Below are positions 1 to 35,071 of a stretch of 35,071 nucleotides of DNA, in pieces. The position numbers and the translations under genes were made by a program. Source of the DNA: Caulobacter sp. HMWF025 (GTDB lineage: Bacteria > Pseudomonadota > Alphaproteobacteria > Caulobacterales > Caulobacteraceae). Location: the NCBI RefSeq assembly GCF_003060965.1, contig NZ_QAII01000031.1:18227-53297 (forward strand), read 5' to 3'. Every line of letters begins with the position of its first letter. The stretch's first letter is position 1. The notes under the pieces were generated by a model. That model was not told where the DNA came from. It searched no databases and worked only from the letters and a program-made list of their open reading frames with translations.

Positions 1-33
1 ATTCTGTGTGGCGGTCCCTAGGGGCTGGTCCAT
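1..33 (-). CDS. Possible 5' end of the next minus-strand gene (partial)
   Basis: An ATG on the minus strand at 33 opens a frame that runs off the left edge after 11 codons (MDQPLGTATQN). It would lie 142 bp downstream of flbD. In Caulobacter another flagellar gene such as flhA is expected near here, but eleven residues cannot identify it and the ribosome-binding site is weak (GGGGCTCTG). The call rests only on an open frame at the edge. Confidence 0.2.
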   Translation of the reverse strand, partial: MDQPLGTATQN

Positions 34-143
34 GTCAGAGCCCCGGAAGGGGCCGCCAACGGTCGGTCGAACTTGCAGTCAGATATCTGCGCTTGAAGCG
101 ATTTGCGCGCGGTCGCCAGTCTCAAGACGTCGCTAGAGCTGTT

Positions 144-171
144 CGGCACCGCACACTGGAGCGCGGTGCCG
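144..171 (-). terminator. Hairpin after flbD
   Basis: A perfect 9-bp inverted repeat (CGGCACCGC, 10-nt loop, GCGGTGCCG) begins 4 bp after the flbD stop codon. There is no clear U-tract on the minus strand, so it may be a Rho-assisted end or an mRNA-stabilising stem closing the fliF-flbD operon. The remaining bases 34-143 show only a 6-bp inverted repeat (GGGGCT/AGCCCC, 21-44). Confidence 0.4.
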
Positions 172-175
172 GGGC

Positions 176-1543
176 TCAGGCGGCGTTGGTCACCCCGCCC
201 TGCGGCGGCGGCACGGCGACCCCGGCGTCGGAGTACTCCTTGAGCTTGTTGCGCAGGGTCCGGATCGAGATGCCCAGGATGTTGGCGGCATGGGTGCGGT
301 TGCCCAGGCAGTGCTCCAGGGTGTCGATGATCAGGGTCTGCTCGACCTCGGCCACTGTCGATCCGACAAAGGCGCGGGACACCGCATCGGCGGCCATCTG
401 CGCCCCGCGCGCCACGGCCACTTCCGGGTTCGGCGCCATGGGCTGGCCGTCGGGCAGCCGGATCGCGAACTCCTCGATCTCGGCCCCGCTGGACAGCAGC
501 ACGGCGCGGTGCATGGCGTTTTCCAGCTCCCGCACATTGCCCGGCCAGCGATGGCCGATCAGGCGGCGCCTAGCTTCGGCCGAGATCGGCTTTTCGGCAA
601 CGCCATTGGCGGCGGAGTACTTCTTCACGAAGTGCTCGCAAAGGCTCAGGACGTCGGCCGGACGCTCGCGCAGCGGCGGCAGGCGCAGATTCACGACGTT
701 CAGGCGGTAGAGCAAATCCTCGCGGAAGGTGCCGTCCTTGACCGCCTGGGCCAGGTCGCGGTTGGAGGTCGCGAGGATGCGGATGTCGACCTTGACCGGC
801 TTCTGGCCGCCCACGCGGTCGATCTCGCGCTCCTGGATGGCGCGCAGCAGCTTGGCCTGCAGGCGGGTATCCATCTCGCTGATTTCGTCCAGCAGCAGGG
901 TGCCGCCGTTGGCTTCCTCAAACTTGCCGATCCGGCGAGCCATGGCACCGGTGAAGGCCCCCTTCTCGTGGCCGAACAGCTCACTTTCCAGCAGGTTCTC
1001 GGGGATGGCGGCGCAGTTGACCGAGATGAACGGAGCCTTGGCACGGCGCGATTTGCCGTGGAGGTAACGGGCCATCACCTCCTTGCCCGAGCCGCTTTCG
1101 CCGGTGATCAGGATCGAGGCGTCGGACGGGGCCACCTGGTCAGCCAGGCGGATGACGTTCTCCATCGCCGGATCGCGGACGATCATCGGGCGCTCGTCGT
1201 CCGTGACGGCGGCGAGCACCGCAGCGATCAGCTCGGCATCCGGCGGGAGGGGGATGAACTCCTTGGCACCGGCCTTGATGGCCCCCGCCGCCCGCATCGG
1301 ATCGGCATCAACCCCGCAGGCCACCACCGGCACCCGGATCCGCTCGGCCTCGTTGGCGGCGATCAGGCCGGCGATGTCGAGCGAGTAGTCGACCATCAGC
1401 AGGTCGGCCCCCTGACCTGCGCGCAGGGCGTGGGTCGCCTGCTCGATCGTCTCGACGTGCGAGACCTTGGCGCCCGTGTTCATCGCCATCTTCACGGCGA
1501 CGGAGAGCTGTCCGTTCAGTTTACCAACGACGAGAAGCCGCAT
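176..1543 (-). CDS. flbD: FlbD, sigma-54-dependent flagellar transcription regulator
   Basis: A 455-residue NtrC-family activator. Residues 1-115 form a receiver-like domain, about 120-345 the AAA+ domain, and about 400-437 a Fis-type helix-turn-helix. Walker A GESGSGKE is at 148-155, GAFTGA (the sigma-54 contact loop) at 195-200 and Walker B GGTLLLDE at 213-220, so it should open sigma-54 promoters. The receiver keeps an Asp at position 52 but lacks the N-terminal acidic pair (VGKLN at 6-10). This agrees with reports that Caulobacter FlbD activity depends on FliX and flagellar assembly rather than ordinary phosphorylation. It is the last gene of the fliF operon, 26 bp after fliN, with SD AAGGGG before the ATG. 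In Caulobacter it activates hook and filament genes and represses fliF. The role is known from the family; the order and motifs are seen here. Confidence 0.95.
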
Positions 1544-1569
1544 GTTCTTGTCCCCTTGACCCGTCAGGC

Positions 1570-1905
1570 TCAGCCCGCCGCGTCGCCGTCCTTGATGATT
1601 TCAGTCATGGTCACGCCGAGGCGCTCATCGACGACGACCACTTCGCCCCGGGCCACCAGCCGGTTGTTCACATAGATATCGATGGCTTCCCCGACCTTGC
1701 GGTCGAGCTCAAGAATGCTGCCCTGGCCCAGCTGCAGAAGCTGGGCGACCGACATGTGCGCGCGGCCCAGAACGGCCGAGATATTGACCGGAACGTCGAA
1801 GACCGGCGCAAGATCGGAGGCGATCTTGTCGCTCAGCTCCACCGGCATCTCGGAGGCCAGCATGCTGCCTCCGAATTCGTCCAGGGTGAGATTGTCTTCG
1901 GCCAT
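1570..1905 (-). CDS. fliN: FliN, flagellar motor switch protein
   Basis: A 111-residue protein. After a short acidic N-terminus, residues about 35-105 form the SpoA/FliN domain (VFDVPVNISAVLGRAHMSVAQLL, then GSILELDRKVGEAIDIYVNNRLVARGEVVVVDERLGVTMTEI), a near-textbook FliN core. FliN multimers make the lower C-ring, bind CheY-P and dock the FliH-FliI export ATPase. Its ATG follows the flbE stop by 5 bp with GAAGG at the end of flbE as SD, so it is probably translationally coupled to flbE. Its length is normal for alphaproteobacterial FliN. Confidence 0.95.
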   Translation of the reverse strand: MAEDNLTLDEFGGSMLASEMPVELSDKIASDLAPVFDVPVNISAVLGRAHMSVAQLLQLGQGSILELDRKVGEAIDIYVNNRLVARGEVVVVDERLGVTMTEIIKDGDAAG

Positions 1906-1910
1906 GGTAA

Positions 1911-2561
1911 TCAGCCTTCGCTAGCGTGAAGCAGGGATTCGGCATGCAGCCCCTCGGCGGCGATGGCCGCCTCGAGGGCTTCGGCGACCCGGCGGGTCGC
2001 CTCGTCGGGATCGAAGGCGGCGCGTCCGTCACCCCAGTCAAACGAGAAGGCTGCGGGGGCCATGCCCCCGTCGCCCCGGGCCACGATCTGGCCCGGAAAA
2101 CCGATCGCATTGGCCGTCTCTTCGAGAGCGGCCTGGGTGCGCTCAACCAGATGTTCGGCGACCCGGACCGTAATCCGCGGCTGGGCCTCGACCTCGCGGG
2201 CCAGCGAGGCCAGGGCGGCATTGATCGGAGCCTCGGGGAAATGCTCCAGCGCCGCGTCGGCGATCTTGCGACCGCAGGCCAGGGCCAGCTGGGCTGAACC
2301 CGTGCGATGTTCGTGGGCCACGGCGGCCAGGGTGCCGAAGGCTTCCTCGACGGCGCGCCCGATATCGCGAAGCGATGCGGCGGCGGCCTGCTCGGCGCGG
2401 GCCAGGGCGGATTTCTCGCCCTCGGCATAGGCCTCGGCCTTGGCCTCCTCGAGCTCCTCGGGCGTGAAGCTGCGCTTCACCTTGGGCGGGGTGTAGGCCA
2501 CGCCGCCGCGATCGTCGAAGACGGTGTCGAAGGCGAAGCGCTTGTGGGGGATGTCGGTCAT
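1911..2561 (-). CDS. flbE: FlbE / FliH-like flagellar export accessory protein
   Basis: A 216-residue protein. The N-terminal part is proline-rich and basic (PPKVKRSF), followed by a glutamate/alanine-rich helical stretch ([27 protein letters not shown]) typical of the FliH/HrpE stalk, then a C-terminal domain of about 110 residues. FliH homologues bind and restrain the FliI ATPase and tether it to FliN. The position between fliG and fliN matches Caulobacter flbE, which supports the name more than the weakly conserved sequence does. It lies 13 bp after fliG, with SD GGGAG before the ATG. Confidence 0.85.
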
Positions 2562-2574
2562 GCTGCCATCTCCC

Positions 2575-3597
2575 TCAGTAGATCAGTTCGTCGTCGGAGC
2601 CGGCTCCGGCCAGCATGATCTCGCCCTTGGCAGCCAGATCCTTGGCGACCTGCACCATGCCGACCTGGGCCTGGTCGACGTCCTTCAGGCGCACCGGACC
2701 CATGCTCTCCATGTCCTCGCGCATGATCTTCGAGGCGCGCTCGGACATGTTGGAGAAGAACATCTCGCGCAGCTTGTCCGACGCCCCCTTCAGGGCCAGG
2801 GCCAGTTGCTCCTTGCTGGTGGCGCGCAGCAGCGTCTGGACGCCGCCCGGATCCAGCTTCGAAAGGTCCTCGAACACGAACATCAGGGCGCGGATACGCT
2901 CGGCCGCTTCGCGGTTGCGCTCTTCCAGGGCGGCGATGAAGCGCGCCTCGGTCTGGCGGTCGAAGTTGTTGAAGATCTCGGCCATCATCTCGTGGCTGTC
3001 GCGCTTGGAGGTGCGGGCCAGGTTCGACATGAATTCGTTGCGCAGGGTCTGCTCGATCTTGTCGAGGATCTCGCGCTGCACCGGCTCCATCCGCAGCATG
3101 CGGGTGACGCATTCCAGGGCGAAGTCTTCCGGCAGGGAGGCCAGCACGCGCGCGGCGTGGTCGCTCTTCACCTTGGACAGCACCACCGCAACGGTCTGCG
3201 GGTATTCATTCTTCAGATAGTTGGCGAGCACCGCCTCGTTCACGTTGCCCAGCTTGTCCCACATGGTGCGACCGGCCGGACCCCGGATTTCCTCCATCAG
3301 CTGCTCGACCTTTTCGGGAGCCATGAAGGATTGCAGCAGGCGCTGGGTCTGCTCGTACGAGCCCATGATCGCGCCCGTCGAGCTCATGCCCGACACGAAC
3401 TCGACCAGCAGTTCCTCGACGACCGAAGCCGAGACCGTCCCCAGTCCGGCCATGGCCTGGGAGACTTCCTTGATCTCCTCTTCGTCGAGGGCTTCCCAGA
3501 TGCGGGTATGATCCTCGCCGAGCGACAGCAGGACGATGGCCGCCTTCTCCGGACCGGCCAGTTTGCCTACATCATTGATGGACGCTTTCATGGCCAT
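2575..3597 (-). CDS. fliG: FliG, flagellar motor switch protein
   Basis: A 340-residue, full-length FliG. It has the N-terminal FliF-binding domain ([24 protein letters not shown]), the middle domain with an EYPQT version of the EHPQT motif ([27 protein letters not shown]), and the C-terminal torque domain ([19 protein letters not shown], then [26 protein letters not shown]), whose charged residues face the stator. It sits on the cytoplasmic face of the MS ring. Its ATG overlaps the fliF TGA by one base, so translation is coupled and FliF:FliG stoichiometry may be set this way. An in-frame ATG at codon 3 is an alternative start. Confidence 0.96.
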
Positions 3598-5252
3598 CAG
3601 TTGGACTCGTGCAGCCAGGTGCGGAGGATGGCGACCGACTCGTCAGGGTGCTTGTCGACGAATTCAGACACCCGCTTGATCGACGAGGCCTTCACCTGGC
3701 CCTCGATCTTGGCAATGTCGATCCGTTGGTCAATGTCGGCCGTGGACGGGCCGGCCAGGGCGATGGGCTCGCCCGACTGGTCAACCACCACCTGCTGCGT
3801 CGTGCCGTCGGACAAGGTGACAAGGCGCGTCACCGGCTGCTGGCTGATGACCATCTGCGGGCTATTGGCCCCCTGCGACATCATGCTCTTCAGGAACGGA
3901 CGCACCGCAAACAGCAGGATCATGATGGCGACGATGGCCAGGACGCCCAGCTCGGCGGCCCGCATGATGTCGTTCTTGTCGAAGCCCGACAGAAGCCCGG
4001 CCTTTTCAAGCCCCTGGTCCTCGGGCTGCGGGAAGCGGATGTTGGTCACCTTCACCTGGTCACCGCGGGCGGCATCAAAGCCGATCGCCGTCTTCACCAG
4101 GTCTTCCAGCTGGGCCCGTTCCTCCTCGGTACGCGGCGTATAGGCCCCGGGCTTGCCATCCTTGCCCACCGGCCCGGTCACGCCGTCGATGGCCACGGCA
4201 ACAGCCAGCTTCTTGATCGTCCCCGGTTCCGTCACCTCGGTGCGGACCGACTTGGAGATCTCGTAATTGGTCACGGTTTCGTTGCTGCCCGACCGGGAGC
4301 CGAGGGGCTGGAAGCCGTTTGGCGTGCCGCCGGGAATGTTCTGGGTCGCCGACACATTGCCGGAGTCGTCGCCCTTGCTTTCCTGGTTGTTGGCCTCGTT
4401 GGTGCTCTCCGAGCGCACCACCTGGCCGTCCGGATCGAACTTTTCCTCCTGGACCGTGATGCGGTTCAGGTCGAGTTCGGCGGTGACGTTGACGCGGGCC
4501 TTGCCCTGCCCCAGCACCCCTTCGACCATGTCCTTGACGGTCTTGGCGATGCGGGCTTCCACCTCGCTCTTGCGGTCCTGGGCCATCTGGCCCGCCAGGC
4601 TCTCGTCGCTGGCAGCCGACAGGGTCTTGCCGTGCTGGTCGATGACGCTGACCTTTTCCGGCTTCATGCCGGCCACCGAGCCGGCGACAAGGTTCTGCAC
4701 GGCCCGCACCATGTCGGTCGACGCCTCGCGACCACCGGTGGAGATGGTTACGGCGGCAGTGGGCTGCTCGGCGTCTTCCTCGAAGATCTGCCGCTTGGGC
4801 AGGACAAGGTGGACGCGCACGCTGTTGACGCCCTGCCAGCCCTTGATGGTCCGCTCCAGCTCACCCTGCAGGGCCCGCTGGCGGTTCAGCTGTTGGACGA
4901 AGTCGGTCTGGCCGAGGGCATTGCTGGAGTCGAAAATTTCGTAGCCGATCGACCCGGAGGTCACCAGGCCCTTGCCGGCGACCAGAAGACGGGCCGAGGC
5001 GACCTTGTCGCGCGGCACCATGATCGTCGACCCGTCACCCTTGGTTTCATACTTCACGCCGGCCTGGTCGAGGGCCTGGGTGACGGCGGAGGCTTCCTTC
5101 AGGTCGAGATTGGAATAGAGGAGCTCGGTCGGCTCCTTGCCCATGAACATGACCAAGGCGACCAGGACCGCGACCACGCCCGCGCCGACGCCCACCAGGG
5201 CGGCGAGCCGGCCAACGCCGAACCTCTGAATCGCACTCAAAAAGTTGTCCAC
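3597..5252 (-). CDS. fliF: FliF, flagellar MS-ring protein
   Basis: A 551-residue protein with a first membrane segment at about 15-36, a YscJ/FliF periplasmic ring domain (about 45-220, including [21 protein letters not shown] and the RVHLVLPKR region), a low-complexity loop, a second membrane segment near 430-455 and a cytoplasmic tail ([25 protein letters not shown]) that binds FliG. It starts at GTG 5252: the only nearby ATG (5262) is out of frame, and [12 protein letters not shown] matches the family N-terminus. It is the first gene of the fliF-fliG-flbE-fliN-flbD operon. In Caulobacter this is a class II operon activated by CtrA and repressed later by FlbD; candidate sites for both lie upstream. 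Confidence 0.96.
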
Positions 5253-5391
5253 TAAGGCCCATCCCCCAGAAACGACCCCACCGGGGACGAACGTTGGTTG
5301 CCGTCAGGCGACCGCCGCTAGGCAGGATTTACCCAGTTCAAGGTAAACGGGGCGTTTACAAACGGCCGCGCGAGAAATTCGACCGGGCGCC
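5253..5391 (-). promoter_or_regulatory. fliF operon control region with palindromic CtrA-like box
   Basis: The perfect inverted repeat GTAAAC-N5-GTTTAC lies at 5343-5359, about 90-107 bp before the fliF GTG. Read as TAAA-N7-TTTA it has the exact spacing of the CtrA consensus TTAA-N7-TTAA with one changed base per half-site. Nearer the gene (minus strand, 5292-5306) is TGACGGCAACCAACG, whose CGGCAA core resembles FlbD (ftr-type) recognition sequence. This is where the repressor site ftr4 is expected from the C. crescentus fliF promoter. Both assignments are by resemblance. No convincing -10 element was found. Confidence 0.4.
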
Positions 5392-5430
5392 AAAACGTCG
5401 CGGCCGCGCCCCTTGTGAGGACGCGGCCGC
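5392..5430 (-). terminator. Terminator of sciP
   Basis: On the minus strand, 66 bp after the sciP stop, a perfect 9-bp G+C stem (GCGGCCGCG / CGCGGCCGC, 13-nt loop) is followed by GACGTTTTGG. The very stable stem plus a short T-tract fits an intrinsic terminator separating sciP from the fliF promoter. Both arms contain GCGGCCGC. Confidence 0.55.
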
Positions 5431-5496
5431 TGAACACGCTACTCGGTCTTCCAGCCGTGCCAGACGACCTGAAGGCTATCCCGGACCCGTCCTGCC

Positions 5497-5778
5497 TCAG
5501 CGATATTGCTGGAGGCGGGTCGTCCGAAGTCCCGCCAGCCCGTGACGGTCGATCGACTGCTGCCAGGCGAGGAATTCCTCATTCGTCAGCTTGTATCGAT
5601 CGCACGCCTCGTCAAGCGAGAGGAGCCCCCCGCGGACGGCGGCTACGACCTCAGCCTTGCGACGGATCACCCAACGCTGGGTTTCCGGCGGCGGCAAGTC
5701 GGAGAGAGTTAGAGGCGCGCCGGTCGGACCGATCACGTACTTCTCACCCCGGCTGTTCGTGCGCTGCTGCTGCAACAT
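5497..5778 (-). CDS. sciP: SciP, small CtrA inhibitory protein (DUF1153)
   Basis: A 93-residue protein beginning MLQQQRTNSRGEKYVIGPTGAPLTL. From this start the length equals that known for C. crescentus SciP; an ATG seven codons upstream (5799) is less likely because GGGAAAGG is well placed for 5778. The DUF1153 region has a helix-turn-helix (about 36-75: RWVIRRKAEVVAAVRGGLLSLDEACDRYKLTNEEFLAWQ). In Caulobacter SciP binds CtrA and blocks RNA polymerase recruitment at CtrA promoters in swarmer cells, so its position between hook genes and the CtrA-controlled fliF operon is meaningful. It is monocistronic here, with its own promoter region and terminator. Confidence 0.92.
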   Translation of the reverse strand: MLQQQRTNSRGEKYVIGPTGAPLTLSDLPPPETQRWVIRRKAEVVAAVRGGLLSLDEACDRYKLTNEEFLAWQQSIDRHGLAGLRTTRLQQYR

Positions 5779-5817
5779 GGCTTTACGCCTTTCCCACAAC
5801 CATCACTGTTGAAGGTG

Positions 5818-5862
5818 ACTATAGGCGCCGGTCAATAACATCGGCTTAATCGCAATAGTAAA
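5818..5862 (-). promoter_or_regulatory. Candidate sciP promoter
   Basis: On the minus strand a TATAGT hexamer (5818-5823) lies 40 bp before the sciP ATG. A TTAA at 5846-5849 with TTTAC further upstream (5858-5862) sits about 20 bp above the hexamer, where CtrA half-sites often overlap the -35. The spacing between the two half-sites is 9 rather than 7, so CtrA control is only suggested. Another TTAA-N6-TTAA pair lies at 5924-5937. Confidence 0.3.
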
Positions 5863-5946
5863 GAAAGCCCTAAACACGAGCCCCTCCCCAACATCATTTG
5901 TGTATCGAAGTGAAACACAAGAATTAAACAAGATTAAGAACCGACG

Positions 5947-7629
5947 TTATCGCTTAATGTTCAAGAGTTCTTCGAGCATCTGGTCAGCAGTGGTGATGAT
6001 CTTCGACGAAGCCGAGTAGGCGCGCTGGGTCGTGATCAGTCCCGTGAACTCCGTCGACAAGTCCACCGTAGAAGCTTCGAGCGTGGACGGAGCAATTTGG
6101 CCCGCACCGCCCTGGCCAGGAGTCTTGAGGCTGTAGGACCCGCTCTCGTTGGTCACACGATAAGCATTGCCGTTGACGCCCTTCAGACCGTTGGCATTTG
6201 AGAACGTCGCAACGGCAAGCTGGGCGATACGGCGCGTGACGCCGTTGTCGAAGATGGCCGAGACATAGCCTTCGTCGTCGACTTCGATGTTGGTCAGGTT
6301 ACCGAAGGCGGTGCCGTTGGTGTTGACCGACTGCACAACCGACTGGCTGTTGAACTGGGTCAGGCCACCGGCGGCATTGGCCAGATCGATCTGGATCGAC
6401 TGTGCATCAATACCCAGGCTGTCGGCCCAGCGCGGGGCTGCGGTGGAGACTGCAGGGTCCGACGCGCCGACCGTGATCGCCGTCGGCGAGGTTCCGCCGA
6501 ACAGGTTACCGACCGAGGCCAGTTTGCCGTCCGTCGTAAAGGTGATCTTGCCCGAGCTGATCAGGCCATTGGGCACATTGTCCAGGTCGCCCGGCTTGGC
6601 GCGCAGTTCGGCGAACCATTCATTGGGACCGTTGCCCTTCAGGAGCGACAACGTCACGGTGCGCTGCCCGCCCTTGGAGTCGGACACCGGCACCTGGATT
6701 TCGAAGTCGGGCTTAACGCCGGTCGAGGAATCGACCGCATAGTCCGCCATCGAGTTGGAGGCGGCGTCATAGAGATTGCCGCCCAGGGCATCGGTATTGG
6801 TGGCCATGGCGAAGCTGGCCGCCGAAACGGTCGGCGTGCCCGCACCGGTGCCGCTGACGTCGATATTGGTCACCCCACCGGGCAGGGTCGTGGCGGTCAG
6901 GGCACCGGTCGTCGGGTCATAGGTGTTGGTGCCACTGGCGACCAGAACCCCGGCCTTGCGGATCTGCATGTCATAGACATTGCTGGTGCCCGTAGCCGAA
7001 TAGCTGACCGTGTAGCTGGCAACGGCACCGGCGCTGTCGGTCAGGCTGTTCTTGGTCAGGACCGCCTTCGACTGGGCCGAGACCGGCTGTTCCGACCGAA
7101 GGTTGGCGTTGACGGCTGCACGGGTGGTCTTTTCGGCCGTACCGCCGACGGTGCCGACATTGATCGAGTCCAGCTGGGTCAGGTCGGAGGGATCGGGCGT
7201 GATCGTGCCCGTCACCGGGTCAGCCAGCCAGCCCTGCAGGTAGAGGCCGGCGTCATTCTTCAGATAGCCGAGGTTATCCAGCTGGAACGAACCGGCGCGG
7301 GTGAACGAACGGGTATCGGTCGCCGTCAGGCCTTCGGGCTTTTCAGTCGCGACGAAGAAACCGTTGCCTGCGATCGAAAGATCGAGGTTCGAGGTCGTCG
7401 ACTGGGTCAGGCCCTGCTGGGTGATGAACTGGTGCGTCATCGACTTGACGCCACCGGCGCTGTAGGTCGCGTTCTTGCTCTGCGCCGTCACCAGGGTCGA
7501 GAAATTGGCCTGGGTCCGCTTGTAGCCGACGGTATTGACGTTGGCGATGTTGTCCGAGATCGCGGCCAGGGCCGAAGAGTTGGCGATCAGGCCCGAGACG
7601 CCCGAAAGCATGGCGCTGTTGATGCTCAT
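5947..7629 (-). CDS. flgE: FlgE, flagellar hook protein
   Basis: A 560-residue protein. The N-terminus carries the rod/hook signature (SALAAISDNIANVNTVGYKRTQANF) and the C-terminus the matching helix (TVDLSTEFTGLITTQRAYSASSKIITTADQMLEELLNI). Between them is a large Thr/Ser/Gly-rich beta domain that forms the outer hook. It is longer than enterobacterial FlgE (about 400) and close to the long Caulobacter hook protein. It is exported by the flagellar type III system and polymerises under the FlgD cap, with length set by FliK. It is third in the fliK-flgD-flgE order, 128 bp after flgD, a gap long enough to hold separate control elements. SD AGGA lies ten bases before the ATG. Confidence 0.94.
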   Translation of the reverse strand: MSINSAMLSGVSGLIANSSALAAISDNIANVNTVGYKRTQANFSTLVTAQSKNATYSAGGVKSMTHQFITQQGLTQSTTSNLDLSIAGNGFFVATEKPEGLTATDTRSFTRAGSFQLDNLGYLKNDAGLYLQGWLADPVTGTITPDPSDLTQLDSINVGTVGGTAEKTTRAAVNANLRSEQPVSAQSKAVLTKNSLTDSAGAVASYTVSYSATGTSNVYDMQIRKAGVLVASGTNTYDPTTGALTATTLPGGVTNIDVSGTGAGTPTVSAASFAMATNTDALGGNLYDAASNSMADYAVDSSTGVKPDFEIQVPVSDSKGGQRTVTLSLLKGNGPNEWFAELRAKPGDLDNVPNGLISSGKITFTTDGKLASVGNLFGGTSPTAITVGASDPAVSTAAPRWADSLGIDAQSIQIDLANAAGGLTQFNSQSVVQSVNTNGTAFGNLTNIEVDDEGYVSAIFDNGVTRRIAQLAVATFSNANGLKGVNGNAYRVTNESGSYSLKTPGQGGAGQIAPSTLEASTVDLSTEFTGLITTQRAYSASSKIITTADQMLEELLNIKR

Positions 7630-7692
7630 GACGAAATTCCTGCGTTGAATGTCTTTGACTGTGGGTTCAGCGCGGTTTGCGTTTGGGCTCGG

Positions 7693-7735
7693 CAGGAACC
7701 GTCCTGAGGAGCCGCGTCGGCGTCATTCTGACGCC
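7693..7735 (-). promoter_or_regulatory. Two tandem stem-loops between flgD and flgE
   Basis: In the 128-bp flgD-flgE gap two perfect inverted repeats stand side by side: GGCGTCA-TTC-TGACGCC (7719-7735) and CAGGA-ACCG-TCCTG (7693-7706). No T-tract follows either, so they look less like terminators than like mRNA processing or stabilising stems, which could raise flgE above flgD. I found no sigma-54 consensus in this gap. Confidence 0.4.
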
Positions 7736-7757
7736 CTGTCATGGGGTGGAGCCGCGA

Positions 7758-8447
7758 TCAGGCGGCGGGCGGGTTGGTAACTCCGATGACCGCATCGACG
7801 GGCACCTTGGTGGTGCCGATGGTCACCATGTTGACGCCGCTCTCGTTGGTCACCGCGGTCACGATGCCTTCGATGCGGCCCTTGGAGCTGGTGGCGATCT
7901 TGCTGCTCTCGGCATCCAGCGCGGTCACGCGGAGGGTGTAGGCACCGCCGTTCGGCTGCTGGACACCGCTCGAGCTATCCTTGCCGTTCCAGGTGAAGCT
8001 GTGATCGCCCTTGGTCATGTCATCCGGCAGGACCGTCGCGACCGTCTTGCCGTACTGGTCGAGGACTTCAATCTTCACCGAGGTGGCGGCACGGCTCTGG
8101 TTGTAGCTCCAGGTCGCCTGGCCGTTCTTCAGCACCGACTTCTCGGTTTCGGCGGTGACCTGCTTGTCCATCATGCCCAGGGCATTGGTCAGGCCGCCCT
8201 CGTTCATCCCGACCAGCGCCGTCAGCAGGTCGTTGGTCACCAGCTGCTGCTCAACCCCGGTCATCTGGGTGATCTGCTGGGTCATCTGGGTCGTGTCGGT
8301 CGGCGACAGCGGGTCCTGGTTCTTCAGCTGAGTGGTCAGCAGCTTCAGGAAGGTCTCCTGGTTGCTGGCCATGGAGGTGCGGGCATTGTTGATCTTCGTC
8401 TGCGTCGCAGTGCCCGAAGTGGCGGCGGTCGCGGTGGTCGTGGCCAT
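7758..8447 (-). CDS. flgD: FlgD, flagellar hook capping (scaffold) protein
   Basis: 229 residues from the ATG at 8447. The hallmark FlgD motif is at about 30-55 (FLKLLTTQLKNQDPLSPTDTTQMTQQITQMTGVEQQL), followed by an Ig-like/FlgD FLN domain (VEVLDQYGKTV-type strands, GDHSFTWNGKDSSSGVQQPNGGAYTLRVTA). The frame is open further upstream, but that part overlaps fliK; SD AAGGGG between the fliK stop and this ATG fixes the start. FlgD caps the growing hook and is discarded when FlgK arrives. It follows fliK by 10 bp and is cotranscribed with it. Confidence 0.93.
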   Translation of the reverse strand: MATTTATAATSGTATQTKINNARTSMASNQETFLKLLTTQLKNQDPLSPTDTTQMTQQITQMTGVEQQLVTNDLLTALVGMNEGGLTNALGMMDKQVTAETEKSVLKNGQATWSYNQSRAATSVKIEVLDQYGKTVATVLPDDMTKGDHSFTWNGKDSSSGVQQPNGGAYTLRVTALDAESSKIATSSKGRIEGIVTAVTNESGVNMVTIGTTKVPVDAVIGVTNPPAA

Positions 8448-8457
8448 GTCGGACCCC

Positions 8458-10032
8458 TTAAATGCGGATGTCCAGACCGCTGGTCTCGGCCATGCGAAGG
8501 CCGGGCAGCAGGTCTGAAGCGGAAAGGATGGGCAGTTCGTCGTCGAGAGCCGACTGGAAGGCCTTGCCCGACCAGGCCCGGCGGTTTTCGTCACCGCTCT
8601 GGAAATTGAAGAAGGCGTTCTGGCCGTTCTGACCGCCGCCCTGGCTGGAAACGTCAAAGCGCAGGGCGTTGTCGGCCACAGTGAAACCTGCCTGGGACAG
8701 GGCGTTGCGCAGTTCCCCGGCCTTGCCCCGCAGCTCGGCGGCAGCCTGCACGGTATCAAACTGCATGTGGGCGGTCAGAGCGCCGTTGCGGCCGATCTCG
8801 ATCCGCACGTCGACCTTGCCCAGGCCTTCGGGCGTCAGGGCGACGTCGAAGCGGGTCGTCTGGGCGTCCAGCTTCTTCAGGATGTCGGCGGAAAGCTGGG
8901 CAACGGTCTCCGGCGCACCGCGTGTTTCAGGTCGAAGGACCGGCGCGGCCACTGCGCCTGCAACGATCGGCGTTGCCGGCGCGGCCGCGATCACGGGCGC
9001 ATCCGGGGCCTTGGTCGCTTCAGCGACGGCGGTGAACGCCAGATCGGCCGCCGTCGGTTCGGAACGGTCGGAGTCGCCCTGCCCCGCGCCCATATCGGCT
9101 GAATCTGACGCTGCAGCGGGCTGAACCGCCGCCAGGGGGCCCGAACCGGACTCTGAAGCCACCGCGGCCTGCGGGTCGGCGGGGCCTGCGGCAGCGGTCG
9201 GGGCGATCTTGGCGGTCGAAGCGACCGCTTGTGCGGCGACCGGCGCGACCTCAGCCGCGACCTCGGTCACCACCGGCATCGCAGCGGCGGGCGCGTCTTC
9301 GACAACGGGGGGAGCGGCAACCTCGGAGGTGGCAGCTTCAGCAGGAGCAGAAGCCGGGACCGCCGGCTGCAAGCTGGCAACCATACGGGTCACGCCGGCA
9401 GGCATATCAGCCTTCGGGGCCTGGGCGGCGGTCGGGCCGTCGGAAGTGGCAGTGTTGGTATCCGATTCAGCGTTCACTGCCGATTGGAGCTCAGCCTCGG
9501 CAGAAAGCGAGGCGATCGCCTCTCCAGCCGCAGCAAGGTCTGCCGCGGCGGTATCAACCGTCGGCACCGGCAAGTCCGTCGAAGCCGCTGCCAAGGCCGC
9601 CGTCGCGGCCGCGTCGCCCGGGGCAGTTTGGGGCATAAGGTTCGGGGTCGCCACGGTCACGGCCGTCGTGACGTCAACACCCTTGAGCTCGGCCTCGCCG
9701 CCAGCGGCGAAGGTCTGCTGGTCCTGCGGGATCATGGCGGCGACCAGCGTGGCCGCGGCCAGGGCTGCCGCGTCGGCCTGGCCGGCAGCGTCGGCGGTCT
9801 CAGTGTCTTTGGTAGTGGAGTCCGTATCGGCAGTCGCCGTGCTCTCGTCTCGCGAGGCGGGCTTGTCGGTGGCGGCAGCCCCCTGGCTGTCGGCCGTCGA
9901 GGCTTTCGGCTGGGGCGTTTCGCCCGCGCTGACGACGGCCATCAGGGCGTCGAAACCGGAAGGCGCGCCTTGGCTCGATGCCGACGGGGTCGGGCTGGCG
10001 GGCGGGGCAGCTGAGGCGGCGATCACGGTCAT
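8458..10032 (-). CDS. fliK: FliK, hook-length control protein
   Basis: A 524-residue protein. A very Ala/Pro/Asp-rich region of low complexity (about 1-370) is followed by the Flg_hook substrate-switching domain (LDAQTTRFDVALTPEGLGKVDVRIEIGRNGALTAHMQFDTVQAAAELRGKAGELRNALSQAGF). The long disordered N-half is the ruler that measures the hook; the C-domain contacts FlhB and switches export from hook to filament proteins. The frame continues up to an ATG at 10089, but the sigma-54 promoter at 10097-10111 predicts a transcript start near 10085, which favours ATG 10032 (MTVIAAS). This position corresponds to the first gene of the classical flbG operon of Caulobacter. Confidence 0.85.
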   Translation of the reverse strand: MTVIAASAAPPASPTPSASSQGAPSGFDALMAVVSAGETPQPKASTADSQGAAATDKPASRDESTATADTDSTTKDTETADAAGQADAAALAAATLVAAMIPQDQQTFAAGGEAELKGVDVTTAVTVATPNLMPQTAPGDAAATAALAAASTDLPVPTVDTAAADLAAAGEAIASLSAEAELQSAVNAESDTNTATSDGPTAAQAPKADMPAGVTRMVASLQPAVPASAPAEAATSEVAAPPVVEDAPAAAMPVVTEVAAEVAPVAAQAVASTAKIAPTAAAGPADPQAAVASESGSGPLAAVQPAAASDSADMGAGQGDSDRSEPTAADLAFTAVAEATKAPDAPVIAAAPATPIVAGAVAAPVLRPETRGAPETVAQLSADILKKLDAQTTRFDVALTPEGLGKVDVRIEIGRNGALTAHMQFDTVQAAAELRGKAGELRNALSQAGFTVADNALRFDVSSQGGGQNGQNAFFNFQSGDENRRAWSGKAFQSALDDELPILSASDLLPGLRMAETSGLDIRI

Positions 10033-10096
10033 GCGTGGTCCGGGGCTGATGAGGAGGGACGCATCCTGACGAATGCCTCCTGACCACATCGCCTCA

Positions 10097-10111
10097 GCAA
10101 CCGTCGGGCCA
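10097..10111 (-). promoter_or_regulatory. Sigma-54 promoter of fliK-flgD-flgE
   Basis: The minus-strand sequence TGGCCCGACGGTTGC matches the consensus TGGCACG-N4-TTGC, with GG and GC correctly spaced for -24/-12. It predicts transcription from about 10085, giving a leader of about 53 nt to the ATG at 10032. Confidence 0.75.
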
Positions 10112-10258
10112 ACTCGCTATAAAGGCCCTAAGTTTCTGTTTTTATTGAAATTAATTCCTTGTTTACGGCTAGAAAACAGCCCCCTGGTGGCGCTTTTTGC
10201 CGAGTCGATTGCGGTTGCGGGGGCCGGGCTTGCCGCGTCGCAAGGCCACGCCGGCACT

Positions 10259-10273
10259 TGGCACCCTCCTTGC
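10259..10273 (+). promoter_or_regulatory. Sigma-54 promoter of flgK-flgL
   Basis: TGGCACCCTCCTTGC fits TGGCACG-N4-TTGC with one mismatch. The predicted start is near 10285, so flgK would have a leader of about 150 nt that contains the candidate FlbD sites. Confidence 0.75.
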
Positions 10274-10343
10274 GGATAGTCCCCTGCCGGATGATCGGCG
10301 CTCGGAACCAAATGCCATGAACTTCAATGGCTTAATGCATATT

Positions 10344-10422
10344 GAGAGGCACAACCTCTCCCCCGCCCGGCAGTTTTCGCCGGGCAAGGGCGCGCCGTGC
10401 GGTTCCGTCATTGCCGGGCGCG
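10344..10422. promoter_or_regulatory. Candidate FlbD (ftr-type) sites in the flgK leader
   Basis: Three GCCCGGC/GCCGGGC copies occur in 55 bp: 10365-10371, 10379-10385 and 10413-10419. The first two form a perfect dyad, and the first and third can pair over 8 bp. A separate perfect hairpin GAGAGG-CACAA-CCTCTC lies at 10344-10360. They lie at about +60 to +135 relative to the predicted flgK start, where ftr2/ftr3 downstream enhancers were mapped in C. crescentus. A fourth copy is at 10223-10229. Binding by FlbD is inferred. Confidence 0.5.
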
Positions 10423-10435
10423 AAGGAGATACCGC

Positions 10436-12547
10436 ATGTCGTTGAACGCGATCATGAGCACGGCGAACTCGGGGATGGTTGCGGCCCAGACGGGGCTGCG
10501 CGTCGTTTCCGACAACATCGCCAACGTCAATACGGCCGGCTATGTCCGCAAGACGATCAGCCAGTCGAACCAGATCTCCAACGGCATGGGCGTGGGCGTC
10601 AATGTCGATGCCATCAAGCGCGCCACCGACCAGTTCCTGCAGTCGGCCAGCCTGAATGCCTCCGCCGACTCCAGCCGCGCCGACGCCATCGCCACGGCCC
10701 TCGGCAGCGCCCAGGACCTGTTCGGCGATCCCAGCAGTGCAAACGCCTACTTCTCCCGGCTGGACAGCGTGTTCTCCGCCTTCTCGGCTGCGGCCGACGA
10801 TCCGGCTTCGAACCTGCTGCGAACCCAGGCCATGACCCGCCTCGACGACTTCCTGGGCGAGTCCAGCCGGATCACGGCGGCCCTCTCCGGTCTGGGCAAG
10901 AACGCAGACAACCGGATCGGCACCAGTGTCGACCGGGTCAATGACCTGCTGAAGAACATCAACATCCTCAATAACGACATCACCCGGGCCAAGGTCGCCG
11001 GGGCCGATGCGACCGGAGCCGAGAACGTCCAGGCCGGGCTGGTCGATGAGTTGTCCAGCCTGATGAACATCCAGATCTCCCAGCGCCCCAATGGCGGCGT
11101 AATGATCCGGTCGACCGAGGGCCTCACCCTGGCCGGCGACGGTGCCGCTGTGGTTTCCTACAAGAAGTCGGCAACCGCCACCGGCTATCTGCAGGTGGTT
11201 CAGGCCAATGGCCTGGACACCTCGGTGCCTCTCAACATCTCCAGCGGCGAACTCAAGGGCCTGCTGGATGTGCGCAACACCGAGCTGCCCAATCTCTCCG
11301 ACCAGCTGGGCGAGTTCGTCTCGCGCACGGCCGAAGCCCTCAACCGCGCCGCCAACGCTGCCTCGTCCGTTCCGGCCCCCAGCTCGCTGACAGGCCGCAA
11401 TACCGGCCTCGACGCCGCGACGGCCATCAGCGGCTTTACCGGCAAGACCACTATCGCCCTGACCGACAGCAGCGGCGTGATCCAGCGCCGTATCGACATC
11501 GACTTCGATGCCGGCACGATGACGGTCGACGGTGCCGCAGGCCCCAGCTTCACCAGCAGCGACTTCATGGCCCAGTTGAACACCGCGCTGGGCGGACAGG
11601 GCTCGGCAGCGTTCAACTCCGGAACCCTGAGCCTCTCCGCCTCCGGTGGCCGGGGCGTGGCGATCGCCGATGACGCCACCAACCCATCCCTGAAGGCCGG
11701 CAAGGGCTTCAGTCACTTCTTCGGCCTCAACGACATCGTCCGGACTGACAGCTACTCGCCCTACGAGACCGGCCTGAAGAGCACCGACCCGCATGGCTTC
11801 ACGGCCGGCGATGTCATCACCCTGCGCCTGACCGACAGCGAGGGTGGCAGGATCCGGGACGTCAAGGTCGCGGTGCCGACTGCCGGAACGATGCAGGATC
11901 TGATGGACTCGCTGAACGCTCGCAACGGCGGCGTCGGCCTCTACGGTAGCTTCTCCCTGGATTCCATGGGGAAGATGACGTTCACGTCCTTCCCGAACTC
12001 TCCCATCACCCTGTCAGTGGAATCCGACGACACCGAACGCGGGCTCGGTGGCCCGTCGGTGACCGAACTCTTCGGCATCGGTCCCAATGAGCGCAGCACC
12101 CGCGGCGAGCGCTTTTCGATGAACAAGGCGATGGACCAGGATCCCCGCCTGCTGCCGTTTGCCAAACTGAACCTCTCCGCAGCCTCCGGCGTGGCTGCCC
12201 TGGCCATCGGCAACGGTCAGGGTGCCCTGGCCCTCGCCAAGTCCGGCGATGCCACGACCAGCTTCTCGGCTGCGGGCGATGCCGGCCCATCGACCACCAG
12301 CGTCCTGCGCTACGCCGCAGACTTCGGCGGCTCGATCGGTCGCAAGTCTTCTACGGCCCAGAGCCGCAAGGATGCGGCAGATGCCGTCTCCACAGAGGTC
12401 GACACCCAGCGCCAGTCGCAGGAAGGCGTCAACCTCGACGAGGAACTGATCAACCTGACCACCTACCAGCAGGCGTTCAACGCCTCCGCACGCCTGATCC
12501 AGGCCACCAAGGACATGTTCGACGTCCTGACCAATATCGTGAGCTAA
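10436..12547 (+). CDS. flgK: FlgK, hook-filament junction protein 1
   Basis: 703 residues from ATG 10436, chosen because AAGGAGAT sits seven bases before it; the frame is open 13 codons further up but without SD. The N-terminal signature is SGMVAAQTGLRVVSDNIANVNTAGYVRK and the C-terminal helix EGVNLDEELINLTTYQQAFNASARLIQATKDMFDVLTNIV, both diagnostic of FlgK. The middle is an extended beta-rich insertion. FlgK joins the hook to the filament after FlgE polymerisation ends. It corresponds to flaN of older Caulobacter literature and heads the flgK-flgL operon. Confidence 0.95.
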   Translation: MSLNAIMSTANSGMVAAQTGLRVVSDNIANVNTAGYVRKTISQSNQISNGMGVGVNVDAIKRATDQFLQSASLNASADSSRADAIATALGSAQDLFGDPSSANAYFSRLDSVFSAFSAAADDPASNLLRTQAMTRLDDFLGESSRITAALSGLGKNADNRIGTSVDRVNDLLKNINILNNDITRAKVAGADATGAENVQAGLVDELSSLMNIQISQRPNGGVMIRSTEGLTLAGDGAAVVSYKKSATATGYLQVVQANGLDTSVPLNISSGELKGLLDVRNTELPNLSDQLGEFVSRTAEALNRAANAASSVPAPSSLTGRNTGLDAATAISGFTGKTTIALTDSSGVIQRRIDIDFDAGTMTVDGAAGPSFTSSDFMAQLNTALGGQGSAAFNSGTLSLSASGGRGVAIADDATNPSLKAGKGFSHFFGLNDIVRTDSYSPYETGLKSTDPHGFTAGDVITLRLTDSEGGRIRDVKVAVPTAGTMQDLMDSLNARNGGVGLYGSFSLDSMGKMTFTSFPNSPITLSVESDDTERGLGGPSVTELFGIGPNERSTRGERFSMNKAMDQDPRLLPFAKLNLSAASGVAALAIGNGQGALALAKSGDATTSFSAAGDAGPSTTSVLRYAADFGGSIGRKSSTAQSRKDAADAVSTEVDTQRQSQEGVNLDEELINLTTYQQAFNASARLIQATKDMFDVLTNIVS

Positions 12548-12552
12548 AGCCG

Positions 12553-13476
12553 ATGACCCGTGTCTCGACCTCATCCAACTTCAGCATCATGACCACGAAC
12601 CTGATGCGCGCCCAGTTGACCCAGGGTGCCGTCGGCGAACAGGTCTCCAGCCAGAAGGTCGCCAACGACCTGAAGGGCTATGCCCGCAACGCCGAAGTAC
12701 TGACGGCCATGCGCAGCACCCAGGCCAAGCTGAACGGCCTGCTCGACCAGACCACCCTGGTGTCCAACCGGCTGGAAATGCAGGACACCGGGATCGGCAA
12801 GATCGCCAGCGGTGCCAAGGGCGGCCGCGAGGCCATCGCCAACGCCATGGCTGCCGGCAATGCGACAACGCTGATGCAGCAGCTGAAGTCCGCCTTCGGC
12901 GATGTGCTCCAGGGCCTCAACACCAAGTCCAATGGCCGATACGTCTTCGCAGGGGCCCAGACCGATACTCCGCCGACTTCGGCCACCTCAATGGCCGACC
13001 TGACCGCTGCGGCCGCCACCTCGGACCTGTTTCACAACGACCAGTACATCGCCACCAACCGGGTAGACGAACAGACCACGACCCAGACCGGTATTCTCGG
13101 CGACGCCCTCGGCACCTCCACGTTCGAGGCCTTCAAGCAGATGCAGGCCTATGTTGATGCCAACGGCCCGTTCACCGGCACCCTGACCAGCTCCCAGAAT
13201 GACTTTCTGAAGAGCATGCTGCCCAGCTTTGACTCGGCCTACTCGGACATCGTGACCATCCAAGGCAAGAACGGTCTCAGCCAGAAGCGTTTCGAGACCG
13301 CCAAGGTCGAACTTCAGGATCAGACCGACACCCTGACCACCATGATCGGCGGCATCACCGATGTGGACATGGCCGAAGCGGTGACGCGTCTGGAAGCCGC
13401 CAAGCTGGCGGTACAGGCCTCGGCTCAGGTCTTCGCCGGCCTGCAGACCTCGTCCCTGCTGAACTATCTGAAATAG
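12553..13476 (+). CDS. flgL: FlgL, hook-filament junction protein 3
   Basis: A 307-residue flagellin-like protein, five bases after flgK. The N-terminal coiled-coil ([46 protein letters not shown]) and C-terminal helix ([42 protein letters not shown]) are typical of FlgL. FlgL sits between FlgK and the filament and templates flagellin. It shares the sigma-54 promoter upstream of flgK. No terminator is evident in the 44 bp before mnmA, so some read-through is possible. Confidence 0.93.
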
Positions 13477-13520
13477 GCAGGGCCCGTCGCGACCTCGCAA
13501 AGCCGCGCTCGAAACGCTAT

Positions 13521-14768
13521 ATGGCGGCGATGGACGCCCTGACCACCTCGACGATCAACCTCCCGGCAGACACCGCCCTGTCCGACCACGCGGTCGAGAC
13601 GGCCCGGGCCGCTGTCGGCCTGCCGGCCGGTGCGCGGGTGGTGGTGGCCATGTCGGGCGGCGTGGATTCAACCGTCACGGCCGCCCTTCTGGCTCGCGCC
13701 GGCTATGATGTGGTCGGCGTAACCCTGCAGCTTTACGACCATGGCGCGGCGATCGCGAAAAAGGGGGCCTGCTGCGCCGGCCAGGATATCCTGGATGCCC
13801 GCCTCGCCGCCGAGCGCATCGGCATCCCCCACTATGTCCTCGACTACGAAAGCCGCTTCAGGGAGCAGGTGATCGAGGAGTTCGCCGACGCCTATCTTCG
13901 CGGCGAGACACCGATCCCCTGCGTGCGCTGCAACCAGACCGTCAAGTTCCGCGACCTGCTGGACGTGGCCCGCGACCTCGGGGCCGAGGCCATGGCGACG
14001 GGTCACTATGTGCAACGCGACATGGTCGCAGGGGCCAACCGTCCCCGCCTCCTGCGCGCCGCCGATCCGGCCAAGGACCAGAGCTATTTCCTGTTCGCGA
14101 CCACCCGCGAGCAACTGGACTTCCTGCGCTTCCCGCTCGGGGGCATGGACAAGCCGACCGTGCGCGCCGTGGCGGCGGAGCTGGGCCTGTCCATCGCCGA
14201 CAAGCCCGACAGCCAGGACATCTGCTTCGTGCCGGAAGGCAAGTATACGACCGTGATCGACCGCATCCGGCCGCACGGGGCCCTGCCCGGCGACATCGTC
14301 CATATGGATGGCCGGGTGCTGGGCCGGCATGAGGGCGTGACCCGATACACGATCGGCCAGCGCCGGGGCCTGAACATCGCCGTGGGCGACCCGCTCTACG
14401 TGGTGCGCATCGACGCCGACCGGCGCCATGTCGTGGTCGGTCCGCGCGAGGCGCTGCTGACGGCCTCGCTGGTGCTGAAAGAGGGCAACTGGCTGGGAAG
14501 CCAGGACAGCCTGGACGTCGCCGCCCAAGAAGGCCAGGCCGTGCTGGCCCGTGTGCGCTCGACCCGTGAACCGGTTCCCGGGCGGCTGTCGATTGTGGAC
14601 GGTGAGCTGCGCGTGGTGTTCGACACCCACGAGGAGGGCGTCGCCCCCGGTCAGGCCTGCGTCCTCTATGATCCCGAAGACCCGGACCGGGTGTTGGGCG
14701 GCGGGTTCATCGCCAGCACGGTACGGGTGGACCTGGACAGCCTCCCCCACCCGGACGTCGCGCCCTAG
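13521..14768 (+). CDS. mnmA: MnmA, tRNA-specific 2-thiouridylase
   Basis: A 415-residue enzyme. The PP-loop SGGVDS is at 45-50; catalytic cysteines are Cys137 ([10 protein letters not shown]) and Cys235 (DSQDICFVP), equivalent to the nucleophile and the persulfide-bearing Cys of E. coli MnmA. GHYVQRD and KDQSYFL motifs and the C-terminal beta-barrel are present. It activates U34 of tRNA-Lys, -Glu and -Gln with ATP and transfers sulfur. Starts at 13521 or 13530 are both possible; neither has a strong SD. It converges with the GGDEF-EAL gene, the two stop codons sharing one CTAG. Confidence 0.95.
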
Positions 14769-16768
14769 CCCAGCCCCTGGAGCCCGAACTCTTCGTCCCA
14801 GGCCGGGCGAACGACCGCCTTGGTCCTTTGGGCCCTGATCTTCCGACGGGACTCGCCCGCCAGCCAGTCGGCCACAGCCGAAGCGGGCATCGGGCGGGCG
14901 AAGAGGTAGCCCTGCATGTAGCTCGCACCCAGACTGGTGAGCTTGTCGCGCTGGACATCTGTCTCGACCCCTTCGACCACGCAGTCGATGCGCAGGTTGC
15001 GGCACAGCTCCAGCATGGTCTTGACGATGTCCTCGCTGGGGCGGTGGTGGTCGATATCGGAGACGAAACTGGCGTCGATCTTCAGCTTGTCCAGCGGCAG
15101 CAGGCGCACATGGTTCAGGCTGGAATGGCCGATCCCGAAGTCGTCGAGGGCGGTACGCGCTCCAAGCGCGTGGAAGGCCGCCAGCGCCGCGCGGGCCTGA
15201 TCGAAGTCGTTGACCACGGCCGTCTCGGTGATCTCGAAATCGATGCGGTGCGGCGCGACCTGACTCTGCCGGACGATTTCAATGATCTCCTCGACGGTCT
15301 CCATTGAGGCGATGTCACGGACCGAGAGGTTGATCGAGACCCGCATGTCCATCGGCCAGTTTCGAACAGCGCTGAGGGCCTTCTGAACCAGGACGCGGGT
15401 GATCTGAACAATCTGGCCAGACCGTTCGGCGGCATTGATGAACACGCCAGGCGGAACGTCACCGAGCTCGGGGCTGGACCAGCGCGCCAGGGCCTCGAAC
15501 GCCACCGTGCGGCCGCCTGCCGTGTCGAGGATCGGCTGAAAGTGAATGTGCATTTCGCGGACCAGATCGGCGCGCCGAAGCGCCTGCTCGACCCGGCTGA
15601 TCTCGCGAATATCGGCTTCATGCCGCTCGTCGAACAGCACTGCAGACCCCTTCAGGTTCTGCTTGGCGTGATACAGCGCATAGTCGGCCCGCTCGAACAG
15701 CTGCTCGGCGGTGTCGCCGCCGGCCGGGAACGGGCAGAGGCCGATCGAGCCGGCGACCTGGGCGGTGACACCCGGCAGGCGGTAGGGCTGGCGCAGGACA
15801 TCGCAAAGCGATCGGCCCAGTTGCCGGACCTCGTCAGCGGTGAGCGAGGCGTCGATGATCAGGCCGAACTCGTCGCCGCCGAGCCGCGCCGCAAACAGCG
15901 GTCGGGCGTCGAAAGCTTCCAGGCGCCGACCGACCTCGATCAGCAGACGGTCGCCGGTCGCATGGCCGAACGCATCATTGACCGGCTTGAAGCCATCGAG
16001 GTCGAGAACGCCGACGAACAGGCCCCGCCCCTCTTCCCGGGCGCGGGCCACATGCAGGTCGACCTCGCGAAAGAAGCGGCGGCGGTTGGGCAGGCCGGTC
16101 AGGCTGTCCAGATTGGCCAGGCGGTCATTGTCGTCGCTCAGTTTCTGGGCCTCGACCCGGGCGGCGACGAGGTCGGCAAACTCCCGATAGTGGATCAGCA
16201 GGATGACGATCATCACCGCCGCCACGATCGCCACATTGACAGCGATCGCCTGGAACACGGTCTGCCCGCTGAAGCCGAAGAACAGCACCATCGGGGCCAG
16301 GACGACCGCCGTGACGATCAGGGCGGCCGGGCGCAGATGCATCAGGCAGAAGATGCAGGCGATCACCGTGATCGCCATGTAGAAGGCGATATGGGCCTGC
16401 TGATAGGCGTCGCCATAGGGGTAGAGCGACAGCGACCAGGCCATGAAGGCCGCGCCCAGCACACCCGCCGCCCGGACCGTTCCGGACAGCATCTTCAGGG
16501 CCCGGTCCGCATCCATGGCCTGCTCGCGCAGTCGCCACCAGCTCAGCATCCGTACGGCACAGGCGAGGGTCAGAACCAGCGGACCGCCGAAGGTCAGGGC
16601 TTTGGGTGCAGACTCAAGATGGGTGTAGGCAAGGGCAAAGGCGTTGACCAGCACAACGAGGTACATCATCGGCACCTGACGCGAGAAGGCCTTGGCCTGC
16701 GCGATCAGAAGCTCGGGCTGTTCCTTGCGGATCGCGAACATGGTCGCGATTTTGCCGATTATGGTCAT
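14765..16768 (-). CDS. Membrane-bound GGDEF-EAL cyclic-di-GMP protein
   Basis: A 667-residue protein. About five to six hydrophobic segments (roughly 33-195) form a membrane sensor without a recognised ligand site; then a GGDEF domain (GGDEF at 297-301) and an EAL domain (EAL at 425-427). Catalytic EAL residues look intact: Asn480, EITET 512-516, DDF 542-544, Lys563 and EGVE 599-602. The cyclase motif is complete, but the inhibitory RxxD site before it is absent (RPLF at 289-292 region), so product inhibition is unlikely. It could act as cyclase, phosphodiesterase or both. Its location beside flagellar genes suggests motility control. The start is ATG 16768, with only a weak SD. Confidence 0.9.
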
Positions 16769-16846
16769 TCAGGCCCATCCCTGTTGGCTAACCAATAGGG
16801 CGGTAACGACTAAACATTCAGTAAGCCGAGGGGGCTGGACCCTGCG

Positions 16847-17344
16847 CTATTCTGCCGCACCCCTGACCGCGTCCAGGGCTTCCCCCACGGTCTGGCAGTC
16901 GTCGTGAACCACGCGCCGCAGGTCGCGGCTTTCGATCACCTGGCCGCAGGCCTCGCAGGCCAGTCGGGGGTGGAACTGATGGCCGCAGGTCTTGTGCACA
17001 AAGTGTACGGCCCCGTTACCGACGCCATAGACGTGACGGTCGCCCCAGTCGGCCATGGTGAGCAGCACGGGACTCAGATCGAGCCCCTTCCGGGTCAGGA
17101 CATATTCCTGGCGCGGCGGGCGCTCGGAATAGCGCTGGGCCTCCATCACACCGTGGGCCACAAGGGTCTTGAGCCGGGCGGCCAGGACATTGCGGGCGAC
17201 GCCCAGCCGGTCCTGCCACTGCTCGAAGCGTCGCACGCCGGCGAAGGCGTCCCGCAGGATCAGCAGGGTCCAGGGATCGCCGACGACCTCGAGGGTGGCG
17301 GCGATGCTGCAACGTTCCTTGGTGTAGTCGGCGGTACGGCCCAT
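16847..17344 (-). CDS. HxlR-family transcription regulator with C-terminal Cys cluster
   Basis: 165 residues from ATG 17344. The winged helix matches HxlR (MGRTADYTKERCSIAATLEVVGDPWTLLILRDAF, then RNVLAARLKTLVAHGVME, then EYVLTRKGLDLSPVL). The frame extends to a TTG at 17380, but the family N-terminus favours the ATG. After residue 110 comes an extension with Cys120, Cys130 and Cys133 plus His122/His125 (TCGHQFHPRLACEACG), which looks like a small zinc-binding knuckle absent from minimal HxlR proteins. Cys12 is at the position used for redox or aldehyde sensing in some HxlR members. It is divergent from the thiolase gene, so it probably controls that gene and itself. Confidence 0.85.
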   Translation of the reverse strand: MGRTADYTKERCSIAATLEVVGDPWTLLILRDAFAGVRRFEQWQDRLGVARNVLAARLKTLVAHGVMEAQRYSERPPRQEYVLTRKGLDLSPVLLTMADWGDRHVYGVGNGAVHFVHKTCGHQFHPRLACEACGQVIESRDLRRVVHDDCQTVGEALDAVRGAAE

Positions 17345-17429
17345 GCGAATGAGGTTGAGGCGTTCCGCTTGGGAAAGCAAGAGAGCGTTGCGTTTGAGTA
17401 TGAAGCCTGGGCCTGAAGCGGCGCGGTGA

Positions 17430-17466
17430 ACGCAAAGGGCTTGCGTGGCGTTGGGTCAGCAGGGTC
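17430..17466 (+). promoter_or_regulatory. Candidate thiolase promoter and HxlR operator
   Basis: ACGCAA-AGGGC-TTGCGT is a perfect inverted repeat (17430-17446). Its right arm TTGCGT can serve as a -35, with TCTATT 18 bp downstream as -10. Another TTGCGT lies at 17388-17393, close to the regulator gene. An operator overlapping the -35 would suit repression by the divergent HxlR protein. No experimental motif is known to me for this regulator. Confidence 0.35.
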
Positions 17467-17502
17467 TATTCCGCCCCAATTCGCCGCACTCCGGAGACCT
17501 TC

Positions 17503-18693
17503 ATGTCCCAGTCCACTGATCCTGTCGTCATCGTCTCGTTCGCCCGCACCCCGATGGGGGGCTTTCAGGGGGCCTTGGGCGGCGTCAAGGCGACCGAGCT
17601 GGGGGCGACGGCGGTAAAGGCCGCCATTGAACGGGCGGGCGTCGGCGGGGATCTGGTTGAGCAGATCTTCATGGGCTGTGTCCTGCCGGCCGGCCTCGGC
17701 CAGGCCCCGGCCCGCCAGGCGGCGCTGGGAGCCGGTCTGCCGCTTTCGGTCGAGGCCACCACGGTCAACAAGATGTGCGGCAGCGGCATGCAGGCGGCGA
17801 TCATGGCCCACGACGCCCTGGCGGCCGGCAGCGCCGAGATCATTGTGGCCGGCGGCATGGAGAGCATGACCGGCGCGCCGTACCTGATGAGCAAGCACCG
17901 CGGCGGTGCCCGGATCGGCCACGACCAGATGTGGGATTCCATGTTCCTGGACGGCCTGGAGGACGCCTATACCCCGGGCAAGCTGATGGGGGCCTTCGCC
18001 GAGGACTCGGCCGCCACCTACCAGTTCAGCCGCGAGGCCATGGACGATTACGCGACCCGCGGCCTGATGAAGGCCCGCCATGCTGTCGAGAGCGGGGCCT
18101 TTTCCGCCGAGATCGCGCCGGTCAGCATCACCACCCGCAAGGGCAGCGAACTGATCGACCAGGACGAGCAGCCCCTGAAGGCCGATCCGGCCAAGATCCC
18201 GACCCTTCGCCCGGCCTTCAGCCGCGATGGCGGCATCACCGCCGCCAATTCCAGCTCGATCAGCGACGGGGCCGCCGCCCTGGTGATGACCCGGGAGTCA
18301 GTCGCCAAACGCCTGGGCCTGCCGATCGTCGCCCGCGTGGTCAGCCATGCCGCTCACGCCCATGAGCCGGGCCTGTTCACTACCGCCCCGGTCCCGGCCA
18401 TGCAGAAGGCGCTGAAAAAGGCCGGCTGGAGTGTCGGCGACGTCGACCTGTTCGAGGTCAATGAGGCTTTCGCCGTGGTCGCCATGATCGCCCAGCAGGA
18501 GCTTGGCATCCCGGACGACAAGCTGAACGTCAACGGTGGGGCCTGCGCCCTCGGTCACCCGATCGGGGCCTCCGGGGCCCGCATTCTCTGCACCCTGATC
18601 GCAGCCCTGCAGGCGCGCGGCGGCAGGAAGGGTCTGGCGTCACTCTGCATCGGCGGCGGCGAGGCCACCGCGATGGCGATCGAGCTGGTCTAG
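17503..18693 (+). CDS. Acetyl-CoA C-acyltransferase (thiolase)
   Basis: A 396-residue, full-length biosynthetic-type thiolase. The acylated Cys92 lies in NKMCGSGMQA; the C-terminal catalytic pair is His352 (GGACALGHPIGASGAR) and Cys382 (LCIGGGEA). Ser/Ala substrate-loop motifs NEAFAVV and GGMESMTGAPY are present. It most resembles acetoacetyl-CoA thiolases that condense two acetyl-CoA (PhaA/AtoB type), but a short-chain beta-ketothiolase role in degradation cannot be excluded; no phaB or dehydrogenase is next to it. It is divergent from an HxlR regulator and followed after 10 bp by a small GNAT gene. Confidence 0.93.
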   Translation: MSQSTDPVVIVSFARTPMGGFQGALGGVKATELGATAVKAAIERAGVGGDLVEQIFMGCVLPAGLGQAPARQAALGAGLPLSVEATTVNKMCGSGMQAAIMAHDALAAGSAEIIVAGGMESMTGAPYLMSKHRGGARIGHDQMWDSMFLDGLEDAYTPGKLMGAFAEDSAATYQFSREAMDDYATRGLMKARHAVESGAFSAEIAPVSITTRKGSELIDQDEQPLKADPAKIPTLRPAFSRDGGITAANSSSISDGAAALVMTRESVAKRLGLPIVARVVSHAAHAHEPGLFTTAPVPAMQKALKKAGWSVGDVDLFEVNEAFAVVAMIAQQELGIPDDKLNVNGGACALGHPIGASGARILCTLIAALQARGGRKGLASLCIGGGEATAMAIELV

Positions 18694-18703
18694 GACGGGC
18701 GGC

Positions 18704-18973
18704 ATGACCGACGCGTTCCGCGACAACACGACGGAGGCCCGCTTCGAACTCGTAACGAACGGCCTGCTGTCCTTCGCCGACTACCGCCGCGAGCCGGGCC
18801 GCCTCGTTATCCCCCATGTCGAAAGCGACCCGGCCCTTCGCGGCCAGGGCGCGGCCGGCCGCCTGATGGCGCAGGTCGCCGAGGTTGCCCGCGCCGAGGA
18901 CCGCAGGATCGTCCCGACCTGCTCCTACGCGGCGGCGTGGCTGAAGCGGAACGATCCAGGGCTGGTGGCCTGA
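18704..18973 (+). CDS. Small GNAT-type N-acetyltransferase (YjdJ-like)
   Basis: An 89-residue protein with the compact single-domain GNAT fold of the YjdJ type: RFELVTNGLLSFADYRRE, then the acetyl-CoA loop VESDPALRGQGAAGRLM (an R/Q-x-x-G-x-A-like P-loop) and IVPTCSYAAAWLKRN at the end. The substrate is unknown. It starts 10 bp after the thiolase stop and is probably cotranscribed. Its TGA directly abuts the stop codon of the convergent M28 peptidase gene, leaving no intergenic base. Confidence 0.85.
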   Translation: MTDAFRDNTTEARFELVTNGLLSFADYRREPGRLVIPHVESDPALRGQGAAGRLMAQVAEVARAEDRRIVPTCSYAAAWLKRNDPGLVA

Positions 18974-20377
18974 CTACTTGGGCACCGGCGCCGCCGCCGG
19001 CGGCGGGCTCTCGAAGCTGCCGGCCGGGCCCGGAAAGACGATAGGGCTTTCCCAGCCGTCGGCCGTGATCGCCGAGACGCCGAAGAAGAAGTCGTCGATC
19101 ACCACGTCCTTGAGCGTGGCCGTCGCGGCCGGGCCGGCGACCCAGCGGTTCAGGCGCCATTGCGGATCCGTGGTCACCCGCCACCAGACGCGATGGCCCG
19201 CCGCGCCGGGCGTCGGGGTCCATGAGACCTTGGTGTCAGGGCTGACCGCACCCTCGATCTTGACTCCCGAAGGCGGCGGCGGGGCCGAGGCGAGGCTGGC
19301 CATGGCCACCGTGTTCAGACGCGTCACCTGGGCCAGATAGGCGAAATCCACGCCCTCGAGGGTATCGCCATAGACCTTGCCGTTCTCGGTGCGCAGATCC
19401 TGGTGCTGGCGGTCATAGTTCTCGGCGGCTTCGGTCACCCGCACGGCCGGATAGCCGGCCTCCAGCACCGGCACCTGGTCGCCGCCGCGGCCGTAGCGAT
19501 CGGTGCGATAGACCATGACCACGTCGAAATTGTTCAGATAGCGGTCGGCCAGCACATCCAGATAGCGGGCCAGGTTGCGCGAGGGGCTGTCGACCTCGCC
19601 GCCGTTGTAGCGGCGACCATTGGCCTGTTCGGGGGTCTCGACGGCCTTGGTGCCCTCGGAGAACACCCGCACCTGGGTGTTGTTCATTACCCCGCTCTGG
19701 CCCCTGCTATTGCCGACGATGTCGTTGTTGAGGTCGGCCTCGACCTTCCAGCCCTTTGCGCGGGCGTGGCTGGCCAGGATACGCCCGCCATAGAGCCCCT
19801 GCTCCTCGCCGGACAGCACAGCATAGACCAGCGTGGCCGGGAACTTGCGTTTGGACAGCACGCGGGCGGCCTCGATCACCGCTGCCACGCCCGAGGCGTC
19901 GTCATTGGCACCGGGCGCGTCACTCTTGAAGTCCATGACATCGCTGACGCGGCTGTCGATATGTCCGGCGATGATGATCACCCGATCAGGATCACTGGTC
20001 CCCTTCTGGATGGCCAGGACGTTCATGACCTCGGTCGGGTTGGGCACGCGGCGACCAGTGACCACCTCCGACGGAGTCTCGATCGTCAGGCAGCCGCCGC
20101 AGTCTTTCGAGATCGCCTCAAAGCGGGCCTTGGTCCAGCGGCGGGCCGCGCCGATGCCGCGGGTCTCGGACACCGTATCGGACAGGGTGTGGCGGGTGCC
20201 GAAGCCCACCAGGCTGCGGATCGTGCTTTCCAGCGCCTTGGGATCAACCTCCGCTGCGATCTGCCGCAGCACAGGCTGATCGGTCGAGGGCGCCGGCGCT
20301 TCGGCCGCCAGGGCGGGCGTCGCCAGAAGCAAGCTCGAGACGGCAAGGGGAGCGACAAGGGCGAGGGGCAGGCGCAT
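18974..20377 (-). CDS. Secreted M28-family zinc metallopeptidase
   Basis: 467 residues. The signal peptide is about 1-24 (hydrophobic stretch ending ATPALA). The M28 catalytic domain has zinc ligands and catalytic residues in order: AGHIDS (His139, Asp141), GANDDASG (Asp159), SGEEQG (Glu191/Glu192) and LNNDIVGN (Asp219), with a later His in DRQHQD. The C-terminal about 110 residues contain a fibronectin-like beta region (PDTKVSWTPTPGAAGHRVWWRVT). Likely a periplasmic or secreted aminopeptidase for nutrient peptides. Cys93 and Cys96 (DCGGC) could form a disulfide. The start is ATG 20377. Confidence 0.9.
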   Translation of the reverse strand: MRLPLALVAPLAVSSLLLATPALAAEAPAPSTDQPVLRQIAAEVDPKALESTIRSLVGFGTRHTLSDTVSETRGIGAARRWTKARFEAISKDCGGCLTIETPSEVVTGRRVPNPTEVMNVLAIQKGTSDPDRVIIIAGHIDSRVSDVMDFKSDAPGANDDASGVAAVIEAARVLSKRKFPATLVYAVLSGEEQGLYGGRILASHARAKGWKVEADLNNDIVGNSRGQSGVMNNTQVRVFSEGTKAVETPEQANGRRYNGGEVDSPSRNLARYLDVLADRYLNNFDVVMVYRTDRYGRGGDQVPVLEAGYPAVRVTEAAENYDRQHQDLRTENGKVYGDTLEGVDFAYLAQVTRLNTVAMASLASAPPPPSGVKIEGAVSPDTKVSWTPTPGAAGHRVWWRVTTDPQWRLNRWVAGPAATATLKDVVIDDFFFGVSAITADGWESPIVFPGPAGSFESPPPAAAPVPK

Positions 20378-20438
20378 GGCGACTCCGGAAACACGAGGTC
20401 CCGACGTTGCCTGCCCTGCGCGCGCGCCGCAAGCGCGG

Positions 20439-21236
20439 TCAGTGGCCGGCGAGTCCGCCGATCAGCCCCTTGCAGAACACGCCCCAGGCCGGGTTCAGAT
20501 AGGCCGTGACGATTATGAAGTGCCCCGACATCGCCAGGATCAGGCCCAGGACGTAGCCTGGCAGCAGCCGGCCGCGCGTCACCAGGTCGTAGACGCCGAT
20601 GCTCAGCATCAGGGCGGCCGTGCAGCCATAGAGGATCAGATAGTTCGTCCAGAACGGCGAACCCAGCGCCGGGCCCAGCACCGGCCCCCAGATGGGGCCC
20701 ACCCAACGCGCGAAGCCGGCGTCGACGAGCGTGAGCGTGGACAGCAGGACCAGCCGCTTGTGCAGGGCCGCATCCTTACGGTTCAGCAACGCCGCAACGA
20801 TCAGGATCGCGAAGCTGACCAGACCGCCGAGCTGGATGGCCAGAAAGGCCGGATCACTGGCCGGCGTCCCAAAGCGCGCCGTCTGGGTGGTGAAAGCCGC
20901 CATGGGCCCCACCAGCAGCATCACCGGGACAAAGCCCAGGCTGGCCACGCCCAGCTTGCGATGCAGGTCGGAGCGCCCCTTGCGGATCAGCGCCACCTGG
21001 GTGGTCAGTAGCACCATCCAGCCGACATAGACGGCGGCGTGGACGTGGACGATCAGGGGGAAGGTCAGCTGGCCCTGCTTGGCCTTGTAGACCATGTCGC
21101 CGCCGAACCCCATGACGAGGCCGACCCAGAAAATCGCTACGAGGCTCGGGAAGAACCAGGCGTCCCAGGGATGGGTCGGCTTGAAGTCCGGGCCGTCGGC
21201 CGGCGGCGTGTCACTTACGGCAAAAGTCGTCATCAT
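20439..21236 (-). CDS. Multi-pass membrane protein (DUF2306-like)
   Basis: 265 residues from ATG 21236 (21233 is equally possible); a run of GGGGGGAG lies just upstream, so the longer open frame to 21335 is unlikely. About seven hydrophobic helices with His residues at helix ends: HVHAAVYVGW, DLHRKLGVAS, ALHKRLVLLS and MSGHF. The H-x-x-LG pattern is seen in DUF2306/cytochrome-b561-like membrane proteins, which may bind haem; this is a resemblance, not proof. There is no obvious operon partner: the upstream porin is in the same direction but 118 bp away. Confidence 0.7.
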   Translation of the reverse strand: MMTTFAVSDTPPADGPDFKPTHPWDAWFFPSLVAIFWVGLVMGFGGDMVYKAKQGQLTFPLIVHVHAAVYVGWMVLLTTQVALIRKGRSDLHRKLGVASLGFVPVMLLVGPMAAFTTQTARFGTPASDPAFLAIQLGGLVSFAILIVAALLNRKDAALHKRLVLLSTLTLVDAGFARWVGPIWGPVLGPALGSPFWTNYLILYGCTAALMLSIGVYDLVTRGRLLPGYVLGLILAMSGHFIIVTAYLNPAWGVFCKGLIGGLAGH

Positions 21237-21353
21237 CTCCCCCCCCGGGAAAGGCACCAAGGCCTCAACAGGGGCGGAGATTGACGCAAAAGGGGCAGAA
21301 AGCAAACGCCACGTAACGACGTTATCTGCATTCACACAGCCGCTGACCGGCCG

Positions 21354-22553
21354 TCAGTATGAGATCGAAAACCGCACGGTCGCGACCACGGCATTGTCGA
21401 TATCGCGGTCGCCGGAGGGGCGGATGACATACTGCAGGTCCGGCTGCACGGTCAGTCGGCCGACCTTGTCGGAATAGGTCACCTCAAACGCCGTCTCGGT
21501 CCGGCCGATGTTGCGGCCGGCGTCGACGCCGTTGGCGCGCTCGCGGCCGGTAATGAAGCCCTGGTTCATGCCCGCCGAGAACTGGCTATCCGGACGCGAG
21601 GCGAAGGGCTGCTCGACCAGTACGCCGGCCTGCCATCCCCCCTCGAAGGCCGAGGTCGTGCCGTCGGAAATGCCGACGCGCAGGAAGGCCGTCGTGCGGC
21701 CGGGAGAGTCTTCACTGCCCCGAATCCGGCGCTCCGCAAGCAGATAGACCCCGCCCGCCGTCTGGCGGACCGGATCCCCGGCCGCGTCGACCAGGCGCCA
21801 GTCGTCCTGCTTGTCGGAATAGCGCCAGGCCCCGATGGCGAGTTTGCCGGCACCCTGCCAGCCCACTTCGCCGATCATCAGCACGCCGCTGTCGAAGCTG
21901 GTGTCGATGCCGTCGGGGTCGCCCAGCACGCCAGACTGGGCATTCAGCACAACGGCCTGGGCATAGCCGCCGCTCTCTGTCGTCCACTTCAGCCGGACGG
22001 CCAGGGCGGTCGACGGAAAGATCGACGGGCCATTGGGGCCGGTTGAAGCCAACTCGGATCCGATGCCGAAGGCCGGCGCGATCAGCAGGCCGGCGCTGTC
22101 ATTGGCGTAGAACTCGCTGTTGACGTCATAGAGACCCGCCAGGACGGCGCCCTTGCCGTCGGCAAAGCTGGTTTCAACCCAGGCCTCAAACAGTCGCGTG
22201 CGGTGACGGCTGACCTCAATGTTGTCGACCCCCTGCAGGGTGCCGGCATCCTCGTTCGGCATGCCGCCGGAATTGTTGAGCACCGTCATGTGGGCGTTCG
22301 CGTTCGACCAGCCCAGAGCTGCTCCGAGGTCGAGATCAACCACCAGCTGCAGGTCATCGAGGACCCGGCCCCGCCGGGCCAGACCGCCGTCGATCACGCC
22401 GCCGACGTCGGCCGTATAGTCGAGGCTATAGGTCAGGGGGCCTTCGGCCGCCTGGGCCGAGGTCGCCAGGGCCGCAGCGGCGCTGCCTGCAACCAGCAGG
22501 GCGGTCAGACACCGACGGGCTTTGCCGCGCTTGAAGTTTTGCATCACCACCAT
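21354..22553 (-). CDS. OprB-like outer-membrane carbohydrate porin
   Basis: 399 residues. A signal peptide (basic start, LTALLVAGSAAAALATSAQA) is followed by alternating amphipathic strands. OprB-family blocks are visible: YTADVGGVIDGGLARRGRVLDDLQLVVDLDLGAALGW, RLFEAWVETSF, VLAGLYDVNSEFYANDSAGLLI and SIFPSTALAVRLKW. It ends in an aromatic residue (VATVRFSISY), the usual barrel-assembly signal. It probably admits sugars or other small polar substrates; no transporter genes adjoin it, so the substrate is unknown. The start at 22553 has AAGGA six bases upstream; an ATG three codons in is an alternative. Confidence 0.85.
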   Translation of the reverse strand: MVVMQNFKRGKARRCLTALLVAGSAAAALATSAQAAEGPLTYSLDYTADVGGVIDGGLARRGRVLDDLQLVVDLDLGAALGWSNANAHMTVLNNSGGMPNEDAGTLQGVDNIEVSRHRTRLFEAWVETSFADGKGAVLAGLYDVNSEFYANDSAGLLIAPAFGIGSELASTGPNGPSIFPSTALAVRLKWTTESGGYAQAVVLNAQSGVLGDPDGIDTSFDSGVLMIGEVGWQGAGKLAIGAWRYSDKQDDWRLVDAAGDPVRQTAGGVYLLAERRIRGSEDSPGRTTAFLRVGISDGTTSAFEGGWQAGVLVEQPFASRPDSQFSAGMNQGFITGRERANGVDAGRNIGRTETAFEVTYSDKVGRLTVQPDLQYVIRPSGDRDIDNAVVATVRFSISY

Positions 22554-22598
22554 CCCCGGTCCTTGAAGGAACTCTCGGGAAGGAGGATCTCACAACTG

Positions 22599-22618
22599 GG
22601 CTTACAGTCAGTTAAGCC
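22599..22618. promoter_or_regulatory. Inverted repeat upstream of the porin gene
   Basis: GGCTTA-N8-TAAGCC lies 46-65 bp before the porin ATG, in an A+T-rich stretch between the chemoreceptor stop and the porin. On the minus strand it reads TTAACTGACTGTAAG, which also partly resembles a CtrA box. It could be an operator for the porin; no regulator is adjacent. Confidence 0.35.
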
Positions 22619-22638
22619 GTTGATTTATTTTATGATAA

Positions 22639-22657
22639 TGAACCCGAATCCGGTTCA
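22639..22657 (-). terminator. Terminator overlapping the chemoreceptor stop codon
   Basis: TGAACC-N7-GGTTCA starts with the TGA of the chemoreceptor gene on the minus strand and is followed by an A+T-rich run (TTATCATAAAATAAAT). The stem is short, so it is probably a weak intrinsic terminator. Confidence 0.4.
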
Positions 22658-24544
22658 GGCCGCCGCGCGGGACGAAGCTCCCGAAGCCGCCTGGAGCTTG
22701 AAGCCGGAGACCTGGCGCGCCAGGTCCAGCGCCTCGGTGCGCAGGGAATGCGTCGCCGCAGTCGTCTGCTCGACCATGGCTGCATTCTGCTGGGTCACCT
22801 GGTCCATGTGGTTCACGGCGACATTGACCTGGCGCAGGCCGACGGCCTGCTCCTCGGAGGCGCGGGCCATGCCTTCGACAAGACCATGTACCCGGACCAC
22901 CTCGCCGACAATGCGACCCAGGGTCTCACCGGTCTGACCGACGAGCTCAACACCCGAAGCGACTTGGCTGCCGGACTCCGAGATCAGGGTCTTGATTTCC
23001 TTGGCGGCGTCAGCGGAGCGCTGGGCCAGGGCGCGGACTTCCTGGGCGACCACGGCAAAGCCCCGGCCGCTCTCGCCGGCGCGGGCGGCTTCGACGCCGG
23101 CGTTCAGGGCCAGCAGATTGGTCTGGAAGGCGATCTCGTCGATGACCCCGATGATCTGGCTGATCTTGGCCGAGGACTTCTGGATCTGACTCATGGCGTC
23201 GACGGTACGCGACACCACCTGGCTCGACTGCTCGGCTTCCTTCTTGGCGCTGGCGACCACGACAGCAGCCTCACGGGCGCCTTCGGTGGCTCGACCAACG
23301 GTCGCCGCGATCTGGTCGAGGGCCGCGGCCGTTTCTTCCAGGCTGGCCGCCTGCTGCTCGGTGCGGCGCGACAGATCGTCGGCCGCCGAAGCGATTTCTT
23401 CCGAGCCCGAGCGCATCGACATGCCGCTGCGGGCGATCGCGCCCAGGGTCTGGGCCAGCCGGTTGACGGCGTTGTTGAAGTCGGCGCGCAGGGCCTCATA
23501 GGCCGGCGGGAACGGCGTATGGATCGGGCTCGCCAGATCCCCCTCGGCCAGACGGCCCAGGCCGGCGGCCAGCTGATCCATCACGGCGCGGCGCTCGGTA
23601 TCGGCCTCGGCCCGTTCGCGTTCATTCTGACGACGCTCGCCTTCGGAGGCGTTTCGGGCCGATTCCTGCTCAAGGCGGGCCTGACGACGCTCCAGGGCCG
23701 CTTCGCGGAACACGACGATCGACCGCGCCATGTCGCCGAGCTCGTCCTGACGGTTGCGGTAAGGCGGCTCGCGATCATAGTCGCCTTCGGCCAGACGGCC
23801 CATATAGTCGCCGATCGTCGACAGCGGGCGCAGCAGGCGACCGCGGGTCAGCACGATGACGGCTCCGCCGAGGATCACGCCGCCCAGGGCCATCAGGCCG
23901 AGCACGACCATGGCGCCGAGCTGCTGATCGCGCAGGCTTTTCTCGGCAACGAAGTCATGCGCTTCCTGGCTTTTTTCGATCTCGGCCATGGCGGCGGTCG
24001 CGGCGTCCATCTTGGCCGCCAGATTGAGACTGGCCTGGTCAAACTGGCCCATCAGGGCATTGCCGCCCGCGGTGCCCACATCGACATAGGCATGCGCCAT
24101 GGCCTGGCCATTGGAATAATAGGCCGGGAAGGCCGCCTCGACCTCGTCGAGCGCGGCGGACAGTGCAGGCGCATTCAGGTCCTTGGCAAGGATCCGGGCA
24201 CGGGCGACGTCGGTCTTGAAGGCCTGGCTGTTGGCCTCGGCCTCGGCCCAGCCGTCGTCCAGACCATCCAGGCCGCGGGTCGCCGAGACGTCGGTCAGGA
24301 ACTGCTGGACCTGGACGATCTCGAGCTGGATCTGCTTGGCCAGCACGGCCAGTTCGAGCGCCTGGCTTTGGCTGACCTCGTCGCGCTTGGCCTCAACGCT
24401 CCGGGCCTCACGCTGGGACTCGATCGCCATCACGCCGCTGACAGCGGCGGCAACGCAGAACAGGCTCAGGCCGGCGATCATGAGCGTGATGAAACGCTCG
24501 ATCTTCCGCGATGACGACGATTGCATGGACCCAGGCTTGGTCAT
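22655..24544 (-). CDS. Methyl-accepting chemotaxis protein
   Basis: 629 residues from ATG 24544 (GGGGGAA five bases upstream; the open frame to 24580 has no SD). First membrane segment about 17-40; a periplasmic helical domain about 41-208, with predicted helical-bundle character; second membrane segment about 209-233; HAMP about 235-290, and a second HAMP-like piece (LAAGLGRLAEGDLASPI). The signalling domain contains the conserved hairpin (EIAFQTNLLALNAGVEAARAGESGRGFAVVAQEVRALAQRSADAAKEIKTLI). It lacks a C-terminal CheR-tethering pentapeptide. The ligand is unknown. It is monocistronic; the nearby flagellar genes are consistent with motility. Confidence 0.94.
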   Translation of the reverse strand: MTKPGSMQSSSSRKIERFITLMIAGLSLFCVAAAVSGVMAIESQREARSVEAKRDEVSQSQALELAVLAKQIQLEIVQVQQFLTDVSATRGLDGLDDGWAEAEANSQAFKTDVARARILAKDLNAPALSAALDEVEAAFPAYYSNGQAMAHAYVDVGTAGGNALMGQFDQASLNLAAKMDAATAAMAEIEKSQEAHDFVAEKSLRDQQLGAMVVLGLMALGGVILGGAVIVLTRGRLLRPLSTIGDYMGRLAEGDYDREPPYRNRQDELGDMARSIVVFREAALERRQARLEQESARNASEGERRQNERERAEADTERRAVMDQLAAGLGRLAEGDLASPIHTPFPPAYEALRADFNNAVNRLAQTLGAIARSGMSMRSGSEEIASAADDLSRRTEQQAASLEETAAALDQIAATVGRATEGAREAAVVVASAKKEAEQSSQVVSRTVDAMSQIQKSSAKISQIIGVIDEIAFQTNLLALNAGVEAARAGESGRGFAVVAQEVRALAQRSADAAKEIKTLISESGSQVASGVELVGQTGETLGRIVGEVVRVHGLVEGMARASEEQAVGLRQVNVAVNHMDQVTQQNAAMVEQTTAATHSLRTEALDLARQVSGFKLQAASGASSRAAA

Positions 24545-24637
24545 GGCGTTCCCCCAAGATGACCAAGGAAAGCAGGTCACGCTTGGAGGGATTGTCGCTC
24601 AACAGCCTTAAGACTACGTAACCGCCCCACCCAGATT

Positions 24638-24665
24638 GGGCAGACCTCCGGCCTGCCCTCGGAGG
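24638..24665 (-). terminator. Overlapping alternative hairpins after clpB
   Basis: Two mutually exclusive stems overlap just after the clpB stop: CCTCCG/CGGAGG (24645-24650 with 24660-24665) and GGGCAG/CTGCCC (24638-24643 with 24653-24658). There is no T-tract. Transcript end or stability element for clpB. Confidence 0.4.
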
Positions 24666-24668
24666 GCC

Positions 24669-27254
24669 CTACTGCAGCACAGCCTTGCCGATCGCCAGCG
24701 CCCCGTCTCGGACGCTGACCGCGATCACGCCGCCGTCTTCCAGCTCGCCGGCCAGCAGGCGGCGGGCGATCGGATCGACCAGCTCCTTCTGGATCACGCG
24801 CTTCAAGGGGCGCGCGCCATAGACCGGGTCATAGCCCTTCTCGCCCAACCACAGCAGCGCCTCTGCATCCAGGGCCAGGGTCATGCGGCGGTCGGCGAGC
24901 AGCTTTTCCACCCGCTGCAGCTGGATGCGGACGATGTCGGCCATGTTGCCCCGTCCCAGCCGCTTGAACAGGATGATCTCGTCGATCCGGTTCAGGAACT
25001 CGGGCCGGAAGTGACCGCGCACCACGTTCATGACCTGCGGACGCACCGCGTCGACATCCTCGCCGTCCTCCTGGTTGGCTAGGTATTCGGAGCCGAGATT
25101 GCTGGTCATGATGATTAGCGTATTGCGGAAGTCGACCGTGCGGCCCTGACCGTCGGTCAGGCGACCGTCGTCCAGCACCTGCAGCAGCACGTTGAAGACG
25201 TCCGGGTGGGCCTTCTCGACCTCGTCGAACAGCACCACCTGATAGGGCCGCCGGCGCACGGCCTCGGTCAGGGCCCCGCCCTCATCGTAGCCGACATAGC
25301 CGGGAGGAGCCCCGATCAGGCGGCTGACCGAGTGCTTTTCCATGTACTCGCTCATGTCCATCCGGGTGATGGCGGCCTCGTCGGCGAACATGAACTCGGC
25401 CAGGGCCTTGGTCAGTTCGGTCTTGCCCACGCCCGTCGGGCCCAGGAACAGGAACGAGCCGATCGGACGCGAGGGATCCTGCAGGCCGGCCCGCGCGCGA
25501 CGCACCGCGTCGGAGACGGCTTCGAGAGCCTCGTCCTGACCGACCACGCGGGCGCGCAGGGCCAGTTCCATCTGCAGCAGCTTTTCGCGCTCACCTTCCA
25601 GCATCTTCTCGACCGGCACTCCGGTCCAGCGGCTGACCACGGCGGCGATCTGCTCGGCGTCAACGACCTCGGGCGTCAGGGACTTCTGGGCGGTATCGCC
25701 CTCCTCCGCTGCGGCCAGACGGCGTTCGAGAGCCGGAATTTCGCCGTACTGGATCTGCCCGGCCCGGGCGAAGTCACCGGCGCGCTGGGCATTGGCGAGG
25801 TCGGCCCGCAGCCGGTCCAGGGCCTCGCGGGCCTGGGCGGCTCCCCCGACCTTGTCCTTTTCAGCCTTCCAGCGGGCGGTCATTTCGTCGCTGCGGAACT
25901 GCAGGTCGTCGATTTCGGTCTCGAGGTTTTCCAGCCGCTGGCGCGAGGCCGCATCGGTTTCCTTGCTCAGGGCTTCGCGTTCAATCTTCAGCTGCACCAG
26001 GCGGCGGTCAATCTCGTCCAGCTCTTCGGGCTTGGAGTCGATGGCCATCCGCACGCGGCTGGAGGCCTCGTCGATCAGGTCGATGGCCTTGTCGGGCAGG
26101 AAGCGGTCAGCGATGTAGCGGTTGCTCAGGGTAGCGGCCGCGACAATGGCCGAGTCCGAGATGCGCACCCCATGGTGGACCTCGTACTTCTCCTTCAGGC
26201 CGCGCAGGATCGAAACGGTGTCCTCCACCGTCGGCTCGCTGACAAACACCGGCTGGAACCGGCGGGCCAGGGCCGCGTCCTTCTCGACGTGCTTGCGGTA
26301 CTCGTCCAGCGTGGTGGCCCCGACGCAGTGCAGCTCCCCGCGTGCCAGGGCAGGCTTGAGCAGGTTGGAGGCATCCATGGCCCCCTCGCTTTTGCCGGCC
26401 CCGACCAGGGTGTGCATCTCGTCGATGAACAGGATGATCGAACCCTCGGCGGCCGTAACCTCGTTGAGGACGGCCTTGAGGCGCTCCTCGAACTCGCCGC
26501 GATACTTCGCGCCGGCGATCAGGCTGCCCATGTCGAGCGACAGGAGGCGCTTGTCCTTCAGGCTTTCAGGCACGTCGCCATTGACGATGCGCAGGGCCAG
26601 GCCCTCGACGATGGCGGTCTTGCCGACGCCGGGCTCGCCGATCAGCACGGGGTTGTTCTTGGTGCGGCGGCTCAGGACCTGGATCGTGCGACGGATCTCC
26701 TCGTCACGGCCGATCACCGGGTCCAGCTTGCCGTTGCGGGCGGCCTGGGTCAGATCGCGGGCATAGCGCTTGAGCGCCTCATAGCCTTCCTCGGCATTGG
26801 CGCTGTCGGCGGTCCTGCCCTTGCGCAGGGCGTTGGCGGCGTCTTCCAGGCCTTTGGCCGTAACGCCGGCATCCTTCAGCAGCTTGCCGACCTCGCCGCC
26901 TTCCTTGGCGATGGCGATCAGCAGTCGCTCGGTCGTGACAAAGGCATCACCGGCCGCTTTCGCGCCCTTCTCGGCCTCGGCGAACACCCGGGCGGTATCA
27001 GGCTTCAAAAAGAGCTGGCCGCCGGCTCCGTCGACGCGGGCGGTCTTGGCCAGCAAGGCCTCAACGGCGGCATCGACGACGTCGGGCCGGCCGCCGGCGC
27101 TCTGGATCAGGGCGCGGGAAAGGCCGTCCTTTTCCTCCAGCAGCACCTTGAGCAGATGCTCGGGCCCCAGTTGCTGGTGCCCCCGGGCCAGAGCCAGGCT
27201 CTGCGACGACTGAACCGCCTGTTTGGCGCGGTCGGAATAGAGATCGATGTTCAT
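24669..27254 (-). CDS. clpB: ClpB, ATP-dependent disaggregase
   Basis: An 861-residue, full-length ClpB/Hsp104. The N-domain repeats are at 1-145, the first AAA+ with Walker A GEPGVGKT at 206-213, the coiled-coil middle domain about 400-525 ([23 protein letters not shown] and onward), and the second AAA+ with GPTGVGKT near 605 followed by the pore-loop region [13 protein letters not shown]. The presence of the middle domain distinguishes it from ClpA/ClpC. It rescues aggregated protein with DnaK/DnaJ/GrpE after heat shock. SD AAGGGG precedes the ATG. The gap to the upstream M48 gene contains a nested palindrome and a possible sigma-32 promoter. Confidence 0.97.
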
Positions 27255-27270
27255 AGTGTCCCCTTCTAGG

Positions 27271-27298
27271 CGGATCGGGACGCGCCGCCTTGATCAAG
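27271..27298 (-). promoter_or_regulatory. Possible sigma-32 promoter of clpB
   Basis: Minus-strand CTTGATC and CCCGATCCG, separated by 12 bp, resemble the heat-shock consensus CTTGAAA-N11-16-CCCCATNTA (several mismatches). It would start transcription near 27264, giving a leader of only about 10 nt that still includes GGGG. Heat-shock control of clpB is known in the family; this site is tentative. Confidence 0.3.
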
Positions 27299-27312
27299 CA
27301 CAACGCGTCCCG
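27276..27312. repeat. Nested palindrome upstream of clpB
   Basis: Outer arms CGGGACGCG (27276-27284) and CGCGTCCCG (27304-27312) are perfect 9-bp complements; inside lies a perfect 10-bp palindrome CTTGATCAAG (27289-27298). The centres differ by half a base. No T-run follows in either direction, so an operator or cruciform/mRNA structure is more likely than a terminator. Confidence 0.6.
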
Positions 27313-27325
27313 ACAGGGGATGTAG

Positions 27326-27345
27326 GTGTGGCGCTTTGGCCACAC
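27326..27345 (-). terminator. Hairpin after the M48 protease gene
   Basis: GTGTGGC-N6-GCCACAC is a perfect 7-bp stem starting 6 bp after the M48 stop. A T-tract is lacking; it is probably the 3' end structure of the protease transcript. Confidence 0.45.
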
Positions 27346-27351
27346 AAGGGC

Positions 27352-28137
27352 TCACCAGCCCTTGCTGGCCAGATAGGTCTGCAGGGCCGCGATACGGGTG
27401 GCGTCCGAGGGGTGGGTCGACGCGATCTCGGGCTGGCCGCCGCCCCCCTGGGCCTGCATCTTGCGCCAGAGCACCACGGCCTCGCGCGGGCGGTATCCGG
27501 CCCGCTGCATGTAGTCGACGCCCAGCCGGTCGGCCTCCAGCTCGTGCTTGCGCGAGAACGGCAGCAGGAACAGGTAGTCGGTGGCGTCGTCGCCATAGGT
27601 CTTCAGCCCGCGCGCCAGCTCGCTGGACGGGCCCGCCGCCGCGCTGGCCACGCCGAGCAGCAGCTTGGAGGTCACCGACTGTGAATAGCGCTCGGCTGCA
27701 TGCTGGGCGACGACGTGACCGGCCTCGTGGCCGATCACGGCAGCCAGTTGATCGTCATTGTCGACCATGTCGAGCAGGCCCGTGGTCACCCCGACATGCC
27801 CACCCGGCAGGACGAAAGCATTGGGCAGTTCGTTGATCAGGACCGCATAGTCCCACGGGCGGTTGTTGAGCCCGGCCGCGGTGACCACCCTCTGGCCGAC
27901 GGCGCGCACCCGGGCGTTGCGGCCGGGATCGCTCGACAGGTAGCCGGTCTTCAGGGTCTTGGCCCAGGCCTTTTCGCCGGCTGACGCCAGGCCGTTGTCC
28001 TTGACGATCAGCAGCTGATCGCGCCCGAGGTCGGCATTGTAGGCGCAGGCCGTCAGGCCGAGGGCCAGCAGCGGGGCAAGGGCGAGACGACGCAAGACAG
28101 GGCTCCGCGCAGAAAATGTTTCAACCCTGATACACAT
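27352..28137 (-). CDS. M48-family metalloprotease lipoprotein
   Basis: 261 residues. A lipoprotein signal peptide ends in a lipobox (LGLTAC, Cys about 31), so the protein is probably anchored to a periplasmic membrane face. The zinc site HEAGH (in AAVIGHEAGHVVAQHAAER) and the third ligand in KHELEADRLGVDYM are both intact. FVLPGGHVGVTTGLLDM is the usual substrate strand of the LoiP/YcaL/BepA type. Likely role: periplasmic quality control of outer-membrane proteins. No TPR domain is present, unlike BepA. It lies upstream of clpB in the same direction, but a hairpin separates them. Confidence 0.9.
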   Translation of the reverse strand: MCIRVETFSARSPVLRRLALAPLLALGLTACAYNADLGRDQLLIVKDNGLASAGEKAWAKTLKTGYLSSDPGRNARVRAVGQRVVTAAGLNNRPWDYAVLINELPNAFVLPGGHVGVTTGLLDMVDNDDQLAAVIGHEAGHVVAQHAAERYSQSVTSKLLLGVASAAAGPSSELARGLKTYGDDATDYLFLLPFSRKHELEADRLGVDYMQRAGYRPREAVVLWRKMQAQGGGGQPEIASTHPSDATRIAALQTYLASKGW

Positions 28138-28181
28138 CAGGCTGCGGCAAAGCTCAAGGGGGCGTGACGTTCGCCGGGGCC

Positions 28182-28784
28182 CTACCCGGCTGCCTTGCCA
28201 TAGGCGGTAAGGGCTGCCGCTAGGTCCGGCGTCGCCGCTGGTGTCGGCGCGGCATCCGGAGGCGAGGGTGCCGCATCCCCGGCAAGGATGGCCTGGGCCT
28301 CGGGGGACAGGGTGACGGTGTCCTGCCCGCGCGCTGCGGGCTGAACGGCCTCAACGGCTTTCTGCAAGCTGGCCCGGTAGTCCTCGACCGAGGCGGGCGC
28401 GGCCCTGGGCATCCCGACATTCAACGAGGCGACGATGGTCTGGTCGGTTTCTGACAGGCCCTCGAACGCCGCCTTCATGCGGATCTGCGGCTCGGGCGGA
28501 ACGGCGTCGGTGCCGGCCCAGGCGGTTCGGGTAAAGGTGTTGAGGGCGGACTGCACCGTCTTGGCGAAGGGCGACTCGTTGAGGGCCCAGGTCAGGCCGA
28601 CCCGCTCGTCATGACCGGCTCCGGCCCAGCGGTTGGACAGGGCATGGAAGGCCGTGAGCTGCTGCTGCAACCCCACAGTCCCTGACGTGTCGCCGAGTAC
28701 GGCCTTGGCCGCAGCAACGCCGCCGGCCGCGCCGTCACTCGCCGTCGACGGTCCACTGACCTTGCTGATCTGGGTTGAGCTCAT
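28182..28784 (-). CDS. Hypothetical protein with a VTLSPEAQ motif
   Basis: 200 residues, no family recognised. There is no signal peptide or membrane segment. The N-terminal 35 residues are Ser/Ala/Gly-rich and probably disordered; a helical core (about 38-155) contains LTAFHALSNRWAG, ESPFAKTVQSALNTFTRTAW and KAAFEGLSETDQTIVASLNV; the tail is Ala/Pro-rich. QDTVTLSPEAQAILAG (about 153-168) resembles a short motif found in some flagellar or non-classically exported alphaproteobacterial proteins, but that is weak. SD AGGCGGA precedes the ATG. Codon use matches its neighbours, supporting a real gene. Confidence 0.75.
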   Translation of the reverse strand: MSSTQISKVSGPSTASDGAAGGVAAAKAVLGDTSGTVGLQQQLTAFHALSNRWAGAGHDERVGLTWALNESPFAKTVQSALNTFTRTAWAGTDAVPPEPQIRMKAAFEGLSETDQTIVASLNVGMPRAAPASVEDYRASLQKAVEAVQPAARGQDTVTLSPEAQAILAGDAAPSPPDAAPTPAATPDLAAALTAYGKAAG

Positions 28785-28885
28785 TCCGCCTCGCTACCGC
28801 ACCAGAACACCCAAACGGGGTAAAGGGGAGGTGTAGCGCCGTGGTAAAGAGCGGGTGAATCCGCAGTACGGAAGCGACCAGAGCC

Positions 28886-28918
28886 AAGAAAAAAGGAGCC
28901 GCTTTCACGGCTCCTTTT
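28886..28918 (-). terminator. Strong intrinsic terminator of the DUF4167 gene
   Basis: A perfect 10-bp stem AAAAGGAGCC-N8-GGCTCCTTTT, extended on the minus strand into a run of six T, begins 28 bp after the stop codon. This is the clearest Rho-independent terminator of the window. The A-rich left arm makes it potentially bidirectional. Confidence 0.9.
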
Positions 28919-28946
28919 CAAAGGGCTTGGCGCTAAAGGCCTGGGA

Positions 28947-30146
28947 TCAGGACTCTTCGGACCCTGAACCGGCCGGAGCCCCCTCACCACCTTCGAAGCT
29001 GCGCGGCGCGCGGCGACGGCGGGGCTTTTTGGCCTCTTCGCCGCCCTCGGCGGCCGGAACCTCAGCAGCCGCAGCCGCGGCGGCAGGACGTCCGAGGAAG
29101 GCCGGTGCATGGCTGGTGTCACCGTCCTGGCCACGCAGCACGGGCGAAGGCTCATGGCTGCTTTCGCCCGAGAATGGCGTGGCCTGAGGCTCGATCACGG
29201 CCATCGGGTCGCGATCCACCGGGCCACGGTCGCGCGGTGCGCGCTCACGACGCGGCGGACGCTCGCGGCGGACTTCGGTCTGGGGTTGTTCGGATGCGAC
29301 ATCGGCGGCCGCGACAGGAACGCGCTCCTCACGGGGACGGTCATCACGGGGACGGTCGTCTCGGAAACGGTCTTCCCGGGGGCGATCGTCTCTCGGACGG
29401 TCTTCGCGGGGGCGGTCGTCTCTGGGGCGGTCGTCGCGATCCCGGAACCGGTCCTCGCGGGGACGGTCGTCCCGGGGGCGATCATCACGGGGACGATCGT
29501 CGCGCGGCCGGTCGTCCCGGGGGCGTTCGTCACGGGGACGGTCATCACGGGGGCGGTCATCACGCTGCCGGTCGTCGCGATCACGCCAGCGATCACGACG
29601 CCCCTGGCCCTGACCCTGCCCCTGATTGTTCTGGCCGTCGAAGCGGTCACGCGGACGGTCGTCGCGCTGGCGATCCTCGCGGGGACGGTCATCGCGCTGG
29701 CGCCCCTCGAAGCGATCACGCGGACGCTCATCACGCTGGCCTTCGCCCTCACCGCCCTCGCCGGCCTCACCGGCGGGGGCTTCAGGGGTCTCGGGAGCCT
29801 CTTCGGGTTCAGCCTCGAAATCGATCTCGTAGGCGGAATAGGCGTCCTTGCCGATGATGTCGCTGACCGGCCGATTCGGCTGGATGGCCCGCAGGACGCG
29901 GAAATAGTGCTCGGCGTGCTGGAGGTAGTTCTCGGCCAGAACCCGGTCACCGGACGATGAGGCGTCCCGGGCCAGTTGCTGGTACTTCTCATAGACGCTC
30001 TGGGCCGCACCGCGCACCTTGACCCCCTCGGGGCCGTTGGAGTCGAAGGCGCGGTTGGCATTATGCTGCTGAGGCTTGCCGCCGCTGCTGCCGCCGCCGC
30101 GATTGTTGCGGCCGCGCTGGCGCTTCATGCCCTTGAAATCTCTCAT
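28947..30146 (-). CDS. DUF4167 protein with long Arg/Asp repeat tract
   Basis: 399 residues. The basic N-terminus (MKRQRGRNNRGGG) and the DUF4167 domain about 35-112 (VKVRGAAQSVYEKYQQLARDASSSGDRVLAENYLQHAEHYFRVL) are typical of this alphaproteobacterial family. An acidic linker is followed by about 137 residues of RDDRPRD/E repeats (138-274) and a mixed-charge C-tail. The repeat is likely disordered; the composition suggests RNA binding, and family members are found near prmC/prfA, hinting at a translation link. This is inference. The start may be 30146 or ATG at codon 7 (AAGGGC directly before it). Confidence 0.85.
   Translation of the reverse strand: MRDFKGMKRQRGRNNRGGGSSGGKPQQHNANRAFDSNGPEGVKVRGAAQSVYEKYQQLARDASSSGDRVLAENYLQHAEHYFRVLRAIQPNRPVSDIIGKDAYSAYEIDFEAEPEEAPETPEAPAGEAGEGGEGEGQRDERPRDRFEGRQRDDRPREDRQRDDRPRDRFDGQNNQGQGQGQGRRDRWRDRDDRQRDDRPRDDRPRDERPRDDRPRDDRPRDDRPRDDRPREDRFRDRDDRPRDDRPREDRPRDDRPREDRFRDDRPRDDRPREERVPVAAADVASEQPQTEVRRERPPRRERAPRDRGPVDRDPMAVIEPQATPFSGESSHEPSPVLRGQDGDTSHAPAFLGRPAAAAAAAEVPAAEGGEEAKKPRRRRAPRSFEGGEGAPAGSGSEES
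29325..29576 (-). repeat. DDRPR(D/E) codon repeat inside the DUF4167 gene
   Basis: Tandem 15-bp units encoding DDRPR, with D or E at the junction and occasional DRFRD variants, cover residues about 191-274. The units differ at synonymous sites, so the repeat is old or under purging of identical copies. Copy number is expected to vary between strains. Confidence 0.85.
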
Positions 30147-30402
30147 GGTCTCTCTGAACCTGTCCGACGCACCGTCTCTGCGGATACGGCCGGCCTTGCT
30201 GGTCTCTCGAAGCGGGATCGGACCTGTAGGGTCGTCTTATGGATCTCGAGACACTGGTTTCCGTAGAGCCCCCGCCCTTTGCCTGGCGCGGCGACCGGCT
30301 TGCGACCGTGCGCGCCTGCCGGAGGAGCTTTACAACCGTCGTCGACGATCGCTGTTCCCGTCACCCGGCGTTTTTAGGAGGAGACCCCTATCGTCTAACC
30401 TC
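30147..30402. other. Intergenic region between prmC and the DUF4167 gene
   Basis: 256 bp without a credible gene. Short frames on both strands lack SD and family features. The region presumably contains the DUF4167 promoter; I see no clear hexamers, riboswitch or terminator. Confidence 0.5.
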
Positions 30403-31272
30403 TCACGCAGGGCTTTCCAAGGGGTTTTTCGTCCCCGTGACCACGCGGTCGTGCGTGGAGAGATCCTTGACCGTCCGCACGCCCTGCCCCCCCGCCGCGC
30501 GGAACAGCGCCTCGACGGCGACCGACTGGTCATAACCGATCTCGACGGCGAACAGCCCGCCGGGCTTGAGCACCCGGAGAATCTCTGGTGCCAGCTGGCG
30601 ATAGGCGTCGAGTCCGTCAGCCCCGCCATCGAGCGCCAGGCGCGGCTCATGATCCCGCACCTCGGGTTCCAGGGTCTCGATGACATGGCTGGCGATATAG
30701 GGCGGGTTGGAGACCACCAGATCAAAGCTGGAATCGTGCAGGCCGGCCGTCCAGTCGCCCCGCAGGAAGGTGCTGCGGCTATTGAGGTCGAGGCTGGCGG
30801 CATTGTCGCGGGCGACGGCGAGCGCCTCCTCCGACACGTCGATGCCGAGGCCCTTGGCCGCCGGGCGCTCGGCCAGAACCGCCAGCAGGATGGTGCCCGA
30901 CCCGACACCCAGGTCCAGCATCGTGAAGGCCATGTGCTCGGGAAAGGCCTTGAGAACCTCGTCGACGATGACCTCGGTCTCGGGACGGGGCGTCAGGACG
31001 TTCTTGTTGACCTGCAGCAGGATCTTCCAGAAGCCCTTGCGGCCAATGATGTGACTGACCGGCTCGCGACGGGCCCGGCGGGTCAGGTACTCGTCGAGGG
31101 TGGCCCACTGCTCGGCCGAGAGCAGGCGATAAGGATCGGTGACGATGTCCGTCCGGGTAACATCAGCCGCCACTTCCAGCATCAGACGCGCGTCGATAGC
31201 GGGTTGATCAATGCCGGCGTCCTTCAGACGCTCCTTGGCGGCGGTCCAGGCTTTGACGAGGGTCAGGGTCAT
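30403..31272 (-). CDS. prmC: PrmC, release factor glutamine methyltransferase
   Basis: 289 residues. The N-terminal helical domain (1-75) binds release factor; VLTPRPETE is at 92-100, the SAM motif DLGVGSGT at 120-127 and the catalytic NPPY at 189-192. It methylates the Gln of the GGQ motif in RF1 and RF2. In many bacteria prmC follows prfA directly; here the 133 bp upstream are non-coding and then a TonB receptor gene ends, so prfA is not in the same operon. The ATG at 31272 has no clear SD, which is odd for an unpaired gene. Confidence 0.94.
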   Translation of the reverse strand: MTLTLVKAWTAAKERLKDAGIDQPAIDARLMLEVAADVTRTDIVTDPYRLLSAEQWATLDEYLTRRARREPVSHIIGRKGFWKILLQVNKNVLTPRPETEVIVDEVLKAFPEHMAFTMLDLGVGSGTILLAVLAERPAAKGLGIDVSEEALAVARDNAASLDLNSRSTFLRGDWTAGLHDSSFDLVVSNPPYIASHVIETLEPEVRDHEPRLALDGGADGLDAYRQLAPEILRVLKPGGLFAVEIGYDQSVAVEALFRAAGGQGVRTVKDLSTHDRVVTGTKNPLESPA

Positions 31273-31352
31273 GGGGCGGTGAAATAGCCTGTTGCGTCCG
31301 CAAGGGCGAGATCACCCCGTCCAGAAAGCTGCAAAACTTCACGCCGGTATCC

Positions 31353-31382
31353 TGCCGGACCGATCCGGGGATCGGTCCGGCA
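31353..31382 (-). terminator. Long perfect hairpin after btuB
   Basis: TGCCGGACCGATCC and GGATCGGTCCGGCA form a perfect 14-bp stem around GG, 23 bp past the btuB stop. No T-tract follows on either strand. It is probably the transcript end of btuB, possibly shared with other copies in the genome if it is a REP-like element. Confidence 0.55.
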
Positions 31383-31405
31383 AGACATCAGTCTGGCCGT
31401 CCGCC

Positions 31406-33349
31406 TCAGAAGGCCAGGCGCACACCCGCATAGCCGGCCCGACCCGGCGTGGCGTAGCTGAACACTTCCTCGTAGTCCTCGTTGAGTAGGTTCTCGACCC
31501 GACCAAACACCGAAATCTTGGGCGTCAGCCGGTAGTCGATGGCGGCATTGGCCAGCGCATAGGCCTTCAGCATCACCCGGACCGGCCGGTAGCTCGGATC
31601 GGTATAGGCCACGTCGGTCTGCTTGCCGTTGTAGCGAAGGCTGAGGGTGCCGGAGAGCCGCGCGTCGCTCGACAGGGCCGTGACACTCAGGCTGGCAATG
31701 GACTTGGGACGACGAACCTCGACCACGCCGTTCTCGCGCGCATGCAGCCAGGTGTAGGCCGCATCGATCCGAAGATGGTCAGTCGGGCGGGCGTTGGCGA
31801 ACAGTTCGACGCCATGCTGCCTTGAGTCCGTTGTCCGGTTGCCCGGCGTGGCGACATAGGTCGGGGCGGGATAGGTGGTGTAGATCTCATTCTTCAGCAC
31901 GCTGTCGAACCAGGTCGCGCCGAGGGTTGCCTTTTCGGCGGCGAAGGTCTGCTCGACCCCAAGCTCCCAGCCCTTCGACTGCTCGGGCTTGAGGTTCGGA
32001 TTGCCGATGTATTTGCCGTCCGAATAGCCGAAAAGTTCGTAATAGCCCGGGTTCTTGACGCCGGTGCCATAGGCCGCACGCAGCCGGGTCCCGCCGGTCA
32101 GGGCATAGCTGCCCTGGGCCCGCCAGGTGGAGACGTCGTCAAAGCGGTTGTTCTGGTCGCGCCGCACCGAAAGCCCGAGCGAAAGGGTCTGGTTCACGAC
32201 CGCCTCGTACTCGCCGACGATCCCGACATTGTCGGTGTGACGGCGGCCCTGGAAGACGTAGCTGGCCGGAGTGGTGTTCTGGAAGGTCTCGCGCTCGACG
32301 TCCACAGCGCCTGTTACACGCTGACTGACGGCTTCAGTCCCGAAGCGATAGGTGCTGACCACGGAGCCCTTGTAGCGCTTGCCCTTGTCACCGTATTCAA
32401 TACCGCGCGCCGTGTAGGCCTTGCGCGTGGTGTCAGCGACCTGGGCGGACGCGGCACTGACCCAGCGGCCGTCCAGCGCCGTCAGCTCGGCCTCGACCCG
32501 CCCATAGAGCGCCGTGTTGTCGTAGTGCGCGCCGGGATCATCGACGATGTAGCCGAACAGCGGGCTGGCCGGATTGCTCTCGCTCCTGTTGCTGTCGGCG
32601 TCGGTGAAGCTGTAGCGCCCGACCCCGGTCAGCCGGAAGGTCTCGCTGGGCGACCAGATCAGCTTGGCCGAGGCCCCGAAGCTGTCAGAGCCGATGTTGC
32701 GCTTGCCGTTCCGCGCCGTCTTCGTGCCGTCCGTCTGGTAGCTGGAGGCCGAAAGGGCGTAGTCGAGGTCGCCCGATACGCCCGCCGTCCGGGCGGCCGC
32801 ACTGACGGTGCCGAACGATCCGCCTTCCAGACGCAGGCGCGTTCCGGCCGCCTCAGCGCCCGAAAGGGTGATGTAGTGGATCACTCCGCCGATGGCGTCG
32901 GAGCCGTAGAGCGAGGACTGTTGACCGCGCAGGACCTCGACCCGGGCCGCCTCGTCGGCGATCAGGGTCCCGAAGTCATATTCGCCCTGATAGGGGTCCG
33001 AGGCCTCGATCCCGTCGATCAGGACCAGGACGTGATTGCCTTCGGTCCCGCGAACACGGACCTGGGTCTGGCTGCCGATGGCCCCCAGACGATTGACCGC
33101 AAGGCCGGGCACGTCCCGCAGGATGTCGGACACGATGCGGGTCTGGCGAAGGGTCATGGCCTCGGCGTCGAGCACCGTCACCGACGCGCCCAGGGTCTTG
33201 ATCTCGACCGGCTCGCCGGAGCGCGACGCGGTGACGATCAGGGTATCGACCGAAGACGCTTCGGCGGCAACGGGATCGGCAAGGGCGGGCCCGGCGGCCA
33301 GCAGGGCCAGGCAGGAGGCGGAATAGAGGAACAGTTTCACAGGCAGCAC
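31406..33349 (-). CDS. btuB: BtuB-like TonB-dependent vitamin B12 receptor
   Basis: 647 residues. Signal peptide 1-24 (LALLAAGPALA); TonB box DTLIVTA at 35-41; plug domain about 45-160 (TLRQTRIVSDILRDVPGLAVNRLGAIGSQTQVRVRGTEGNHVLVLIDGIEASDP, then VEVLRGQQSSLYGSDAIGGVI); then a 22-strand barrel ending in VRLAF with terminal Phe. The plug sequence is BtuB-like. The cobalamin riboswitch in its leader supports corrinoid as the substrate. No btuFCD or cob gene is in the window, so inner-membrane uptake must be encoded elsewhere. Confidence 0.93.
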   Translation of the reverse strand: MLPVKLFLYSASCLALLAAGPALADPVAAEASSVDTLIVTASRSGEPVEIKTLGASVTVLDAEAMTLRQTRIVSDILRDVPGLAVNRLGAIGSQTQVRVRGTEGNHVLVLIDGIEASDPYQGEYDFGTLIADEAARVEVLRGQQSSLYGSDAIGGVIHYITLSGAEAAGTRLRLEGGSFGTVSAAARTAGVSGDLDYALSASSYQTDGTKTARNGKRNIGSDSFGASAKLIWSPSETFRLTGVGRYSFTDADSNRSESNPASPLFGYIVDDPGAHYDNTALYGRVEAELTALDGRWVSAASAQVADTTRKAYTARGIEYGDKGKRYKGSVVSTYRFGTEAVSQRVTGAVDVERETFQNTTPASYVFQGRRHTDNVGIVGEYEAVVNQTLSLGLSVRRDQNNRFDDVSTWRAQGSYALTGGTRLRAAYGTGVKNPGYYELFGYSDGKYIGNPNLKPEQSKGWELGVEQTFAAEKATLGATWFDSVLKNEIYTTYPAPTYVATPGNRTTDSRQHGVELFANARPTDHLRIDAAYTWLHARENGVVEVRRPKSIASLSVTALSSDARLSGTLSLRYNGKQTDVAYTDPSYRPVRVMLKAYALANAAIDYRLTPKISVFGRVENLLNEDYEEVFSYATPGRAGYAGVRLAF

Positions 33350-33378
33350 TCACGGGTCATCAGCGACGGATGACGGGA

Positions 33379-33465
33379 GCGTCCGCTGGGCGGTCGGCAC
33401 GCACGGCGAGGCGGACGCCCTGGCGCCAACCCATACGAACCGATGCGGCTCCCGCCGCATGTTCG
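33379..33465 (-). promoter_or_regulatory. Expression-platform stems between riboswitch and btuB
   Basis: Two stems lie in the leader: ATGCGGC-TCCC-GCCGCAT (33443-33460), flanked by a second CGAAC/GTTCG pair (33436-33440 with 33461-33465), and GCGTCCGC/GCGGACGC (33379-33386 with 33411-33418). Neither has a T-run, so control is more likely at translation initiation or through Rho than by an intrinsic terminator. Confidence 0.45.
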
Positions 33466-33525
33466 TCGCTCAGACGGAGTACCGTGCCTTGACCATCCCC
33501 TGGATCAGGCAAGAGCGACCGGTGC

Positions 33526-33717
33526 GCCGGCAGGTCTCCTGGCTCGCGGGTCGACACGTGATGCACGGCCTTCCCGGGCCTTTCGGCCCAGTGGCTGTGC
33601 CCCGCTGAGGGGGCCGTGTGCATCGCGCTATCCGCTTACAGTTGCAGGGACAGCCGCGGAGTCGGGTGCAGAAGCACCCTCACCGCATTCCCGATTAAGC
33701 CTCTCTCGAGGCACCGG
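33526..33717 (-). ncRNA. Cobalamin (AdoCbl) riboswitch
   Basis: On the minus strand the element runs from GCCGGTGCC through the conserved core GGCTGTCCCTGCAACTGTAA (B12-box-proximal junction), then GCCACTG and GGGAAGGC, and closes with AGCCAGGAGACCTGCCGGC (33526-33544). These are the landmark segments of the cobalamin riboswitch, in the correct order. It precedes btuB by 176 nt; bound cobalamin should lower receptor expression. Confidence 0.93.
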
Positions 33718-33781
33718 CGCGATCGTGAGGGCGGAGCAGAGCCCCGTCCTCAGGGCACAGCCAATATGACAAAATGGCGGA

Positions 33782-33808
33782 AAGGCAAGCGCCTTGTTGC
33801 AGCGCAAC
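33782..33808 (-). terminator. Paired small hairpins after queD
   Basis: GTTGC-AGC-GCAAC (33796-33808) and AAGGC-AAGC-GCCTT (33782-33795) abut each other 73-99 bp beyond the queD stop; on the minus strand the second is followed by TTCCGCCATTTTG. Possible end of the que transcript. The btuB promoter should lie in the same interval (33718-33880). Confidence 0.35.
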
Positions 33809-33880
33809 AGACGCAGGATTTCGTCCGGCCCCGGTATCGCTACGGCAGTGCGGAGGAGGGGGGCGAAAAGAGCCGGCCGG

Positions 33881-34249
33881 TCAGCCCAGGGCCAGGGCGC
33901 AGCTTTCGCCGATTGTCGGACGCGAGATCACCACGCGCGACAGACCCGGGAAGGCCGGGGTCAGGCGGTCGGCAAAATAGAGGCAGAGGCGCTCCAGCGT
34001 CGGGCTTTCAAGCCCGGGGCGGTCATTCAGAAGACCGTGATCCAGCTCAGACGCGACGGCCTTCAGGGCGGTGTCGAGGCCTTCCAGGTCCGCCACCCAG
34101 CCGGCGTCCTGCATCGCCCCCTTTACGCTGGCCTCGACCTTGAACGAGTGGCCGTGCAGCTTGCGGTAGCGATGGTCGGCGGGACCTTGCTCGATGTAAT
34201 GGGCCGCGTCGAACGTCGCGGCCTTCGTGATTTCGAAGACGGGCATCAT
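33881..34249 (-). CDS. queD: QueD-family 6-carboxytetrahydropterin synthase, atypical active site
   Basis: 122 residues, normal QueD length. Zinc ligands are His17 (FDAAHY), His32 and His34 (LHGHSF); the catalytic-dyad Asp70-His71 is retained (ELDHGLLND). The family motif C-x3-HGH, whose Cys is the general base, reads Y-R-K-L-H-G-H here, so Tyr28 replaces Cys. The C-terminal Glu that anchors the pterin (KET in E. coli) aligns with Arg110, with Glu115 nearby. QueD converts dihydroneopterin triphosphate to carboxytetrahydropterin for queuosine. Adjacent queE and queC argue for that pathway, but the chemistry must differ or another QueD must exist. Starts at 34249 or 34246. Confidence 0.85.
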   Translation of the reverse strand: MMPVFEITKAATFDAAHYIEQGPADHRYRKLHGHSFKVEASVKGAMQDAGWVADLEGLDTALKAVASELDHGLLNDRPGLESPTLERLCLYFADRLTPAFPGLSRVVISRPTIGESCALALG

Positions 34250-34261
34250 CGTTGCTTCTTT

Positions 34262-34300
34262 TGACAGGGCCTGGGAGGCTCTAGCGCAACGACCCTGTCA
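34262..34300 (-). promoter_or_regulatory. Intercistronic stem between queE and queD
   Basis: TGACAGGG and CCCTGTCA pair perfectly (8 bp) across a 23-nt loop in the 72-bp queE-queD gap. It lies close to the queD start and may affect its translation or be an RNA-processing site. It does not match preQ1 riboswitch features. Confidence 0.35.
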
Positions 34301-34321
34301 CCAAGTCGAGCGCATTATCCG

Positions 34322-34954
34322 TCAGGGCAGGCCGAGATATTTGTGTGTTTGGACGCTTAAACGCCATTGAGGGTGTGAAAGGCAATAGGCGACCGCCAAT
34401 TGCGTGTTGGCGTCGCGGTCGGGGCCGTCCATCGGCTGCAGGTAGAAGCGTTCGAAATCGAGCCCGGCGAAGCGGTCCGGAAGGGCCTTGTCCTGCGGAT
34501 AAACCAGCTTCAGCTCCTGGCCGCGCGTCTGCACGACCGGCGCATCGGCCTTGGGGCTGACGCAGATCCAGTCGATGCCGTCAGGGGCCAGAACCGTGCC
34601 GTTGGTCTCGACCGCAATCATGAAGCCCCGCGCGTGCAGGGCGGCAATGGCGGCCGGATCCAGCTGCAGCAGGGGCTCGCCGCCGGTGCAGACCACCAGC
34701 CGGTCACCCGGCCCGCCGGTCCAGGCCGCCTCGACGGCCGCAGCCAGATCCTCGGCCGTGGCAAACTTGCCGCCGCCCTCCCCGTCGGTGCCGACGAAAT
34801 CGGTATCGCAAAAGGTGCAGACGGCCTCGGCCCGGTCCTGCTCGCGCCCCGACCACAGATTGCACCCGGCGAAACGGCAGAACACCGCCGCCTTGCCGGC
34901 CTGGCCGCCCTCGCCCTGCAGGGTGAGGAAGATTTCCTTGACGGAGTAGGTCAC
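34322..34954 (-). CDS. queE: QueE, 7-carboxy-7-deazaguanine synthase
   Basis: A 210-residue radical SAM enzyme. The N-terminal [24 protein letters not shown] and the cluster Cys pattern C-x14-C-x2-C (GCNLW...[10 protein letters not shown]) give the expanded-loop form of QueE known from Burkholderia rather than the usual CX3CX2[10 protein letters not shown] is the SAM-binding glycine motif; VETNGT and VSPKADAP follow. It converts carboxytetrahydropterin to CDG. It starts at GTG 34954, overlapping the queC stop by four bases (GTGA), so the two are translationally coupled. Confidence 0.95.
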
Positions 34955-35071
34955 GCGGCCATGACCTTACGACCGGCGGCGTCCCATTCCTCGTAGCCGC
35001 GCTGGCGCAGCTCGCAGGCCGGACATTCGCCGCAGCCATGGCCCCAGGGATGCAGTTCCCCGCGCTCGCCC
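34951..35071 (-). CDS. queC: QueC, 7-cyano-7-deazaguanine synthase (3' part only)
   Basis: Only the last 39 codons are in the window; the gene continues past the right edge. The fragment [29 protein letters not shown] contains the C-x2-C-x2-C zinc motif at the C-terminus of QueC, followed by a short tail ending VMAA. QueC turns CDG into preQ0 using two ATP and ammonia. Gene order queC-queE-queD on one strand gives three consecutive steps' worth of the preQ0 pathway; queF/tgt are not seen. Confidence 0.88.

Follow-up and report, generated by a model that had tools for sequence, protein, structure and literature searches.

A queD-like gene with an altered active site

The window (the whole stretch of DNA analysed, 35,071 nucleotides) contains a queD-like gene whose protein has neither the catalytic cysteine nor the anchoring glutamate of E. 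coli QueD. This raises the question of whether such a protein can be a working QueD and, if so, by what means. The gene at 33881–34249 is a conserved, clade-wide variant of QueD, in which the pathway is ordinary and the active site is unusual. The relevant features are:

33881–34249, minus strand: queD-like gene of the PTPS family, R110 type (Arg at residue 110); open reading frame of 122 amino acids, PF01242
34166–34168, minus strand: codon 28, TAC (Tyr), on catalytic Cys27 of E. coli QueD (sequence and alignments)
33920–33922, minus strand: codon 110, CGT (Arg), on the presumed pterin-anchoring Glu110 of E. coli QueD (sequence and alignments)
33905–33907, minus strand: codon 115, GAA (Glu), predicted first residue of the strand opposite Arg110 in the hairpin (sequence and model)
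34148–34156, minus strand: codons 32–34, HGH, predicted zinc ligands with His17 (34199–34201) (alignment)
34037–34042, minus strand: codons 70–71, Asp-His dyad (sequence and alignments)
34322–34954, minus strand: queE (TIGR04508, 368 bits, cut-off 240)
34951–35071, minus strand: 3' end of queC, cut by the end of the window (sequence; in L213 the gene carries an internal masked run)

The reading frame starts with ATG and its protein contains ...ADHRYRKLHGHSFK...SRPTIGESCALALG. It matches PF01242 with 88.4 bits, against a curated Pfam cut-off of 22.4. In the alignment to E. coli K-12 QueD (L212), Y28 falls on C27 and R110 on E110, H17, H32 and H34 fall on the zinc histidines H16, H31 and H33, and D70 and H71 fall on the dyad. 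The preliminary description of this gene, which had proposed Tyr for the catalytic Cys and Arg for the anchor Glu with the zinc His residues and the dyad retained, is therefore correct on these points. The three histidines are invariant in 37 alignment rows. Near the hairpin the alignment contains a one-residue insertion after position 110, and counting back from C117 would place P111 on E110. The register with R110 on E110 is favoured because of the register of strand 103–110 and because of an insertion-free homologue, L193, which reads ..INRPRIGGCIF.. against ..VKETCTAGCIY.. of E. coli QueD.

The protein reads YRKLHGH in place of the CxxxHGH signature of PTPS-I, with Arg instead of Glu at E. 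coli position 110. It also lacks the Cys ahead of HGH that marks PTPS-II (CxxxxxHGH), and its RKLHGH differs from ExxHGH of PTPS-III. The three zinc histidines and the Asp-His dyad that mark the PTPS superfamily are all there, with zinc binding predicted. TIGR03367, the NCBIfam equivalog model for QueD, is narrowly missed (86.4 bits, cut-off 89.25); this model has 92 positions, and its match to the protein stops at residue 97, short of residue 110. One of five other R110 types passes it (L154, 96.6 bits) and four fail.

Variation at the two sites among relatives

Genome contigs were scanned for relatives, and the closest loci are the best 80 of the 441 found; most of their titles name Caulobacter, Phenylobacterium or Caulobacteraceae. 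Residue 28 (site 27 of E. coli) is Tyr in all 80, encoded by TAT in 50 and TAC in 30, and Arg is found at residue 110 in 79, the remaining locus having been missed by the read-out pattern. The median pN/pS over the 40 pairs that align to the window gene without gaps (gapless pairs only) is 0.226, and the gene is under purifying selection.

Family, order and class samples combined with the closest loci gave 166 distinct QueD-like proteins, from 174 sequences of at least 95 bits. The 230 PTPS reading frames also included 2 copies of the window and 54 frames below this score, among them longer PHGH(N/D)E, KAIHGH, CxxxHGY and HGH-less types. Site 27 is Cys in 8 of the 166 and another residue in 158 (Tyr 134, Ser 8, Asn 8, Phe 5, Arg 2, Ala 1). 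Arg110 is present in 157 of the 158 non-Cys proteins and in none of the 8 Cys types, which have Glu (7) or Asp (1). With a phylum sample added, a redundancy cut at 78% identity reduced 204 sequences to 91, with 6 repeat loci, the domains of three triple-PTPS frames and stretches under 95 bits left out. Arg110 then occurs in 69 of 70 non-Cys types vs 0 of 21 Cys types; the sampling favours relatives of the window, and these counts therefore show the coupling of the sites and not how common each form is. Tyr occupies site 27 in 46 of the 69 non-redundant R110 types. R110 types outside the class belong to f139 (L272–L274), with S27/R110 and queE in the locus.

The single exception, L201, is A27/D110, non-Cys yet not R110, and adjoins queE and queC. 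Its genome, G384, has two PTPS and no Cys type, L201 beside queE/queC and L222 (Y27/R110) elsewhere.

R110 and Cys types part at several columns, among them C27, E110 (replaced by Arg), S85 (Leu or Met in 67 of 69), R17 (replaced by an aromatic residue, His or Thr) and K26 (replaced by Pro or other residues). Further marks of the R110 type are one residue inserted after 110 and Glu, Gln or Asp at site 115, in 64 of the 69 (E 53, Q 6, D 5) and thus not in all. Across the compared sequences Arg110 is the constant change, while residue 27 drifts. The preliminary description had put the weight on Tyr and proposed checking whether this is a clade-wide form. The Tyr change is real and runs through the closest loci, but the constant change is Arg110 rather than Tyr.

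A tree was built with the columns of both traits left out, and with its 113 columns has many open forks. It places 67 of the 69 R110 types on one side of a short branch (SH-aLRT 87). The other two, L193 and L222, sit among the Cys types on long branches, so a second origin of the R110 type is possible. As far as this tree goes, the R110 type is essentially one clade, and residue 27 needs at least 9 changes on the tree.

A phage origin of the gene was considered and rejected. Among 26 pattern matches in viral contigs there were 2 relatives, with 34–35% identity over parts of the query. Both carry Cys before HGH (CxxxHGH and CxxxxHGH), although a search with a single protein is weak evidence. 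The family alignment A1 contained no segment of sufficient conservation for scanning viral sequences.

Genomic context and association with QueE

The genes on the minus strand are ordered queC, queE, queD, the queC-queE context of PTPS-I, and the TGA stop of queC overlaps the GTG start of queE. No second PTPS was found in the window's genome (G000) at E <= 10, in an assembly that is 99.95% complete. The window's genome encodes FolE and TGT; the upstream step, FolE, is encoded in 30 of 30 genomes tested, and the downstream step, TGT, in 36 of 36. Directly downstream of queD is a cobalamin riboswitch (33512–33733, minus strand, 101.9 bits), ahead of a TonB-dependent receptor gene (31406–33349, minus strand) that is nearest to B12 receptor models, yet under their cut-offs.

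Both queE and queC lie within 4 kb and on the same strand in 126 of 157 R110-type loci, where short or cut loci count as misses. By residue at site 27 this holds for Tyr in 114 of 134, Asn in 6 of 8, Ser in 6 of 8, Phe in 0 of 5 and Arg in 0 of 2. Where these neighbours are missing, the genome usually still has the pathway: a TIGR04508 match is found in 35 of 36 selected genomes, in 34 of them over the cut-off; the match is weak in G190, which has a PHGH-type PTPS. No TIGR04508 QueE was found in G338, a genome 90% complete, although an R110 type is present. Among 149 Caulobacteraceae genomes, the identical 146 hold PTPS and QueE (QueE over the cut-off in 145), and both were absent in G059 (99% complete), G065 (63%) and G125 (71%). 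Neither was found in G181 and G236, of the same order. In G114 the QueE match (G114:C2:1489971-1490594, minus strand) scores 207.8 bits, under the cut-off, and has an in-frame TGA, from either a broken gene or an error.

In 15 genomes read by sequence, the sole PTPS has CxxxHGH and Glu-Thr-Pro at the anchor, and QueE is kept in all. Ten of these have the PHGH(N/D)E type, in frames of 178–314 residues (G133, G042, G049, G127, G097, G014, G085, G139, G108 and G134), and five have the KAIHGH type (G069, G033, G045, G062 and G020). They span five Caulobacteraceae genera, three of which (g1, g3 and g7) also have R110-type genomes. Two genomes, G134 (of the window's genus) and G108, have queC and queE together with no adjoining queD, and the Cys type is on another contig. 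G046 also has queC-queE without queD, and its only PTPS over the cut-off is of the CxxxHGY type.

Ten second copies were read from twelve two-PTPS genomes. Three are S27/R110, five are CxxxHGY and two have no HGH, and none is of the PHGH or KAIHGH type. Among the sequences read, R110 types and these two Cys/Glu types thus never occurred together, which would be expected of proteins with the same job. The CxxxHGY paralog (L166, L169, L170, L123, L124 and L293, the copy of G046 included) accompanies the R110 type in five genomes, where it could share the work of that type; the window's genome has no such paralog.

Other contexts of R110-type genes

Some R110 types occur in Dpd clusters, which are responsible for 7-deazaguanine DNA modification and need preQ0, the compound that this pathway makes. 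G012 has a second copy of S27/R110 type (L288) between queE and queC, with DpdA, two DpdB, DpdC, DpdF, a weak DpdG and DpdH as neighbours. In G126, of the window's genus, an S27/R110 copy (L289) occurs with queC, DpdA, two DpdB, DpdC, DpdF and a weak DpdG, and with no queE. A putative Dpd-type cluster with its own queC, queE and S27/R110 queD is found at G019:C2:22410-25315. All three clusters, including the putative one, occur beside a housekeeping set.

All five F27, both R27 and some Y27 and N27 R110 types are not beside queE/queC. A short-chain dehydrogenase gene adjoins R110-type genes without queE/queC in L147, L148, L150, L160, L192 and L196, and is found alone, with no FolB, in L019, L134, L158, L159 and L161. 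FolB dihydroneopterin aldolase is encoded in six of these loci (five proteins of each kind were checked against Pfam). We read the dehydrogenase as FolM-like, and the two neighbours suggest a link of these R110-type PTPS to pterin or folate metabolism. QueE is encoded elsewhere in all eleven of the genomes. Apart from PTPS, QueE, QueC and overlapping frames, the commonest neighbour cluster, the dehydrogenase, occurs at 17 of 68 R110 loci and the next at 10, as judged from the 45 and 16 largest clusters.

Three single reading frames of 364–372 residues contain triple tandem PTPS domains (L275:2620-3735, plus strand; L276:2938-4029, minus strand; L277:2944-4047, minus strand). Cys is found only in the middle domain (CGRMHGHGF...YET), and the outer two have Ser and Arg at this position. 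Such frames appear to be fusions that join a single classical domain to two altered ones. In each of five more genomes, G486, G463, G424, G430 and G434, two PTPS matches fall within one such frame.

Predicted structure and possible mechanism

The AlphaFold monomer model, built from 41 rows (the window protein and closest loci), has a mean pLDDT of 86.4 and shows the tunnel fold. Compared with E. coli QueD (4ntk) it gives Z 16.1 and rmsd 3.0 over 118 residues at 34% identity. Its strands 103–110 and 115–120 would bring Arg110 and Glu115 face to face at the neck of the C-terminal hairpin. The active site of the QueD fold lies between subunits.

On the sequence evidence it is rather likely that the product of the window gene works as a QueD, through a remodelled active site. 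Such an enzyme would convert 7,8-dihydroneopterin triphosphate, from FolE, to 6-carboxytetrahydropterin for QueE, using neither Cys nor the Glu anchor; we infer an unchanged net reaction from the fact that R110 and Cys types are followed by QueE of a single family. On this reading, which draws on the secondary structure of the monomer model, Arg110 and the facing Glu115 probably replace the Glu110 anchor, the acceptor having moved from 110 to 115. Glu115 (or Gln or Asp) would offer acceptor atoms to the pterin and Arg110 would hold it in place. Proton abstraction would be independent of residue 27, with the Asp70-His71 dyad, Glu115 or a zinc-bound water as the base, and Tyr28 would be at most an aid in the Tyr-bearing family. 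More tentatively, a lineage-wide QueD may have lost both Cys and the Glu anchor in one linked switch and come to work by a different mechanism, in which an Arg-Glu pair across the C-terminal hairpin holds the pterin (or the pterin takes another orientation, or the substrate differs) and the base lies elsewhere than at 27.

Several observations count against a working QueD. They include the R110 types that lie away from queE/queC, the R110 type of G338 with no TIGR04508 QueE, and the five genomes in which a CxxxHGY paralog accompanies the R110 type. The 4ntk and 3qna rows read 'hkag', with Ala at 27 in the crystallised E. coli QueD, presumably an inactive form. In the Plasmodium PTPS, where a Glu takes the place of Cys, a passage of PMC2229834 gives undetectable product for Glu38Leu. 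The E. coli and Plasmodium cases indicate that the residue at this position matters in classical enzymes.

Alternative explanations

If the Tyr28 phenolate replaced Cys27 as general base, as the preliminary description had suggested, the mechanism could be otherwise unchanged. Tyr in all of the best 80 loci, from both codons, and in two-thirds of the non-redundant R110 types (46/69) is in keeping with this. However, other R110 types carry Ser, Asn, Phe or Arg at site 27, which changes at least 9 times on the tree, and the Ser and Asn types stand in queC-queE operons, with Ser also in Dpd clusters and Phe and Arg elsewhere. The stability of Arg110 while residue 27 drifts is evidence against Tyr28 as general base, which is not the general answer and seems improbable. 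A somewhat better, though still unlikely, possibility is that the R110 type uses another substrate, differing in phosphorylation state or pterin, or binds the pterin in reverse, and reaches 6-carboxytetrahydropterin by another route. Arg replacing an acid that pairs with the pterin 2-amino group and N3 is drastic and could mean another substrate. The changes at C27, E110, S85, R17 and K26, the inserted residue and E/Q/D at 115 point the same way; loss of Arg17 and Lys26 with gain of Arg110 would fit a reversed or differently charged substrate, and some copies adjoin the short-chain dehydrogenase and FolB. Against this, FolE is encoded in all 30 genomes tested, R110 and Cys types share one family of QueE as the next enzyme, and among the 45 and 16 largest neighbour clusters none goes beyond 17 of 68 R110 loci.

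That the protein is inactive or only a binding or scaffold subunit, an unrelated protein making 6-carboxytetrahydropterin, is a good deal less probable. Both named active-site residues are gone, and SCO6650 (3d7j), reportedly a PTPS homologue without zinc, triad or PTPS activity, sets a precedent. However, the zinc ligands and dyad are kept, PTPS and QueE are present or absent together, and with another enzyme at this step there would be no need for the recurrent displacement by Cys/Glu types; the suggestion that the protein might only bind is thus doubtful. Almost no weight can be given to the idea that an ordinary QueD was misread in sequencing or has decayed locally, since the form is clade-wide, pN/pS is low and Tyr is found in all 80 closest loci, from other assemblies. 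A TGC-to-TAC error was rejected given the use of both TAT and TAC, a decayed paralog given a sole PTPS in the genome, purifying selection and the order queC-queE-queD, and a hidden second canonical QueD given no other PTPS at E <= 10. The preliminary description, which had judged a decayed paralog unlikely, named such an error as a possible refutation and proposed looking for a second QueD with Cys, is borne out in this respect.

Comparison with known PTPS proteins

The window protein resembles E. coli QueD (PTPS-I; 4ntk, 4ntm, 3qna) in whole-length fold, zinc histidines, Asp-His dyad, E86 and pathway position, and differs in that C27, E110, S85 and R17 are Tyr, Arg, Leu and Tyr, with one additional hairpin residue. 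Plasmodium PTPS (PTPS-III, ExxHGH) has likewise lost the Cys; a nearby Glu replaces it and the product is 6-hydroxymethyldihydropterin (PMC2229834), which shows that an enzyme of this kind can lose the cysteine while its product changes. Unlike this enzyme, the window protein has no acid next to HGH, and its context is queuosine rather than folate.

Two other members of the superfamily give lower Z scores against the model. SCO6650 of Streptomyces coelicolor (3d7j, Z 13.2) is a divergent PTPS homologue, reportedly without zinc and catalytic triad and without PTPS activity; the window protein, by contrast, keeps the zinc ligands and dyad. QueD2 of Acinetobacter baumannii (7v0f, Z 10.2), a second QueD form, is a longer paralog, whereas the window gene is the only PTPS copy found in its genome. 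Passages of PMC9508795 describe queD2 genes as second copies predicted under Zur.

QueD (PTPS-I) is defined by CxxxHGH in passages of PMC5041015 and PMC5445326, and the clusters predicted for queuosine in the latter showed this motif. No description of a QueD with Arg for the anchor Glu was found in the titles, abstract openings and passages searched. The form may appear in the paper defining PTPS-I to VI, for example as PTPS-V, whose function a passage of PMC5041015 calls unclear; that paper and the E. coli QueD structure paper are outside the scope of this search.

Implications

The interest of the R110 type lies in mechanism. Both the recognition of QueD-type enzymes and the account of how they work rest on two residues, Cys and Glu. 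A natural, conserved enzyme that lacks the two, yet stands in for the classical type and is replaced by it, would, if true, mean that another mechanism exists besides the assigned one. A new signature of Arg110 with Glu, Gln or Asp at 115 would then include queuosine and 7-deazaguanine DNA-modification genes missed by the CxxxHGH rule. Because a large group apparently makes the queuosine precursor with both residues replaced, the accepted reaction mechanism becomes directly testable.
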